Assembly: GCF_002288305.1 (NCBI RefSeq)
Contig: NZ_CP016779.1
Coordinates: 124,001-188,000 of the forward strand
From: Candidatus Nanopelagicus abundans
GTDB taxonomy: Bacteria; Actinomycetota; Actinomycetes; Nanopelagicales; Nanopelagicaceae
DNA length: 64,000 nucleotides
Reading direction: 5' to 3'
Part shown: positions 1 to 64,000 of the stretch, one piece after another
Position numbering within the stretch: the stretch's first letter is position 1
Layout of the letters: each line of letters opens with the position of its first letter
Notes under the pieces: generated by a model
What the model saw: only the letters and a program-made list of their open reading frames with translations
Databases searched by the model: none
Told to the model about the DNA's origin: nothing
Program-made: the position numbers and the translations under genes

Positions 1-1
1 T

Positions 2-304
2 ACTAATGGATATAGCAAGAAGATAAATATTGTTGGTGTTGGTTACAAGGTTGCAGCAAAGGGTAAAAACTTAGAGTTTGCACTTGGCTATAGCCATCCA
101 ATTAACTTTATTGCAGATGAGGGAATTACTTTTAAAATTGATTCTCCAACTGAAATCACTGTAGTTGGTATTAATAAGCAATTAGTTGGTGAGACCGCCG
201 CCAAGATTCAAAAACTTCGTAAGGTTGATCCATATAAAGGTAAAGGTTTGCATTTAGAAGGCGCACACATTCGCCGCAAGCAAGGAAAGACAGGTAAAAA
301 ATAA
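2..304 (+). CDS. rplF: 50S ribosomal protein L6, C-terminal part (5' end outside window)
   Basis: The reading frame is open from the window edge and codes for the last 100 residues of ribosomal protein uL6, a large-subunit protein near the factor-binding site. The end shows the family's conserved C-terminal region: a [14 protein letters not shown] segment, then [12 protein letters not shown] and a basic tail ending [10 protein letters not shown]. Its stop codon overlaps the start of rplR by one base (TAATG), so the two are probably translationally coupled in the spc operon. Only the start lies outside the window. Confidence 0.97.
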
Positions 305-681
305 TGGCTATCGGTTATAAAGTCGTTAAGGGCTCTGCTACAAAAGCTCGCGCCCGTCGTCACTTCCGCTTGCGTAAGCGCGTTTCTGGAACAGCACTTC
401 GCCCACGTTTAGTTGTTTCTCGCTCTGCTCGCCATTTATTTGTGCAAGTTGTTGACGATACAACCTCAACTACTTTGGCATCTGCCTCCACTATGGAGAA
501 AGAATTGCGAACTTTCACTGGCGATAAGACTGCAAAGGCAAAGCAGATTGGTGAGTTAATCGCAAAGCGTGCAAAAGAAAAAGGAATTTCTACTGTGGTT
601 TTTGATCGCGGTGGTAATAAGTTCCACGGCCGAGTTGCAGCTGTTGCAACAAGTGCTCGTGCAAATGGATTGGAGTTCTAA
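304..681 (+). CDS. rplR: 50S ribosomal protein L18
   Basis: Ribosomal protein uL18, which binds 5S rRNA in the central protuberance of the large subunit. The 125-residue product has the usual short basic N-terminal part ([22 protein letters not shown]) followed by the L18 core with [18 protein letters not shown] and the terminal [14 protein letters not shown] segment. It starts in a TAATG overlap with rplF and ends in another with rpsE, the standard spc-operon order. Length and motifs are normal. Confidence 0.98.
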
Positions 682-1304
682 TGGCCGGTATTACAACCCC
701 TACCACCAGTAGCCGTGAGAATAAGCCAAAGGGCGGTCGTGAAAAACGCGAACGTCGTGATGGTGATTTCCAAAAGGAAAAGTCTCCATATACCGAGCGA
801 GTAGTTTTCATTAATCGTGTTGCCAAAGTTGTAAAGGGTGGACGTCGTTTCTCCTTTACTGCTCTAGTTGTTGTTGGCGATGGCAAAGGAATGGTTGGCG
901 TTGGGTATGGAAAAGCCAAAGAAGTTCCACAAGCTATTGCTAAGGCAGTTGAAGATGGCAAAAAGAATTTCTTTAAGGTTCCAATTCTTAATGGAACTAT
1001 TCCTCACCCTGTACAAGGTGAGAAATCTGCCGGAGTTATTTTACTTCGCCCAGCCTCTCCTGGTACTGGCGTTATTGCAGGTGGACCAGTTCGCGCAGTA
1101 CTTGAGTGTGCTGGTATCACTGATGTATTAACAAAATCTTTAGGATCAGGTAACCCAATTAATATGGTTCATGCAACAGCGGCAGCATTAAAAATGCTAG
1201 AGAATCCAACTGCTATTGCCGCTCGTCGTGGCCGCCCTCTTGAAGATGTTGCACCTGCAGCAATCACAAGATTAATTGCTGAGCAAGTAAAGGTTGGTGC
1301 CTAA
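681..1304 (+). CDS. rpsE: 30S ribosomal protein S5
   Basis: Ribosomal protein uS5, part of the small-subunit mRNA entry site and important for decoding accuracy. The protein has 207 residues. After a basic, low-complexity N-terminal extension of about 40 residues (common in actinobacterial S5) comes the S5 double-stranded-RNA-binding-like domain with [21 protein letters not shown], then the C-terminal domain containing [20 protein letters not shown]. It is coupled by TAATG overlaps to rplR upstream and rpmD downstream. Confidence 0.98.
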
Positions 1305-1486
1305 TGCCAAGATTAAAAGTTACTCAAGTTAGATCAAAGGTTGGCAATCCTCCTGATCAACGCAACACACTTCGCTCACTTGGTTTAAAGCGAATTGGTG
1401 ATGTAGTTGTAAAAGAAGATCGACCAGAGATCCGCGGAATGGTTTATGCAGTTCGTCATTTAATTGCAGTCGAGGAGGTTGAATAA
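1304..1486 (+). CDS. rpmD: 50S ribosomal protein L30
   Basis: Ribosomal protein uL30, a small large-subunit protein. The 60-residue product fits the bacterial length and carries the typical [25 protein letters not shown] start and a C-terminal [11 protein letters not shown] strand. It overlaps the rpsE stop by one base and lies two bases before rplO. A GAGGAGG purine-rich stretch at its own 3' end (about 1472-1478) serves as the ribosome-binding site of rplO. Confidence 0.97.
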
Positions 1487-1488
1487 CA

Positions 1489-1929
1489 ATGGTGCTTAAG
1501 GTTCATCATTTACGTCCAGCTCCCGGAGCTAAGAAAGCTAAGACTCGTAAGGGTCGCGGTGAGGCTTCAAAGGGAAAGACAGCTGGTCGCGGTGGCAAAG
1601 GAACACGTGCTCGTAACGTAGTTCGTGCTGGATTTGAAGGCGGTCAATTGCCATTAGTTATGCGCTTACCAAAACTTCGTGGATTTAAAAACCCAGAAAG
1701 AATTGAGTATCAGGCGGTTAACATTTCAACTATTAATTCACTTTACCCAAAGGGTGGGGATGTAACAGTTGATGATTTAGTTAAAAAAGGCGCAGCCCGC
1801 AAAGGCTTTCCAGTTAAAGTACTTGGTAACGGTGAGATATCAGTGAAGGTGACTGTATTAGCTCATGCATTCTCAAGTTCTGCTTCTGAGAAGATTTCAG
1901 CTGCTGGCGGAGCTGCAAAAACACTTTAA
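1489..1929 (+). CDS. rplO: 50S ribosomal protein L15
   Basis: Ribosomal protein uL15, an early assembly protein of the large subunit. The 146-residue product has the characteristic glycine- and lysine-rich N-terminal half ([19 protein letters not shown], about residues 22-40) that threads into rRNA, and a C-terminal globular domain. The ATG at 1489 is preceded by GGAGG about 10 bases upstream, inside the end of rpmD. secY follows after 27 bases, as in the standard spc operon. Confidence 0.98.
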
Positions 1930-1956
1930 TAATTATTTAGTAGAGAGGAAAAGATC

Positions 1957-3252
1957 TTGTTAAAAGCATTCGCAATGGCGTTTAGAACACCTGACCTGCG
2001 TAAGAAGATCTTGTTTACCCTTTCTATTATGGCTCTATTTAGATTTGGTTCAGTTGTACCAACTCCAGGAGTTTCATATGTAAATGTGCAGGAGTGTTTA
2101 AAGACTGCAGATACTGGTGGTTTATTTGGGTTAATTAACCTATTTAGTGGTGGAGCGTTACTACAACTAAGTATTTTTGCTCTCGGCATAATGCCTTACA
2201 TCACTAGCTCAATTATTGTGCAGTTGTTAACTGTAGTTATCCCTAGATTTGAAGCATTAAAGAAAGAGGGACAATCAGGAACAGCAAAGTTAACTCAGTA
2301 CACCCGCTATTTAACTATTGGCCTTGCAATCTTGCAGTCAACTGGATTAATCGCAGTAGCTAGAATTCAAGGAAGAATCTTTGCAAATTGTTCTCTACCA
2401 ATTATTCCTGATACATCATTACTTCGTGTTATCACGATGATTATAGTTATGACTGCTGGTACATCAGTAATCATGTGGTTAGGTGAGTTAATTACTGATC
2501 GTGGTGTTGGAAACGGTATGTCGATCTTAATTTTTACCTCTATTAGTGCAACTTTTCCAGGTCAGCTTTGGTCAATTAAATTACAAAAAGGCTGGTTTGC
2601 ATTCTCATTTATTATGGCAGTAGGTGTTTTAATTGTGGCTGCGGTAGTTTTTGTTGAGCAATCTCAACGTCGTATTCCAGTTCAGTACGCTAAGCGTCAA
2701 GTAGGACGTCAGCAATATGGTGGAACTAGTACTTACATTCCAATTAAAGTAAACCAAGCAGGTGTGATTCCGGTTATTTTCGCATCTTCATTACTTTATA
2801 TTCCATCACTAGTTGTTAACTTCAGTGGTAGCCAAGCTAGTTGGGCAAACTGGGTTTCAAAGAATCTTATTTCAGGAGATAACTTCTTCTATATCGGTGT
2901 TTATGCGCTCTTAATTGTTTTCTTTACTTACTTTTATGTAGCAATTACTTTTAATCCAGATGAGGTTGCTGAAAACATGAAGAAGTATGGCGGCTTTATT
3001 CCAGGCATTAGAGCTGGCCGGCCAACATCTGAGTATCTACAGTATGTGCTATCAAGAATTACTGCGCCAGGTGCGCTTTATCTTTCAATTGTGGCAATAA
3101 TTCCTTTTATTGCTTTAATTCTTTTCCAAGCTTCACAAAACTTCCCATTTGGTGGAACCTCAATTTTAATTATCGTTGGTGTTGGCTTAGATACTGCAAA
3201 GCAGATTGAGTCTCAACTACAGCAACGATCCTATGAGGGGTTCTTGCGCTAA
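1957..3252 (+). CDS. secY: Protein translocase subunit SecY
   Basis: The central channel subunit of the Sec translocon in the cytoplasmic membrane; it moves unfolded proteins across or into the membrane with SecE, SecG and SecA. The 431-residue protein has about ten hydrophobic helices and conserved stretches such as IMPYITSSIIVQLL (the helix 2 region) and the cytoplasmic loop QRRIPVQYAKRQVG. The start is a TTG at 1957 preceded by AGAGAGGAA; a later in-frame ATG at 1975 would cut into the conserved N-terminus. It ends in a TAATG overlap with adk. Confidence 0.98.
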   Translation: MLKAFAMAFRTPDLRKKILFTLSIMALFRFGSVVPTPGVSYVNVQECLKTADTGGLFGLINLFSGGALLQLSIFALGIMPYITSSIIVQLLTVVIPRFEALKKEGQSGTAKLTQYTRYLTIGLAILQSTGLIAVARIQGRIFANCSLPIIPDTSLLRVITMIIVMTAGTSVIMWLGELITDRGVGNGMSILIFTSISATFPGQLWSIKLQKGWFAFSFIMAVGVLIVAAVVFVEQSQRRIPVQYAKRQVGRQQYGGTSTYIPIKVNQAGVIPVIFASSLLYIPSLVVNFSGSQASWANWVSKNLISGDNFFYIGVYALLIVFFTYFYVAITFNPDEVAENMKKYGGFIPGIRAGRPTSEYLQYVLSRITAPGALYLSIVAIIPFIALILFQASQNFPFGGTSILIIVGVGLDTAKQIESQLQQRSYEGFLR

Positions 3253-3893
3253 TGCGATTAATCCTGGTTGGACCACCAGGTGCTGGTAAGGGAACACAAG
3301 CAGTTCATCTAGCTAAGTACTTTAAAATCCCACATATCTCTACCGGTGATATTTTCCGTGCTAATTTAAAAAATGGAACAGAATTAGGAAAACAAGCACA
3401 AACTTTTATGGATCGTGGTGAGTTAGTACCAGATTCAGTAACTAATGAGATGGTTAAAGATCGGCTAGGAAATGCTGATGTAGCAAATGGCTTTTTGTTA
3501 GATGGTTTTCCACGTAATACAAATCAAGCACAGGTACTTGATCAGATTTTGGCAGATAAAAAAATGCCACTAGATGCTGTACTTGAGTTAAAAATAGATA
3601 ATGCACAAATCATTAAGCGATTATCTGGTCGCAGGACTTGCCAAGAGTGTGGCGCACCATCTCACATAGAGTTTGAAAAACCAAAGGTGGCTGGAGTTTG
3701 TGATAAATGCCAAGGTGCGCTCTACCAAAGAGAAGATGATAAAGAAGAGGTATTAACTCGTAGATTAGATATTTATAGTGAGCAAACAATGCCAATCATT
3801 AAATATTATGAAAAATTTGGCTTATTAAAAAATATCTCAGCCCTAGGTGATGTTACTGAGATAACTGATAAAGCGATTGCGGCTCTAAAATAA
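3252..3893 (+). CDS. adk: Adenylate kinase
   Basis: Cytosolic adenylate kinase, which interconverts ATP plus AMP and two ADP. The P-loop GPPGAGKGT occupies residues 7-15, followed by the AMP-binding region (STGDIFR) and the DGFPR motif. The 213-residue product is the long form. Its LID domain carries four cysteines as two pairs (CQEC and CDKC), the zinc-binding LID often seen in Gram-positive adenylate kinases. It overlaps secY by one base and precedes map by three, the classic secY-adk-map order. Confidence 0.98.
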   Translation: MRLILVGPPGAGKGTQAVHLAKYFKIPHISTGDIFRANLKNGTELGKQAQTFMDRGELVPDSVTNEMVKDRLGNADVANGFLLDGFPRNTNQAQVLDQILADKKMPLDAVLELKIDNAQIIKRLSGRRTCQECGAPSHIEFEKPKVAGVCDKCQGALYQREDDKEEVLTRRLDIYSEQTMPIIKYYEKFGLLKNISALGDVTEITDKAIAALK

Positions 3894-3896
3894 AAT

Positions 3897-4706
3897 ATGG
3901 CAATTGAATTAAAAAACTTAGACCAACTAAAATCTATGCGCAAAGCAGGATTAGTCGTGGCCGATACGTTACAACTACTAAAGCAGAGTGCTCAGGTAGG
4001 TATGACTACTCTTGAGCTAAATGAGATTGCAGTTGGTAATTTATCCAAGCACAGCGCTAAATCTTCCTTCCTTGGTTACCACGGATTTCCAGCAGTAATT
4101 TGTGCCTCTGTTAATGAAGAGGTTGTTCACGGTATTCCTAATAAGCGAAAACTTATTTCAGGTGATGTTTTATCTATTGACTTTGGTGCAATTATTGATG
4201 ACTGGCATGGTGATGCTGCGATTTCATTTGGATTAGGTGAGGTTGATCCTGCTGATCAAAAATTAATGGATGTGTGTGAAGAGTCAATGTGGCGAGGAAT
4301 TGCTGCTGGTAAAAAAGGTGGCAAGTTAACTGACATCTCTGCAGCGATTGAAAGTTATATTAATTCTCAAGGTAAGTATGGAATTTTGCGTGAGTATGGT
4401 GGTCATGGAATTGGTAGCGCTATGCACCAAGAGCCACATATCCTAAATTTTGGTCCGGCTGGAAATGGACCTGAACTAGTTCCTGGAATGGCATTAGCAC
4501 TTGAACCAATGATTACTAGAGGTAATGAGCGAACAAAAGTATTAAGTGATGATTGGACAGTGGTCTCACAAGATTCATCTAAAGGTGCTCATTTTGAACA
4601 TACTTACACAATCGCACCAGATGGAAAAGCCTTTGTTCTAACCTCATTAGATGGTGGCAAGGAGCAGCTAGCTAGATTGGGTATCCCAATCTCTGATTTG
4701 CTCTAA
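3897..4706 (+). CDS. map: Methionine aminopeptidase, type I
   Basis: Removes the initiator methionine from nascent proteins with a two-metal centre. The 269-residue product shows the pita-bread-fold signatures in order: HG(F/I)P around YHGFPAVICASVNEEVVHGIP, the first aspartate ligand in LSIDFGAIIDDWHGDAA, the histidine in YGGHGIGSAMHQEPH, and glutamates in ALALEPMI and near the end (HFEHTYTI). It lacks the N-terminal SH3-binding zinc finger of some actinobacterial paralogues. It sits three bases after adk, and a 130-base gap separates it from infA. Confidence 0.97.
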   Translation: MAIELKNLDQLKSMRKAGLVVADTLQLLKQSAQVGMTTLELNEIAVGNLSKHSAKSSFLGYHGFPAVICASVNEEVVHGIPNKRKLISGDVLSIDFGAIIDDWHGDAAISFGLGEVDPADQKLMDVCEESMWRGIAAGKKGGKLTDISAAIESYINSQGKYGILREYGGHGIGSAMHQEPHILNFGPAGNGPELVPGMALALEPMITRGNERTKVLSDDWTVVSQDSSKGAHFEHTYTIAPDGKAFVLTSLDGGKEQLARLGIPISDLL

Positions 4707-4836
4707 ATACTGCTGGATTTTCCCGCGTGGATTAAGCACAAGTTAGTGGATTTTCCTTTTTCACCCCTCACGCATAAACTATCCCTCCTGCCTCGCAAGG
4801 GGTAAACCTGATTTAGAACAGATAAGTAGGTATCGC
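4707..4836 (+). promoter_or_regulatory. map-infA intergenic region with repeated TGGATT words
   Basis: This 130-base gap probably carries the promoter of the infA-rpmJ-alpha operon transcripts. The word TGGATTTTCC occurs twice (4714-4723 and 4747-4756), and a shorter TGGATT lies between them at 4728. A TAAACT word near 4778 could be a -10 box, but I see no convincing -35 at a good distance. There is no stem followed by a T run, so no terminator is called. The regulatory role is an inference from position and repetition. Confidence 0.3.
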
Positions 4837-5058
4837 TTGGCCAAGAAAGACGGTGCTATTGAGATCGAAGGCACTGTTGCTGAAGCACTACCGAACGCAA
4901 TGTTCCGAGTTGAGTTAACAAATGGACATAAAGTTTTAGCACATATCAGTGGAAAGATGCGACAGAACTACATTCGTATTTTGCCAGAAGATAAAGTGAT
5001 TGTAGAACTTAGTCCATATGACCTCACTAGAGGTCGAATTATTTATCGTTACAAATAA
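4837..5058 (+). CDS. infA: Translation initiation factor IF-1
   Basis: IF-1 binds the ribosomal A site during initiation. The 73-residue protein is a single OB fold with family hallmarks: [20 protein letters not shown], then [20 protein letters not shown] and the terminal [15 protein letters not shown]. The start is a TTG at 4837, which gives the normal N-terminus MAKKDG; the upstream AAGTAGG is the likely ribosome-binding site. rpmJ follows after 35 bases, the usual actinobacterial order. Confidence 0.97.
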
Positions 5059-5093
5059 ATAATTTTTAAACTGTAGTTGTTAGAAAGGTAATC

Positions 5094-5207
5094 GTGAAGG
5101 TCAAACCTAGCGTGAAAAAGATTTGCGACAAGTGCAAAGTTATTCGTCGTAATGGCCGCGTAATGGTGATCTGCGACAACCTACGTCATAAACAACGTCA
5201 GGGTTAA
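5094..5207 (+). CDS. rpmJ: 50S ribosomal protein L36 (zinc-binding form)
   Basis: A 37-residue bL36, starting with GTG at 5094 behind an AGAAAGG ribosome-binding site and ending with TAA at 5207. The product begins [16 protein letters not shown]. It keeps the complete zinc ribbon: Cys11, Cys14, Cys27 and His32. It is therefore the C+ form, not the zinc-independent paralogue. It lies between infA and the structured leader of rpsM, in the expected position. Confidence 0.96.
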
Positions 5208-5230
5208 TTTAAAAAACGCGTGATGCGACG

Positions 5231-5321
5231 TAATTAAGGTAAAACTTAATTATGACCCTTAGTCCGAAAGGCTGAGGCCAGATAAGAAATTATCTGGGGG
5301 CATTGCGGAGGACCTTTCGGA
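5231..5321 (+). ncRNA. Structured leader RNA upstream of rpsM (candidate ribosomal-protein autoregulatory element)
   Basis: Three consecutive hairpins are visible between rpmJ and rpsM. Hairpin 1 has an 8-bp perfect stem (5231-5238 with 5245-5252). Hairpin 2 pairs 5257-5265 with 5270-5277, closes on a GAAA tetraloop and has a bulged T at 5263. Hairpin 3 has an 8-bp perfect stem (5278-5285 with 5290-5297), also with a GAAA tetraloop. In addition, TCCGAAAGG (5263-5271) is perfectly complementary to CCTTTCGGA (5313-5321), giving an alternative pairing or pseudoknot. The position matches the S4-regulated leader of the E. coli alpha operon. No T run follows, so it is not a simple terminator. The regulatory role is inferred. 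Confidence 0.6.
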
Positions 5322-5342
5322 TATTAGAAACAGGTTAACGAT

Positions 5343-5720
5343 ATGGCACGTCTTGTTGGTGTTGATCTTCCTCGCGAAAAGCGGCTAGAGATCGCACTTA
5401 CCTATATTTTTGGAATGGGACTTACCCGTGCGCAAGCAACACTTGCCGCTACCGGTATCTCACCAAACATCAGAGTTAAAGATCTACAAGAGCCAGAATT
5501 GGCAAAGCTTCGTGAATTCATTGAAGCCAATTATAAAATTGAGGGTGATCTTCGCCGTGAGATCGCTGGCGACATTCGTCGTAAAGTTGAAATTCAAAGT
5601 TACCAAGGTTCTCGTCACCGCAAAGGATTACCAGTCCGCGGTCAACGTACTCATACCAATGCTCGTACTCGCAAGGGTCCACGTGTTGCAATCGCTGGTA
5701 AGAAGAAGGAGACCAAGTAA
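5343..5720 (+). CDS. rpsM: 30S ribosomal protein S13
   Basis: Ribosomal protein uS13, in the head of the small subunit, contacting P-site tRNA and L5. The 125-residue product has the N-terminal helix-two-turn-helix region ([26 protein letters not shown] begins it) and the basic C-terminal tail with [22 protein letters not shown]. The ATG at 5343 has only a weak ribosome-binding site (CAGG), whereas a strong GGAGGA at 5307-5312 lies too far upstream and within the leader structure. First gene of the alpha operon; TAATG overlap with rpsK. Confidence 0.98.
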
Positions 5721-6154
5721 TGGCCGCCGAAAAAGCTAAACCAGCTAAAGAAGCAGCAGCAAAAGCTGCACCAAAGAAAATTAAAGCACGTAAGAAGGAT
5801 AAGAAAAATGTTGCCTTCGGTCATGCTTATATTAAGAGCACATTTAATAACACCATTGTTTCAATCACAGATCCAGCAGGTGGCGTAATTGCTTGGTCAT
5901 CATCTGGTCAGGTTGGATTTAAAGGTTCTCGTAAATCAACTCCATTTGCTGCGCAAATGGCTGCTGAGGCTGCTGCTCGTAAAGCGCAAGAGCACGGCTT
6001 AAAGAAAGTTGATGTATTTGTTAAGGGACCTGGCTCTGGCCGGGAAACTGCAATTCGTTCATTACAAGCAGCCGGTCTTGAAGTTGGAGCCATCGCAGAT
6101 GTAACTCCAGCACCACATAACGGTTGTCGTCCACGTAAACCACGTCGAGTATAA
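5720..6154 (+). CDS. rpsK: 30S ribosomal protein S11
   Basis: Ribosomal protein uS11, which lines the mRNA exit region of the 30S platform. The 144-residue product has an alanine/lysine-rich N-terminal extension of about 28 residues, common in actinobacteria, and then the S11 core ([42 protein letters not shown]). It ends in the conserved [16 protein letters not shown]. It starts in a TAATG overlap with rpsM, and rpsD follows after 16 bases. Confidence 0.98.
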
Positions 6155-6170
6155 GGAAAGGGAGAAAACT

Positions 6171-6797
6171 ATGGCTCGCTATACCGGTGCAGATTGCAAA
6201 AGATGCCGTCGCGAAAAAGTAAAGCTCTTCCTTAAGGGCTCTAAGTGCGATGGACCAAAGTGTCCAATTGAGTCACGTCCATATCCACCAGGACAACATG
6301 GCCGTGCTCGTTCAAAAGATTCTGAGTACTTATTACAGATGCGTGAGAAGCAAAAGTGTGCACGTATTTACGGAGTACTTGAGAAGCAGTTCCGTGGTTA
6401 CTACGAAGAAGCAAACCGTCTGCAAGGTAAGACTGGTGAGAATCTTTTGGTACTACTTGAAACTCGTCTAGACAATGTTGTCTTCCGCGCTGGCTTTGCT
6501 AAGAGCCGGGATATGGCACGCCAATTAGTGCGCCATGGTCACTTCTTAGTTAATGGCAAGAGCGTGAACATTCCATCATTTAGAACTACACCTATGGACA
6601 TAATTGATGTTGTACCAGCTTCATTGGACACCACACCATTTATCGTCGCAAGTGCAGAGCTTGGTGAGAAAACTGTTCCAGCATGGATGGAGGTTGTGGG
6701 TTCTAAAATGCGAATTTTGGTCCACGCCGTTCCAACCCGCCCAATTATTGATACTCAAGTACAAGAGCAACTAATTGTTGAGCTTTACTCCAAGTAA
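6171..6797 (+). CDS. rpsD: 30S ribosomal protein S4 (zinc-binding form)
   Basis: Ribosomal protein uS4, a primary 16S rRNA binder and, in E. coli, the translational repressor of the alpha operon. The 208-residue product has an N-terminal zinc site (Cys9, Cys12, Cys26, Cys31) and an S4 RNA-binding domain around residues 98-160 (ETRLDNVVFRAGFAKSRDMA). It sits between rpsK and rpoA. Because S4 is made here, it is the natural first candidate for a protein that reads the structured leader before rpsM; that link is an inference. Confidence 0.98.
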   Translation: MARYTGADCKRCRREKVKLFLKGSKCDGPKCPIESRPYPPGQHGRARSKDSEYLLQMREKQKCARIYGVLEKQFRGYYEEANRLQGKTGENLLVLLETRLDNVVFRAGFAKSRDMARQLVRHGHFLVNGKSVNIPSFRTTPMDIIDVVPASLDTTPFIVASAELGEKTVPAWMEVVGSKMRILVHAVPTRPIIDTQVQEQLIVELYSK

Positions 6798-6854
6798 TCA
6801 AGTACTTAAGCAGTAAAGATTTACCGCAGTAAAACTAAATATCGTAAGCCAACC

Positions 6855-6878
6855 GAAAGATCAAATAGAGGGTCTTTC
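6855..6878 (+). promoter_or_regulatory. Hairpin in the rpsD-rpoA spacer sharing the CCGAAAG word with the rpsM leader
   Basis: In the 101-base gap before rpoA, GAAAGATC (6855-6862) pairs with GGTCTTTC (6871-6878) through eight base pairs, one of them G-U, with an eight-base loop. The left arm belongs to CCGAAAG (6853-6859), the same word found in the rpsM leader at 5264-5270. The rpoA ribosome-binding site GGAGGA (6888-6893) lies just downstream. No T run follows, so it is not a terminator. A role in setting rpoA expression is possible but inferred. Confidence 0.35.
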
Positions 6879-6898
6879 AGAACATACGGAGGAACAAA

Positions 6899-7912
6899 GT
6901 GCTAATTGCACAACGCCCAATCCTCACTGAGGAAGTTGTAAGCGAATACCGTTCACGGTTCATTATTGAGCCGCTAGAACCTGGTTTCGGCTACACACTT
7001 GGTAATTCAATTCGTCGCACCTTATTATCTTCAATTCCAGGAGCAGCTGTTACTGGTATCAGAGTAAATAATGCGCTGCACGAATTCACTGCTTTAGAAG
7101 GTGTGAAAGAGGATCTAACTGAGATCGTCTTAAACATCAAAAACCTAGTTTTATCTTCAGATAATGATGAACCATCACTTCTTTACATCCGTAAAAATGG
7201 TGAGGGAATTGTTACTGGCGCAGATGTGGCTGCTCCAACAGGAGTTGCTGTGCACAATCCAGAACTTCACATTGCAACACTAAATTCAAAGGCAAAGTTT
7301 GAGATCGAGTTAACTGTTGAGCGTGGTCGTGGTTACATCACCGCGGTACAAAACAAAGCAGCAGGGGGAGAGATTGGCCGGATTCCGGTTGATTCAATTT
7401 ACTCACCAGTGCTTCGTGTTACCTACAAAGTAGAGGCAACACGTGTTGAACAACGAACCGACTTTGATCGATTAGTTCTAGATGTTGAGACCAAGAGATC
7501 AATGAAACCATCTGATGCAATGGCATCTGCTGGTAAGACATTAGTTGAGCTATTCGGCCTTGCGCGTGAATTAAATGCTAACGCTGAAGGAATTGAGATG
7601 GGACCTTCCATTCAAGATGCAGCACTCGCTGCAGATATGGCACTTCCAATCGAAGATCTTGATCTAACAGTTCGTTCTTATAACTGCTTAAAGCGCGAAG
7701 GAATTCACACAGTTGGTGAATTACTATCTCGCTCAGAGGCAGATCTAATGGATATTCGTAATTTCGGATCTAAATCAATTGATGAGGTTAAAGCGAAATT
7801 ACAATCTATGGGAATGCAACTTAAGGACAGCCCAGCAGGTTTTGATCCAACAAAGCATGCTAATTACGGAAGCAGTGTTGATGATGAACTTGTCGACGCT
7901 GAAGAGGTCTAG
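6899..7912 (+). CDS. rpoA: DNA-directed RNA polymerase alpha subunit
   Basis: The alpha subunit dimer nucleates RNA polymerase assembly, and its C-terminal domain contacts UP elements and activators. The 337-residue product has the N-terminal assembly domain ([22 protein letters not shown] at about 26-47) and the helix-hairpin-helix C-terminal domain ([22 protein letters not shown], about 258-280). The tail is acidic. The start is a GTG at 6899 behind a good GGAGGA site; a 101-base gap with a hairpin separates it from rpsD, and rplQ follows after eight bases. Confidence 0.98.
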
Positions 7913-7920
7913 GAGAGATC

Positions 7921-8325
7921 ATGTCAAAACCAAGTAAAGGACCACGCCTAGGTAGTGGACCAGCACATGAGAAATTATTACTAGGCACATTAGCTGCGCA
8001 ACTTTTCGAAAAAGGAAAGTTAACAACAACTGAAGCAAAGGCAAGACGCCTTCGCCCACTTGCTGAGCGATTAATTACTCATGCAAAAAAAGGTGATCTA
8101 CCTGCACGTCGTCGCGTGATGGCAAGAATTTCTAGTAAATCAGTTGTTCATACTTTATTTACAGAGATCGCACCACGTTTTGCTACTCGTGATGGTGGCT
8201 ATACCCGCATTACCAAAATCGGTCCACGCAAAGGTGATAACGCACCAATGGCAGTGATTGAAATGGTTGAAGCAGGATCGCCAGTAAAAAAGGTAGCTAA
8301 AAAAGCAGCAGCGAAAGCTGAGTAA
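7921..8325 (+). CDS. rplQ: 50S ribosomal protein L17
   Basis: Ribosomal protein bL17, near the exit-tunnel region of the large subunit. The 134-residue product has the typical L17 core ([31 protein letters not shown]-like helix, [14 protein letters not shown]-like region) followed by a lysine/alanine-rich C-terminal tail. It has a clear AGGAGAG ribosome-binding site and is the last ribosomal gene of the alpha operon. truA follows after 21 bases, and a terminator-like hairpin sits within the start of truA. Confidence 0.97.
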
Positions 8326-8346
8326 AACACAAAGTTAAAAAAGATT

Positions 8347-9189
8347 ATGACTAAACCCACTCTTGAAGTTAAGAGTGGGTTTTCTCGTTTAAGAGTTGAT
8401 TTAACTTATCAGGGTACAAATTTTTCTGGTTGGGCAAAACAACCAAATGAGCGAACTGTTCAAGAAGAAGTAGAAAAAGCTTTAAGCATGATTACCCAAA
8501 CTAAAGTTGCAACAATTGTGGCTGGGCGAACTGATGCTGGTGTGCATGCAAAACATCAAGTGATTCACACTGATTTACCAACGCAAACTGATATAAATAA
8601 TTTAGCATTTAGATTAAATCAGATTTTAGATGCAGATATAAGGGTATTAACGGCGCAGTGGGCACCTGATAACTTTCATGCCAGATTTACTGCTATTTCG
8701 CGCACCTATCAATACAAAATAATAGACGCGGGCAAAGTAACTGCGCCCCTAGATAGACATGACAGTACTGAATGGTTTCGCCCATTAGATATTGAATTAA
8801 TGAACTCTGGTTCTAAACTGCTTCTAGGCGCGCATGATTTCTTTGCATTTTGTAAGTTTCGTGAAGGTGGTAGCACCGTAAAGAATCTAATTACATTTAA
8901 TTGGCATCGTGATGAAAAAGATGTTGTAATTTGTGAGATAAGCGCTGATTCTTTTAGATATAACATGGTTAGGAATTTAGTAGGAGCTGCAGTCTGTGTT
9001 GGTGAAGGTAGATTTAAACCAGAGTGGATGCTTGATACTTTAAAAAATAAGGAAAGAATTTCAGATAGTTATGTATTTCCAGCAAAGGGTTTGACTTTGA
9101 TTTCAGTGCAATATCCACCAGTTGAGCAATATTTGAGCAATTATGAGAATTATTTGGCAACCCAAGAGAACTCAGAGGATGAGGGCTGA
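8347..9189 (+). CDS. truA: tRNA pseudouridine(38-40) synthase TruA
   Basis: Converts uridines 38-40 in the tRNA anticodon stem to pseudouridine. The 280-residue product shows the TruA signatures: RVDLTYQGTNFSGWAKQP near the N-terminus, the catalytic aspartate in VAGRTDAGVHAKHQV, and SFRYNMVRNLVGA in the second half. No other ATG, GTG or TTG lies in frame before the conserved region, so ATG 8347 is the start. The first ten or so residues are therefore encoded by the arms of a terminator-like hairpin. Gene order rplQ-truA-rplM is normal for actinobacteria. Confidence 0.95.
   Translation: MTKPTLEVKSGFSRLRVDLTYQGTNFSGWAKQPNERTVQEEVEKALSMITQTKVATIVAGRTDAGVHAKHQVIHTDLPTQTDINNLAFRLNQILDADIRVLTAQWAPDNFHARFTAISRTYQYKIIDAGKVTAPLDRHDSTEWFRPLDIELMNSGSKLLLGAHDFFAFCKFREGGSTVKNLITFNWHRDEKDVVICEISADSFRYNMVRNLVGAAVCVGEGRFKPEWMLDTLKNKERISDSYVFPAKGLTLISVQYPPVEQYLSNYENYLATQENSEDEG
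8353..8383 (+). terminator. Terminator-like hairpin inside the first codons of truA
   Basis: A perfect 12-bp stem (8353-8364 with 8371-8382) with a six-base loop (GAAGTT) ends in TTTT (8380-8383). It has the form of an intrinsic terminator for the alpha operon, although the T run is short. It lies inside codons 3-13 of truA, whose only reasonable start codon is just upstream at 8347. It may reduce read-through from the ribosomal genes into truA; strength in vivo is unknown. Confidence 0.55.
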
Positions 9190-9214
9190 TTTTAAGCGGG
9201 GTGTTAAAGCGGTT

Positions 9215-9244
9215 TTGACCCAAAGCCTCACCTAAAGGTAATCT
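9215..9244 (+). promoter_or_regulatory. Candidate sigma-70-type promoter for rplM-rpsI
   Basis: A TTGACC -35 box (9215-9220), an 18-base spacer and a TAATCT -10 box (9239-9244) lie in the truA-rplM gap, leaving a 5' UTR of roughly 50 bases before the GTG at 9302. The match to the housekeeping consensus is good and the location is sensible for an independently transcribed L13-S9 operon. It is a sequence-based prediction only. Confidence 0.5.
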
Positions 9245-9301
9245 TGCCCCTCTGGAAATGACCCGATAGGGAAAATCCTTTAATAAGAAAGCGAGATAAC
9301 T

Positions 9302-9757
9302 GTGCGCACTTTTACACCAAAAGCTGGTGATATCACCCGCAGTTGGTATGTCATTGACGCGCAAGATGTAGTGCTAGGTCGTCTTGCTACACATGCAGCA
9401 CACTTACTTTACGGAAAACATAAAACTACATTTGCCCCTCATATGGATATGGGTGATTTTGTAGTTGTTATTAATGCTGAGAAGGTAGTTTTAACTGGAT
9501 CAAAGAGTTCACAAAAGTTTGCTCACCAACACTCTGGTTATCCAGGTGGTATGACCTCAACTGTTTACGCAGATTTATTTGAGAAGTTTCCAACCCGTGC
9601 GGTTGAGAAAGCAATTAAAGGAATGTTGCCAAAGAATTCAATTGGTAGATCAGCTGCAACCAAACTAAAGGTTTACGCAGGATCTGAGCATCCACATGCA
9701 GCACAAAATCCAAAGGTTTTTGAATTTAACCAAGTTTCCCAGATCGCAAAGAAGTAA
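9302..9757 (+). CDS. rplM: 50S ribosomal protein L13
   Basis: Ribosomal protein uL13, an early assembly protein of the large subunit. The 151-residue product starts with GTG at 9302, giving [20 protein letters not shown]. It contains the family's [16 protein letters not shown] and the HSGYPGG signature, then [20 protein letters not shown]. rpsI begins ten bases after its stop, the conserved L13-S9 pair. The preceding 112-base gap carries a candidate promoter. Confidence 0.97.
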
Positions 9758-9767
9758 TAGGAGAGTA

Positions 9768-10250
9768 ATGTCTAACGAGATTATTGAAACTACCGAAGAG
9801 GATCTACCTACTTCATACAGTTCAAGCACACCAGCCGCAGCAACTAATCGCAAAGCAATCACCGCACCAGGTGGAGGCGTTGGTCGTCGTAAAGAGGCAG
9901 TTGCTCGAGTTCGCTTAGTTCCAGGATCTGGTCGATGGGTTGTAAATGGCAAGCCACTTGAGGTTTATTTTCCAAATAAGGTTCATCAACAATCAGTTTC
10001 TGAACCATTTCGCACGGTAGGTGCAGAGGGTACATACGATGTATTTGCTCGCATTGATGGTGGCGGAACATCTGGTCAAGCTGGCGCACTTCGTTTAGGT
10101 GTAGCACGTGCTTTAAATGAAATTGATAGTGATGCAAATCGTCCAACACTTAAGAAGGCTGGCTTCTTAACACGGGATGCCCGCGTAATTGAGCGTAAGA
10201 AATATGGTCTTAAGAAAGCTCGTAAGCGTTCACAATATAGCAAGCGCTAA
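9768..10250 (+). CDS. rpsI: 30S ribosomal protein S9
   Basis: Ribosomal protein uS9, whose C-terminal tail reaches the P-site tRNA. I chose ATG 9768 because it follows a GGAGAG ribosome-binding site just after the rplM stop; a longer frame would overlap rplM. The 160-residue product has an acidic, unstructured N-terminal extension of about 35 residues, then the S9 core ([32 protein letters not shown]) and the conserved basic tail ending RKRSQYSKR. glmM follows after 24 bases. Confidence 0.97.
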
Positions 10251-10274
10251 TTACTTAACTCGATTAAATCTAAT

Positions 10275-11618
10275 ATGGCCCTCTTCGGCACCGATGGTGT
10301 ACGAGGTGTAGCTAATGTTGATCTCACAGCTGAACTTGCAGTTGATTTAGCAATTGCAGCCGCACATGTTTTAGGTGAAATTGGTGCATTTGCTGGACAT
10401 CGACCAAAAGCAATTGTTGCTCAAGATTCTCGCGCATCTGGTGATTTTTTAGAGTCAGCAGTTGTTGCTGGCTTAACTAGCGCCGGTGTTGATGTTTACC
10501 GAGTCGGTGTATTACCAACACCTGCAGTTGCCTTCTTAGTAAAAGAAAGTAATGCTGATCTTGGCGTAATGATTAGTGCATCTCATAATCCAATGCCAGA
10601 TAACGGCATTAAGTTTTTTGCTAAAGGTGGAGATAAATTAGCGGATCAGGTTGAAGCACAAATTGAAGCCAGGTTAGGTGAGAGTTGGAATAGGCCCACC
10701 GGATTAGATGTTGGCCGAATATTTTTCGATGAAAGTGCAAAAAAGAGATACATAGAGCACCTGCTTTCTACTATGAGTACAAAATTAACTGGACTTAAGG
10801 TAGTTGTGGATTGCGCTAACGGGGCAGCATCAACCGTGGCGCCGAGTGCGTATGAGCAGGCTGGTGCGGTGGTAACTGCAATTTCTGCCACCCCAACTGG
10901 TTGGAATATTAATGAGAATTGTGGTTCTACTCATTTAGATAACTTAATTAATGAGGTTAAAAAATCTGGCGCTGATATTGGTATTGCCCATGACGGTGAT
11001 GCAGATCGATGTTTGATGGTTGCAAAAAACGGTGAAATTATAGATGGTGATCAGATTTTAAATATTTTAGCCACCGCCTATTTAGCAGAAGGTAAGTTAA
11101 ATAAACAGACCGTTGTTGGAACAGTTATGAGCAATCTTGGCTTCATTAAGTCTATGCAAGCAGCTGATATAAAAGTTGAAAAAACTGCAGTTGGTGATCG
11201 ATATGTATTAGAGAAGATGCTTGAAAATGATTACACCCTAGGTGGTGAGCAATCAGGACATATTATTATGCGTCAATTCTCAAATACTGGAGATGGCTTA
11301 TTAACTGCCCTACAGGTAATGCAAGTTGTTGTGAAATCAAAAAAGTCACTTCAAGAGCTAGCATCAGCAATGCAGAAGTATCCACAGATTTTGATAAATG
11401 TTAAAGATGTAGCAAAAGAAAAACTTGCAGCCTCAGCAAAAATTAAGGATGCAATTTTAGAATCAGAGAAAGAATTAGCAGGTAGTGGGCGAGTACTACT
11501 ACGTGCATCTGGCACAGAGTCACTGGTACGGGTAATGGTTGAAGCAAATGATTTAGAATTAGCTCAAAAGGTCGCAGATTCATTGGCTCAACTAGTAAGA
11601 TCAGAACTTAAGCAATAA
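10275..11618 (+). CDS. glmM: Phosphoglucosamine mutase
   Basis: Interconverts glucosamine-6-phosphate and glucosamine-1-phosphate on the way to UDP-N-acetylglucosamine for the cell wall. The 447-residue protein has the four-domain phosphohexomutase layout: FGTDGVRG at the N-terminus, the phosphoserine loop ISASHNP with Ser103 as the active serine, the metal-binding DGDADR, and the C-terminal phosphate-binding RASGTESLVRVMVE. It lies 24 bases after rpsI and 12 before glmS, so the two sequential enzymes are adjacent. Confidence 0.97.
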   Translation: MALFGTDGVRGVANVDLTAELAVDLAIAAAHVLGEIGAFAGHRPKAIVAQDSRASGDFLESAVVAGLTSAGVDVYRVGVLPTPAVAFLVKESNADLGVMISASHNPMPDNGIKFFAKGGDKLADQVEAQIEARLGESWNRPTGLDVGRIFFDESAKKRYIEHLLSTMSTKLTGLKVVVDCANGAASTVAPSAYEQAGAVVTAISATPTGWNINENCGSTHLDNLINEVKKSGADIGIAHDGDADRCLMVAKNGEIIDGDQILNILATAYLAEGKLNKQTVVGTVMSNLGFIKSMQAADIKVEKTAVGDRYVLEKMLENDYTLGGEQSGHIIMRQFSNTGDGLLTALQVMQVVVKSKKSLQELASAMQKYPQILINVKDVAKEKLAASAKIKDAILESEKELAGSGRVLLRASGTESLVRVMVEANDLELAQKVADSLAQLVRSELKQ

Positions 11619-11630
11619 AGGGAGTTAACA

Positions 11631-13436
11631 ATGTGCGGGATAGTTGGCTATACCGGAAAAAACTCCGCACTTACTCCTGTACTTGATGGTCTGCGCCGAC
11701 TTGAATACCGAGGCTATGACTCAGCCGGAATTGCACTTGCAACACAAGTTGGTAAACCTTTATATGTTGAAAAACAAGCTGGTAAATTAAAAAATCTTGA
11801 AGAGGCACTAGTTAAGAAATCAGATTCAAACAGCGGAATTGGTCATACTAGGTGGGCAACACATGGTGGACCTACCGATACTAATGCGCATCCGCATTTA
11901 GATAATGAAGGTAAGTTGGCGCTAATTCACAATGGAATTATTGAAAATTATGTAGAACTCAGGCAGCAACTAGAAAAACTTGGGCATAAATTTAAATCTG
12001 AAACCGATACCGAATCAGTAGTTCACTTGCTAAGTGATGCTCGTAAAGATAATAATGGAGACTTAGCCGCAGCAATGAGACAAGTTTGTAAGCAACTTAA
12101 AGGCTCATTTACTCTTCTTGCGATCCACTCTGATAATCCTTCACATATTGTTGGAGCGCGCCGTAACTCACCATTAGTAGTTGGTGTTGGCGAAGGTGAA
12201 AATTTTCTTGCCTCTGATGTAGCAGCTTTTATAGCACACACAAAAATTGCCCTTGAATTGGGTCAAGACCAGGTTGTTGAGATAACCCCAAACTCTGTTG
12301 TAGTAACAGACTTATCAGGTCAGATTGTTAAGGCAAAAGAGTATGAGATTTCCTGGGATGTAAGTGCGGCTGAACGTGGTGGATTTACTCACTTTATGCT
12401 TAAAGAAATTTATGAACAACCAAAAGCGATAGCTGACACATTAATTGGCCGATTAAACGGTCTTAACTTAAAACTTAATTTTAAAAAGTTTGAAAAAATT
12501 GTAATTATTGCCTGCGGTACCGCTTATAACGCAGGTTTGGTAGGCAAATATGCAATTGAAAAGTGGGCGCAAATCCCAGTAGATGTTGAACTTGCCTCTG
12601 AGTATCGATACCGAGAGCCATCTCTTAATAAAAAGACTTTAGTAATAGCGATCTCACAATCTGGTGAAACTATGGATACTTTAATGGCGCTACGTTATGC
12701 AAAATCAAAGGGTGCAACAATTCTTTCAGTTTGTAATACAAATGGCTCAACTATTGGCCGGGAATCAGATGAAGTTCTATATACACATGCTGGGCCTGAG
12801 ATAGCTGTCGCATCAACTAAGGCTTTTGCAACACAATTAATTGCAATGTATTTAATTGGCTTAGAAATAGGTAGAAAGCTGAAGAAGTTAAGTAACAACG
12901 AAATTAAAGAGATTACTGAGCAACTTACTCAGTTACCAGCAAAGGTTGAGCAAATACTTGAAACTGTTGAGCCACTAAGGGAACTGACTCGAAAATTTAA
13001 GAGTGCAGAGTCTGTATTATTTTTAGGCCGCCATGTTGGATATCCAACTGCCCTCGAGGGAGCTCTTAAATTAAAAGAGCTTGCTTACATGCATGCTGAA
13101 GGTTTTGCAGGTGGTGAGTTAAAACATGGACCGATTGCATTAATTGATAACGGAACACCGGTGGTTGCAATTATGCCTACTTCTTCCGGAATATTAGCTG
13201 AGAAGATGGCAAGTAATATTCAAGAAGTGAAAGCAAGAGGTGCGGTAGTAATTGTAATTAGTGATTCTGAATTTACTGGAGCTGATCATTTAATTCGTAT
13301 CCCAGAAGCTAATCAGTTACTACAACCAGTTTTATCTGTTGTACCACTACAGGTAATCGCATATGAAATGGCAGTGGCACGAGGAAATGATGTTGATCAA
13401 CCTCGTAACCTAGCTAAATCAGTAACAGTTGAGTAA
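11631..13436 (+). CDS. glmS: Glutamine--fructose-6-phosphate aminotransferase (isomerizing)
   Basis: Makes glucosamine-6-phosphate from fructose-6-phosphate and glutamine, the first step of amino-sugar synthesis. The 601-residue protein has the N-terminal class II amidotransferase domain beginning MCGIVGY (the cysteine becomes the catalytic N-terminus) with the HTRWATHG segment, then two SIS sugar-isomerase domains (AISQSGETMDTL; the second around GALKLKELAYMHAEGF) and the terminal QPRNLAKSVTVE. A GGGAG site precedes the ATG. No glmS ribozyme was recognised upstream, where only 12 bases separate it from glmM. Confidence 0.97.
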   Translation: MCGIVGYTGKNSALTPVLDGLRRLEYRGYDSAGIALATQVGKPLYVEKQAGKLKNLEEALVKKSDSNSGIGHTRWATHGGPTDTNAHPHLDNEGKLALIHNGIIENYVELRQQLEKLGHKFKSETDTESVVHLLSDARKDNNGDLAAAMRQVCKQLKGSFTLLAIHSDNPSHIVGARRNSPLVVGVGEGENFLASDVAAFIAHTKIALELGQDQVVEITPNSVVVTDLSGQIVKAKEYEISWDVSAAERGGFTHFMLKEIYEQPKAIADTLIGRLNGLNLKLNFKKFEKIVIIACGTAYNAGLVGKYAIEKWAQIPVDVELASEYRYREPSLNKKTLVIAISQSGETMDTLMALRYAKSKGATILSVCNTNGSTIGRESDEVLYTHAGPEIAVASTKAFATQLIAMYLIGLEIGRKLKKLSNNEIKEITEQLTQLPAKVEQILETVEPLRELTRKFKSAESVLFLGRHVGYPTALEGALKLKELAYMHAEGFAGGELKHGPIALIDNGTPVVAIMPTSSGILAEKMASNIQEVKARGAVVIVISDSEFTGADHLIRIPEANQLLQPVLSVVPLQVIAYEMAVARGNDVDQPRNLAKSVTVE

Positions 13437-13440
13437 GTAG

Positions 13441-14106
13441 ATGCCAGAACAAAGACGGAAGCAGAAGAACTCTGCAGTTAAGTTGACAATTCTATTTACT
13501 GGTATTTATGCGTTAATAACTCAACAAGTATTAGCAAACTCATGGATTAGAAGGTTAGATGAATGGATCTATGATCGTAGTTTTCTTTTAGTGGCACCTA
13601 ATAAAACTCCAACCTTGGTAATTCTAATTGATGATCTTGGCCTGCGATGGGTAACATCAGCCATTTTATTAATTACTGCAATTCTAATTAGTAAAAGGTT
13701 TAATTCATGGCGGCCAGTAAATTTATCACTGCTCGCATTATTTTTACTTAATCTTACTGTTGGTGCATCTAAATTATTATTTGGTAGAACTAAACCAAGC
13801 ACAGGATATGACTTATTTTTTACAGACAGTGGGCTTTCTTATCCAAGTGGGCATGCTGCAAATGCTGTTCTTACCTGGGGAATGCTTGCTTATCTAATTT
13901 TTAGATATTCACATAAAGAGCCGTTCGAAGGTATGCGCCTTACCTGGTTTGTATCTATTGTTACTATCGGAGTCTGTTTGGCATCTTTATATAGAAATAC
14001 ACATTGGTTTTCAGATTTATTAGGCGGCCTATTTATTGGTTCAGCACTTTTAGTTGCAATTATTGCAATTGATCGATCAATTACCTCAGATCGCCAACCC
14101 TCATAA
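13441..14106 (+). CDS. PAP2-family membrane phosphatase
   Basis: Predicted integral-membrane phosphatase of the PAP2 superfamily, which dephosphorylates lipid phosphates such as undecaprenyl pyrophosphate or phosphatidate. The 221-residue product has about five or six hydrophobic helices. It shows the PAP2 motifs KLLFGRTKPS (with KP where RP is usual), YPSGHAAN and RNTHWFSDLLGG, which contains the catalytic-type histidine and aspartate. It starts four bases after glmS and ends 20 before alr, in a cluster of cell-wall precursor genes, which suits a role in recycling lipid carrier. The substrate is not determined by the sequence. Confidence 0.8.
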   Translation: MPEQRRKQKNSAVKLTILFTGIYALITQQVLANSWIRRLDEWIYDRSFLLVAPNKTPTLVILIDDLGLRWVTSAILLITAILISKRFNSWRPVNLSLLALFLLNLTVGASKLLFGRTKPSTGYDLFFTDSGLSYPSGHAANAVLTWGMLAYLIFRYSHKEPFEGMRLTWFVSIVTIGVCLASLYRNTHWFSDLLGGLFIGSALLVAIIAIDRSITSDRQPS

Positions 14107-14126
14107 GGGGCAGGTAGGCTAATTAC

Positions 14127-15251
14127 ATGAGTCGTGCCAGTGTTGAAATAAGTCTTTCTGCAATAACACAAAATTTTAAATCAATAAAAAGGCGAACTAC
14201 TGCCGATGTGTTAGCAGTTGTTAAAGCTGATGCTTATGGTCATGGCTTAATTCCAGTTTCAAAAGCTTTAGAAGAAGCTGGTGCTGATTGGTTTGGTACT
14301 GCCTTACTTGAAGAGGCAATTAATCTTCGCAAAGCTGGAATATTAAAACCAATAATTAGTTGGCTTACACCTCTGGGTGAGGATTTTAAAAGCGCAATTG
14401 ATCTAGATATTGATTTAGGTATTCCTTCCATTGATCTTCTAGATGAAGTTATTAAAGCCGCATCCCTAACCGGTAAAGCTGCTCGTATTCATCTTGAAAT
14501 TGATACTGGGATGAGCCGGGGTGGAGCGTTATCAGAGTGGGACCAACTAATTAAATCTGTTTTAGCAGGAGTTAATTTAAAGCAACTAAAAGTTATCGGC
14601 ATCTGGTCACATTTTGCTAGGGCTGATGAGCCAGATGAATTAATGAATCAAGAACAACTAAGTTTATTTGAGCAAAGAGTTAATCAGGCCAAGGCAGCTG
14701 GTATTGATGCCCAATTTATTCATATTGCAAATTCAGCGGCGTTATTCACAAACAAGAGTGCACATAAAAATATTATTCGCTCAGGTATAGCTTTATTTGG
14801 ATTAAGTCCAGATGTTAAAACTATTGGAGATTCTTCTTCACTTAGTTTAAAGCCTGCCATGAAGTTAAAAGCAAAACTAAACTTAGTTAAAGAAGTTAAG
14901 GCAGGATCAAGTGTTGGCTATGGCGGTACTGCAGTATTAAAGAGTGATACTAAACTTGGCGTGGTTGCACTTGGTTATGCAGATGGAATCCCTCGAAGCA
15001 CAAATAATCTAGCTGGAGTATTTGTAGATAAAAAACGTGCTCCAATAATTGGCCGAGTTTCTATGGATCAATTTGTAGTGGATTTAGGTATCACATCTAC
15101 TGCAAAAGCAGGGGATGAGGTAATTGTTTTTGGCGATGGTAGTAATGGTGAGTACACAGTAGATGAGTGGGCTAAGGCAGCTAACACAATAAATTATGAG
15201 ATTATCACCCGAATCGGCCCACGTGTGCCTAGAATCTACCCTCGTGAGTGA
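14127..15251 (+). CDS. alr: Alanine racemase
   Basis: PLP-dependent interconversion of L- and D-alanine, supplying D-alanine for peptidoglycan. The 374-residue product has the PLP-binding lysine in VVKADAYGHG (Lys33), the EIDTGMSRGG segment, the catalytic-type tyrosine in SVGYGG, and the VSMDQFVVDL region near the C-terminal beta domain. In many actinobacteria acpS and nnrE lie between glmS and alr; here a PAP2 gene takes that place. The gene overlaps the next one (livG) by eight bases. Confidence 0.97.
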   Translation: MSRASVEISLSAITQNFKSIKRRTTADVLAVVKADAYGHGLIPVSKALEEAGADWFGTALLEEAINLRKAGILKPIISWLTPLGEDFKSAIDLDIDLGIPSIDLLDEVIKAASLTGKAARIHLEIDTGMSRGGALSEWDQLIKSVLAGVNLKQLKVIGIWSHFARADEPDELMNQEQLSLFEQRVNQAKAAGIDAQFIHIANSAALFTNKSAHKNIIRSGIALFGLSPDVKTIGDSSSLSLKPAMKLKAKLNLVKEVKAGSSVGYGGTAVLKSDTKLGVVALGYADGIPRSTNNLAGVFVDKKRAPIIGRVSMDQFVVDLGITSTAKAGDEVIVFGDGSNGEYTVDEWAKAANTINYEIITRIGPRVPRIYPRE

Positions 15252-16005
15252 TTCAAATCTGCTTTCAATTAAGTCGTTATCAGTTTCATTTGGTGGATTA
15301 AAGGCGTTAGCAGATGTAAATTTAGATTTACATAAAAATGAAGTGATCGGTTTAATAGGACCAAACGGTGCCGGAAAAACAACTTTATTTAATGCACTAT
15401 CTGGACTAGTTGATGTTGAATCTGGCTCACTTGAAATAAATGGAAAATCTCATAAATGGCCAAAACCTTATGAGCTAATTGATCTTAAGATCTCTCGCAC
15501 CCTACAGGGAGTAGGTTTATTTCCAGAGTTAACAGTTTTAGAGAATGTAATGATTGGTGCTAGCAAGAGTGCTAGCAGTGGTTTAATTTCATCAGCCCTT
15601 GGTTTAAGTGGACGTGATGAAGAAAGACTTAAACAGCGCAGCATGACCGCACTTGAGCGTGTTTATGCTTCCGGTATTGCTGATATGCGAGCAGACTCTC
15701 TGCCTTATCCAGTTACAAAAAGAGTTGCAATAGCTAGGGCGTTAGTTAGTGAACCTAAAATTCTTTTACTTGATGAGCCTGCTGGTGGACTTGGATCATC
15801 AGATATTGAGTGGATGAATTCATTAATTCATAATTTAGCTTCACAATGTTCGATAATTTTAGTAGAGCACCATATGGATGTAGTCATGTCAGTTTGTGAT
15901 CGATTATATGTATTAAATTTTGGTCAAGTTATCGCCTCTGGAGATGTTGAAACAGTTCGCAGAGATGAAGCGGTAGTTGCGGCATATTTAGGGGTGAACA
16001 ATTGA
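15244..16005 (+). CDS. livG: Branched-chain amino acid-type ABC transporter, ATP-binding protein LivG
   Basis: One of two ATPases of a hydrophobic-amino-acid-type importer. I chose GTG 15244, inside the end of alr, because it gives a normal N-terminus just before the first strand (NLLSIKSLSVSFGGLKAL); longer versions run through alr. The 253-residue product has Walker A GPNGAGKTT, a Walker B LLLDEPAGG and a C-terminal HHMDVVMSVCDR segment typical of LivG. The signature motif is atypical: PYPVTKRVAIARAL stands where LSGGQ-like residues are expected, which is tolerated in LivG proteins. It overlaps livF by four bases. Confidence 0.9.
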   Translation: MSDSNLLSIKSLSVSFGGLKALADVNLDLHKNEVIGLIGPNGAGKTTLFNALSGLVDVESGSLEINGKSHKWPKPYELIDLKISRTLQGVGLFPELTVLENVMIGASKSASSGLISSALGLSGRDEERLKQRSMTALERVYASGIADMRADSLPYPVTKRVAIARALVSEPKILLLDEPAGGLGSSDIEWMNSLIHNLASQCSIILVEHHMDVVMSVCDRLYVLNFGQVIASGDVETVRRDEAVVAAYLGVNN

Positions 16006-16712
16006 GCCTTGTTGTTGAGAATTTAACTATTGATCATGGTGCGATTAGGGCAATAAGTAATGTTTCTTTTAAAGTTGCCGAAGGTCAACTAGCTGCAATT
16101 ATTGGTGCAAATGGTGCAGGTAAGACCACATTACTTCGAACATTATCTGGCTTAAAAGAATCAGTATCTGGCACTGCTAGTTGGAATGGTCAATCGATCT
16201 TAGAAAAAAAACCAGAGGATCTTGCTAGGTCAGGCATCATGCATGTTTCCGATGGTAAATCGGTAATTGCTGAGTTAAGTGTTAAGGAAAATTTAGCCTT
16301 AACCGGTTTATGGCGAAAAGATAAAAAAGATGTGGCAGCTGCTACTGCGGAGGTAGTAGAACTTTTCCCAATTCTTGGACAGCGAATGGGGCAGATGGCT
16401 GGTTCTTTATCAGGGGGTGAGCGACAGATGTTAGCTATTGGTCGTTCATTAATTGCTCGGCCAAAATTATTACTTCTAGATGAACCCTCCCTTGGCCTAG
16501 CACCTTTAATTGTTGAGCAAATATTTCAATCAATAAAAGATTTAGTAAAGCGGTTAAATTTAACGGTTGTATTAGTTGAACAAAATGCAATGGGCGCTCT
16601 AAAAATTGCTAATGAGGGTATCGTTTTAAGTTTAGGTTCAGTTGTGGCAGTTGATTCAGCCCAGACACTTCTAAATGATCCAGCAGTTCGCACTGCTTAT
16701 TTGGGATTTTAA
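16002..16712 (+). CDS. livF: Branched-chain amino acid-type ABC transporter, ATP-binding protein LivF
   Basis: The second ATPase of the importer. The 236-residue product starts with TTG at 16002, overlapping the livG stop. It has Walker A GANGAGKTT, a full signature motif GSLSGGERQMLAIGRSL, Walker B LLLDEPSLGLAPLIV and the H-loop region replaced by VEQNAMGALKIA, as usual in LivF. The context (livG before, livH immediately after) fixes its role in the same complex at the cytoplasmic membrane. Substrate class is only suggested by family. Confidence 0.93.
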   Translation: MSLVVENLTIDHGAIRAISNVSFKVAEGQLAAIIGANGAGKTTLLRTLSGLKESVSGTASWNGQSILEKKPEDLARSGIMHVSDGKSVIAELSVKENLALTGLWRKDKKDVAAATAEVVELFPILGQRMGQMAGSLSGGERQMLAIGRSLIARPKLLLLDEPSLGLAPLIVEQIFQSIKDLVKRLNLTVVLVEQNAMGALKIANEGIVLSLGSVVAVDSAQTLLNDPAVRTAYLGF

Positions 16713-16713
16713 T

Positions 16714-17610
16714 ATGAATCAATTTATAACAGCAGTATTAACCTCACTTTCAAGTGGCGCCATCTATGCATTAATGTCAATTGCACTTGTATTAGTTTGG
16801 CGCTCTACTCGGGTAATTAATTTTGCTCAAGCAGGTCAAGCAATCCTGACAACCTATATTGGATATGAAGCGGTCACTAGAAGTGGTTCATATTGGGTTG
16901 GCTTAATTTGCGCAGTAATTAGTGGGGCATTACTAGGAGCCGGTATTGATAGATTTTTTATGAGACCAATTTTTAAACGGGTAAATTCAGGGCCAATAGT
17001 AATGATTGCACCAGTTGTTGCTACATTGGCATTACTAGGAATTATTCAAGCAGTAATCGGATTCATTTGGGGATTAAGTTATCAAATTATAGAGGCACCA
17101 ATATCAACCGGTGGATTAAATATATTTGGATCAATTATCGCTTTTAGCCCATTTAATTTAATGGTATTAATAGCAGTTACATTAAGTATGATTTTGTTAA
17201 CTATTTTATTCCAAAAAACTAATATTGGATTAGCTCTTCGTGCTTCAGCATACGCACCTGAAATTGCAAAACTATCCGGAATAAGAGTTGATGCAGTTAG
17301 AACTTTAGGTTGGGCACTAGCAGGAGCTGCAGGTGGCTTAGCTGGGATGCTTTATATACCGGGTACTAACTTATATCCAAATGCTATGGATGTGTTGTTA
17401 GTTTTTGGTTTTATTGCTGCGGTAATCGGTGGCTTAGATAGTTTATTTGGCGCAGTAGCTGGTGCAATGATTTTAGGCTTTGCAGTTAATTTTTCAGCCT
17501 CATATATAAGTTATAAATTAGTTTTCCCAACAGCATTCGTAATTTTAATTTTAGTATTACTTATTAAGCCAAAAGGTATCTTCTCGAGTAGTAAGGGAAG
17601 GAGAGATTAA
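16714..17610 (+). CDS. livH: Branched-chain amino acid-type ABC transporter, permease LivH
   Basis: Membrane permease of the importer. ATG 16714, one base after the livF stop, gives the normal N-terminus MNQFITAVLTSLSSGAIYAL; an in-frame ATG at 16675 lies inside livF and is less likely. The 298-residue product has about eight hydrophobic helices and the family segments ALVLVWRSTRVINFAQAGQ and GLALRASAYAPEIAKLSGI, the latter holding the ATPase-coupling loop. It overlaps livM by one base (TAATG). Confidence 0.92.
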   Translation: MNQFITAVLTSLSSGAIYALMSIALVLVWRSTRVINFAQAGQAILTTYIGYEAVTRSGSYWVGLICAVISGALLGAGIDRFFMRPIFKRVNSGPIVMIAPVVATLALLGIIQAVIGFIWGLSYQIIEAPISTGGLNIFGSIIAFSPFNLMVLIAVTLSMILLTILFQKTNIGLALRASAYAPEIAKLSGIRVDAVRTLGWALAGAAGGLAGMLYIPGTNLYPNAMDVLLVFGFIAAVIGGLDSLFGAVAGAMILGFAVNFSASYISYKLVFPTAFVILILVLLIKPKGIFSSSKGRRD

Positions 17611-18593
17611 TGTTAAAGATATCTGCAACTAAAAAGAGATTATTTGGATTTATAATTTTGGGATGGGTTTTACTATTAATTAGTGATCGAATTGGTGAAC
17701 TACGTCAATACCAAGGTGCATTTGTTGCTATGTATACACTCGCAATTGCTTCAATAATTTTACTTACTGGCTACTCCGGTCAGTTATCACTTGGTCACGG
17801 TGCGTTAATGGCGGTTGGTGCATACGCAGGAGCATTATCAGTAAATAACTTTAAATTACATCCAGTCATTGCATTAGTTATGGCAGCTTTAATTGCAGGT
17901 GTTTTTGGTTTACTTCTTGGATATGCAGCAGCTCGCTTAAGTGGACCATATTTAGCTGGTACTACTTTGGCACTTGCAGTATCTCTTCCTACAATTGCAA
18001 ATCAATTTCCAGTTTTAGGTGGCGAACAAGGATTAGCATTTGATATCGGCGTTCCACCTGCCAGGCTTGGTGAAGATTTCTCCCAGTATCAATGGTTTTT
18101 CTGGATAAGTTGTTTGTCTGCCCTAATTATGATTTGGTCTTTAGTTAATTTACTTAACTCAAGATATGGCAGAGAATTTCGAGCTTTAAGAGATAATCCA
18201 ACAGCTGCTCAATTAGCTGGCATAAACATTGGTCGCCAAAAGGCGTTGGCTTTCTCCCTAAGCGCAGGAATCGCCGGTCTTTCCGGGGGTTTACTGGTGA
18301 TGCTAATTAGTGGGGTCTCACCGAGTGCTTTCCCGCTTAGCCTCTCCTTTTTACTGCTGGCAGGCGCTGTTGTTACTGGCGTGTACAGCCTAAAAGGTGT
18401 GATTATTGGGGCTCTGGTCTTAGTTGCTATACCTGAAATAGCAGAATCGGTAGTATCGCGCATTGGAGGTTCTGAAGGGTTCACCACAAGTTTGCCTGGG
18501 TTCATGGTCAGTTCACTATTGATACTGGCGGTGCTCTTCGCACCAAATGGGCCAGGACACTTACTTCATAAGAAAAAGCACCTTAAACATTAA
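17610..18593 (+). CDS. livM: Branched-chain amino acid-type ABC transporter, permease LivM
   Basis: The second permease of the importer, 327 residues with about nine hydrophobic helices. It carries LivM hallmarks: ILLTGYSGQLSLGHGALMAVGAYAGA early on, and FRALRDNPTAAQLAGINIGRQKALAFSLSAG, the coupling region facing the ATPases. A GGAAGGAGAG ribosome-binding site lies inside the end of livH. The 3' part (about 18240-18560) is visibly richer in G+C than the rest of the cluster, without any sign of a break in the frame. Confidence 0.92.
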   Translation: MLKISATKKRLFGFIILGWVLLLISDRIGELRQYQGAFVAMYTLAIASIILLTGYSGQLSLGHGALMAVGAYAGALSVNNFKLHPVIALVMAALIAGVFGLLLGYAAARLSGPYLAGTTLALAVSLPTIANQFPVLGGEQGLAFDIGVPPARLGEDFSQYQWFFWISCLSALIMIWSLVNLLNSRYGREFRALRDNPTAAQLAGINIGRQKALAFSLSAGIAGLSGGLLVMLISGVSPSAFPLSLSFLLLAGAVVTGVYSLKGVIIGALVLVAIPEIAESVVSRIGGSEGFTTSLPGFMVSSLLILAVLFAPNGPGHLLHKKKHLKH

Positions 18594-18617
18594 AGACAAC
18601 TCTAGGGAAGGAAATAA

Positions 18618-19937
18618 ATGATCAGAAATACTCGCATGAAACGATTTTCAATCGTTTCGGTGGTAGCAACAGTAGGAGCGCTAGTTTTTAGCACTCTTCC
18701 TGCACAAGCTGCTGACCCAGGCCTTAGCGCAAAAGAAATTGTTCTTGGGTACTCCGGCCCACTTACTGGCTCAGCCGGTCAAGTTTACGGAAAATTACCA
18801 GGAGCCATGAAGGCTTACTTCGATCACATCAACGCTAACGGCGGAGTTTATGGTCGCAAAATCAAGTTGGTTGTAAGAGATGATAAGTACCTACCTACTC
18901 TTGCTGCTACTCAAACTACAAATTTAGTTTTAAATGACAAAGTTTTTGCGCTAGTTGGCGCGCTAGGTACTGCAACTCATAGCAAGGCTTACGTTGCAGC
19001 ATCCTTGGCAAAGAAAAATGTTCCTGATCTATTTGTGAATACTGGATTTAGTGGTTTTGCTAATAAGGCCAAATATCCAACTACCTTCACAATTCTTCCT
19101 AGCTATGCGATGGAAGCAAAGATCATGGCTAAGTTTATTAAGGACACACCAACACTTGCTCCACAAGCATCATTCTTAATCGCTCAAGATGATGAGTTTG
19201 GTGTAGATGGTGTTAACGGATTTAAATTAGCCGGACACACATTTGCAGCACCAGCAACTCTTTACCCACAGGGTGGGTTAAGCGCAGCACTTGCTGAAGG
19301 AGCACTTACTAAGTTAAGTGCAGTCCCTGGCAAGCCAGTTCTAGTTCTATTTGGAACAACTGACTCAACAGCTACAATTCTAAAAGCTGCTGAGAAATTA
19401 TCACTTGTTTCTAAATTCACTTGGATCGCTGGATCTGTCGGTGGCGATGCCAACACATTGTTAGCACTTGGCGTTAAGCCAGCAACAATTAATGGCGCAC
19501 TTGCTGCATCATTTTTCCCAGATGCAAAGGATGCAACTGATTCTTATGTTAGTGAATTCATGAAGATTAATACCAAGTACAACAGCGGTGTCTCATTCGA
19601 CAACGTAGTACTACAAGGTATGAACTCAGCAATGCTAACTGTGCAATCACTTCGCGCAGCTGGTAAGAATCTAACTCGTACCGGTTTAATTAAGGCGATT
19701 GAAAGTAAGGGTGCAGATTTTGCTAGCGCAGGACTTGTTCCACTTAACTTCTCAGGTAGTAGCCGTGTTGGTTACAACGGATATTGGTTTGGTCAGTTAA
19801 ATGAAAAGGGAGAGCTAAAGCCATTTGGTGGCAAGCTAGCCATTTACACAACTGACTCAGCTTCAACTTCAGCACCAACTGCTTCCTCATACGAGCGTAA
19901 GCCAGTTCCTAAGAATGGGGTACCAACAAACTCATGA
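18618..19937 (+). CDS. livK: Branched-chain amino acid-type ABC transporter, substrate-binding protein LivK
   Basis: Exported substrate-binding protein of the Leu/Ile/Val-binding family (periplasmic-binding fold type I). The 439-residue product has a signal peptide with positive start (RNTRMKR), a hydrophobic core and a cleavage site near AQA-A (about residue 31); it contains no lipobox cysteine. The mature part begins with the family motif IVLGYSGPLTGSAG and continues with AYFDHINANGGVYGRKI. It sits behind GGGAAGGAA, 24 bases after livM, and its stop overlaps the next gene by four bases. How it stays near the membrane in a monoderm cell is unclear. Confidence 0.9.
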   Translation: MIRNTRMKRFSIVSVVATVGALVFSTLPAQAADPGLSAKEIVLGYSGPLTGSAGQVYGKLPGAMKAYFDHINANGGVYGRKIKLVVRDDKYLPTLAATQTTNLVLNDKVFALVGALGTATHSKAYVAASLAKKNVPDLFVNTGFSGFANKAKYPTTFTILPSYAMEAKIMAKFIKDTPTLAPQASFLIAQDDEFGVDGVNGFKLAGHTFAAPATLYPQGGLSAALAEGALTKLSAVPGKPVLVLFGTTDSTATILKAAEKLSLVSKFTWIAGSVGGDANTLLALGVKPATINGALAASFFPDAKDATDSYVSEFMKINTKYNSGVSFDNVVLQGMNSAMLTVQSLRAAGKNLTRTGLIKAIESKGADFASAGLVPLNFSGSSRVGYNGYWFGQLNEKGELKPFGGKLAIYTTDSASTSAPTASSYERKPVPKNGVPTNS

Positions 19938-21580
19938 AAAATATAAACCTTAAAAAAGGCTTAACAGCCATATTATCTGCAGCACTTATCACTACTTTCA
20001 CGGTAGTAATTCCAAGTACTGCAAGAGCAGATGTTTCATGTACCGAGGTCAGCCAGCTTTATTCTGATTTCAGTTATGAAGAGTGTGTAGGCACTGATTT
20101 TCAGGGTGCTAATTTTAAGATCAGAATGCCAGAGAAATTTAATGGCACGCTTTTCTTATACTCACATGGAATTAGGAATCAAGTTTTATTGCCAATTATT
20201 CCTGGCGTGAATCCAGATGGTTCTTACTCACGTGTTAGAAATATGCCTGATGTGGCTCCAGGAAGAACAGTGGCTGATCAAGAGGCAAATGCTCTAGATC
20301 TATTAAGTCAAGGTTATGCATTAGCTGGTGCAAGCCCACGTGTTCAAGGGTGGGCTGTTCCTGAGGCTATTGAAGCCAACATGAATCTATTGGAAGAGGC
20401 AAAAACTTTATATCCAAAGATTAAAAAAATTGTCTCTTGGGGTGACTCTCTAGGTGGACATATTTCACAATCAATGTCTGAGCAATTTGGAGTAATTGAT
20501 GCAACAGTTAATTTGCATATGGCTGGCTCAGCTGCATCACAATTTAATTATGCAGGTGATGTATTTTGGCTAACTAAGGTTCTCTTTGATCCAACCATGA
20601 AGGGTTCTGGGTATACCAACAGATTCCCAAATGATCCTGACGGGTACAAAGAATTCCTAGGTGATGTAACAAAAGCACTAACAGTGCTTAATGCATTAGC
20701 TACTGCTATTGGTAAAAATCCAGTATCACCAGCATGGCCTGAGACTGCAACTAATATTCCGGCCTCGCTAAAAGCAGTTCCAGTACGAAGTGCAATTTTA
20801 TTACTAGGCCTTCTATCTGGAATTCCAACACAGTCACAAACTTATGACGCTTCATCTGGACCAGCAGGTCCACTTGAAACTACCTTTGGTGTAGCAATTA
20901 GCCCTGCACTCGCTGTGCTTGAAAATTATGCTGCAGCATTAGCTTTAGGAACTGTTTCATATTATGACGCAGAGACTAGATGCGGCGGTATTGTTTTTGA
21001 TAACACTGCTACCGATTATGCAGCACGCTTAGGTGATAACGGTGATGTATTTGCCGCTGCCCTATCTGGTAAAACTGCAACAAATGGGCTCTTAGCTTTC
21101 TTAAATCCTTTAAACCCAGCAGCGAAGCGGGTTAAGGGTGATGCTAAAGCAATTGAGTGCATTAATAATCAATCGCAATACACTGGAAAAGTAACTGTTC
21201 CAACAATTACGCTTTCACAAACTGCCGATAACATCACACCTGCAGGCTATGTTCAAAGTTTTAAAAATAAATATGGTCAAATGGTGGCTAGTAAAAAGGC
21301 AAAGCCTGGTCTGTTGTTAAATATTTGGAATAAACCCCCAGATACTTACACAAAATTTACTGCAGCAGGATCTGGTATAGCACCAAATGTTCCTACAACT
21401 GGAACCACTCATTACATGTTTACAAATCAACAGGTAATGGCGGTTGCCAAGCTGGCAGCAGCTGCAGCTAAGACTGGAAAGTTACCTTCAGCTAAAACTG
21501 CTAAGTCCGCATTCAAGGGTGATGCAAGTATCTTCATTGATCCTGACTACACTCCTGCGTTACTTCCTCAAGATAAGTAA
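19934..21580 (+). CDS. Exported alpha/beta hydrolase encoded in the liv-type operon
   Basis: A 548-residue exported protein with a signal peptide (cleavage near ARA, residue 32) and an alpha/beta-hydrolase core: an oxyanion-type SHG at about 77-79, the nucleophile elbow GDSLGG with Ser172, a likely acid Asp near 432 (SQTADNITP) and a likely His near 493 (GTTHYMF). A large insertion of about 200 residues lies between nucleophile and acid and may form a lid. Substrate is unknown; esterase, lipase or peptidase are all possible. The ATG overlaps the livK stop by four bases, so it is probably made with the binding protein and may release the ligand the transporter imports. That link is an inference. 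Confidence 0.75.
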   Translation: MKNINLKKGLTAILSAALITTFTVVIPSTARADVSCTEVSQLYSDFSYEECVGTDFQGANFKIRMPEKFNGTLFLYSHGIRNQVLLPIIPGVNPDGSYSRVRNMPDVAPGRTVADQEANALDLLSQGYALAGASPRVQGWAVPEAIEANMNLLEEAKTLYPKIKKIVSWGDSLGGHISQSMSEQFGVIDATVNLHMAGSAASQFNYAGDVFWLTKVLFDPTMKGSGYTNRFPNDPDGYKEFLGDVTKALTVLNALATAIGKNPVSPAWPETATNIPASLKAVPVRSAILLLGLLSGIPTQSQTYDASSGPAGPLETTFGVAISPALAVLENYAAALALGTVSYYDAETRCGGIVFDNTATDYAARLGDNGDVFAAALSGKTATNGLLAFLNPLNPAAKRVKGDAKAIECINNQSQYTGKVTVPTITLSQTADNITPAGYVQSFKNKYGQMVASKKAKPGLLLNIWNKPPDTYTKFTAAGSGIAPNVPTTGTTHYMFTNQQVMAVAKLAAAAAKTGKLPSAKTAKSAFKGDASIFIDPDYTPALLPQDK

Positions 21581-21595
21581 AGCTTGACTTAAAAG

Positions 21596-21624
21596 TGGCC
21601 TCCTAGAAATAGGGGGCCATTTTT
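21596..21624 (+). terminator. Intrinsic terminator after the liv-hydrolase operon
   Basis: TGGCCTCCT (21596-21604) pairs with AGGGGGCCA (21611-21619) through nine base pairs with one G-U, a six-base loop, and then TTTTT (21620-21624). It lies 15 bases after the hydrolase stop codon and closes the alr-to-hydrolase run of genes. Confidence 0.85.
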
Positions 21625-21646
21625 ATATCTATAAACTACTCACGCC

Positions 21647-22090
21647 ATGAAAATTTCAGTCAACACAGTTGATCAAATGCACCAACTTGGTGCCAAAATA
21701 GGTGCTCAGTTAAAGCCAAGTGATGTAGTTGTATTAACTGGTGATATAGGTTCTGGTAAAACAGTTTTAACGCAAGGAATAGCCTCATCCTTAGGACTAT
21801 CTGATATTACTTCACCAACATTTGTGATTAGTAGAATTCATAAAGGTAAACCAAACTTCATACATATTGATGCATATAGATTATTAGATTCAAGTTTAAG
21901 TAATTTTACTGATTTAGATTTTGAAAGTTATCTTCCAAATAGCATATTTGTTATTGAATGGGGAGCACCTTTTGTTGCAACACTTACTGATCAATATTTA
22001 GATATAAAAATTACGCAAGGAGAAAACGAGAATAGCCGCAATCTTGAGGTAACCGCAGTTGGCCAGCGTTGGCAAGGATTTAATTTATGA
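21647..22090 (+). CDS. tsaE: tRNA threonylcarbamoyladenosine biosynthesis protein TsaE
   Basis: ATPase needed for the t6A modification at tRNA position 37, acting with TsaB and TsaD. The 147-residue product has Walker A GDIGSGKT (about residues 34-41), the LGLSDITSPTFVISRIH segment with its conserved SPTF, the HIDAYRL motif and IEWG near the end of the fold. It opens the compact tsaE-tsaB/rimI-tsaD block. The ATG sits 22 bases after the liv-operon terminator and lacks a strong ribosome-binding site; leaderless or weak initiation is possible. Confidence 0.95.
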   Translation: MKISVNTVDQMHQLGAKIGAQLKPSDVVVLTGDIGSGKTVLTQGIASSLGLSDITSPTFVISRIHKGKPNFIHIDAYRLLDSSLSNFTDLDFESYLPNSIFVIEWGAPFVATLTDQYLDIKITQGENENSRNLEVTAVGQRWQGFNL

Positions 22091-23085
22091 GCATCGTGCT
22101 AGCAATTGACACTTCAACCTCTCAGACCTCAGTAGCTTTAGTCGAAAATGGAAAAATATTGTTTAACAAATCTCATCTAGACCCACTTGCACATGGTGAA
22201 GTATTACCAAAGTTAGTAGCTCAAGCATTGAAGTTAACTTTAAAGATAGATTTAGTTGCTGTAGGTATGGGCCCTGGCCCGTTTACTGGTTTGCGAGTTG
22301 GAATTACATTCGCACAAAGCTACGCACTTGCTGCCGGTATTAATTGGGCAGGAGTTTGCTCACTAGATGCTATGGCCGCAAATATAAGAGAAGAAGATTT
22401 TATTGTTTCAACAGATGCAAGGCGTAAAGAAAGGTATTGGGCAAGATATAAAAACGGTATTCAATTCACAGCACCTGCAGTAAGTAAGGGGAGTGAATTA
22501 GAAAAGTTTGGTGTGCAGATTTTTCAAGAGGGTGATTATTTTCCAGACCCAGTAGTAATTGCTAATCTTGGATTAAGTAATAGTTCAGTTACTGAGCCAA
22601 TTTATATTAGAAAACCTGATGCATATCCGCTGCCAGATGGTGTGAAATTTAGATCAATGACCGCACTTGATTTAGTTTCAGCAGTTGGAATTGAAAAGGT
22701 AGTTTATGGAAAGGCTGCTTGGTCTAGTGCGCAGTTTAAAGAAGAGTTTGCTAAGGCCCCAAAAAACGCTAATTACTTAGCTGCTGAATTAGATGGTGAA
22801 TTAGTTGCTTATGCTGGTATTTTCTTTGCACTAGATGTGGCTGATATTCATACGATCACAGTTACCGATAAGCATCGCCGTAAGGGGATTGGCCGGGAAT
22901 TATTAAAAAGAATGATTGATTGGGCAAGAGTTAAAAAAGCAGATGCAATCATGCTTGAGATGCGCCTTGGTAATGATCAAGCCCGCCCACTTTATGAACA
23001 TTACGGGTTTGTAGAGATTTCAAAGCGAGAAAATTATTATGGTCCTGGCCTTACCGCAGTTGTAATGCGTAAGGAGCTTAAGTAA
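22087..23085 (+). CDS. tsaB-rimI: TsaB-RimI fusion: t6A complex subunit and ribosomal-protein alanine N-acetyltransferase
   Basis: A 332-residue fusion. Residues 1 to about 185 are TsaB, the dimerisation partner of TsaD in t6A synthesis ([36 protein letters not shown], ending YIRKPDA). Residues about 190-332 are a GNAT acetyltransferase of the RimI type ([22 protein letters not shown] is the acetyl-CoA-binding motif; [17 protein letters not shown] follows). RimI acetylates the N-terminus of ribosomal protein S18 in model bacteria. The same fusion is known from other actinobacteria. ATGA overlap with tsaE and one-base overlap with tsaD indicate tight coupling. Confidence 0.93.
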
Positions 23086-24113
23086 TGGCTTTAGTACTTG
23101 GTATTGAAACCTCATGTGATGAAACAGCAGTAGGTATTGTTGATGATCGTAAATTATTAGCAAATGTAATCTCATCAAGTGTTGATCAACATGTGCGCTT
23201 TGGTGGTGTAGTCCCTGAAGTTGCTAGCCGCGCCCACTTGGAGGCCATGCAGCAGGTAATTAAGCAGGCACTTATTGATGCTTCAATTTCAATAAAAGAT
23301 ATTGATGCAATTGCCGTTACCGCAGGCCCTGGCTTAATTGGCGCTTTACTAGTTGGTGTTAGTAGTGCATCTGGCCTGGCCCTTGCATTAAATAAGCCGC
23401 TATATGGCGTTAATCATCTTTCAGCACATATTGCAGTTGATCAACTAGATAATTCAAATCAAATACAACCAGCTATTGCCTTACTAGTTAGTGGCGGGCA
23501 CTCCTCTATTTTACAGATAAATAACTTAGCAACAGATGTAGTTGTTAAAGGTGCAACTATTGATGACGCAGCCGGTGAAGCATTTGATAAAATCGCTCGT
23601 TTAATGGGCTTAGGTTTTCCTGGTGGGCCACTAATTGATAAACAGGCATTAGCGGGTAATAAAACTGAAATTAACTTTCCCAGAGGATTAACGTCGCCAG
23701 CTGATCTTGAAAAACACAAATATGATTTTTCATTTTCTGGTTTAAAAACAGCGGTTGCTAGATATCTAGCACAAACTCCAAATTATAAAAAAGCAGATGT
23801 GGCAGCATCATTTCAAGAGGCGGTAGTAGATGTATTAATAACTAAATCATTGGCTGCATGCAAAGAAAGTGGGATAGATAAATTAATAATTGCAGGCGGT
23901 GTTGCAGCTAATCACCGGCTACGTGAATTAGCTAAGCAACGTTGTGAAAGTGCAAAGGTCGAGCTTCGAATTCCACCAGCAAACTTATGCACCGATAACG
24001 GAGCCATGGTGGCTGCCCTGGGCTCTTTAGCCATAAATGAGGGCGTAGCGGCCTCAGAGATAGGCATATCAGCTGATTCAGCAGCGCCTGTTACTCAGGT
24101 GGTCTGGAAGTAG
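23085..24113 (+). CDS. tsaD: tRNA N6-adenosine threonylcarbamoyltransferase TsaD
   Basis: Catalytic subunit that transfers the threonylcarbamoyl group to A37 of ANN-decoding tRNAs. The 342-residue product has the family opening [14 protein letters not shown], the metal-binding HLSAH motif ([13 protein letters not shown]), [10 protein letters not shown] and [23 protein letters not shown]. The C-terminal part has the nucleotide-binding [13 protein letters not shown] and [10 protein letters not shown]. It shares a TAATG junction with tsaB-rimI. The heat-shock operon groES-groEL follows after a 123-base regulated gap. Confidence 0.97.
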
Positions 24114-24121
24114 CAGGTGAT

Positions 24122-24150
24122 TTGCCCTAGCGCAGTACGCCCTTTAAAGT
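24122..24150 (+). promoter_or_regulatory. Candidate promoter of groES-groEL
   Basis: TTGCCC (24122-24127), a 17-base spacer and TAAAGT (24145-24150) form a plausible housekeeping promoter. The CIRCE operator begins six bases downstream, so a repressor bound there would cover the predicted transcription start. Prediction from sequence only. Confidence 0.45.
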
Positions 24151-24155
24151 TGGCT

Positions 24156-24182
24156 TTAGCACTCTAAGCCCCCGTGTGCTAA
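24156..24182 (+). promoter_or_regulatory. CIRCE operator (HrcA-binding inverted repeat)
   Basis: TTAGCACTC (24156-24164), nine spacer bases and GTGTGCTAA (24174-24182) match the CIRCE consensus TTAGCACTC-N9-GAGTGCTAA except for one base in the right arm. CIRCE is the operator of the heat-shock repressor HrcA, so groES-groEL is predicted to be HrcA-controlled. The hrcA gene is not in this window. Confidence 0.92.
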
Positions 24183-24236
24183 TTCAGCATTCGGGTTACT
24201 TCAGAGGGATTAACAAAATAAAGAAGGAGATATCAG

Positions 24237-24533
24237 ATGGCAATTTCAATTAAGCCACTAGAAGATCGCATAGTTGTTAAAGCAAATGAGGCAGAGCACA
24301 AGACTGCATCTGGTTTAGTAATTCCAGATACTGCTAAAGAAAAACCACAAGAGGGAACTGTAATGGCAGTAGGTCCTGGTCGTTTTGAAAACGGAAACAG
24401 AATTCCATTAGATATTAAAGAAGGTGATGTTGTACTTTATTCAAAGTATGGCGGCACTGAAGTTAAGTACAACAATGAGGAGTACTTAGTACTTTCATCC
24501 CGTGATGTACTAGCAATTATTGCGAAGAAGTAA
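24237..24533 (+). CDS. groES: Co-chaperonin GroES
   Basis: The heptameric lid of the GroEL folding chamber. The 98-residue product starts at ATG 24237 behind AAGGAGATAT and shows the GroES pattern: [38 protein letters not shown] begins it (mobile loop at about residues 18-34), then [17 protein letters not shown] and the C-terminal [12 protein letters not shown]. groEL begins four bases after its stop. Expression is likely HrcA/CIRCE-controlled. Confidence 0.98.
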
Positions 24534-26171
<1,638 letters not shown>

Positions 26172-26231
26172 TATAAGTAAAAAATAGAAGCCTTGGTTTT
26201 AAAATTCTCGATAATCGACTAGCATCAACTA

Positions 26232-26984
26232 GTGGGAAATGTAACGCTAACAGTTGATTGCGGCGGAACTGGAATCAAGGCTTCGGTATTTGATCAGCAC
26301 AGCAAAGTTTTAGTTGATTTTCCTTACCTTACAACCCCGTATCCAATGTCGCCAAACTCATTAGTTGAAATCATTTCTAATTATGTTTTAGCAGATCACC
26401 GTATTAATCGAGTCACTGTGGGATTACCTGGCATGATTCGTAACGGAAAGATTGTATTTATTCCACATTACATTAATAAACGTGGCCCTCGCACTATGCC
26501 AGATCCCCACTTAAAAAAATTATGGCATAGTTTTGATTTGCAAAATACACTTCACAAAAAACTAAAGATGCCAATTTTAGTTTTAAATGATGCAGAGGTT
26601 CATGCTGCCGCAGTTATTACTGGGGTTGGTCTTGAAACAGTATTAACATTTGGTACTGGATTAGGGTGCGCAATGTTTAACAATGGGAAATTAGCTCCCC
26701 ACATAGAGTTATCCCATGCAACAGTTAGATATGGAAAAACTATTGATGCTTGGATTGGTGAGATATCAAGGCGGCGTATGGGAAATCAACTCTGGTCTCG
26801 CAGAGTTAAGGCTCTAATTGGAGAGTTATACCCAATGATTATTTGGGATAAGTTATATATTGGCGGAGGCAACGCGCAACGTATTAGTAAGTCAGCACTT
26901 AAAAGCTTTGACTATAAAGTGAAGATAATTCCAAATTCAGCTGGGGTTTCAGGTGGCGTAAAAGCCTGGGATCTTAGAGCGTAA
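26232..26984 (+). CDS. ppgK: Polyphosphate glucokinase-like ROK-family kinase
   Basis: Predicted glucokinase of the actinobacterial polyphosphate/ATP type, phosphorylating glucose to glucose-6-phosphate in the cytosol. The 250-residue product starts with GTG at 26232. The N-terminal phosphate motif VDCGGTGIKASVF (about 8-20), the catalytic-type aspartate in VLNDAEVHAAAV, the second phosphate motif TFGTGLGCAMF and the late LYIGGGNAQRI match the PpgK branch of the ROK family; length is typical. It stands alone between groEL and the GuaB3-type gene. Assignment to polyphosphate rather than ATP use comes from family resemblance only. Confidence 0.85.
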   Translation: MGNVTLTVDCGGTGIKASVFDQHSKVLVDFPYLTTPYPMSPNSLVEIISNYVLADHRINRVTVGLPGMIRNGKIVFIPHYINKRGPRTMPDPHLKKLWHSFDLQNTLHKKLKMPILVLNDAEVHAAAVITGVGLETVLTFGTGLGCAMFNNGKLAPHIELSHATVRYGKTIDAWIGEISRRRMGNQLWSRRVKALIGELYPMIIWDKLYIGGGNAQRISKSALKSFDYKVKIIPNSAGVSGGVKAWDLRA

Positions 26985-27021
26985 GTTTTAAAGATAACTC
27001 ACAACAGATACGATTAGATAT

Positions 27022-28131
27022 ATGTCCGATATTGAGTTAGGTCCGGGTAAGCGTGCACGAGCAGCTTATTCTTTTGATGAGATTGCAATTGTGCCATCAA
27101 GGAGAACTCGCGACCTTGAAGAAGTTTCAATTAGTTGGCAAATTGATGCATATAAATTTGAATTACCATTTATTTCAGCTCCAATGGATTCAGTAGTTTC
27201 ACCTGAAACTGCAATTGCAATTGGAGAAGCTGGTGGGCTAGGTGTTTTAAATCTTGAAGGTATTTGGACAAGATATGAAGATGCGCAGAAACAATTATCA
27301 GATATGGCAAAACTTTCTGAAGATAAAGCAATTAGAAAAATGCAAGAAATTTATTCAGCTCCTATTCAACCAACCTTAATTAAAGAGCGATTGGCTCAGA
27401 TTAGAGCAGCTGGAGTTACTGTTGCTGGAGCGCTCTCACCACAACGGACTGCAGAGTTTCATAAAGCAGTCATTGATGCAGGTGTTGATATTTTTGTTAT
27501 TCGTGGCACAACAGTTTCTGCCGAGCATGTTTCAGAAAAAACAGCTCCGCTTAATTTAAAGAAATTTATTTATGAATTAGATGTGCCAGTAATTGTTGGT
27601 GGTTGCGCCACTGCTCAAGGCGCACTGCATTTAATGAGGTCAGGAGCTGCTGGTGTTTTAGTTGGCTTTGGTGGCGGGTCTGCTCACACTACGAAAACAG
27701 TTCTAGGAATTTCAGTTCCAATGGCGTCAGCAGTTGCAGAGGTAGCATCTGCGCGCCGCGATTATTTAGATGAATCTGGTGGCCGGTATGTTCATGTAAT
27801 TGCCGATGGTTCAGTTGGTAGTAGTGGTGAGATTGCAAAAGCTGTTGCATGTGGAGCGGATGCAGTAATGATGGGTTCACCTCTTGCTAAAGCATCTGAA
27901 GCACCCGGTAAAGGTTGGCATTGGGGACTTGAAGCACATCACGGGCAACTTCCAAGAGGTAACCGTGTGCAAGTTGGCACAGTCGGTACTTTAAATGAAG
28001 TTTTAACTGGCCCATCGAACACCTCAGATGGTTCAATGAATTTATTTGGAGCACTTAGAAAGTCAATGGCAACTTGCGGCTATTCTGATCTAAAAGAGTT
28101 CCAGCGAGTTGAAGTGGTAATTCAGCCTTAG
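27022..28131 (+). CDS. guaB3: GuaB3-type IMP dehydrogenase-related protein
   Basis: A 369-residue TIM-barrel protein of the IMP dehydrogenase/GMP reductase superfamily, in the GuaB3 branch found in actinobacteria and cyanobacteria. It lacks the CBS pair of canonical GuaB. The start ELGPGKRARAAYSFDEIAIVPSRRTRD and the SAPMDSVVSPETA segment are typical. At the loop that holds the catalytic cysteine in IMP dehydrogenase, this protein reads GFGGGSAHTTK, with His222 in that place. The phosphate-binding region DGSVGSSGEIAKAVACGADAVMMG is intact. Purine metabolism is likely, but the exact reaction is uncertain. It stands alone, with 38 bases to ppgK. Confidence 0.88.
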   Translation: MSDIELGPGKRARAAYSFDEIAIVPSRRTRDLEEVSISWQIDAYKFELPFISAPMDSVVSPETAIAIGEAGGLGVLNLEGIWTRYEDAQKQLSDMAKLSEDKAIRKMQEIYSAPIQPTLIKERLAQIRAAGVTVAGALSPQRTAEFHKAVIDAGVDIFVIRGTTVSAEHVSEKTAPLNLKKFIYELDVPVIVGGCATAQGALHLMRSGAAGVLVGFGGGSAHTTKTVLGISVPMASAVAEVASARRDYLDESGGRYVHVIADGSVGSSGEIAKAVACGADAVMMGSPLAKASEAPGKGWHWGLEAHHGQLPRGNRVQVGTVGTLNEVLTGPSNTSDGSMNLFGALRKSMATCGYSDLKEFQRVEVVIQP

Positions 28132-28157
28132 TTGTAATCTGTGAAATCACTTAAAGT

Positions 28158-28185
28158 TTGTCAGTAATTAAGGGATATCTATAAA
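28158..28185 (+). promoter_or_regulatory. Candidate promoter of the exported cyclophilin gene
   Basis: TTGTCA (28158-28163), a 16-base spacer and TATAAA (28180-28185) lie 40 bases before the ATG at 28226. The hexamers are close to the housekeeping consensus and the preceding gene ends at 28131, so this is the likely promoter. Prediction only. Confidence 0.42.
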
Positions 28186-28225
28186 TTTCTTTTGTTAAAT
28201 CAAGAGTATTGAGTAAACTTAAACC

Positions 28226-28885
28226 ATGAGAAAAATAATTAAGTTTGCGATAGCAACTTCTTCACTTATTATTTTTTCCACCATACTTACGCCAGTTTCA
28301 AATGCCGCGCCTAATAAATCTTTAGATAAAATTAAATGCAAGATTACAAAGGCAAAGGGGCATACTGCTAAAAGTATTAATCCACCTGAAATTAAAGGAC
28401 CATTTAAAAATAGAACCTTTACCTTCACAACAAACTGTGGCGATGTTGTAGTTGAAGCAGATGGAAAGAGTGCTCCAATTACAGTTACTGCATTATCAGC
28501 GCTAGCAGCCGGTGGTTTTTTTGATAAAACACTTTGTCACAGACTAACTACTGAAAATATTTTTGTTCTTCAGTGCGGAGATCCAACTGCAACTGGCTTA
28601 GGTGGACCAAATTTTACTTATCGAGATGAAAATCTACCTCTAACCGATGAAAATAATTACCCAGCAGGCGTAGTTGCAATGGCTAACTCAGGGCAGAATA
28701 CAAACGGTAGTCAATTTTTTATTGTTTACGCAGACACATCTTTACCACCTAGTTACACAATTTGGGGCAAAGTAACAAAAGGTTTGGAAATTGTTCAAAT
28801 GGTTGCAAAAAGTGGAGTATTGGATGGAAAGAAAGATGGTTCACCAAAACAAAAAATTGGAATAGAAAAAGTAAAGGTTCGTTAG
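28226..28885 (+). CDS. Exported cyclophilin-type peptidyl-prolyl isomerase
   Basis: Probably accelerates proline isomerisation in exported proteins. The 219-residue product has a signal peptide with a cleavage site near SNA-A (about residue 27) and no lipobox cysteine. It then has a cyclophilin domain with the catalytic arginine in LCHRLTTENIFVLQCGDP, the GGPNFTYRDENL segment, and MANSGQNTNGSQFFI, the substrate-pocket signature. Two cysteines flank the domain entrance (C37, C54 region) and may pair outside the cell. Its stop codon overlaps that of the convergent PIG-L gene by four bases. Confidence 0.9.
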   Translation: MRKIIKFAIATSSLIIFSTILTPVSNAAPNKSLDKIKCKITKAKGHTAKSINPPEIKGPFKNRTFTFTTNCGDVVVEADGKSAPITVTALSALAAGGFFDKTLCHRLTTENIFVLQCGDPTATGLGGPNFTYRDENLPLTDENNYPAGVVAMANSGQNTNGSQFFIVYADTSLPPSYTIWGKVTKGLEIVQMVAKSGVLDGKKDGSPKQKIGIEKVKVR

Positions 28886-29610
28886 TTAGTATTTACAATC
28901 TTAAACACTTCAGCAACTGATCCAGCTGGCAGATTATTGGCTTGAGCATTTCGCTCACCCCACTCACGGACCATATTTTCTAAGTTTTCATTATGAGCAG
29001 TTTGGCTAACATGACTATGAAGTGCTTTCATTTTCTTATCAAAAGTTGAAGTAATATCAATAAAGTGATCTGGGTTTGAATTAGACATTACCCAAACCTC
29101 TTTTACTCGCCACGGTTGTAATCCTTCATTTTTTAGTAAATCTTCAAATGCAAATGGGTTTCTAGAATCTGGATAGACAGCTTGAATTGCCGCTTCACCT
29201 GCAGCCATATGATCTGGATGGGATGCAAATAAGCGGTCCCAATTCCTATCTGGTGATTGGATAAGCATTCGATCAGGTTTAGTAATACGAATTTGTCTAA
29301 CAATATCTTTGCGTAATTCAATAGTTGGTACTAACCAACCATCTCGATAATTTAAAAATGTTATATCTGTAACTCCAACTGCTAGACCTGCCTCACGTTG
29401 CTCACGCTGGCGAATTTTAGGCATTTCCTCACGTGGCACAGATAGATCTTCACCACCTTGATCACCATTTGTGCAGATGCAATATGAAACCTTAATTCCT
29501 TTAGCACTCCAAAGAGCAATAGTTCCGGCAGCTCCAAAGTCACAATCATCAGGGTGCGCAGTTACAACTAAAACTCGCTCGATCTCACTGTCATTTAATG
29601 GCTCCATCAT
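28882..29610 (-). CDS. PIG-L/LmbE family deacetylase
   Basis: Zinc-dependent N-deacetylase of the family that includes MshB and Mca of mycothiol metabolism. With the start at 29610 the product has 242 residues; in-frame ATG 29640 and TTG 29664 would add 10 or 18 residues, but family members usually begin shortly before the first strand VLVVTAHPDD, which favours 29610 or 29607. Zinc-site residues are visible in HPDDCDFG (about residues 19-26) and later in ASHPDHMAAGEA. The substrate is not clear; no mycothiol genes are adjacent. It diverges from pcrA across about 55 bases, which must hold both promoters. Confidence 0.82.
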   Translation of the reverse strand: MMEPLNDSEIERVLVVTAHPDDCDFGAAGTIALWSAKGIKVSYCICTNGDQGGEDLSVPREEMPKIRQREQREAGLAVGVTDITFLNYRDGWLVPTIELRKDIVRQIRITKPDRMLIQSPDRNWDRLFASHPDHMAAGEAAIQAVYPDSRNPFAFEDLLKNEGLQPWRVKEVWVMSNSNPDHFIDITSTFDKKMKALHSHVSQTAHNENLENMVREWGERNAQANNLPAGSVAEVFKIVNTN

Positions 29611-29665
29611 TGGCAAGGTTACCGCAGCAATTTGCCTCATCGTACCGACCGATAGACTTACCAAT

Positions 29666-31879
29666 ATGTCCGCGTTAATCGAAGGTTTAAATCCTCAACA
29701 AATAGCAGCGGTTAAACACGAGGGTTCACCTTTATTAGTTGTAGCAGGTGCAGGTTCTGGAAAGACCCGAGTACTAACAAGAAGAATTGCTTATTTATTA
29801 GCGCAGCGAAATGTTGCCCCATATGAGGTACTAGCAATCACCTTTACAAATAAAGCAGCTGGTGAAATGAAAGAGCGAGTTGCGCAATTAGTTGGTGATC
29901 GCGCCAAAGCTATGTGGGTATCAACATTCCACTCAGCATGTGTGCGGATACTACGTAAGGAGGCTTCATTACTTGGTTATACAAACTCATTCACAATCTA
30001 TGATCAAAGTGATTCACTAAGGCTAATTACTCTAGTGATGCGTGATTTAAATTTAGATGCTAAGCGCTATGCACCAAGAGCGGTAGCAGCTTTGATCTCG
30101 CAGGCAAAAAATGAACTAATGGGTCCAGCAGATTATTTAAATCAAGGCAAAGATCAATTCCAAGAGATAGTTGCCCAAGTCTTTGCTATTTATCAAAAGC
30201 GATTAAGCGGTGCTAATTCAATGGATTTTGATGATTTAATTGCAAAAACTGTTGAAGTCTTACAACGCCATCCAGAAACTAGAGCTAAGTATCGCTCACG
30301 CTTTAAACATATCTTGGTAGATGAATATCAAGATACTAATCATGCCCAGTATGTCTTAATTAAAGAGTTGGTAGGAAGCGCCTCTGATTCCTTCGCTTTA
30401 GCTGAGCTTTGTGTTGTGGGAGATGCTGATCAATCTATCTACGCTTTTCGTGGCGCTAACATCCGAAATATTTTACAATTTGAAGCAGATTATCCAGAGG
30501 CTAAAACAATTTTACTAGAACAAAATTATCGCTCAACTCAAAATATTTTAAGCGCTGCTAACGCAGTGATTTCAAATAATGAAGGCAGGAAAGAGAAAAA
30601 TTTGTGGTCTGAAAATGGCGCTGGTTCAACAATCATTGGTTATGTGGCAGAAAGTGAACATGATGAGGCTGATTTTGTAGTTCGCGAGATTGGTCGGCTT
30701 CGTGACTTAGCAAAATCAAATCCAGGAGATACCGCAATTTTCTATCGCACTAATGCGCAATCTCGTGTTTTTGAAGAGGTATTTATGCGAATAGGAATTC
30801 CATACAAAGTAGTGGGTGGAGTTAGGTTTTATGAGCGAAAAGAAATTAAAGATTTTCTTGCCTACCTTAGAGTAATTGTTAATCCAAACGATGAAGTTTC
30901 ACTTAGAAGAATTATTAACACACCAAAGCGGGGTATTGGTGATCGAGCCCTTGATTTACTAGACCTATACGCCCAGAGCAATAACTTAACTTTTTGGCAG
31001 TCATTATGTGAGGTTAAAAAAAATCAAGATATCGCTCAAAGATCCGCTGCTTCTTTAATTGAGTTTGTTAAATTAATTCAATCATTACAAACACTAGTTG
31101 AGGCAAAAACTAGGCCATCTGTTATTGCACAAGCAGTACTTGAACAATCAGGATTACTTACTGAGTTATCAGAGAGTAAAGATCCACAAGATGAGGTTAG
31201 AGTTGAAAACTTAGAGGAGTTAGTCGCAGTTGCAACAGAATATGAAGAGGGTGAAGTTGATGACGGAGAAGAAATTTCATTAGTAGGTTTCTTAGAGGAT
31301 GTCTCACTTGTTGCAGATGCTGATCAAATACCAGAAGGTGAAGATCATGGCGGAGTAGTAACGATGATGACATTACACACCGCAAAAGGACTTGAGTTCC
31401 CAACAGTTTTTTTAACAGGTATGGAAGAAGGTATTTTTCCACACTCTAGAACACTTGGTGATCCAGATGAATTACAAGAAGAGCGCCGGCTTGCTTACGT
31501 TGGACTAACGAGGGCTAGAGAAAATCTTTTTATTACAAGAGCTGAATATCGTTCATCATGGGGTTCACCTAATTACAACCCAGCATCTAGATTTCTAAGT
31601 GAAATACCAGATTCAGTAATTGAATGGAATCAAGCGCAGGAAAAAGCACCTTCAATTAAAACTACATCACGGCGCACATTCGCCCCAGTTAAAGCAACTG
31701 GCAAAATAAATACCACTATGCAACTTGAAGTTGGTGAGCGCGTATCACATGACACATTTGGTTTAGGAACTGTAGTTTCAGTAAGTGGTGAGGGTGATCG
31801 AGCCGAAGCAACCATAAATTTTGGCTCATTTGGTGAGAAGCGACTGCTACTTCGTTATGCACCAGTTGAGAAATTATAA
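29666..31879 (+). CDS. pcrA: ATP-dependent DNA helicase PcrA/UvrD
   Basis: Superfamily 1A 3'-5' DNA helicase for repair and for removing obstacles on DNA. ATG 29666 gives MSALIEGLNPQQIAAVKH, the normal start; longer frames run back through the divergent gene. The 737-residue product has Walker A VAGAGSGKTRVL (about 26-37), the AITFTNKAA motif, DEYQDTNHAQY (motif II), ADQSIYAFRGAN (motif III), QNYRST, and TLHTAKGLEFPTVFL plus VGLTRARENL in the second domain. The C-terminus has the GERVSHDTFGLGTVVSV fold typical of PcrA. Diverges from the PIG-L gene. Confidence 0.95.
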   Translation: MSALIEGLNPQQIAAVKHEGSPLLVVAGAGSGKTRVLTRRIAYLLAQRNVAPYEVLAITFTNKAAGEMKERVAQLVGDRAKAMWVSTFHSACVRILRKEASLLGYTNSFTIYDQSDSLRLITLVMRDLNLDAKRYAPRAVAALISQAKNELMGPADYLNQGKDQFQEIVAQVFAIYQKRLSGANSMDFDDLIAKTVEVLQRHPETRAKYRSRFKHILVDEYQDTNHAQYVLIKELVGSASDSFALAELCVVGDADQSIYAFRGANIRNILQFEADYPEAKTILLEQNYRSTQNILSAANAVISNNEGRKEKNLWSENGAGSTIIGYVAESEHDEADFVVREIGRLRDLAKSNPGDTAIFYRTNAQSRVFEEVFMRIGIPYKVVGGVRFYERKEIKDFLAYLRVIVNPNDEVSLRRIINTPKRGIGDRALDLLDLYAQSNNLTFWQSLCEVKKNQDIAQRSAASLIEFVKLIQSLQTLVEAKTRPSVIAQAVLEQSGLLTELSESKDPQDEVRVENLEELVAVATEYEEGEVDDGEEISLVGFLEDVSLVADADQIPEGEDHGGVVTMMTLHTAKGLEFPTVFLTGMEEGIFPHSRTLGDPDELQEERRLAYVGLTRARENLFITRAEYRSSWGSPNYNPASRFLSEIPDSVIEWNQAQEKAPSIKTTSRRTFAPVKATGKINTTMQLEVGERVSHDTFGLGTVVSVSGEGDRAEATINFGSFGEKRLLLRYAPVEKL

Positions 31880-31942
31880 ATTTACTCACTTTCTCATTAC
31901 TATTACTACCTTGCGCTTTCCTAAATTTGATCGGGGAAATTA

Positions 31943-33106
31943 GTGGATCTTTTTGAGTATCAAGCACGTGATCTATTTGAATCTCATCAAATTCCAGTGT
32001 TAGCCGGCGCAGTTGCCACCACAGCAGATCAGGCATATTCAGCGGCTGAAAAAATTGGTGGAAAAGTTGTTGTTAAAGCTCAGGTAAAAGTTGGTGGCAG
32101 AGGAAAAGCTGGTGGGGTAAAGCTGGCAGAAAATGCTGCTGATGCTAAAGAAAAAGCCGGTGCAATTTTAGGAATGGACATAAAAGGACACATAGTAAAA
32201 AAAGTAATGATTGCTCAAGCAGCACCAATTGAATCTGAGTATTACCTAGCAATTTTATTAGATCGTGCTAACCGAAACTTTTTAGTTATGGCATCAGTAG
32301 CTGGTGGTATGGAGATTGAAGAGGTTGCCCATAAAACTCCAGAAAAGCTAGCAAGAGTTGGAATTGATCCAAATAAAGGCATTGATAAGGCGCAAGCATT
32401 AGAGATTGCAAAGAGTGGACAATTTCCAGCAGATGTTTTAGATCAGGTTGGTGATGTGTTAGTAAAACTATGGCAGGCATTTATTAAAGAAGATGCCACC
32501 TTAATGGAGATTAATCCATTAGTTAAAACTACTGATGGCAAAGTTATTGCTTTAGATGGCAAAGTTACTTTAGATGACAATGCTATTTTCAGGCATCCAG
32601 AACATGAGGCTCTAGTAGATCATGATGCAACTAACCCACTAGAAAAATTAGCAAAAGAAAAAGATTTAAATTACGTTAAATTAGATGGTCAGGTAGGAAT
32701 TATTGGTAACGGCGCAGGTCTGGTAATGAGTACGTTAGATGTTGTGGCATATGCTGGCGAGAAATATGGCGTTAAACCAGCAAACTTTTTAGATATTGGT
32801 GGGGGTGCCTCTGCTGAGGTAATGGCAAATGGTTTATCAATAATTTTAGGAGATAGTGACGTTAAAAGTGTATTTGTAAATGTATTTGGTGGAATTACTG
32901 CTTGTGATGCAGTCGCAAATGGAATTGTGCAGGCCCTTGAAATCCTTGGTAGTAAAGCCACTAAACCAATTGTTGTAAGACTTGATGGTAATAATGTTGA
33001 ACTAGGTCGAAAGATATTAAGTGAAGTAAATCATCCATTAATTCAGCAGATAGAAACAATGGATGGCGCAGCAGCAAAAGCGGCAGAGTTGGCGGGGAAT
33101 AAATGA
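31943..33106 (+). CDS. sucC: Succinate--CoA ligase (ADP-forming) subunit beta
   Basis: ATP-grasp subunit of succinyl-CoA synthetase in the TCA cycle, conserving energy as ATP or GTP. The 387-residue product starts with GTG at 31943 (GGGGAAA site upstream), giving [20 protein letters not shown]. It has [18 protein letters not shown], the metal-binding EINPLV segment and [16 protein letters not shown] at the C-terminal CoA-ligase domain. It overlaps sucD by four bases, as expected for a stoichiometric alpha/beta enzyme. Confidence 0.97.
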
Positions 33107-33984
33107 CAATTTTTGTTAACGAAAGTACTAAAGTAATTGTGCAAGGTATGACTGGCTCTGAGGGAACTAAGCACACTAAACGTATGCTTAAAGCTGGTAC
33201 AAAAATTGTGGCTGGTGTAACACCTGGTAAAGGTGGTCAATCTGTTGATATGGATGGCCAAATAATTCCAGTATTTAATTCAGTCAAAGAGGCTATCTCA
33301 GCAACTGGAGCTAATGCTTCAGTTGTATTTGTGCCACCTAAGTTTGCCAAAGCTGCCGTAATAGATGCCATTGACGCGATGATTCCATTAGTAGTTGTAA
33401 TAACTGAAGGAATTCCAGTCAATGATGTTGCTGCTTTTTATGCATACTCAGTTGAAAAAGGTACAACTCAAATCCTTGGCCCAAACTGCCCAGGAATAAT
33501 TAGTCCAGGTAAAACTAATCTTGGAATTATCCCCTCAGACATAACAGGCAGTGGACCAATCGGTTTAGTTTCAAAATCTGGAACCCTTACATATCAGATG
33601 ATGTTTGAATTAAGAGATTTTGGTTTTACTACTGCAGTTGGAATTGGTGGAGATCCAATTATCGTTACAACACATATTGATTGTTTGCGTGCATTCCAAG
33701 ATGATCCAGAAACTAAGGCAATTGTTATGATCGGTGAAATAGGTGGGGATGCAGAAGAGCGTGCTGCGCAATTTATTAAGGAGTATGTAACAAAACCTGT
33801 AGTTGGATATGTTGCTGGCTTTACCGCACCTGAAGGTAAAACGATGGGCCATGCTGGCGCAATTGTCTCAGGTTCATCTGGTACTGCAGCAGCTAAAAAA
33901 GAAGCATTAGAGGCTGTCGGTGTTGCGGTTGGTAAAACACCAAGTGAAACCGCTAACTTGATGCGCAAGATATTGAATGGATAA
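33103..33984 (+). CDS. sucD: Succinate--CoA ligase subunit alpha
   Basis: CoA-binding subunit that carries the phosphohistidine intermediate. The 293-residue product has the CoA-binding N-terminal domain ([25 protein letters not shown]), [17 protein letters not shown], and the active-site histidine in [12 protein letters not shown] near residue 247. ATGA overlap with sucC ensures coupled translation. A membrane protein gene follows after 18 bases. Confidence 0.97.
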
Positions 33985-34002
33985 AAAGCAGATAGGAAAA
34001 TA

Positions 34003-35094
34003 ATGGTTGCGCGTAGGTTATGGACAGCGCTGCAACAAGTAGTTCGCTCAGTTCTAATAATTCTATTTCCACTTGCATTTATAACTTTATTTGCTTGGGC
34101 AACTGCTGGTAGTACTTATGGAACCACTTCCGATCCAATGCGGGCAGCTGTTTGGCTTTGGTTAGGTTCACACCTAACCCCATTTAACATAACAAGTAAT
34201 GAAGTAAGTGGCTATCTCTCCTATTTACCACTTGGAGCAGTTGTTTTGCCTTGGCTAACTATGCGCCTTGGGTATAAAAGAGTTCTTGAAGTAGTTGGAA
34301 ATAAAAAAGTTAGTCGAGCATATTTTATTATCGCCTACTTATTAATCTATTTACTTCTCACTTTAATTTCTAGTAATTCACAAGTTTCAACTGATCTATT
34401 TAGGGGATTAGGGATTTTATTTATTCTACTTCTAACCGCTACCACAGATCTTAAGGTTGAAAATTCTATTAAGTTGCCAATGCAAATTTTCCTGATCATG
34501 TTAGGCATTGCCGGTATCTTATTTTCTATTTCTTTAATGCTTAATTTTTCAACTGCAAAAAACCTAACTATTGTGCTAAATCCAGGGATATTAGGCGGCC
34601 TACTTTTATTACTACTGCAGTTGTTATACCTACCAAATATTATCTTTACCACTCTTAGTTATATTCTAGGCTCTGGTTTTTCATTAGGAAAAGCTACTGA
34701 TATCTCACCATTTATATTTAACTTAAGAGAGATCCCAGCAATTCCAGTATTAGCTGGGCTACCTTCTGATGAGAATATTTGGTTTCTTCTGCCCACATTG
34801 ATGATCGCAATTTACGGCTGGATTAACTTAACTTTAATATTTAAGTTAAATATTGATACAAAAAGTAAGCGCCAATTAATTTTAAGATTATTTATAGTTT
34901 CTATTGCGGGCGTGATGATTATTGCATTTATTACTTCAGGATCATTAATCTCTAGCAATATGTCACCAGTTGGTGTAAATCCTCTACGAATTGGAGCAGT
35001 AGTAACAGCGCACCTCTTGCTTGTGCTGCTACTAATGATCTTGTTGCCAAAGGTGTTTAAGAAGAAAGATAGCAAGGGTAGGCTTACCATATGA
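34003..35094 (+). CDS. Polytopic membrane protein, DUF6350-like
   Basis: A 363-residue protein with roughly nine or ten hydrophobic helices and short polar loops, with no recognisable catalytic motif. A protein of this kind (the DUF6350 family) lies between sucD and the purN-purH-folD genes in many actinobacteria, so the assignment rests on position, length and hydropathy, not on a motif. The ATG at 34003 follows ATAGGAAA, and the gene overlaps folD by four bases. Function unknown. Confidence 0.6.
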   Translation: MVARRLWTALQQVVRSVLIILFPLAFITLFAWATAGSTYGTTSDPMRAAVWLWLGSHLTPFNITSNEVSGYLSYLPLGAVVLPWLTMRLGYKRVLEVVGNKKVSRAYFIIAYLLIYLLLTLISSNSQVSTDLFRGLGILFILLLTATTDLKVENSIKLPMQIFLIMLGIAGILFSISLMLNFSTAKNLTIVLNPGILGGLLLLLLQLLYLPNIIFTTLSYILGSGFSLGKATDISPFIFNLREIPAIPVLAGLPSDENIWFLLPTLMIAIYGWINLTLIFKLNIDTKSKRQLILRLFIVSIAGVMIIAFITSGSLISSNMSPVGVNPLRIGAVVTAHLLLVLLLMILLPKVFKKKDSKGRLTI

Positions 35095-35921
35095 GCGCAG
35101 TGATTATGGATGGCAAAAAATTAGCCAAGCAGACTAAAGATGGCATAGCTGCTCAAATTAAACAGAGTAATAAAAAATTAGGACTTGGTACTATTTTAGT
35201 TGGCGATGATCCAGGCTCACTAGCTTATGTTGAAGGAAAGCACAGTGATTGTGCTGAAGTTGGTATCAACTCAATTAGAGTTGAATTACCTAAAACGGTA
35301 AGTGAGCAAGAAATCATCAAAGCTGTAAATGATTTAAACAATAATCCAGAGTGCACTGGTTTTATTGTTCAACTGCCACTACCAAAGTCCGTTAATACTG
35401 AAAAAGTCTTACTAGCAATTGATCCTAAAAAAGATGCTGATGGCCTAAATCCAGTTAACTTAGGTAGTTTAGTTTTATCAGCAAATAAAGTAATTCCCTG
35501 CACACCTAAAGCAATTTTGGCATTATTAAATGAGTATAAAATTAAGTTATCCGGTAGCAAAGTTTTAATAATTGGTCGAGGTACTACTGTTGGCCGCCCG
35601 CTTTCAATCTTGTTATCTCAGAAACCTATTGACGCCACCATTACGCTGGCGCACTCAGCAACAAATAACTTGATGGATTTAATTAAAGAAGCAGATGTAT
35701 TAGTTGTAGCTATTGGAGTAGCAAATTTTATTAAGTCAAATATGGTTAAGCCAGGCTGTACCGTAGTTGATGTTGGAATTACTAGAGAAGATGGCAAACT
35801 ACTAGGTGATGTTGACCCAGCAGTTGCACAAGTTGCCGCTTACTTCACACCAACACCAGGTGGCGTCGGACCGATGACAAGAGCTATGTTGCTAAGTAAT
35901 CTACTTGAGTTAGCAAAGTAA
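35091..35921 (+). CDS. folD: Bifunctional methylene-THF dehydrogenase / methenyl-THF cyclohydrolase FolD
   Basis: Cytosolic enzyme of one-carbon metabolism, linking 5,10-methylene-THF and 10-formyl-THF. The 276-residue product has the active-site YVEGKHSDCAEVGI (tyrosine and lysine of the YxxxK-type site), FIVQLPLPKSV, PKKDADGLNPVNLG and the nucleotide-binding IIGRGTTVGRPLS. It ends with the family's TPTPGGVGPMTRAML. ATGA overlap with the membrane protein and TAATG overlap with the DUF3017 gene. 10-formyl-THF feeds purine synthesis, yet purN and purH are not at this locus. Confidence 0.97.
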   Translation: MSAVIMDGKKLAKQTKDGIAAQIKQSNKKLGLGTILVGDDPGSLAYVEGKHSDCAEVGINSIRVELPKTVSEQEIIKAVNDLNNNPECTGFIVQLPLPKSVNTEKVLLAIDPKKDADGLNPVNLGSLVLSANKVIPCTPKAILALLNEYKIKLSGSKVLIIGRGTTVGRPLSILLSQKPIDATITLAHSATNNLMDLIKEADVLVVAIGVANFIKSNMVKPGCTVVDVGITREDGKLLGDVDPAVAQVAAYFTPTPGGVGPMTRAMLLSNLLELAK

Positions 35922-36166
35922 TGAAAGAGAGTTTCACACTAGATCAGATCCGCCGTTTTTCACTTGCAGTGGTAGTAATTGGTCTAATTATTTCTATTAG
36001 TGGAGCAGTTAGAACAGGCTCAATTATTTTATCCCTTGGCGCTAGTGCATTTGTTTTAGCTAGGCACTCTCAAGTTAAAGTTAAGCGAAATATTGAACTC
36101 ATTTTACCGATTATGATCTGTATTATGTTATTTGTCTTAGCTTTATCCCTGCCGAACGCTAGATAA
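35921..36166 (+). CDS. Small membrane protein, DUF3017 family
   Basis: An 81-residue protein with about three hydrophobic helices (residues about 14-30, 34-48, 60-76) and a basic loop (RHSQVKVKR). Its place directly after folD and before mdh, and its size, match the DUF3017 family of actinobacteria. No function is known for the family. It begins in a TAATG overlap with folD. Confidence 0.75.
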   Translation: MKESFTLDQIRRFSLAVVVIGLIISISGAVRTGSIILSLGASAFVLARHSQVKVKRNIELILPIMICIMLFVLALSLPNAR

Positions 36167-36175
36167 ATCACCGAT

Positions 36176-36204
36176 TTAGAACTATTAGAAGTAATCAGTA
36201 ATAT
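36176..36204 (+). promoter_or_regulatory. Candidate promoter of mdh-icd
   Basis: TTAGAA (36176-36181), a 17-base spacer and TAATAT (36199-36204) lie 25 bases before the mdh ATG. The -10 is good and the -35 fair. The position, right after the DUF3017 stop, suits a separate mdh-icd transcript. Prediction only. Confidence 0.35.
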
Positions 36205-36229
36205 TAGATATGCTCCCTGAAAGGATTAA

Positions 36230-37186
36230 ATGAGTCGATCTGGAAAAGTAACAGTTGTTGGCGCCGGCTTCTATGGATCAACCACCGCACTCAGGCTTGC
36301 TGAATATAATATTTTTGAAACGGTAGTTTTAACAGATATTGTCGAAGGAAAATCTGAAGGCTTAGCCTTAGATATAAATCAATCTAGATCAATTGAAAAC
36401 TTTGAGACCAAAGTAATTGGCGCAACAACTAATGCTGAAGGCGGCGGTTATGAGAAAACTGCAAATTCAGATGTAGTAGTTATTACTGCTGGTCTTCCTA
36501 GAAAGCCTGGCATGAGCCGAATGGATTTAATTGGTGTTAATGCTGGCATTGTTCGAGGTGTTGCAGAAAATATTGCAAAACACTCACCTAACTCTGTGAT
36601 TATTGTGGTTTCAAATCCACTTGATGAGATGACCGCTCTTACTCAGTTGGCCACAAAGTTTTCTTATAACAAAGTAATTGGCCAAGCTGGCATGTTAGAT
36701 ACTGCCAGGTTTACTAATTTTGTTGCTGAAAAATGTGGCGTAGAGATCGCTAGCGTTAAAACATTAACACTTGGTTCACACGGTGAGACTATGGTGCCTG
36801 TACCAAGCCGTTGCACTGTAAATGGTAAAGCATTATCTGAATTCTTATCTGCAGTTGAAATTGCAGATTTAGTTGATAAAACTCGAAATGGTGGAGCTGA
36901 GATTGTGGCATTACTTAAAACAGGTTCGGCTTACTACGCACCATCTGCAGCAGCCGCTCGAATGGCAAGAGCAGTAATTACTGATTCAAATGAGGTAATG
37001 CCAGTATGTGCTTGGGTAAATGGTGAATACGGAATTAATGGAGTTTATTTAGGAGTTGAAGCTCAGATCGGTAAGAATGGCGCGAATAAAGTTGTCGAAA
37101 CTAAATTAACAGCCGATGAGTTAGCCTCATTAAAAGTTGCTGCTGAGGCAGTTCGCACCAAACAAGCAGATGTTAAAGATTTATAA
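36230..37186 (+). CDS. mdh: Malate dehydrogenase (lactate dehydrogenase-like type)
   Basis: NAD-dependent interconversion of malate and oxaloacetate in the TCA cycle. The 318-residue product starts at ATG 36230 behind GAAAGGAT, with the Rossmann motif [12 protein letters not shown] (about 10-21). The active-site region [15 protein letters not shown] has the arginine-rich loop of malate rather than lactate dehydrogenases; the catalytic histidine lies in GSHGETMVP. It belongs to the LDH-like MDH group, not the Mdh type of Streptomyces-like cytosolic enzymes. icd follows after 14 bases. Confidence 0.92.
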
Positions 37187-37200
37187 GGGAGAATAAGGAT

Positions 37201-38415
37201 ATGAATAAGATTAAAGTAGTAGGCACCGTTGTTGAATTAGATGGTGATGAAATGACTAGAATTATTTGGTCATTTATTAAAGACTCCTTGATCTTGCCAT
37301 ACCTTGATATAAATCTTGAGTACTACGATCTTGGAATCGAATATCGCGATAAAACTGATGATCAGGTAACAATTGACTCAGCTCATGCAATTCAAAAGCA
37401 TGGCGTTGGCGTTAAGTGCGCAACTATCACTCCTGATGAAGCAAGAGTTGAAGAGTTTAAGTTAAAAAAGATGTGGAAATCACCGAATGGAACAATCCGT
37501 AATATTTTAGGTGGAGTAATTTTTCGTGAACCAATTATTATTAAAAATGTCCCAAGATTAATTCCTCATTGGAATAAGCCAATTGTAATTGGCCGCCATG
37601 CTTTTGGTGATCAATACAAAGCAACTGATTTTCGTGTACCAAGTGCTGGAAAACTAACCGTTACGTTCACTCCAGAAGATGGTTCAAAGCCAATGGAGTT
37701 TAACGTTTTTGATTTTCCATCTTCAGGTGTTGCAATGGCGATGTATAACCTTGATGATTCAATTCGTGATTTTGCAAGAGCCTCATTTAACTACGGACTA
37801 GTTAGAAAATATCCAGTATTTCTATCAACAAAAAATACAATTTTAAAAGCTTATGATGGTCGCTTTAAAGATATCTTCGCAGAAGTTTTTGAAAAAGAGT
37901 TTAAGGCTGAGTTTGCTAAAAATAATCTCGAGTATGACCACCGATTAATCGATGATATGGTGGCAACATCATTGCGCTGGGAGGGCGGTTATATCTGGGC
38001 CTGTAAGAATTATGATGGCGATGTTCAATCCGACACAGTTGCTCAAGGTTATGGCTCACTTGGACTTATGACATCAGTACTTATGACACCAGATGGAAAA
38101 ACAGTTGAAGCAGAAGCAGCTCATGGCACAGTTACTCGCCACTATCGCGATCACAAAGCGGGTAAGGCAACCTCTACAAATCCAATTGCATCAATCTTTG
38201 CTTGGACACAAGGGCTAGCGCACCGAGCTAAATTAGATAACACTCCTAAAGTTGCAGAGTTTGCAAAGACACTTGAGCGAGTTTGTATTCAAACAGTTGA
38301 GAGTGGAAAAATGACTAAAGATCTAGCGTTGCTAATTAGTAAAGATGCACCATGGCTTAATACCCAAGAGTTTTTAGCTGCAATTGATGATAATTTAAAG
38401 AAGGAAATGGTTTAA
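37201..38415 (+). CDS. icd: Isocitrate dehydrogenase (NADP+), homodimeric type
   Basis: Oxidative decarboxylation of isocitrate to 2-oxoglutarate with NADPH formation. The 404-residue product begins [19 protein letters not shown] and contains [19 protein letters not shown] (substrate binding), [28 protein letters not shown] (metal and substrate residues) and [28 protein letters not shown]. This pattern belongs to the eukaryote-like homodimeric family, not the 740-residue monomeric enzyme of many actinobacteria. The gene ends just before a strong terminator shared with the convergent msiK. Confidence 0.95.
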
Positions 38416-38425
38416 CACTTAAAAC

Positions 38426-38459
38426 AAAAAGCCCCACTTGAGTTCAAGTGGGGCTTTTT
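38426..38459. terminator. Bidirectional intrinsic terminator between icd and msiK
   Basis: A 16-base perfect inverted repeat (38426-38441 with 38444-38459), AAAAAGCCCCACTTGA on the left, gives a GC-rich stem with an A run on one side and a T run on the other. It therefore works in both directions and separates the convergent icd and msiK genes. It starts 10 bases after the icd stop and ends 10 bases before the msiK stop. Confidence 0.95.
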
Positions 38460-38468
38460 AATGTCTAC

Positions 38469-39551
38469 TTAATTTAAACGCTTACCGGTGGCAGCATCAA
38501 ATAAATGAACTACATCAGGATTAGCACCAACAGTTACAGTTTGCCCAGCCTTAGGTGGATTCTTTGGATCCCATCTAATAATTACTTGGCCAAGCTCCTC
38601 AGAAGTGTTAGCAAACTTCAGCGACTTATCAACTGGCTTGCCATAAACATAAGCATCAGAGCCAAGTTCTTCAACAACTTCAACTAGAACTTCAAAGCCA
38701 GTTGATGCTGGCGCTAAGGCCTCTGGCCTAATACCAACTGTTACAGATGATCCGGCGGTAGATGGCACAGCAATCCCAAGACTTCCTAGCATTGCCTTCC
38801 CACTAGAGACAGAAGCAGTTAGTAGGTTCATTGCAGGTGAGCCAATAAAGCCGGCTACGAAAACATTCTGTGGTTTTTCATAAAGATTTCTTGGCGTATC
38901 AACTTGCTGCAATAAGCCATCTTTAAGAACTGCTACGCGATCTCCCATAGTCATCGCTTCAACCTGATCATGTGTTACATAAACAGTTGTAATTCCAAGC
39001 CTGCGTTGTAGCGCTGCGATTTGGGTACGAGTTGCAACACGTAGCTTGGCATCTAAGTTTGATAATGGCTCATCCATTAAGAAAACTTGTGGCTCACGCA
39101 CGATTGCACGTCCCATTGCAACTCGCTGACGTTGACCACCAGAGAGCGCCTTAGGTTTACGATCTAAATAATCTTCTAAATCTAATAATTTTGCTGCTTC
39201 GCGAACCCGGCGATCACGTTCTTCTTTTGCAATGCCGGCAATTTTTAATGCAAAGCCCATGTTTTCAGCCACTGACATATGTGGATAGAGAGCATATGAC
39301 TGGAACACCATTGCGATATCACGATCTTTTGGTGCAACATTTGTTACATCTTTATCACCGATTCGAATTGATCCGGTATCAATTTCTTCAAGTCCGGCCA
39401 ACATACGTAGTGATGTTGATTTACCGCAACCAGATGGTCCGACTAGGACTAAAAACTCACCATCATTAACAGTGAGATCTAATTTATCTACCGCTGGTTT
39501 TGTAGTGCCAGGATAGATTCGAGAAGCCTGTGAAAATACAACTGAGGCCAT
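38469..39551 (-). CDS. msiK: Shared ABC transporter ATPase for sugars (MsiK/UgpC type)
   Basis: ATPase that energises several sugar importers in actinobacteria. I chose the ATG at 39551 (GGAGAAGGAG site upstream), giving 360 residues starting MASVVFSQASRIYPG. It has Walker A GPSGCGKST, the signature ALSGGQRQRVAMGRAI, Walker B FLMDEPLSNLDAKLR, and the H-loop VTHDQVEAMTMGDR. The C-terminal third is the TOBE/MOP regulatory domain (VGIRPEALAP). No permease or binding protein is adjacent, as expected for an ATPase shared among systems. A structured 5' leader precedes it. Confidence 0.92.
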   Translation of the reverse strand: MASVVFSQASRIYPGTTKPAVDKLDLTVNDGEFLVLVGPSGCGKSTSLRMLAGLEEIDTGSIRIGDKDVTNVAPKDRDIAMVFQSYALYPHMSVAENMGFALKIAGIAKEERDRRVREAAKLLDLEDYLDRKPKALSGGQRQRVAMGRAIVREPQVFLMDEPLSNLDAKLRVATRTQIAALQRRLGITTVYVTHDQVEAMTMGDRVAVLKDGLLQQVDTPRNLYEKPQNVFVAGFIGSPAMNLLTASVSSGKAMLGSLGIAVPSTAGSSVTVGIRPEALAPASTGFEVLVEVVEELGSDAYVYGKPVDKSLKFANTSEELGQVIIRWDPKNPPKAGQTVTVGANPDVVHLFDAATGKRLN

Positions 39552-39561
39552 GGCTATTACT

Positions 39562-39621
39562 CCTTCTCCGGGTAGGTACGTACCCGACGATCCGTTGGAT
39601 GAAGGTCTCACGGTTGTGAGA
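39562..39621 (-). ncRNA. Structured 5' leader of msiK (three hairpins before the start)
   Basis: On the minus strand, three perfect stems precede the msiK start: TCTCAC/GTGAGA with an AACC loop (39621-39606), ATCC/GGAT with a three-base loop (39600-39590) and CGGGTA/TACCCG with a six-base loop (39586-39569). The ribosome-binding site GGAGAAGGAG follows at once. An RNA motif named msiK RNA is described upstream of msiK genes in actinobacteria; I cannot check here whether these hairpins fit that model. A role in controlling translation is inferred. Confidence 0.5.
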
Positions 39622-39666
39622 GTTGGCAAAGGCTAGAACAGGAAAGGGTCTAATGGGAAGTAGCCA

Positions 39667-41010
39667 GTGTTTATACGCTCACCGCAGCCACTGAGTGGGC
39701 AGGTAGATATCATTGGAGATATGGCATCAGGTGCTCTGCAAAGTATCGCAATCGTTTTAGGCCTAATTGCGTTGGGCGCAATATTTGTCGCCGCTGAAAT
39801 CGCACTTATCTCCCTACGAGATTCTCAAGTTAAACAAATATCAACTAAAGGAAAACGTGGTGCACGAGTTGCCCACCTAGCAAAAAATCCTAACCGATTT
39901 CTAGCAGCTGCTCAGATCAGCATTACATTATGTGGTTTTTTATCAGCTGCCTTAGGTGCGGAACAACTTGGTGTATATGTAATTCCAAGGCTAGAAGAGA
40001 TCGGTTTATCAGCAGGTACTAGTGAGGTAATTTCAATAGTTGTAATTACTTTAGTGATTGCCTATATCTCATTAGTATTTGGTGAGTTAGTTCCAAAGCG
40101 ATTAGCGCTATATAAGACAGAGGCGATTGCGCTCGCTCTCGCTGCCACAATTGATCGAATTGCAAATCTATTTAGGCCAATTATCTGGCTTTTATCTCAC
40201 TCAACTGATTTGGTAGTTAGATTGTTTGGAATTACTTCAAAGTCGGTTAGAACACAGATTTCAGAGGCTGAGTTAATGGATTTAGTTAGTGGTCACGCCG
40301 ATTTAACTAAGGAAGAGCGGGATATTGTTGAAGAAGTATTTAATTCAAGTGATCGACTTATCCATGAAGTAATGGTGCCTAGAACTGAGGTTGATTTCTT
40401 AGATGCATCCTTAACTATTTCACAAGCACGAAAAGTAGCTGTTGAGCTTGCACACTCTCGCTACCCTGTTGTTCGTGGTAGCAGTGATGAAGTAATTGGA
40501 TTTTTACATGTAAGAGATTTACTTAATCCAAAATTAGACGATACCCAAATGACGATCATGGAGATAGTTCGAAATGTAATATTTTTACCCGGTACTAAAG
40601 GAGTATTACCTGCTTTAACAGAAATGCGAAGTAAGCGGCAACATATTGCAATTGTTCTAGATGAGTATGGTGGTACTGATGGAATAATTACTTTAGAAAA
40701 TTTAGTCGAATGCCTAATTGGTGATATTCATGATGAGTATGACGGACATGAGTCTGCTCCTGTGGTTCAACCTCGAACTGGTGATATTGAAGTTGATGGT
40801 TTGATATCTCTGGAAGATTTACAGGAATCAACTGGTATTACATTGCCAGAGGGTCCTTATGAAACAGTTAGTGGTTTTGTAATGCATTACTTAGGGCGAA
40901 TTGCGCAGGTTAACGATGTAGTTCGAATTAATGGCGCACGCTTTACAATTATCAGTATGAGTGGCAAACGAGTTGGTCAGTTACTACTTGCTAGAGATGA
41001 TGTGAAGTAA
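39667..41010 (+). CDS. CNNM/CBS-domain membrane protein (hemolysin/CorC family)
   Basis: Predicted membrane protein of the CNNM (DUF21) family, linked to magnesium transport or tolerance in other organisms. The 447-residue product has a membrane domain of about three or four helices (residues about 22-200), two CBS domains (about 210-335, with [13 protein letters not shown] and [18 protein letters not shown]) and a C-terminal CorC/HlyC domain ([15 protein letters not shown] onward). I used GTG 39667 because of a GGGAAG site upstream; ATG 39721 is an alternative. Ends in a TAATG overlap with trpS. Confidence 0.88.
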
Positions 41011-42005
41011 TGAGTAAAAAACGCGTCCTATCTGGCATTCAACCTACCCATGACTCTTTTCATTTAGGAAATTATTTAGGCGCCCTTAAGCAATGGGTAG
41101 ATATGCAAGAAAATCATGATGCTTTTTATTGTGTAGTAGATCTTCATGCGCTGACGGTAGAAACTGATCCTAAATTATTAAAAAAACGTACTTTACTATC
41201 TGCCGCGCAATTAATTGCAATTGGTCTTGACCCAAATAAGTGCACACTTTTTGTTCAATCTCATGTTCCAGCACATAATCAACTAGCTTGGGTGTTTGAA
41301 TGTATTACTGGCTTTGGTGAGGCTTCTCGAATGACTCAATTTAAAGATAAGTCACAAAAAAGTGGCGCAGATCGAATTAATGTTGGTCTTTTTACTTATC
41401 CAATATTACAAGCTGCAGATATCTTGCTTTATCAACCAGATTTTGTACCAGTCGGTGAGGATCAACGCCAACATGTTGAATTAACAAGAGATATTGCTCA
41501 AAGATTTAATAGTAAGTATAAAGAGATATTTAACATTCCTAAGCCAGAAATAATTAAGTCACTAGCAAAAATAAATGACCTACAAGACCCAACTGCCAAA
41601 ATGAGTAAATCAGCTTCATCAATGGCTGGTGTTATTGAGCTTTTAGATACACCTGAAGCGACTTTAAAGAAGTTTAAATCATCAGTTACCGATAATGGTA
41701 AAGAGATTAAATTTGATGAAAAACTAAAACCTGGAATTTCAAATCTACTAACCATTCATTCTGCGCTCTCAGGTAAATCAATTACTGATTTAGAAAGTGA
41801 GTTCTCAGGTAAGGGCTATGGTGACTTTAAAGCAGCTGTTGCTGAGGTGGTTATTGCCAAACTTGAGCCAATTAGTAAGCGCACCAATGAGTTAATGGAT
41901 GATCCAGCAGAGTTATCACGGGTATTAAGTAATGGGGCGCAAAAGGCGAGTGAGGTTGCTAGCACCACCCTTAAAGCTGCCTACTCCGCAATTGGCCTTG
42001 CTTAG
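41010..42005 (+). CDS. trpS: Tryptophan--tRNA ligase
   Basis: Class I aminoacyl-tRNA synthetase charging tRNA-Trp. The 331-residue product has the HIGH-like motif in [14 protein letters not shown], the DLHALTV segment, [34 protein letters not shown] for tryptophan and ATP binding, and the KMSKS loop in [11 protein letters not shown]. It starts in a TAATG overlap with the CNNM gene. It is the last gene before the nucleoside locus. Confidence 0.97.
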
Positions 42006-42055
42006 CCCTAAATACTGAGAGAAATCGGCTATAACTCTTAACTCTTAATTTAGAG

Positions 42056-42084
42056 TTGAAGTGATTCTAAACAAATCGTAATCA
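42056..42084 (+). promoter_or_regulatory. Candidate promoter of the nucleoside-binding protein gene
   Basis: TTGAAG (42056-42061), a 17-base spacer and TAATCA (42079-42084) lie in the 175-base gap after trpS. If used, the transcript would carry a 5' UTR of about 90 bases, covering the leader described next. An AACTCT/AGAGTT inverted repeat (42040-42045 and 42052-42057) touches the -35 box and could be an operator. Prediction only. Confidence 0.35.
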
Positions 42085-42091
42085 AAGATTT

Positions 42092-42180
42092 CGAGCGTTT
42101 CTGTTAGGAAATCTGCCTTACCGATAGGGTGCGACTACCACAATCCCAGATATTTTGGGTACTAGTCCTTGGGAGGGATT
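42092..42180 (+). promoter_or_regulatory. Unexplained 5' leader of the nucleoside-binding protein gene
   Basis: The region can fold in several exclusive ways. AATCCC (42142-42147) pairs with GGGATT (42175-42180), which is part of the GGGAGGG ribosome-binding site; the same CCC can instead pair with GGG at 42127-42129 or with TGGG at 42156-42159. This allows a hidden and an open ribosome-binding site. I could not match it to the purine riboswitch core or any other class I know. Regulation by a ligand is a hypothesis. Confidence 0.3.
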
Positions 42181-43221
42181 TTGAAAAAATCAATCAAACT
42201 CGTAGTAGCTATTGCAGCTACTTCATTAGTTACATCTGTTGCAGTTACCCCAGCCGCACACGGTGCTACTAAGCAAAAAGTCTGCGTTGCGCTAGATACC
42301 GCAGGCATCAACGATAAGTCATTTAACCAAAGCTCATACGACGGTGCGAAGATGGCACTTAGCAAGGGTTATGCATCGTCAATTAAATATTGGCCTGCAA
42401 AATCAAATGCTGATTATGCTCCAAATATCAATAAAATGATTGCTGAAAAATGTACATTAATTGTTGGAGTTGGATTCTTACTAGGCGATGCAATTGCAGT
42501 AGCAGCTAAGGCCAACCCAAGTGTTAAGTTTGGTTTCGTTGACGGCTGGGGCTTAGGTAATAACGTTAAGGCAATTACCTACAAGACCGATGAGAACTCA
42601 TTCATTGTTGGATATATGGCAGCAGCTCTAAGCAAGACTGGCAAGGTCGGAACTTACGGCGGAATTCCAATTCCGACAGTAACAATATTTATGGAAGGTT
42701 TTGCAAACGGTGTAGCTCACTACAATCTAATGAAGAACAAGAATGTTCAGGTATTAGGTTGGAACACAGAGACTAAGACTGGAACTTTCCTAGGTGGTTT
42801 TGATGACACAACTAAAGCACTTCAAACCTCTATCTCATTAGAGCAACAGGGAGCAGATTTCATCTTCCCAGTTGCCGGTGGAATGCAAGCAACAACAGCT
42901 GCAAATAGCCAAAAGACTAAGAAATCTAATGTTATTTGGGTAGATGCAAAAGTTATGAATACTGGTGCTCAATATGCAAATGTAGTTCCAGTTTCAGTTG
43001 TTAAGGGGCTAGGTGAAGGTGTACTTGCTACCGTAAAGGAAGCTTACGATGGTAAGTTCTCAAGCAATATGTATGTGGGAACAATGGCTAACAAAGGTGT
43101 ATCCATTGCACTTACTCCTGCTTGGAACAACAAAGTCTCAGCAAGCCTTAAAGCTGAAATTGCTAAGCTTTCAAAGGATATCGCTTCAGGAAACATTATT
43201 GCTCTAAATTCAGTAGAGTAA
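42181..43221 (+). CDS. BMP-family nucleoside-type ABC transporter substrate-binding protein
   Basis: Exported binding protein of the basic-membrane-protein family, whose characterised members bind purine nucleosides or deoxynucleosides. I chose TTG 42181 behind GGGAGGG; the TTG at 42169 is too close to that site. The 346-residue product has a signal peptide cleaved near AHG-A (residues 28-29) and no lipobox cysteine. Mature sequence: VCVALDTAGINDKSFNQSSYDGAKMAL, then FGFVDGWG and IVGYMAAALSKTGKVG. A terminator lies between this gene and the ATPase gene, so it is probably made in excess over the membrane parts. Confidence 0.9.
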   Translation: MKKSIKLVVAIAATSLVTSVAVTPAAHGATKQKVCVALDTAGINDKSFNQSSYDGAKMALSKGYASSIKYWPAKSNADYAPNINKMIAEKCTLIVGVGFLLGDAIAVAAKANPSVKFGFVDGWGLGNNVKAITYKTDENSFIVGYMAAALSKTGKVGTYGGIPIPTVTIFMEGFANGVAHYNLMKNKNVQVLGWNTETKTGTFLGGFDDTTKALQTSISLEQQGADFIFPVAGGMQATTAANSQKTKKSNVIWVDAKVMNTGAQYANVVPVSVVKGLGEGVLATVKEAYDGKFSSNMYVGTMANKGVSIALTPAWNNKVSASLKAEIAKLSKDIASGNIIALNSVE

Positions 43222-43234
43222 TAAATATAAATTG

Positions 43235-43267
43235 CTGGGTAGGTTAATTTTAACCTACCCAGTTTTT
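43235..43267 (+). terminator. Terminator/attenuator between the binding-protein gene and the transporter genes
   Basis: A 13-base inverted repeat (43235-43247 with 43250-43262, CTGGGTAGGTTAA on the left) is followed by TTTTT (43263-43267). It lies 13 bases after the binding-protein stop and 23 before the ATPase start. The AT-rich top of the stem will open, leaving a stem of about 11 bp. It may end most transcripts and let a minority continue into the ATPase and permease genes. Confidence 0.85.
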
Positions 43268-43290
43268 AATTTAAAAAAGTTAGAGGAAAA

Positions 43291-44784
43291 ATGTCGATAG
43301 AACTTAAGGCGATTACGAAAAAATTTGGATCTTTAGTTGCCAATGATTCTATTGATTTAAAAGTAGCTCGCGGTGAAATCCATGCAATCCTTGGTGAAAA
43401 TGGCGCCGGTAAATCAACATTAATGAACATAGTTTATGGCTTAGCAAAAGCTGATTCTGGAAAGATTTTTGTTGAGGATAAAGAAGTAATTATTAATGAG
43501 CCAGCAGATGCCCTTAGGTATGGAATTGGTATGGTTCATCAGCACTTCATGTTGATTCCAGTCTTTACAGTGGCTGAAAATATTGCACTTGGGCGAGAAG
43601 AATCTAGGGGAGTGTTTTTAACTTTAGATGAAGTAAAGAAAAAAATTAAAGCCTTAGCCGATGAATTTAAGTTTGATATAGACCCAGATGCTTTAATTGA
43701 AGATTTACCAGTTGGCGTTCAACAGCGGGTTGAGATCATTAAAGCTTTAATTTATGATGCAAAAGTACTGATATTAGATGAACCAACAGCGGTGCTAACG
43801 CCACAAGAGACTGATGAACTTTTAAATATAATGCGGACCTTAAAGAAAAAAGGCACTTCAATAATATTTATTACTCATAAGCTGCGAGAAGTTAAAGATG
43901 TGGCAGATAAAATCACCATTATTCGATTAGGTAAAGTGGTTGGCACTACATCACCAGATACTTCTCAGGAGGATCTGGCCAGCATGATGGTTGGGCGACA
44001 AGTTGACTTGGCGCCAAATAAGAGCGAAATAAAGCCAGGTAGAGTTATTTTAGATGTAAACAAATTAAATGTTGCAAACTCTTTAGGCAGAAAAATAATC
44101 AACTCACTTTCATTACAGGTAAAAGCAGGTGAAATACTGGCAATTGCTGGTGTTCAAGGAAATGGCCAATCAGAACTGACTAGAGCAATTTTAAATTTAG
44201 AAGATCATGTTCAGGGCTCAATTAAATTAGATGAACAGGAAATTTTAGGTCTAACAGTTCAGGATTCCCTGCGTAAAGGAATTGCCTATATTCCTGAGTC
44301 ACGTGAACTTGATGGTTTAATCGGAACTTTTAGTATCGCAGAAAATTTAATTTTAGATGTACATGACCTAGCTCCGGTAGCCAAAAAAGGACAATTAAAT
44401 AATGAATACATTAATCAAAATTCAACAAAATTAGTCAAAGAATTTGATATTAGAACTCAAAGTATTTTTGAAAATGTGTCAGCACTCTCTGGCGGAAATA
44501 AGCAAAAAGTTGTGCTGGCAAGAGAGCTGTCAAGGGATGTTAAATTGGTGGTTGCTTCTCAACCAACGCGAGGTTTAGATGTTGGATCAATTGAGTTTGT
44601 TTATGAAAAATTATTAAGTGAACGTTCAGCAAATCGTGCAATTCTATTGATAAGTAGTGAATTAGATGAAGTACTTGAACTAGCCGACCGAATCGCTGTC
44701 ATTTACAAAGGTGAAATAGTTGGTGAAGTTGGGCCAGATGTTTCGAGAGAAAAACTAGGTCTAATGATGGCTGGAATCAAATAG
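43291..44784 (+). CDS. Nucleoside-type ABC transporter, tandem ATP-binding protein
   Basis: ATPase with two ABC cassettes in one chain (497 residues), the form used by BMP-linked nucleoside and ribose-type importers. The first cassette has Walker A GENGAGKST and Walker B LILDEPTAVLTP with VGVQQRVEIIKAL as signature. The second has a degenerate Walker A region (GVQGNGQSELTRAIL) and signature SALSGGNKQKVVLARE with SQPTRGLDVG in the Walker B area. It follows the attenuator and joins the first permease by a one-base overlap (TAGTG). Confidence 0.92.
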   Translation: MSIELKAITKKFGSLVANDSIDLKVARGEIHAILGENGAGKSTLMNIVYGLAKADSGKIFVEDKEVIINEPADALRYGIGMVHQHFMLIPVFTVAENIALGREESRGVFLTLDEVKKKIKALADEFKFDIDPDALIEDLPVGVQQRVEIIKALIYDAKVLILDEPTAVLTPQETDELLNIMRTLKKKGTSIIFITHKLREVKDVADKITIIRLGKVVGTTSPDTSQEDLASMMVGRQVDLAPNKSEIKPGRVILDVNKLNVANSLGRKIINSLSLQVKAGEILAIAGVQGNGQSELTRAILNLEDHVQGSIKLDEQEILGLTVQDSLRKGIAYIPESRELDGLIGTFSIAENLILDVHDLAPVAKKGQLNNEYINQNSTKLVKEFDIRTQSIFENVSALSGGNKQKVVLARELSRDVKLVVASQPTRGLDVGSIEFVYEKLLSERSANRAILLISSELDEVLELADRIAVIYKGEIVGEVGPDVSREKLGLMMAGIK

Positions 44785-45956
44785 TGAAGCAATTTTTAAG
44801 CACAGTTCGCCGTATTACGTTACTACCAACTCTTTCATTTATTTTTGCATTCTTTATTGGTGGAATTATTATCGTAATTTCTGACCCAATAATTATGGCT
44901 CAGTTAAATTCACCTGGAAAATTTTTAACATCAGCAGCGGCCAGAATTGGTAATTCTTACTTAGCTATATTCCAAGGTTCAATTTATGATGTTAATTTAG
45001 CTAGGGAGTCCGGAGTTGTCCGAGGCTTTTACCCATTATCTGAAACCATTGTCACTTCAATCCCGTTAGTTTTTGCTGGACTAGCTGTTGCATTAGCCTT
45101 TAGGTCAGGATTATTTAATATTGGTGCGCAAGGACAGTTTATTTTCGGAGCAATTGGGGCCTCCTATGTTGGATTTACTTTTGATCTGCCTCCTTTAATT
45201 CATGTGCCATTAGTTTTAATTGTCGGAATAATATTTGGTGGGTTATTTGGCGGAATTGTTGGACTCTTAAAAGCTAAAACTGGTGCTCATGAAGTAATTG
45301 TTACCATCATGCTCAATTATGTGGCTGCATTATTTATTTTATGGCTGCTAAAAACTTCGATTTTTTTACGACCAGAAAGGTTTGATCCAATAGCTCCTGA
45401 TGTAAATCCAAGCGCCAGGCTTCCAAAATTATTAGGCGCAGATCTTAGGTTGCATCTTGGTGTCTTTATTGCTCTTGTTGTAACATATTTTGTTTGGTGG
45501 TTACTAAATAGAAGCACTTTAGGATTCAAATTTAGAGCAGTAGGCGCGAATGCAAACGCTGCTAAAACTGCTGGTATTTCAGTGCCATTAGTTACTACAG
45601 TAACTATGTTTATATGTGGCGGAATAGCAGGATTAGGTGGTGCGGTACATTTAATTGGTACAGAGTATGCACTGACAGCCGGTGTTGCAGGAAGCATAGG
45701 ATTTGATGCAATTACCGTTGCCTTGCTAGGTCAAGCAACTCCTTTAGGTACATTATTTGGAGCCTTTTTATTTGGTGCGCTGCAAACCGGTGGTAGAACT
45801 TTACTTTCAAATACAGGAACGTCCTCTGAAATTATTCAAGTAATCCAAGCATTAATAGTTTTATTTATTGCAGCTCCAGCACTACTTAAGAAGATATTCA
45901 GGTTGAAAAAAAGCGTTGATAGTAAATCTATGGCTGCAAAAGGTTGGAACGGATGA
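44784..45956 (+). CDS. Nucleoside-type ABC transporter permease 1
   Basis: Membrane permease of the BMP-linked importer, 390 residues with about nine or ten hydrophobic helices. The GTG at 44784 overlaps the ATPase stop. Family features include FRSGLFNIGAQGQFIFGAIGASYVG and KTGAHEVIVTIMLNYVAAL, and the coupling region FRAVGANANAAKTAGIS. It matches the larger of the two permeases in NupP/NupQ-like systems. ATGA overlap with permease 2. Confidence 0.9.
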   Translation: MKQFLSTVRRITLLPTLSFIFAFFIGGIIIVISDPIIMAQLNSPGKFLTSAAARIGNSYLAIFQGSIYDVNLARESGVVRGFYPLSETIVTSIPLVFAGLAVALAFRSGLFNIGAQGQFIFGAIGASYVGFTFDLPPLIHVPLVLIVGIIFGGLFGGIVGLLKAKTGAHEVIVTIMLNYVAALFILWLLKTSIFLRPERFDPIAPDVNPSARLPKLLGADLRLHLGVFIALVVTYFVWWLLNRSTLGFKFRAVGANANAAKTAGISVPLVTTVTMFICGGIAGLGGAVHLIGTEYALTAGVAGSIGFDAITVALLGQATPLGTLFGAFLFGALQTGGRTLLSNTGTSSEIIQVIQALIVLFIAAPALLKKIFRLKKSVDSKSMAAKGWNG

Positions 45957-47212
45957 AAAGACAGTTAAACGCTTTACAAAAGCGAAGACAAAATGGCATT
46001 ATCGCTATGGCACTACTTTTTGTTCTTTTTTCAATTGTTTTTTATATCTCTTCAACGAGAGTCGAGCCTGTTGTTTTTGGCTTCTATCTAGGCGATGAAT
46101 GGAAGCTAATAAGTGAGTGGAAAGTTGGCTCTAAATCAGGGGTAATGATATTTCTGGTTATTTCATTGATTGGAATCGTTTTTTCTTACACTCAGTTTAT
46201 TAGAGATAAAAAGTTATCTATAGGAAGTTTTTTATTTGGCTTTGGTTCGATTATGGCTTTTCTATGTTGGGCTGCTGCTGGAAAATTCATACCGCTTACA
46301 GGACTGCTTCAAGCAGCAGTTCTGCTTTCAGTCCCACTAATTTTTGGCTCAATGGCGGGTTTACTTTGTGAAAAATCTGGAGTTATAAATATTGCTATTG
46401 AAGGTCAATTATTATTTGCTGCCTTTATTTCTGCAGTTGTTGCAAGTTTGTCTCAAAATATAATTTGGGGATTAATTTCAGCCCCAATAGCTGGAGCTGC
46501 GGTTTCGTGGATACTTGCTTATTTCTCAATAAAGTTTCAGGTAGATCAAGTTATTTTAGGGTTTGTTATTAATGTATTGGTATTAGGACTTACAAACTTT
46601 TTTTATACAGTATTACTCGTTCCTTATGAAAGTACTTGGAATGTCGCTGGAAGTTTTTCAGCAATTCAAATTCCAATTTTATCTAAGATTCCAATTATTG
46701 GGCCAATATTATTTAATCAAACCATAATTGTTTATTTTATGTATTTGATAGTCACAGTGATTCAATTGGCATTATTTAAGTCAAAGTGGGGGCTTCGAAC
46801 ACGCGCTGTAGGAGAGTTACCAGTTGCCGCAGATAGCGTTGGAATAGATGTAAATAAATTAAGGTTCCAAAATGTGCTACTAGCTGGCGCGGTGGCTGGA
46901 ATTGGTGGCGCAGTATTTACAATCGGTGCAGTCGGAATGTTTTCTCAATCAATGACAGCCGGTGCTGGCTTTATTGCTCTTGCTTGCCTAATTTTTGGAA
47001 AGTGGAGTCCTAAGGGTGCGATCGTCGCTGCTTTATTCTTTGGATTTACAAATAGCCTTCAAAGTAATTTATCAATTGCTGGGGTACCAATACCTTCAGA
47101 GTTCATGTTAATGATTCCTTATATAGCAACAATTATTGCTGTTTCTGGATTAGTTGGACGAGTTCGAGCACCTGCCGCAGATGGTATTGCGTATACCCGC
47201 GGTATTAAATAA
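45953..47212 (+). CDS. Nucleoside-type ABC transporter permease 2
   Basis: The second permease of the importer. ATG 45953 lies in an ATGA overlap with permease 1 and gives 419 residues with about ten or eleven hydrophobic helices. It has the family segments GLLCEKSGVINIAIEGQLL and LFKSKWGLRTRAVGELPVAADSVGIDVNK, the latter being the coupling loop. An extra pair of N-terminal helices (about residues 14-32 and 58-78) precedes the core. cdd follows after 25 bases, tying the importer to nucleoside breakdown. Confidence 0.9.
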   Translation: MKRQLNALQKRRQNGIIAMALLFVLFSIVFYISSTRVEPVVFGFYLGDEWKLISEWKVGSKSGVMIFLVISLIGIVFSYTQFIRDKKLSIGSFLFGFGSIMAFLCWAAAGKFIPLTGLLQAAVLLSVPLIFGSMAGLLCEKSGVINIAIEGQLLFAAFISAVVASLSQNIIWGLISAPIAGAAVSWILAYFSIKFQVDQVILGFVINVLVLGLTNFFYTVLLVPYESTWNVAGSFSAIQIPILSKIPIIGPILFNQTIIVYFMYLIVTVIQLALFKSKWGLRTRAVGELPVAADSVGIDVNKLRFQNVLLAGAVAGIGGAVFTIGAVGMFSQSMTAGAGFIALACLIFGKWSPKGAIVAALFFGFTNSLQSNLSIAGVPIPSEFMLMIPYIATIIAVSGLVGRVRAPAADGIAYTRGIK

Positions 47213-47237
47213 TCCATTTTCGTAGGACAATTACCCC

Positions 47238-47624
47238 ATGAATATTAATTGGGATCAACTCCATACTGCTGCTAAAGATGTAATGAAAAATGCATATGCA
47301 CCCTATTCAAAATTTAAAGTTGGCGTAGCTGGCCTAGTATCAGATGGCCGCATTGTGGTTGGTTGCAATAGTGAAAACGCTAGTTACGGCGTTGGGTTAT
47401 GCGCTGAATGTGGATTAGTTTCTTCACTTACTGCAACAGGTGGCGGGCGCTTAATTGCGGTTGTTTGCGTAGATGGTAATGGTGATTATCTATCACCATG
47501 TGGAAGATGTCGCCAATTACTTTTCGAACACGGTGGTAATGAAATGTTATTCATGACTCCGCAGGGTGCCAAACCATTTTCAGAATTACTTCCTTGGGCC
47601 TTTGGCCCAGAGGATCTTAAATGA
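47238..47624 (+). CDS. cdd: Cytidine deaminase
   Basis: Converts cytidine and deoxycytidine to uridine and deoxyuridine. The 128-residue product is the short homotetrameric type. It has the entry motif APYSKFKVGVAGL, the substrate-binding NSENASYGVGLCAECGLVSSL with the zinc cysteine and catalytic glutamate in CAE, and the two zinc cysteines in SPCGRCRQLL. It sits between the permeases and deoA, overlapping deoA by four bases. Confidence 0.96.
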   Translation: MNINWDQLHTAAKDVMKNAYAPYSKFKVGVAGLVSDGRIVVGCNSENASYGVGLCAECGLVSSLTATGGGRLIAVVCVDGNGDYLSPCGRCRQLLFEHGGNEMLFMTPQGAKPFSELLPWAFGPEDLK

Positions 47625-48916
47625 GTGAAAGATTTACAGTAGTTGAAATAATTTCAGCAAAACGAGACAAACACGATTTAAGTGATGAACAAATTGACTG
47701 GGTAGTAGATGCATACACGCGCGGTGTAATTGCTGATGAACAAATGTCAGCCTTATTGATGGCAATTTTGCTTAATGGAATGAATAGCCGAGAAATATCT
47801 CGTTGGACTGATGCCATGATTGCAAGTGGCGAGAAAATGAGCTGGTCAATGCTTGATCGTCCAACCGTTGATAAACACTCAACTGGTGGTGTGGGAGATA
47901 AAATTACGTTACCACTTGCGCCATTAGTTGCTGCATGTGGTGCAGCTGTTCCTCAACTCTCAGGCCGCGGCCTTGGTCATACTGGCGGTACGTTAGATAA
48001 ATTAGAATCAATAAAAGGCTGGAAAGCATCACTTAGTAATAATGAGATGCTAAAAGTAATTCAAGAGTGCGGGGCAGTAATTTGCGCAGCAGGTGCTGGG
48101 CTTGCCCCAGCTGATAAGAAACTTTACGCCTTACGTGATGTAACTGGGACTGTAGAAGCAATTCCATTAATTGCATCCTCAATTATGAGTAAGAAAATTG
48201 CCGAGGGAACAAGTGCGTTAGTACTTGATGTAAAGACTGGCTCTGGCGCCTTCATGAGTGATCCAAAAGATGCTGCATTACTTGCTAGAACTATGGTGGA
48301 TTTAGGAAAAAGAGCAGGTGTAAGCACTAGAGCATTAGTAACTGCAATGGATGTACCACTGGGGCTAACTGCTGGAAATTCATTAGAAATAAGGGAAACT
48401 CTTGAGGTATTAGCAGGAGGTGGACCAAGTGATGTTGTTGAGCTAACACTTTTACTTGCTAATGAAATGCTTGATGCAGTTGGGATTAAGCCAAAAGTAT
48501 CACCAGCTGATGCATTAAAAAATGGAATGGCTATGGATGTTTGGCGTAAAATGATTAAAGCACAAGGTGGAGATAATGATGCTCCTCTTCCTGTTGCAAA
48601 AGAAAAAATAGAGATCAAGGCTGATTCATCTGGAAAACTATTAACTCTTGATGCACTTAAGGTTGGTATATCTGCTTGGCGATTAGGAGCAGGTAGGCAA
48701 AAGCAGGGTGAAGTCCTACAACTTGGTGCTGGAATTGAAATTCATGCAAAACCCGGTGACATAGTTAAAACAGGACAAAAAATTTTAACTCTACATAGTG
48801 ATGAATCAGCAAGATTTGATCGAGCCAAAGAAGCTTTAGTAGGTGCCTTTTCTATTGGTGGCGTAGATGATCCAATTAAGCGATTACCATTGGTTATTGA
48901 AAGAATTGAGGGTTAA
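47621..48916 (+). CDS. deoA: Thymidine phosphorylase (pyrimidine-nucleoside phosphorylase)
   Basis: Phosphorolysis of thymidine or deoxyuridine to the base and deoxyribose-1-phosphate. The 431-residue product has the family segments MSWSMLDRPTVDKHSTGGVGDK, GRGLGHTGGTLDKLESI (the signature), and SIMSKKIAEGTSALVLDVKTGSGAF with the substrate-binding residues; the C-terminal third is the PYNP domain (KAQGGDNDAP onward). ATGA overlap with cdd. Its sugar product is the substrate of the mutase and deoC encoded on the opposite strand. Confidence 0.96.
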   Translation: MSERFTVVEIISAKRDKHDLSDEQIDWVVDAYTRGVIADEQMSALLMAILLNGMNSREISRWTDAMIASGEKMSWSMLDRPTVDKHSTGGVGDKITLPLAPLVAACGAAVPQLSGRGLGHTGGTLDKLESIKGWKASLSNNEMLKVIQECGAVICAAGAGLAPADKKLYALRDVTGTVEAIPLIASSIMSKKIAEGTSALVLDVKTGSGAFMSDPKDAALLARTMVDLGKRAGVSTRALVTAMDVPLGLTAGNSLEIRETLEVLAGGGPSDVVELTLLLANEMLDAVGIKPKVSPADALKNGMAMDVWRKMIKAQGGDNDAPLPVAKEKIEIKADSSGKLLTLDALKVGISAWRLGAGRQKQGEVLQLGAGIEIHAKPGDIVKTGQKILTLHSDESARFDRAKEALVGAFSIGGVDDPIKRLPLVIERIEG

Positions 48917-50011
48917 GTGTCACTAATTAGTATGCCAACAGATGAACAAATTAAGCGAGTTCCAAAAGCTTTATTACATGATCATCTAGATGGTGGCTTG
49001 CGCCCGCAAACGATTATTGAACTATCACAAAAAATTGGTTATAAAAAACTACCAACTCAAGACCCAGAAAAATTGGCAATTTGGTTTGAGGAAGCTTGCA
49101 ACTCACATTCACTCGTTCGTTATCTTGAAACTTTCGCACACACAGTTGCGGTCATGCAAACAAAGGAAGCAATAATTCAGGTAGCACGTGAGTGTGCAAT
49201 TGATTTAGCAAGAGATGGTGTTGTTTACGCTGAAGTCAGGGGAGCGCCCGAGTTATTTATAGAACAAGGTTTAACCTTTGATCAGGTAATTGAGGCGACT
49301 ACTGAAGGTTATAAACAAGGAGTAGCTGAGGCTGCAAAAGAGGGGAAAAAAATAAGGGTTGAATCTTTACTTTGTGGACTTAGGCAAAATGATAAATCAC
49401 AACAGACAGCTGAATCTGTTGTTAAATATCGAAATAAGGGCGTAGTTGGTTTTGATATTGCCGGTCCAGAAGATGGTTTTCCACCAACTAAACAATTAGA
49501 TACTTTTGAATATTTAAGAAAAGAAAATGCTCACTTTACTATTCATGCTGGAGAGGCTTATGGATTACCATCGATTTGGGAGGCGATACAAATTTGTGGC
49601 GCTGAAAGAATCGGACATGGAGTTCGTATTATTGATGATATTGATTTCTCAGGTAGTACACCAAAACTAGGTCCACTTGCTTCTTATATTCGAGATCGAC
49701 GAATTCCACTGGAGCTTTGCCCAACCTCAAATTTACAAACAGGCGCAGCTAAAACATACGCACAGCACCCAATTGGGCAATTAGCAAAGCTTCGCTTTCG
49801 CGTAACACTTAATACCGATAATCGACTAATGAGCAATACATCGATGACTAATGAGATGACTCAGTGCGTTAAATCATTTGACTGGAAGTTTGCAGATCTG
49901 CAACGAGTGACTATAAATTCACTTAAAAGCTCATTTATTCCATTTGAAGAGCGGCTTGAGATTATTGAAAAAATTGTAAAACCAGCATACGCAGCAATAT
50001 CTGCTGAATAA
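48917..50011 (+). CDS. add: Adenosine deaminase
   Basis: Deaminates adenosine and deoxyadenosine to inosine forms, feeding PNP. The 364-residue product starts with GTG directly after the deoA stop. The TIM-barrel zinc enzyme motifs are present: HDHLDGGLRPQTIIEL (two zinc histidines in HDHLDG), TIHAGEAYGLPSI (zinc histidine and catalytic glutamate), RIGHGVRI (catalytic histidine) and TLNTDNRLMSNT (zinc aspartate). It ends one base before the stop of a convergent aldehyde-dehydrogenase-like gene. Confidence 0.95.
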   Translation: MSLISMPTDEQIKRVPKALLHDHLDGGLRPQTIIELSQKIGYKKLPTQDPEKLAIWFEEACNSHSLVRYLETFAHTVAVMQTKEAIIQVARECAIDLARDGVVYAEVRGAPELFIEQGLTFDQVIEATTEGYKQGVAEAAKEGKKIRVESLLCGLRQNDKSQQTAESVVKYRNKGVVGFDIAGPEDGFPPTKQLDTFEYLRKENAHFTIHAGEAYGLPSIWEAIQICGAERIGHGVRIIDDIDFSGSTPKLGPLASYIRDRRIPLELCPTSNLQTGAAKTYAQHPIGQLAKLRFRVTLNTDNRLMSNTSMTNEMTQCVKSFDWKFADLQRVTINSLKSSFIPFEERLEIIEKIVKPAYAAISAE

Positions 50012-50012
50012 A

Positions 50013-50855
50013 TTAAAGTCCGATTGGATGCCAAACGGTTTTTTGTTCCATAAAACTAAGAATTCGTTCCGGGTGATTAGTAGGACTAAATCTAAATATT
50101 CGTTTTAGATTATCTGCGCCAACTAGTTTTAATTCCTCTTCTTGCTTTTTACTAAGGCCGGCAACATCTACTCCATCTATTTCCATATGTGAACCAACCC
50201 ATGGCGCTAACTCAGCAATTTTCCCAGTAAGTATATTTACAACTCCGCCAGGTAAATCACTAGTTGCCAGTACTTCACTCAAAGTAATTGCAGGTAGTGG
50301 ATAACTTTCGCTAGCAATTAAAACTGCAGAGTTACCACTAGCAATTACTGGAGCTAGTGTCCTAACTACTCCAAGTAATGATGGTTTATTTTCTGCAAAT
50401 ATTGCAACCACACCTAATGCTTCTGGTGTTGTAAAGTTATAAAACGGACCTGATACTTGGTTTAGTGAACCAGAAACTGATGATAACTTGTCACACCAGC
50501 CTGAGTACCAAACCCAGGTATCAATTGCTTCTTCTACTTGTACTTTTGCTACTTTAGTAGTTACCCCTTCTAAAGCACAGATCTCATCAATGAATTGATC
50601 ACTTCGTCCCTGCATAATTTCAGCAACGCGATACAAGATTTGTCCACGATTAAATGCAGTTGCATTAGCCCATCCAGAATGCGCAGCCTTTGCTGCTACA
50701 ACAGCATCTCGTAAATCTTTTCGAGAGGCTAGTGCAGGATTGGCAATAAATTTCTTATTATTTCCCTTAATTTCATACACACGACCAGATTCACTTCTTG
50801 GGAATGCGCCACCAATAAATAATTTATATGTCTTATTTATATCTATACGGCTCAT
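50013..50855 (-). CDS. Half-length aldehyde dehydrogenase homologue without catalytic domain
   Basis: A 280-residue protein matching the first half of aldehyde dehydrogenases. YKLFIGGAFPRSESGRVYEI aligns with the start of its neighbour, and the NAD-fold region follows (PEALGVVAIFAENKPSLLGVV, ASGNSAVLIASESYPLPA, LPGGVVNILTG). The protein stops before the catalytic region, so the cysteine and glutamate are absent; the PWNFP motif reads AENKP. The tail (to KTVWHPIGL) is not ALDH-like. ATGA overlap with the full-length gene suggests the two make a complex. It may be a pseudoenzyme partner or an acyl-transfer accessory; there is no frameshift in sight. Confidence 0.78.
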   Translation of the reverse strand: MSRIDINKTYKLFIGGAFPRSESGRVYEIKGNNKKFIANPALASRKDLRDAVVAAKAAHSGWANATAFNRGQILYRVAEIMQGRSDQFIDEICALEGVTTKVAKVQVEEAIDTWVWYSGWCDKLSSVSGSLNQVSGPFYNFTTPEALGVVAIFAENKPSLLGVVRTLAPVIASGNSAVLIASESYPLPAITLSEVLATSDLPGGVVNILTGKIAELAPWVGSHMEIDGVDVAGLSKKQEEELKLVGADNLKRIFRFSPTNHPERILSFMEQKTVWHPIGL

Positions 50856-52306
50856 TTACTTTCCTTCACTTGCGATGTTAGATAACCAGCAAGACCATGG
50901 CGACCACCTTCACGTCCCCAACCAGACTCTTTATAACCACCAAATGGACTAGCTGGATCAAATTTGTTAAAAGTATTACTCCAAATAACTCCGGCTTTTA
51001 ATTGCTTTGCAGCCCACAAAATTTTAGAACCTTTATCACTCCAAACTCCAGCAGATAATCCATACATTGTGTTATTTGCTTTCTCGATACCTTCAGCAGG
51101 AGTTCTAAATGTTAAAACTGATAAAACAGGACCAAATATTTCATCCCTAGCAATTCGGTGAGATTGCGATACTCCAGTAAATATTGTTGGTGGATACCAA
51201 AAACCCTTACTTGGTAATTTGCAATCAGGTGACCATCTACTAGCACCTTCAGCATCTCCCGTATTTGAAATATCCTGAATTCTTTTTAATTGTTCTGCTG
51301 AGTTAATTGCTCCTAAATCGGTGTTTTTATCCATTGGATCACCAACTCTAATTAAACTCATTCTCTTTTTAAGTTTTTCTAAAACTTCATCAGCGACATT
51401 CTCTTGAACTAATAATCTTGAACCTGCGCAGCAAACATGCCCCTGATTAAAGAAAATCCCATTAACTATTCCTTCTATTGCTTCATCAATTGCAGCATCA
51501 TCAAAGACAAGATTAGCTGCCTTTCCACCTAGTTCTAGCGTCGCACTTTTCTTTGTGTTAGAAATTGATCTAGCAATTGCTTTACCAACTTCGGTAGAAC
51601 CAGTAAAAGCTATTTTATTAATATCAGAGTGATTAACTAAGGCAGCACCAGTTATGCCATCTCCGGTAACAATATTCACCACACCATCTGGTAATCCTGC
51701 TTGTTGGCAAACTTGAGCAAATAATAATGCTGTCAATGGTGTTGTTTCTGCTGGTTTTAAAACAACTGTATTACCGGCAGCAAGTGCCGGAGCTATCTTC
51801 CAAGCAAGCATAAGTAGTGGAAAGTTCCAAGGAATTATTTGGCCAACCACACCTACTGGCTTTGGTTTACTACCAAGGCCGGCATAATCTAATTTATCTG
51901 CCCAACCAGCATGGAAAAAAAAGTGTGCAGCCGCAAGTGGAATATCTGTATCTCGTGATTCTCTAATTGGTTTTCCATTATCTAAGGTTTCAACAACTGC
52001 GAATTCGCGTGCTCTCTCTTGCAGAATGCGAGCAATGCGGTAAAGGTATTTACCACGCTCTTTTGCTGGCATCTTGGACCAAACCTTAGTAAAAGCTGTC
52101 CTTGCACTTTTAACAGCTAAGTCAATATCTAATTTATCGGCATATCCAACTTTTGAAAGGATTTCTTCAGTTGCTGGGTTAATTGTGTTAAAACTTTTAC
52201 CCTTCTTAGGCTCTACAAATTTTCCGCCAATAAATAAACCATATGAGGTTGCAATATTTGCAATGGCTTTCGATTCAGGTGCATTTGCGTATTCAAAGCT
52301 GCTCAT
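50852..52306 (-). CDS. Aldehyde dehydrogenase (NAD-type), deo locus
   Basis: A full-length, 484-residue aldehyde dehydrogenase. It has the PWNFP motif at 159-163, the GSTEVGKAIA NAD segment, the catalytic glutamate in LELGGK (Glu258) and the catalytic cysteine in NQGHVCCAGSR (Cys292). The C-terminus has FGPVLSVLTF and NTFNKFDPASPFGGYKESGWGREGG. It lies seven bases after deoC and overlaps the half-length homologue by four bases. The context suggests it oxidises acetaldehyde released by deoC, an inference. Confidence 0.93.
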   Translation of the reverse strand: MSSFEYANAPESKAIANIATSYGLFIGGKFVEPKKGKSFNTINPATEEILSKVGYADKLDIDLAVKSARTAFTKVWSKMPAKERGKYLYRIARILQERAREFAVVETLDNGKPIRESRDTDIPLAAAHFFFHAGWADKLDYAGLGSKPKPVGVVGQIIPWNFPLLMLAWKIAPALAAGNTVVLKPAETTPLTALLFAQVCQQAGLPDGVVNIVTGDGITGAALVNHSDINKIAFTGSTEVGKAIARSISNTKKSATLELGGKAANLVFDDAAIDEAIEGIVNGIFFNQGHVCCAGSRLLVQENVADEVLEKLKKRMSLIRVGDPMDKNTDLGAINSAEQLKRIQDISNTGDAEGASRWSPDCKLPSKGFWYPPTIFTGVSQSHRIARDEIFGPVLSVLTFRTPAEGIEKANNTMYGLSAGVWSDKGSKILWAAKQLKAGVIWSNTFNKFDPASPFGGYKESGWGREGGRHGLAGYLTSQVKESK

Positions 52307-52313
52307 AACCCAC

Positions 52314-53249
52314 CTAATCCATTGTTACGTAATTGGCACTAGCGTAGTGCCCAGTACGTAGCTTCATTCGCTGCATCAGCAAGTCATTTAATAGCGCACT
52401 TGCGCCAATTCTAAATAGAGCAGGATTAAGCCACTGTGGTCCAGCCGTCTCATTGACTAGAACCAGCTGCTTAATTGCATCTTTTGTTGTTCTAATTCCA
52501 CCTGCTGGTTTAACACCAATTTTTTTCCCAGTAAGAGCAAAGTAATCACGCACTGCCTCAAGCATTACCAATACAACTGGTGCGGTGGCGGCTGGTGCAA
52601 CCTTACCGGTACTAGTTTTAATGAAATCAGCACCGGCTAACATCGCAAGGTAGGAAGCTTTCCTGACATTGTCATATGTAACTAATTCACCAGTTTCTAA
52701 AATTACTTTAAGATGTGCTTGATCACCACATAATTGCTTAATTATTTTAATCTCTTCAAATACTTCACCAATTCGACCTGAAAGAAATGCACCACGATCA
52801 ATTACCATATCAATTTCATTAGCCCCAGCATCAATTGCATCTTGGGTATCAAGTTTTTTAACCGCTATTGAGGCTCGTCCTGATGGGAAAGCAGTAGCAA
52901 CAGCAGCAACTGCTATATCTTTACCACCAATCGAATTTAATTCCGTACGCGCTATTTTAACCATGTCGTTGTATACACAAATTGCCCCAACTGATGGCAC
53001 AGCTAAATCTGTAGGATCTGGTCTAACTGCTTTTGCGCAAAGAGCTTTAACTTTTCCAGCAGAATCAGCACCTTCAAGTGTTGTTAAATCAACCATACTT
53101 ATTGCCAAATCAATCGCCCAAGCTTTACTTGTGGTTTTAATACTTCTTGTCGCAAGCATGGCTGCTCTTGAATCTGCACCAACTTGATCAACAGGTGGCA
53201 AGTCAGATAGAAACTTTTTAAGTGAGCTCTCGCTACCATCGATAATCAT
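52314..53249 (-). CDS. deoC: Deoxyribose-phosphate aldolase
   Basis: Cleaves 2-deoxyribose-5-phosphate to glyceraldehyde-3-phosphate and acetaldehyde. The 311-residue product has an N-terminal extension of about 40 residues, then the TIM barrel. It shows DLTTLEGADSAGKVKALCAKA, ANEIDMVIDRGAFLSG, LKVILETGEL with a conserved glutamate, and the Schiff-base lysine in DFIKTSTGK. The KPAGGIRT segment contributes the second conserved lysine. It overlaps the mutase gene by four bases and precedes the aldehyde dehydrogenase by seven. Confidence 0.95.
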   Translation of the reverse strand: MIIDGSESSLKKFLSDLPPVDQVGADSRAAMLATRSIKTTSKAWAIDLAISMVDLTTLEGADSAGKVKALCAKAVRPDPTDLAVPSVGAICVYNDMVKIARTELNSIGGKDIAVAAVATAFPSGRASIAVKKLDTQDAIDAGANEIDMVIDRGAFLSGRIGEVFEEIKIIKQLCGDQAHLKVILETGELVTYDNVRKASYLAMLAGADFIKTSTGKVAPAATAPVVLVMLEAVRDYFALTGKKIGVKPAGGIRTTKDAIKQLVLVNETAGPQWLNPALFRIGASALLNDLLMQRMKLRTGHYASANYVTMD

Positions 53250-54859
53250 GAGAGTACTTTAGTCAAAGCCTGCTTAATTTGCGAGATCAACGATATGGCT
53301 TCTTTTTTAGTATCGCAGACAACCTCTATGTAGCATTTTAACTTAGGCTCAGTTCCACTCGGTCTAATTATTACTCTTACATTATTTTGATACTTCATAC
53401 GAATTCCAGTTGTTTGCATTTTTTCCGCTTTACTTAAGTCCTCTATTGTTTCTAGCGCAAGACCTGCAAGTTGATCTGGTGGATTATTACTTATCCTAGA
53501 GAGTAAATTATCGATTTCAGTTACATCACTAAATCTAATTGAGATTTGATCAGTTTCATGAAAGCCAAATTCTTCACCGATACTTTGCAAATAGTCGCTA
53601 AGTGAACTTGATTTAACTTTTAATTCACCAGCTAATTGAGCAATTAATAACGCAGCGCTTATGCCGTCTTTATCATTTACAATCTCAGGGTCAACACAAT
53701 AACCTATTGCTTCTTCATACCCATAACCAAGATTTGAAACTTTTGATATCCATTTAAATCCTGTAAGAGTTTCTTCGAATCTAATTCCATGTTTTTGCGC
53801 AATTTTTGAGAGGAGCGTAGAAGAAACAAGTGAGTTAGATACTGACTTACCTGTAAGTTTTCCGCTTTCAATCAGGTACTTACCAAGAATTGCACCAACC
53901 TCATCACCACGTAACATTCGCCAGTTCTGAGATTCATCACTAATTGCAACTGCACATCTATCTGCATCTGGGTCGTTGGCAATCACTAGATCTGCATCAT
54001 GCTTTTTGGCATATTTAATTGCTAAATCCATTACTCCACTCTCTTCTGGATTTGGAAAAGGAGTAGTTGGAAAATTTGGATCTGGTAGAGCCTGCTCAGA
54101 AACAAGTATTGGTTTAGAAAACTTAGCTTTTTCAAACACATTAACTAAAGTTTTCATACCGACACCGTGGAGTGCGGTGTAAACAATTTTAAGATTATTG
54201 GCGGTAGTTGCAAGTTTTGCTGTAGCTGAAATGTAGTCAGAAGTAATTTCTTCATTAACTACTTCATATTTTGATGACCTTTTAGGCGATAAATCTGCCT
54301 TCGCAATTAGATTAGATATTTCCCTATCGATAGGAGAAGTAATTTGTGATCCACGATATTTAACTCCACTAATACTTGCACCTAAATAAACTTTATAGCC
54401 ATTATCCGTGGCTGGATTATGGCTTGCTGTAACCATAATTCCAACATTTGCATTTAATTTATTAACGGCAAAAGCTAATACTGGAGTTGGTATTTCTTGT
54501 GGGAATAGGTAAGTTTTTATACCAGCGCCAGCGAAAATTTCTGCACTATCTTTAGCAAAATCAACTGATCTATGTCGGGCATCTCTGCCAATAACCACAG
54601 TTGTTAAGTTATTCTCTTTCATAAAAGAAGCTATTGCTGCTGCGGTTCGACTAACAACTGCTCTATTCATACCGGAGGGACCAGGAGATATTGGACCTCG
54701 TAATCCTGCGGTGCCAAATTGTAGAAAGCCATTAAAGCAACGATTTAATTCAAGTTCATTACCTTCAGATAACCACTTACTTAACTGTTCTGCCGTACCC
54801 GTATCTGGATCGTTTTTGATCCAATCTTGCACTTCACTTCTTAGTTGATCTGAGATCAC
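53246..54859 (-). CDS. Phosphohexomutase, likely phosphopentomutase/phosphoglucomutase (PGM2-like)
   Basis: A 537-residue alpha-D-phosphohexomutase with the family's FGTAGLRG N-terminal motif, the phosphoserine loop MVTASHNPATDNGYKVY (Ser146 as the active serine), the metal loop NDPDADRCAVAI, and the terminal RPSGTEPKLKCYIEV. It is encoded between PNP and deoC in overlapping frames, exactly where a phosphopentomutase is needed to turn (deoxy)ribose-1-phosphate into the 5-phosphate. No DeoB is present. PGM2-like enzymes can act on pentose phosphates; the specificity here is inferred from context. Confidence 0.85.
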   Translation of the reverse strand: MISDQLRSEVQDWIKNDPDTGTAEQLSKWLSEGNELELNRCFNGFLQFGTAGLRGPISPGPSGMNRAVVSRTAAAIASFMKENNLTTVVIGRDARHRSVDFAKDSAEIFAGAGIKTYLFPQEIPTPVLAFAVNKLNANVGIMVTASHNPATDNGYKVYLGASISGVKYRGSQITSPIDREISNLIAKADLSPKRSSKYEVVNEEITSDYISATAKLATTANNLKIVYTALHGVGMKTLVNVFEKAKFSKPILVSEQALPDPNFPTTPFPNPEESGVMDLAIKYAKKHDADLVIANDPDADRCAVAISDESQNWRMLRGDEVGAILGKYLIESGKLTGKSVSNSLVSSTLLSKIAQKHGIRFEETLTGFKWISKVSNLGYGYEEAIGYCVDPEIVNDKDGISAALLIAQLAGELKVKSSSLSDYLQSIGEEFGFHETDQISIRFSDVTEIDNLLSRISNNPPDQLAGLALETIEDLSKAEKMQTTGIRMKYQNNVRVIIRPSGTEPKLKCYIEVVCDTKKEAISLISQIKQALTKVLS

Positions 54860-55665
54860 AACTTAGGCAATACCTTTGCTAAAAGATTACCCATCCTGTC
54901 TGCAGCAGCCTTTCCAGCTGCAATAACTTCTGCATGGTTTAACTTCTCACCAGTTACACCTGCAGCAGCATTAGTCACTAAAGAAATTGCAAGAATCTGT
55001 GCACCAAGTGCATGAGCAGCAATTGCCTCTGGCACCGTTGACATACCAACTAGATCTGCTCCCATTGTGCGCATCATCTTAATTTCAGCAGGAGTTTCAT
55101 ATGATGGTCCGCGCCAGTGGACATAAACACCCTCAGCTAAGGATGGGTCCTCAGCCTTTACGATTTCACGAAGTTTTTTGCTATACAAATCTGTTAAGTC
55201 AACAAAATCTGCACCAATTAGAGGCGATGCGGCGGTAAGAGATATGTGGTCTCTAATTAGTACTGGTTGCCCCACTTTATAATCAGTATTTATTCCACCA
55301 CATGCGTTTGTTAAAACAATAGTTCTACATCCAGCCTTAACTGCAGTTCTGACCGCATGTGCCACTGGCTCCATACCTAACCCCTCATAAAAATGAGTTC
55401 TACCTAAAAAAACAAGAGCATTTACAGAGTTAGCTAATTTATATGATCTTATTTTTCCGCCATGACCTTTAACTGTTGGTTCTGGAAACCCTGGCAGATC
55501 AGTTATAGCAAATTCATGAGCTGGCTTTCCTAATGCATCAGCAGCAGAAATCCAACCAGATCCCATTACTAGAGCAACATCATGCTTTTTTTGGCCAGTT
55601 ATTTTTGCAATCTCTTTCGCTGCTTTTTCTGCAGTACCGATTGGGTCTTTATAAAGTTTGCTCAT
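54856..55665 (-). CDS. punA: Purine-nucleoside phosphorylase, trimeric type
   Basis: Phosphorolysis of inosine and guanosine (and deoxy forms) to the free base and (deoxy)ribose-1-phosphate. The 269-residue product matches the trimeric PNP class: VALVMGSGWISAADALG phosphate loop, FLGRTHFYEG (the usual GR-HxYEG site), VLTNACGGIN, and YVHWRGPSYETPAEIKMMRTMGADLVGMSTVPEAIAA. The four-base overlap with the mutase indicates co-translation. Its stop is on the left; it is the first gene of the minus-strand deo run. Confidence 0.95.
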   Translation of the reverse strand: MSKLYKDPIGTAEKAAKEIAKITGQKKHDVALVMGSGWISAADALGKPAHEFAITDLPGFPEPTVKGHGGKIRSYKLANSVNALVFLGRTHFYEGLGMEPVAHAVRTAVKAGCRTIVLTNACGGINTDYKVGQPVLIRDHISLTAASPLIGADFVDLTDLYSKKLREIVKAEDPSLAEGVYVHWRGPSYETPAEIKMMRTMGADLVGMSTVPEAIAAHALGAQILAISLVTNAAAGVTGEKLNHAEVIAAGKAAADRMGNLLAKVLPKL

Positions 55666-55686
55666 GTGAGAAACTTATCCTAAATA

Positions 55687-56286
55687 TTACTTATTTTTTA
55701 ACTCAGGCCAGCTATATCCAAGAGTTATAATCATCTTGCGTAATAAAGGTAGGGATAAGCCAATAATCCCACTAGGGTCACCTTCAATATTTGTAATAAA
55801 TGGTGCACTTAGACCATCTAATGTAAAGCCACCTGCCACATTTAAAGGCTCACCTGAATCAACGTAATCTAATATTTCTGCATCACTCATTTGCGCAAAC
55901 TCAACTTTTGCAGTTGATCTCTCACTTAATTCAATTCCTTGCTTTAAATCAATTAAGCAATGTCCAGTATGAAGGTAACCAGATTTTCCACTTAGTTGCT
56001 TACACCTAGTGATTGCATTTTCCCTATTACCTGGCTTACCAAGTGATTTACCTTCAAACTCAAATGTAGAATCACACCCAAGAATAATTGAATTATCTGG
56101 AGCTTTATCTTTAACAGTATGTGCTTTAAGAATTGCAAGTGCTATAACTAATTCAGAAGGTGATAGTGAGTCAAACTCTTCTCCTTCTTCATCTACCCCA
56201 CTTACTAATACAGTTGGCTTAATTCCAGCACTTTCCAACAGACGCAACCGCGATGGTGAGGATGAGGCGAGAATTAATTCGATCAT
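55687..56286 (-). CDS. maf: Maf family nucleotide pyrophosphatase
   Basis: House-cleaning nucleotide pyrophosphatase of the Maf family, which removes non-canonical nucleoside triphosphates. The 199-residue product starts at ATG 56286, giving MIELILASSSPSRLRLLESAGI with the SSSPxR signature. Later come the substrate-binding SLSPSELVIALAILKA and ILGCDSTFEFEGKSLGKP, and GEPLNVAGGFTLDGLSAPFI. It is divergent from the PurK-like gene with only 20 bases between starts. A longer version beginning further upstream would overlap that gene. Confidence 0.9.
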   Translation of the reverse strand: MIELILASSSPSRLRLLESAGIKPTVLVSGVDEEGEEFDSLSPSELVIALAILKAHTVKDKAPDNSIILGCDSTFEFEGKSLGKPGNRENAITRCKQLSGKSGYLHTGHCLIDLKQGIELSERSTAKVEFAQMSDAEILDYVDSGEPLNVAGGFTLDGLSAPFITNIEGDPSGIIGLSLPLLRKMIITLGYSWPELKNK

Positions 56287-56306
56287 TATGCGGGTAACCT
56301 TATTAC

Positions 56307-57128
56307 ATGACATTCCCAACTGTTGGCATTATCGCTAGTCACCAAGTACGGGGAATTTACGAGTTTGAAGCGCTAAAACTAGGGATAAAAGTTAACTTTA
56401 TATCTGAGAAGTGTTCAGTTGAGGAGCTAATCGAATTTTCTCAAGGCTGTGATCTTATCTACGTTGATCCAAAAATAATCTCACCGGCCTCAATTAAGAC
56501 AGTTGAAAAAGCAGGAATAAAGATTTATCCATCTACAAATACTCTAGAACAATTTCAAAAAATAAGTACTAGTAAGAATAATGGTGAGCGTCTATCTATT
56601 TTAGTCGCAAGGTCAGCACATCTTCAGGTATCCACTTGGTCAATTACCTTAATTACAGATAATTTAACAATTACACCAGCACCTGGTATGAACTTTGAGC
56701 AATCACAAGATATTCAATTATCTGCTCTTAAATTAGCTGATGAAATTGGGCTAATTGGCGCTGTTGAACTATTAGTTGATGCGAACGATTATAAGAAACT
56801 ACTAGATGTTAATTGGTTAGCACCAAACTCTGGATACTGGAGCCAAATTGGTTCAAAGACTAATTTTTATGAACAGAATTTGCGTGCAGTGTTAGATCTT
56901 CCACTTGGAAGCACTGATATAAATTCTCAATTCATACTTACTGGAAAATTATCTTCTGATCCAACAAGTGATGATTATCGTCCATATTTACACCTAATGG
57001 CTCGTAACCCAGAGCTTAAATTTAATCAGGTAAGTAAAGAAGTTGGAATTACTGGTGATAATTTAGAAGATTTATTAACTGAAGTGATTCACACCCAGCA
57101 GTATTACAGTGGCGAAATAAATGAGTAA
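56307..57128 (+). CDS. PurK-like protein with internal deletion, probably not a functional carboxylase
   Basis: A 273-residue protein with recognisable parts of N5-carboxyaminoimidazole ribonucleotide synthase (PurK, usually about 370-400 residues). The N-terminal domain (1-85) is divergent: GGGQLGRM is replaced by ASHQVRGI. It then jumps, near residue 90, straight to the later ATP-grasp part (LSILVARS at 97-103, ITPAPGMN at 122-129, LAPNSGYWSQIG at 171-182, EQNLRAVLDLPLG at 189-201) and the C-terminal domain (YLHLMARNPELKF). About 85-95 residues, including the glycine-rich nucleotide loop, are missing in frame. No purE is adjacent. An evolved regulator or other activity is possible. Confidence 0.72.
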   Translation: MTFPTVGIIASHQVRGIYEFEALKLGIKVNFISEKCSVEELIEFSQGCDLIYVDPKIISPASIKTVEKAGIKIYPSTNTLEQFQKISTSKNNGERLSILVARSAHLQVSTWSITLITDNLTITPAPGMNFEQSQDIQLSALKLADEIGLIGAVELLVDANDYKKLLDVNWLAPNSGYWSQIGSKTNFYEQNLRAVLDLPLGSTDINSQFILTGKLSSDPTSDDYRPYLHLMARNPELKFNQVSKEVGITGDNLEDLLTEVIHTQQYYSGEINE

Positions 57129-57521
57129 CTAAATACGTTTTTTATACTCAATAGCTGGGCAATGATTCATAACCGCCAATATTCCAGCTTCCTGCGCACG
57201 TGCTATCGCTGCAGCATCTATAACATCTAATTGTAACCAAACTCCTTTTGCTCCTATTTCAATCGCCTCATCAACTATATCTCCAGCAAGATCAGAGTTT
57301 ATGAATACATCTACAACGTCAACTGGTACTGGAATATCAGATAATTTTGCGTAACCAGTTTGGCCATGAACAGTCTCTGCTTTTGGGTGTACTGGAATAA
57401 TTGTGTGTCCCTTTTCAATTAGTACCTTTGCTACACCAAAAGCAGCACGTTCTTTATTATTACTTAGGCCAACTATCGCCCAAGTTTTTAGGTTAAGTAG
57501 TTGATCAATTTGACTACTCAT
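57129..57521 (-). CDS. CoA-binding domain protein (YccU-like)
   Basis: A 130-residue protein made of a single CoA-binding Rossmann-like domain: LKTWAIVGLSNNKERAAFGVAKVLIEKGHTI gives the nucleotide-binding turn, then IPVHPKAETVHGQTGYAKL, VDVVDVFINSD and GAKGVWLQLDV. Members of this family (YccU) are of uncertain function. It ends directly at the PurK-like stop (zero gap, convergent) and overlaps the end of the UDP-glucose dehydrogenase gene by eight bases. Confidence 0.9.
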   Translation of the reverse strand: MSSQIDQLLNLKTWAIVGLSNNKERAAFGVAKVLIEKGHTIIPVHPKAETVHGQTGYAKLSDIPVPVDVVDVFINSDLAGDIVDEAIEIGAKGVWLQLDVIDAAAIARAQEAGILAVMNHCPAIEYKKRI

Positions 57522-58830
57522 TATTAGAGCGTCCTAATGCTCTAAATTTCCAACCAGCACTTCTCCATAACTGCCTATCAAGGGCATTTCGACCATCGAT
57601 CATAATTGCATTTTTTACTAATGATTTAACCTTTACTGGATCAATATCTCGGTAAATTTTCCATTCGGTCAAATGAAGAACAATTTCCGCATCCTTTAAT
57701 GTGTCATTAATTTCAGTAGAAAAATTTAGAACCGGAAAGCGCTTTTGTGCATTTGTAATAGCTTTTGGATCATGCACAGTAACTATTGCCCCAGCTGCTT
57801 GAATTTGCACTGCAATATCAAGTGCTGGTGAGTCACGGACATCATCACTATCAGGTTTAAATGCAGCACCTAAAATTGCAACTTTTTTTCCTTGTAAATT
57901 ATCTGATAAATCTTTACGCACCAATTCAATAATTCTTTGTCTAGCGCGTAAATTAATTGCATCAATCTCTTTAAGAAATTCAACTGCTTGTTTAGCACCT
58001 AGTTCTTCTGCCCTAGCCATAAACGCACGAATATCTTTAGGCAGGCAACCACCACCGAAGCCAATACCTGCTTGTAAGAATCTGCTACCAATTCTTGGGT
58101 CATAACCAATAGCTTTAGCTAGAACTGTTACATCACCATCTGCTGCTTCACATATCTCGGCCATCGCGTTTATAAATGAAATCTTGGTTGCTAAAAATGA
58201 GTTAGCAGCAACTTTAACTAACTCAGATGTTGGTAAATCAGCTCTTACCCAAGGCGTATTCTCTTTTAAATTTGATGCGTATACCTCTTTTAAAATCTTT
58301 TCCGCGCTATCGCTTACTACTCCAACTACTAATCTATTTGGCTTTAAAGTGTCTTCAACAGCAAAACCTTCACGTAAAAATTCTGGGTTCCATGCTAAAT
58401 CAGCTTTTGGATTTAATTCAATTAACTTACTTCTCAACCTTGTAGCAGTACCGACTGGCACAGTTGATTTACCAACAACTAATCCACCAGCCTTAACTAA
58501 TTTTGCAATTGATTCTAAGGCCGAATTAACATATGTTAAATCAGCTGCATTTCCGCCTTTAACTTGTGGAGTACCGACACAAATAAAATGAACATCACAA
58601 TCTGCTAAGTCATTAATATTTGTAGTAAAACTTAATCGACCTGACCTAATTTGCTCAGATAATAATTCCTCAAGACCTGGCTCATAAAAAGGTACCTTAC
58701 CTTTTGATAGTAATTCGATCTTGCTCACTTCGGTATCGAAGCCAATAACCTCAAAACCAAGACTAGACATACAAGCAGCATGTGTGGCACCAAGATATCC
58801 AGTGCCAATTACTGAGAGTTTTAATGCCAT
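57514..58830 (-). CDS. ugd: UDP-glucose 6-dehydrogenase
   Basis: Oxidises UDP-glucose to UDP-glucuronate for surface polysaccharides. The 438-residue product has the N-terminal Rossmann motif VIGTGYLGATHA, the GKSTVPVGT strand, the catalytic cysteine in GFGGGCLPKD (about residue 260) and the C-terminal UDP-binding domain with AILGAAFKPDSDDVRDSPALDI. It overlaps the CoA-binding gene by eight bases. Next to it lie an LCP protein and a glycosyltransferase, which suggests a cell-surface glycan role. Confidence 0.95.
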   Translation of the reverse strand: MALKLSVIGTGYLGATHAACMSSLGFEVIGFDTEVSKIELLSKGKVPFYEPGLEELLSEQIRSGRLSFTTNINDLADCDVHFICVGTPQVKGGNAADLTYVNSALESIAKLVKAGGLVVGKSTVPVGTATRLRSKLIELNPKADLAWNPEFLREGFAVEDTLKPNRLVVGVVSDSAEKILKEVYASNLKENTPWVRADLPTSELVKVAANSFLATKISFINAMAEICEAADGDVTVLAKAIGYDPRIGSRFLQAGIGFGGGCLPKDIRAFMARAEELGAKQAVEFLKEIDAINLRARQRIIELVRKDLSDNLQGKKVAILGAAFKPDSDDVRDSPALDIAVQIQAAGAIVTVHDPKAITNAQKRFPVLNFSTEINDTLKDAEIVLHLTEWKIYRDIDPVKVKSLVKNAIMIDGRNALDRQLWRSAGWKFRALGRSNNE

Positions 58831-58859
58831 ATAGGTGAGCCTATCTAAATATTAGTTAA

Positions 58860-59960
58860 TTATCGACAGATATTATCTTCAGCAGTTCGAGTTTTAAATT
58901 TATCAATTATTTCAACCTTTGGTGCAGCAGTTGAAGACGGTGAAGGTGATGGTATTACCTCATCAACTACAGCTCTATCTTCACGTAATCGCTGCCAAAG
59001 CTCTGGCGCTAGTACTGGATCCCAAAGCACTGAAGCAGTAACGCCATTTGAATAATAATTTAAATCTGAAAGTGGGACAGTTAATGTTCTAACATTAGAT
59101 GTTGCAAGAGATTTCATTTGTTTAGCTAGAGTAATCAAATCTGAGTTTTTTAATCCTTCATCAGTTGTAACAGCTGAAAGTGATGAGTTAATAAAACTAG
59201 TCATAGTAATTGGGTTTAGTAATACTCCAGCACTTGTTGCCTTCTTTAGAATTGATGACATGAATGCTTGTTGTCTTTGCATTCTGCCAATATCTCCCAT
59301 GCCATCAAATTCTCGCGTTCTAACATATTTCAGTGCCTCGATACCGTTTAAGGTATGAACGCCAGCTTCTAGAACTAGGTGACTCTTTGGGTCATCAATA
59401 TCTTTCTTTGTACAAACTTCAATTCCACCTAGTGAGTCAACAACTCTAGCAAAACCAACAAAGTTCATCTCAATATAGTGATCTATTTTTAACTGGGTCA
59501 TTTCCTCAAGTGTTTGAATCAATAGAGGTGCACCACCCCAATTAAAAGATGAATTAATTTTTGAATGTACCGCCGGGCTTACTTTGCCAGAGGGTTTAGT
59601 ATGTTGTGGTATTAATGCAAATGAATCTCTAGGAATTGAAATTATTATCGCTTTATCTCTTGCCTTAGAAATATGTACCAATAGCATTGTGTCTGATCTC
59701 TTACCAGCAGCGGTAGCAACTGATCCAACTCTGAGCGCTTTTAGCTCAGCTTTAGTTAAACCCTCTCTAGTGTCAGATCCAACTAATAAGTAATTAACTG
59801 CAGTTGATTTTTTATCTGGCCGTTTATCTAGACCGGCAAAAGCATCAATTTTATTTATAGAGGCGTTAACTGTTCCAAACGCCAGCGCACTAATTGCGGA
59901 TATAGCTAAAACTGTCACCGAAATGCCAGTTAAGATTCGCACACTTCGAGCAGATTTCAT
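58860..59960 (-). CDS. LCP (LytR-CpsA-Psr) family protein
   Basis: Predicted membrane-anchored enzyme that joins lipid-linked glycopolymers to peptidoglycan. The 366-residue product has an N-terminal anchor helix (about residues 8-30), then the LCP domain: LLVGSDTREGLTKAEL with the catalytic-type aspartate and arginine, GKRSDTMLLVHIS, and IIISIPRDSFALIP. The REFDGMGDIGRMQRQQAFM segment completes the site. The C-terminal tail is proline- and serine-rich. It is 29 bases before ugd on the same strand and divergent from the glycosyltransferase. Confidence 0.92.
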   Translation of the reverse strand: MKSARSVRILTGISVTVLAISAISALAFGTVNASINKIDAFAGLDKRPDKKSTAVNYLLVGSDTREGLTKAELKALRVGSVATAAGKRSDTMLLVHISKARDKAIIISIPRDSFALIPQHTKPSGKVSPAVHSKINSSFNWGGAPLLIQTLEEMTQLKIDHYIEMNFVGFARVVDSLGGIEVCTKKDIDDPKSHLVLEAGVHTLNGIEALKYVRTREFDGMGDIGRMQRQQAFMSSILKKATSAGVLLNPITMTSFINSSLSAVTTDEGLKNSDLITLAKQMKSLATSNVRTLTVPLSDLNYYSNGVTASVLWDPVLAPELWQRLREDRAVVDEVIPSPSPSSTAAPKVEIIDKFKTRTAEDNICR

Positions 59961-60019
59961 CTTCTTATCCTAGATTATGGGCAGGGAAATACTGCGCTCA
60001 AATATTGGCTGGAGGGGTT

Positions 60020-60994
60020 ATGAATGATTTATCACTTCCTTCCGTCTCAGTAATCTTGCCAATTCTCAATGAGGAACGGGATTTAAGTAATTGCATCTCA
60101 GCAATTCTTAAGCAGGAGTATTCAGGAAATATTGAAATAATTTTAGCTCTTGGGCCATCAAAGGATAGAACTACAGAAATAGCTACAGAACTAGCCAAAT
60201 TAGATTCTCGAATTAAATTAGTTAATAATCCATCTGGACAAACTGCAACTGGATTAAATCTTGCGATTGCTAAATCAATTTATGAAGTTATTTGCCGAAT
60301 AGATGGGCATTCTGAGATTTCAAGTAGGTATATTAAGACTGCGGTAGAAATTATGATTAAGCAAGGTGCGGTCAATGTTGGCGGCTTAATGTATGCCGAT
60401 AGTGAGACTGGGTTGCAGCGCACTATTGCAATTGCAATGCGATCAAAGCTTGGTGTTGGCCCGTCAAAGTTTCATACCGGAGGTAGTGCAGGTGAATCAG
60501 ATACGGTTTATCTAGGAACATTTAAGAAATCTGCAGTCATAGCAGCTGGTGGCTTTGATGAAAGATATATCAGGGCGCAAGACTGGGAGCTAAACCACCG
60601 CCTACGAAAACAAGGTGGGTTAATTTGGTTTGACCCAAGATTGTTAGTGACTTACCGACCACGAAATACACTATCTAAACTAGCAAAGCAATATTTTCAA
60701 TATGGGCGCTGGCGCAGAGTTATATCAAGACAACACAGCAGGACTGTTAATTTTCGCTACCTTGCTCCACCTTTTACAGTCATAGCTAATTTGTTCTCTT
60801 TCTTACTATCAATATTAATTAGTCCTATATTTCTAATTCCACCGCTGATATATCTTTCCCTCGTAGTGATCGGTGGGGTAGTAATTGCTAAAAAATTTAT
60901 CGATCGCCTGCTAATGCCAATAGTTTTAGTAACAATGCATATATCTTGGGGAATCGGATTTATTACTTCGCCTAAAAATCTTTTAAAAAGTTAG
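60020..60994 (+). CDS. Glycosyltransferase family 2 (ExoA-like)
   Basis: Membrane-associated glycosyltransferase of family 2, 324 residues. ATG 60020 follows GGAGGGG, so the upstream in-frame TTG at 60005 is not used. The GT-A fold starts with SVSVILPILNEERDLSNCI; the nucleotide-sugar site shows VICRIDGHSEIS in the DxD region, GGFDERYIRAQDWELNHRLRKQGG holds the likely catalytic base, and two or three hydrophobic helices lie at the C-terminus (about 250-310). The pattern resembles ExoA-type transferases. It is convergent with dapD (four-base overlap). Confidence 0.88.
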   Translation: MNDLSLPSVSVILPILNEERDLSNCISAILKQEYSGNIEIILALGPSKDRTTEIATELAKLDSRIKLVNNPSGQTATGLNLAIAKSIYEVICRIDGHSEISSRYIKTAVEIMIKQGAVNVGGLMYADSETGLQRTIAIAMRSKLGVGPSKFHTGGSAGESDTVYLGTFKKSAVIAAGGFDERYIRAQDWELNHRLRKQGGLIWFDPRLLVTYRPRNTLSKLAKQYFQYGRWRRVISRQHSRTVNFRYLAPPFTVIANLFSFLLSILISPIFLIPPLIYLSLVVIGGVVIAKKFIDRLLMPIVLVTMHISWGIGFITSPKNLLKS

Positions 60995-61923
60995 TTATTA
61001 TGCAATACAGAGTTTAATCCACTCCAACTACCACTTTTAGGAACCACTTCTAATGCACCACTTTGTGAGTTGCGCCTAAAGAGTAGATTATTTGCTCCAC
61101 TTAACTCTTTTGCTTTAACAATTTTTCCATCAGGAAGTAGTATTTTTGATCCAGCAGTTATATAAACTCCGGCTTCAATAACACAGTCATCACCTAAACT
61201 AATTCCAGCACCAGAGTTAGCACCAAGAAGTGTGCGCTCTCCAATCGAGATTACCTCTTTACCGCCCCCACTAAGTGTTCCCATAATGGATGCACCACCA
61301 CCAATATCACTGCCATCACCTACTACTACGCCAGAACTAATTCTTCCTTCGACCATTGATTTTCCTAAAGTGCCAGCATTGAAGTTAACAAAGCCCTCAT
61401 GCATAACAGTTGTACCAGCTGAAAGATATGCTCCTAGTCGCACACGGTCACCATCTGCAATTCTTACTCCTTCTGGGATAACGTAATCAATCATTCTTGG
61501 AAACTTATCAACAGAATAAACAGTTAGATTTCCATATTTATTTTGCAGCGCTAACCTAACTTGATCAAAAGTATTTATTTCACAGGCACCAACGGAGGTC
61601 CAAACTACATTTGGCAATATTGTAAAAATGTTATCAAGATTTATACCATGTGGCTTAACCAGTCTATGTGAGAGTAAATGAAGCCTTAAATAAACATCTG
61701 CCACATCTTTAGGTGCAACTGATAGTTCAATACCTATATCAACTGGAATCTTCTTAACTTTTCTAATTAAATCACTATCTTGCTGAAGGCTAAGAGTCTC
61801 ACCTTCTTTATTTGCTGGCTTACTTCCCAGACCTATTGAATGAAAATGACAATCAAGAGTTTGCCCAGATTCTGTTTGGGTAGCAACTCCAACGCCATAT
61901 GCCAAGTTTTGACTACTGCTCAT
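60991..61923 (-). CDS. dapD: Tetrahydrodipicolinate N-succinyltransferase (actinobacterial type)
   Basis: Adds a succinyl group to tetrahydrodipicolinate in the succinylase branch of lysine and diaminopimelate synthesis. The 310-residue product has an alpha/beta N-terminal domain, then the left-handed beta helix with isoleucine/valine- and glycine-rich hexads (GVRIADGDRVRLGAYLSAGT, MHEGFVNFNAGTLG, VEGRISSGVVVGDGSDIGGG, SIGERTLLGANSGAGISLGDD). This matches the DapD group of Mycobacterium-like actinobacteria, not the shorter E. coli type. It diverges from the LOG gene and converges on the glycosyltransferase. Confidence 0.92.
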   Translation of the reverse strand: MSSSQNLAYGVGVATQTESGQTLDCHFHSIGLGSKPANKEGETLSLQQDSDLIRKVKKIPVDIGIELSVAPKDVADVYLRLHLLSHRLVKPHGINLDNIFTILPNVVWTSVGACEINTFDQVRLALQNKYGNLTVYSVDKFPRMIDYVIPEGVRIADGDRVRLGAYLSAGTTVMHEGFVNFNAGTLGKSMVEGRISSGVVVGDGSDIGGGASIMGTLSGGGKEVISIGERTLLGANSGAGISLGDDCVIEAGVYITAGSKILLPDGKIVKAKELSGANNLLFRRNSQSGALEVVPKSGSWSGLNSVLHNN

Positions 61924-61967
61924 TAGGCAACGGTATCAAAATAGGCGTTAGGTAATAGACTAATTAG

Positions 61968-62504
61968 ATGCGCGTATCTGTTTTCTGCTCATCTGCTCCA
62001 GATATTCCAAAAAGCTCTCTTGATTTGGCATTCGCAATTGGTGAAGCAATTGGTGAACAAGGTTGGGATCTTGTTTGGGGTGGTGGAAAGGCTTCAATGA
62101 TGGGAGCAGTTGCAAAGGGCGCAAGATCAAAAGGAGCTGCGACTATTGGTGTGATACCCCAACCACTTATCAAACTTGAATTTGAAGATAAAGATGCAAC
62201 CCAAATGCATGTTGTTAGCGATATGCGAACTCGTAAAGCAAAAATTGAAGATCTTTCAGATGCGTTTATTGCCCTTCCAGGTGGAATTGGAACATTAGAA
62301 GAATTTTTTGAAATCTGGGTAGGTAGTTATCTTAAGTTTCATAGTAAGCCAATTGCAGTATGTGATCCAGTTGGATTTTATGATCCACTAAGAACCGCGC
62401 TCGATCACCTTGCTGAACATAATTTTATGAAAACTGGCCAAGCAGAGTTAGTTAGCTGGTGCAAAGATATTCCTTCAACCTTAGATGCAATAAGAATAAA
62501 ATGA
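61968..62504 (+). CDS. LOG family protein (TIGR00730)
   Basis: A 178-residue Rossmann-like protein of the LOG group, which includes cytokinin-activating nucleotide 5'-monophosphate phosphoribohydrolases. Motifs: VSVFCSSAPD at the start, LVWGGGKASMMGAVAKGA, DMRTRKAKIEDLSDAFIALPGGIGTLEEFFE with the PGGxGTxxE signature and the preceding arginine. A role in hydrolysing nucleoside monophosphates is likely by family. In actinobacteria this gene is often next to dapD/dapE. ATGA overlap with the SRPBCC gene. Confidence 0.92.
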   Translation: MRVSVFCSSAPDIPKSSLDLAFAIGEAIGEQGWDLVWGGGKASMMGAVAKGARSKGAATIGVIPQPLIKLEFEDKDATQMHVVSDMRTRKAKIEDLSDAFIALPGGIGTLEEFFEIWVGSYLKFHSKPIAVCDPVGFYDPLRTALDHLAEHNFMKTGQAELVSWCKDIPSTLDAIRIK

Positions 62505-62962
62505 AAAAATTATCACATCTTTCATTAACTGTAGAGATAAATAAACCAGTTGAAACGGTTTGGAAATTATTAGTTGACTGGAACAGTCAAAGTAATTGGA
62601 TGCTGCAGACAAAGGTTTGGTCTGAGCTTGATCAAGATAAGACGGTTAAAAATGGTAAAGGAGTATTAGTTTTTGCATTTACTGGATTATTTCCAAAGCT
62701 TTATCCAAAACTTCGTTTAGGTATTTTAGACACTATGGAGGTCACAAAGTGGAAGCCTCCATTATTTTGTGAAGTTGTACATATCGGCAGAGTGATTCGT
62801 GGAACGGGCAAATTTGAATTAAAGAGAAAACGTAACCGCACAGTTTTCCACTGGCAAGAGGAGTTAATTGCGCCAACTTATGTTTTAATTTTCATGAAAC
62901 CACTCTTATTACTGGGAGTTTGGCTCTCACTTCACAGATTTGCTAGGCAACTTTCCGCTTAA
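62501..62962 (+). CDS. SRPBCC (START-like) family protein
   Basis: A 153-residue protein of the SRPBCC helix-grip fold, starting in an ATGA overlap with the LOG gene; a longer frame would run back through that gene. The N-terminal SLTVEINKPVETVWKLLVDW and the middle LDTMEVTKWKPPLFCEVVHIGRVIRGTG pattern are typical of polyketide-cyclase-like binding proteins. No catalytic residues are clear. It probably binds a small hydrophobic ligand; the ligand is unknown. Confidence 0.82.
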   Translation: MKKLSHLSLTVEINKPVETVWKLLVDWNSQSNWMLQTKVWSELDQDKTVKNGKGVLVFAFTGLFPKLYPKLRLGILDTMEVTKWKPPLFCEVVHIGRVIRGTGKFELKRKRNRTVFHWQEELIAPTYVLIFMKPLLLLGVWLSLHRFARQLSA

Positions 62963-62999
62963 GCCTAAAAGTATTGGTTGAACTGAGTAAACTTTACTT

Positions 63000-63197
63000 A
63001 TGACCTCTAAAGATGGCGGCAAGACGATTGCTGAGTTGATCAATACTCTGCCAGAGGAAGAGCGACTTATTTTGACATTACATTTAGTAAAAATGATCAG
63101 TGCAGCAGAAATAGCAAAAAAACTTGGAGTGCCAGAGCGAGCAGTGATAACGGTTATTGCATCAGGTAGATCGCGCCTAATTAGGTTGATTTCATAA
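63000..63197 (+). CDS. Small sigma-70 region 4-like helix-turn-helix protein
   Basis: A 65-residue protein. Residues about 15-62 resemble sigma-70 region 4: LPEEERLILTLHLVKMISAAEIAKKLGVPERAVITVIASG, with the helix-turn-helix at about 34-57 (SAAEIAKKLGVPERAVITVIAS). It has no region 2 and so cannot be a sigma factor by itself. It may bind DNA or RNA polymerase. The ATG at 63000 has no strong ribosome-binding site. It stands between the SRPBCC gene and DUF3117, and similar small proteins are found at this place in other actinobacteria as far as I recall. Confidence 0.7.
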   Translation: MTSKDGGKTIAELINTLPEEERLILTLHLVKMISAAEIAKKLGVPERAVITVIASGRSRLIRLIS

Positions 63198-63289
63198 GGG
63201 TATTTATATGGATTTCCCACCCACAGGGAATTAAGGGATAATTACGCCTCTAGCAATGCTTTGATTGAAATTTGGCAGGGGAGAGTTAA

Positions 63290-63469
63290 ATGGCAGCGAT
63301 GAAACCAAGAACTGGTGATGGCCCTATGGAGGTCACCAAAGAGGCTCGCTCTATGGTCATGCGCATCCCACTAGAAGGTGGCGGCAGATTAGTTGTTGAA
63401 TTAAACGTTGAGGAAGCAACCAACTTAGGAAATGTCTTACAAGCAGCGGTTGCATTAGTTAAAAAGTAA
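63290..63469 (+). CDS. DUF3117 family protein
   Basis: A 59-residue protein, start ATG 63290 behind GGGGAGAG, stop TAA at 63469. It begins MAAMKPRTGDGPMEVTKEAR and ends VLQAAVALVKK, the highly conserved pattern of DUF3117, an actinobacterial family of unknown function (Rv1211-like). The gap in front (63198-63289) has a TTCCC/GGGAA inverted repeat at about 63214-63230 and a GATAAT word at about 63237 that could be a -10 box. Confidence 0.9.
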   Translation: MAAMKPRTGDGPMEVTKEARSMVMRIPLEGGGRLVVELNVEEATNLGNVLQAAVALVKK

Positions 63470-63496
63470 TCGACTGACCTAACTTTAAGCCGGGTT

Positions 63497-64000
63497 ATGT
63501 TCAATAAACTCATAGATCCTTATCCAAAACTTAGTTACTTAGCTGAAGATGAATTAGATTTCTCTCCATTTTCTGCTGTTGCTGTTCCAGTTTTTCCAAG
63601 TGATGAAATCCAAATAATCAAAAGTAGATTTATAACAGCCTTAGTTGAGTTTACGAAATTAGATTTAAATATTGAGCTAGCTAATTGGCCTGATTTTACT
63701 GCCAAAGCTGGTGAGATTATTGAGGTACCAATAAGTAGTGAAAACTTAAAGCGAATTTATTTAGTTGGCGTTGGCGAATCTAATAATGAAGATATACGCA
63801 AAGCTTCCACATCACTTGGACGCAGGATTAAAGGAAATAACGTAACGCTTTTGTCTGCTTTATCAAATAATAAAGAGCAAATAGTTAACCAGGCAATTTC
63901 ATTTATACTTTCAAATTACCAATACACGTTAAAAAGTGAACCAAAAGATAAAAAACCAGAGTTTGTAATCTACGGTGATTTTGAAGAAGAGATTGAGCGT
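63497..64000 (+). CDS. pepA: Leucyl aminopeptidase, N-terminal part (3' end outside window)
   Basis: The first 168 residues of an M17 leucyl aminopeptidase, starting at ATG 63497 and open to the window edge. The visible part is the non-catalytic N-terminal macro-like domain: FSAVAVPVFPSDEIQ, then VPISSENLKRIYLVGVGES and DIRKASTSLGRRIKGNNVTL, which match the family's first half. The dinuclear metal site would lie outside the window. The upstream neighbour DUF3117 is a common partner in actinobacteria. Confidence 0.85.
   Translation, partial: MFNKLIDPYPKLSYLAEDELDFSPFSAVAVPVFPSDEIQIIKSRFITALVEFTKLDLNIELANWPDFTAKAGEIIEVPISSENLKRIYLVGVGESNNEDIRKASTSLGRRIKGNNVTLLSALSNNKEQIVNQAISFILSNYQYTLKSEPKDKKPEFVIYGDFEEEIER

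Follow-up and report, generated by a model that had tools for sequence, protein, structure and literature searches.

A conserved pseudoknotted leader RNA before rpsM in the class Actinomycetes, a putative ribosomal-protein control element of the alpha operon

Several leader RNAs that respond to ribosomal protein S4 have been described. In Escherichia coli the alpha-operon leader (RF00140, Alpha_RBS) lies before rpsM and is bound by S4, with the result that the 30S subunit is trapped on the mRNA (PMC10931766). The S4 leader of Firmicutes (Bacillus) precedes rpsD instead and is without a pseudoknot (PMC10931766); its GUAA mimics rRNA, whereas the E. coli leader does without such mimicry. Candidate S4 leaders have further been predicted before rpsM-rpsK-rpsD-rpoA-rplQ in Clostridia and Fusobacteriales (Eckert and Weinberg, 2020, PMC7247131), the Fusobacteriales motif having GUAA in common with Firmicutes. 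A pseudoknot is nowhere mentioned in the text of that paper, and the S4 leaders given there come from Clostridia, Fusobacteriales, Bacteroidia and Flavobacteria, with Actinobacteria not among them. An actinobacterial leader with a pseudoknot upstream of the ribosome-binding site, where it is required for repression, is known from rpsO (S15) in mycobacteria (PMC10931766, PMC8470358). It is like the leader described here in these respects, but differs from it in gene, protein and, by description, structure.

The window analysed here is a stretch of 64,000 nucleotides (positions 124001-188000) from the complete 1.16-Mb genome of Candidatus Nanopelagicus abundans, and it holds the gene order infA, rpmJ, leader, rpsM, rpsK, rpsD, rpoA (Table 1). 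At the 3′ end of infA (5019-5036) there is a terminator-like hairpin, TGACCTCACTAGAGGTCG AATTATTTAT, of a kind for which the chance expectation in the stretch scanned is 0.5.

Table 1. Coordinates in the window of the rpsM leader elements and the genes around them
Feature	Position	Strand	Evidence
infA	4837-5058		
rpmJ (L36), precedes leader	5094-5207	+	ORF, tblastn
P1 5′ strand, CGUGAUGC, of the junction-closing 8-bp stem	5219-5226	+	MFE fold, covariation
P2 hairpin, 10 bp (5229-5238/5245-5254)	5229-5254	+	Fold; changes on both sides in 5/5 counted pairs
P3 5′ strand, CCUUAG	5257-5262	+	Fold, covariation; 97.6% of cells paired
P3 apical loop, UCCGAAAGG, = pseudoknot 5′ strand, 9 nt	5263-5271	+	Complementarity, covariation
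P3 3′ strand, CUGAGG	5272-5277	+	Fold, covariation
P4 hairpin, 8 bp, GAAA loop; optional	5278-5297	+	Fold; covariation of one P4 pair when aligned by sequence only
P1 3′ strand, GCAUUGCG	5300-5307	+	Fold, covariation
Linker, GAGGA; (A/C)(A/G)GA in relatives, not a Shine-Dalgarno	5308-5312	+	Family/class comparison
Pseudoknot 3′ strand, CCUUUCGGA	5313-5321	+	Covariation
Weak Shine-Dalgarno of rpsM, CAGG, 8 nt 5′ of AUG	5331-5334	+	Sequence; putative function
rpsM (ribosomal protein S13), first gene under putative control	5343-5720	+	ORF, homologs
rpsK (S11)	5720-6154	+	ORF, tblastn
rpsD (S4), single-copy in the source genome	6171-6797	+	ORF
rpoA	6899-7912	+	ORF, tblastn

The gap between rpmJ and rpsM folds far more stably than its composition would predict. 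For 5208-5345 the minimum free energy (MFE) is -45.4 kcal/mol (z = -6.5), which was equalled by none of 200 dinucleotide shuffles. The predicted structure is a four-way junction in which P1 encloses P2, P3 (5257-5277) and P4. An earlier note on this DNA, whose coordinates all proved correct on recheck, had described three hairpins. Their stems (5231-5238/5245-5252, 5257-5262/5272-5277 and 5278-5285/5290-5297) stand, the first being extendable to 5229-5238/5245-5254; the closing stem P1, which makes the whole a four-way junction, had been overlooked. As that note had also seen, TCCGAAAGG (5263-5271) and CCTTTCGGA (5313-5321) are perfect complements. It had taken this pairing to imply two alternative states. 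The pseudoknot does open the top of P3, but only two marginal pairs are lost (5264-5265/5270-5271) and the 6-bp stem stays intact; the proposed alternative is trivial. The GAAA tetraloops to which it had drawn attention are not conserved. A GGAGGA is present at 5307-5312, as reported, and rpsM (start 5343) has only a weak Shine-Dalgarno, CAGG. The former can be ruled out as an internal ribosome-binding site, being absent in relatives, which have TAGGA, CAGGA or CAGA instead. In the window the pseudoknot 3′ strand occupies -30 to -22 and ends about 20-22 nt 5′ of the rpsM AUG.

Conservation within the family was studied in 16 genera, on the regions upstream of their rpsM homologs. Every family leader can be assigned a P1, a P3 and a pseudoknot apart from one, L025, the contig of which ends early. 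In a sequence-only MAFFT alignment of 48 leaders, 91.2% of pair cells hold a standard pair, vs 33-43% after a shift of the partner strand by 1-3 columns, and P1 is paired in 98.7% of cells. Changes on both sides are seen in 27 of 33 pairs (6/8 in P1, 5/5 in P2, 5/6 in P3, 4/5 in P4 and 7/9 in the pseudoknot). Covariation was assessed with a custom-written, R-scape-like test, a G-test with average-product correction whose null alignments were generated by a replay of the inferred substitutions along a tree built with FastTree. On the family alignment it returned five significant pairs, four in the stems given above plus the pair that comes next inside P4. No pseudoknot pair was significant on this alignment, in which MAFFT misregisters the P3 loop. 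The arms of the stems are kept in close relatives with an intact rpsM, with the exception of P4, which some clades (L041, L044, L050, L051) lack, leaving a three-way junction there.

The core class alignment comprises 134 leaders, 117 of them distinct. Twelve column pairs are significant in it (E < 0.05, tree-based null), and all 12 belong to the model: five in P1, three in P3 and four in the pseudoknot. Because the class rows had been placed partly by pairing, the pseudoknot was retested with anchors that ignore pseudoknot pairing. In register, 86% (family) and 92% (class) of its pairs form, vs 38-57% out of register, and in this sequence-anchored test not one of 5000 between-species swaps matched the native pairing. 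Across the family and class tests, the covariation to which the earlier note had looked for support is found in P1, P2, P3, P4 and the pseudoknot 5263-5271/5313-5321. By the standards of comparative sequence analysis, support for the pseudoknot is as strong as the approach permits. Two unpaired segments are also conserved, AC directly 5′ of P3 and (A/C)(A/G)GA directly 5′ of the pseudoknot strand, which begins 25-35 nt 5′ of the AUG in the class-wide set. On this comparative evidence the element is almost certainly a conserved, cis-acting structured leader. The general ease with which hairpins form is all that speaks for hairpins that arose by chance in an intergenic gap rich in AT; this explanation is refuted by the class-wide covariation, with the folding z-score also against it, and can be given practically no weight.

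Covariance models were built for the family (R1) and for the whole class (R2). R1 matches 84 of the 101 genomes in a sample of the order, and also matches other families of the class weakly, nearly all of those matches preceding rpsM. R2 matches 195 of 247 class genomes, and 177 of the 222 of good quality. These prevalences are lower bounds, as the genome scans used strict filters and weak members such as G211 and G243 match only with the filters off. Named carriers include Oerskovia, Kineococcus, Gardnerella, Micromonospora, Kitasatospora, Streptacidiphilus, Mycobacterium, Frankia, Glycomyces and Planobispora. There is a single R2 match per genome with one listed exception, and the 3′ end of the match falls on the start codon of rpsM in every genome compared (about 65). 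The exception, G293, is the sole listed class genome with two matches. Among the 198 genomes of a phylum sample, R2 gave no match outside the class, all 15 matches lying within it, and in Coriobacteriia and Acidimicrobiia only a short gap, lacking any such element, separates rpmJ from rpsM. Within the class, an Acidothermus genome (L173) and one of the Jiangellaceae (L138) have a short rpmJ-rpsM gap, no leader and rpsD in the operon, and appear to be losses. Taken jointly with the whole reading of the element as a ribosomal-protein leader, we think it probable that the leader was ancestral to the class Actinomycetes or arose very early in it.

What has been found, a structured and covarying RNA conserved in the 5′ UTR of a ribosomal-protein operon, has the structural marks of a ribosomal leader. 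The nearest described relative in form is the E. coli alpha-operon leader, which shares both the gene position before rpsM and the core topology. A blind topology search recovered from the E. coli rpsM leader and from the window alike an outer stem, an inner hairpin and an inner loop paired downstream, a result given by 0 of 60 shuffles in each case. For E. coli, the search returned P1 as UGUGCGUU/AACGUACA, CUGAAA-ACGGGCU-UUUCAG as the inner hairpin, and ACGGGCU/GGCCCGU as the downstream pairing, which runs from +2 of the start codon and coincides with the known position of the pseudoknot. The earlier proposal of an actinobacterial counterpart of this leader is thus upheld by covariation and shared topology. 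Its further suggestion of a different structure holds in part: the core topology does not differ from that of E. coli, but the actinobacterial leader has two additional hairpins, P2 and P4, and a different place relative to the start codon. In E. coli the 3′ strand of the pseudoknot overlaps codons 1-4 and the ribosome-binding site lies inside the knot, whereas in the actinobacterial leader this strand lies 5 nt past P1, upstream of the ribosome-binding site, and the start codon is outside the knot. The covariance models do not cross the divide. RF00140 has no match in the window and none of 118 class genomes reaches its gathering cut-off (38 bits), and at the E. coli locus R2 scores no more than 6.5 bits. 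Membership of RF00140 through L109 was considered and rejected; its best score at the leader position is 19.3 of the 38 bits, mainly from S13 codons, and the stem pairs are poor.

The shared topology, found blind, suggests a mode of action like that of the alpha-operon leader in outline. Transcription attenuation can be set aside: there are no terminator-like sites inside the leader, and for this reason control is taken to be translational. An action on translation through a putative ribosomal-protein ligand is very probable in our judgement. The pseudoknot end, 22 nt 5′ of the AUG, adjoins the weak Shine-Dalgarno and is within reach of an initiating 30S subunit. In the proposed mechanism, which we find the most economical, excess ribosomal protein would bind the leader and stabilise the pseudoknot. 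At the adjoining weak ribosome-binding site this would block either the loading of 30S subunits or accommodation of the start codon, and translation of rpsM would fall, along with that of rpsK and the genes behind it by coupling. The rpsO leader of mycobacteria, with a pseudoknot that S15 repression requires and that is likewise placed ahead of the initiation site, serves as a precedent (PMC10931766).

The same Shine-Dalgarno could be reached in another way, if the CCU-rich 3′ strand of the pseudoknot paired alternatively with the rpsM Shine-Dalgarno region and formation of the pseudoknot freed it. The MFE fold of the window does show GACCUUUC/GAAACAGGUU (5313-5321 with 5328-5336), and the complementarity beats that of shuffled ribosome-binding regions (0/200). 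However, any CCUCC-like strand matches a Shine-Dalgarno, and species-swapped pairs are equally good (1678/2000 and 954/2000). As swapping between species costs the native pairs nothing, the alternative pairing is not tracked by evolution, and such a switch is quite improbable. On this swap test the hairpin, which would hide the Shine-Dalgarno, has no covariation support; it was rejected as a conserved state and is left out of the proposed mechanism.

An element without any protein ligand is only slightly easier to entertain, and we regard it as unlikely. Such a constitutive structure might set the rpsM:rpmJ translation ratio, offer a standby site to the ribosome or a site to S1, or protect or process the mRNA. 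Its fixed place and near-constant single copy per genome would suit these roles, and pseudoknots are high-affinity targets of S1 (PMC10931766). Against it, residues of linker and junction that are sequence-specific across the class, together with a complex fold, typify leaders that bind a protein or another ligand, and there is the precedent of E. coli.

The reading that we favour, and hold to be probable, is therefore that of an alpha-operon leader with a pseudoknot that mediates putative ribosomal-protein feedback on rpsM, with S4 as the likeliest ligand. For S4 itself, proposed on the model of the E. coli leader, whose topology is shared, we would put the chances at about even. If S4 does bind, the leader would share S4 autoregulation with the rpsD leader of Bacillus. 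Primary-sequence signatures of rRNA mimicry were sought and rejected. GUAA occurs in 29 of 69 family leaders and 3 of 65 class leaders (shuffle expectation 24.9 and 8.7) and is not conserved in the actinobacterial leader, unlike in the Firmicutes and Fusobacteriales motifs; local alignment of the leader to its own 16S, a comparison of primary sequence only, was no better than for shuffles (167/300). The missing 16S similarity and GUAA count against the favoured reading, although rRNA mimicry is absent from the E. coli S4 leader too. The E. coli pseudoknot embracing the start codon, when the actinobacterial one does not, also counts against it. So does the behaviour of rpsD, since the leader persists before rpsM where rpsD is elsewhere and the relocated rpsD is without it.

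This last point, a natural experiment, bears on the ligand. The genomes of Oerskovia, Kineococcus, Gardnerella, Brachybacterium, Kitasatospora, Streptacidiphilus and Glycomyces have rpoA immediately behind rpsK, with no rpsD between them, and the leader is retained in each case. In 17 sampled class genomes rpsD is far from rpsM, and their S4 is about 41-46% identical to that of the window. R2 matches each of the 20 regions tested upstream of rpsM, 15 of them from genomes with a distant rpsD, with scores of 24-66 bits, vs none of 20 regions upstream of extra-operonic rpsD copies, where no score exceeds 9.8 bits. The leader is therefore tied to rpsM-rpsK and not to rpsD. This would be expected if the ligand of the same pseudoknotted leader were S13 or S11, which are always encoded directly downstream; that the conserved features of the leader are unchanged in many distant-rpsD genomes despite so divergent an S4 points the same way. 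However, S4 is what the topologically matching E. coli leader binds, and S4 may act in trans on the leaders in genomes with a relocated rpsD. S13 and S11 are, moreover, not primary 16S binders, and we know of no leader for either. We therefore treat S13 or S11 as an alternative to be taken seriously, though well behind S4. With the same low probability, the pseudoknot could be the first leader under S13 or S11 (or another partner), providing feedback on the genes that never depart, with S4, replaced by distant paralogues elsewhere, under separate control. One sequence-based argument for S11, that the P3 loop CGGAGG/CCUCCG mimics an SD:anti-SD helix, was discarded, the pseudoknot sequences of Nanopelagicaceae, Gardnerella and Nocardioides being unrelated.

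The relocated rpsD genes have upstream features of their own. Before several extra-operonic copies (L219, L221, L222, L224, L236, L237) a palindrome such as TTAGGTTAGGCTCACCTAA stands just upstream of rpsD. We take it to resemble the iron box of DtxR/IdeR, and extra-operonic S4 genes may be under metal control. Relocated rpsD of the Streptomyces type (L220, L225, L226, L227, L228) has a long, conserved, GC-rich leader unrelated to that of rpsM, which is possibly a separate S4 leader; in L220 and L225, Rfam gave only a chance-level miRNA match.

A putative control RNA that is nearly universal in the class has apparently gone uncatalogued. Rfam 15 gave no match above gathering, whether for this region of the window or for ten further loci of the class, and full-text literature searches turned up no description. 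One 2024 survey of 50 genomes, Streptomyces avermitilis included, reports 30 ribosomal-leader candidates in its tables (PMC11109978), and the motif might be among them.

The leader sits on the operon for S13, S11, the alpha subunit of RNA polymerase and L17, in a class that is among the best studied of bacteria and includes Streptomyces, Mycobacterium, Bifidobacteriaceae and the freshwater acI lineage. Its topology, shared with the S4 target of E. coli, makes it testable whether the S4 pseudoknot switch is ancient or evolved twice, and since rpsD has been lost from the operon in nature more than once, the question of the ligand can be put cleanly by experiment.
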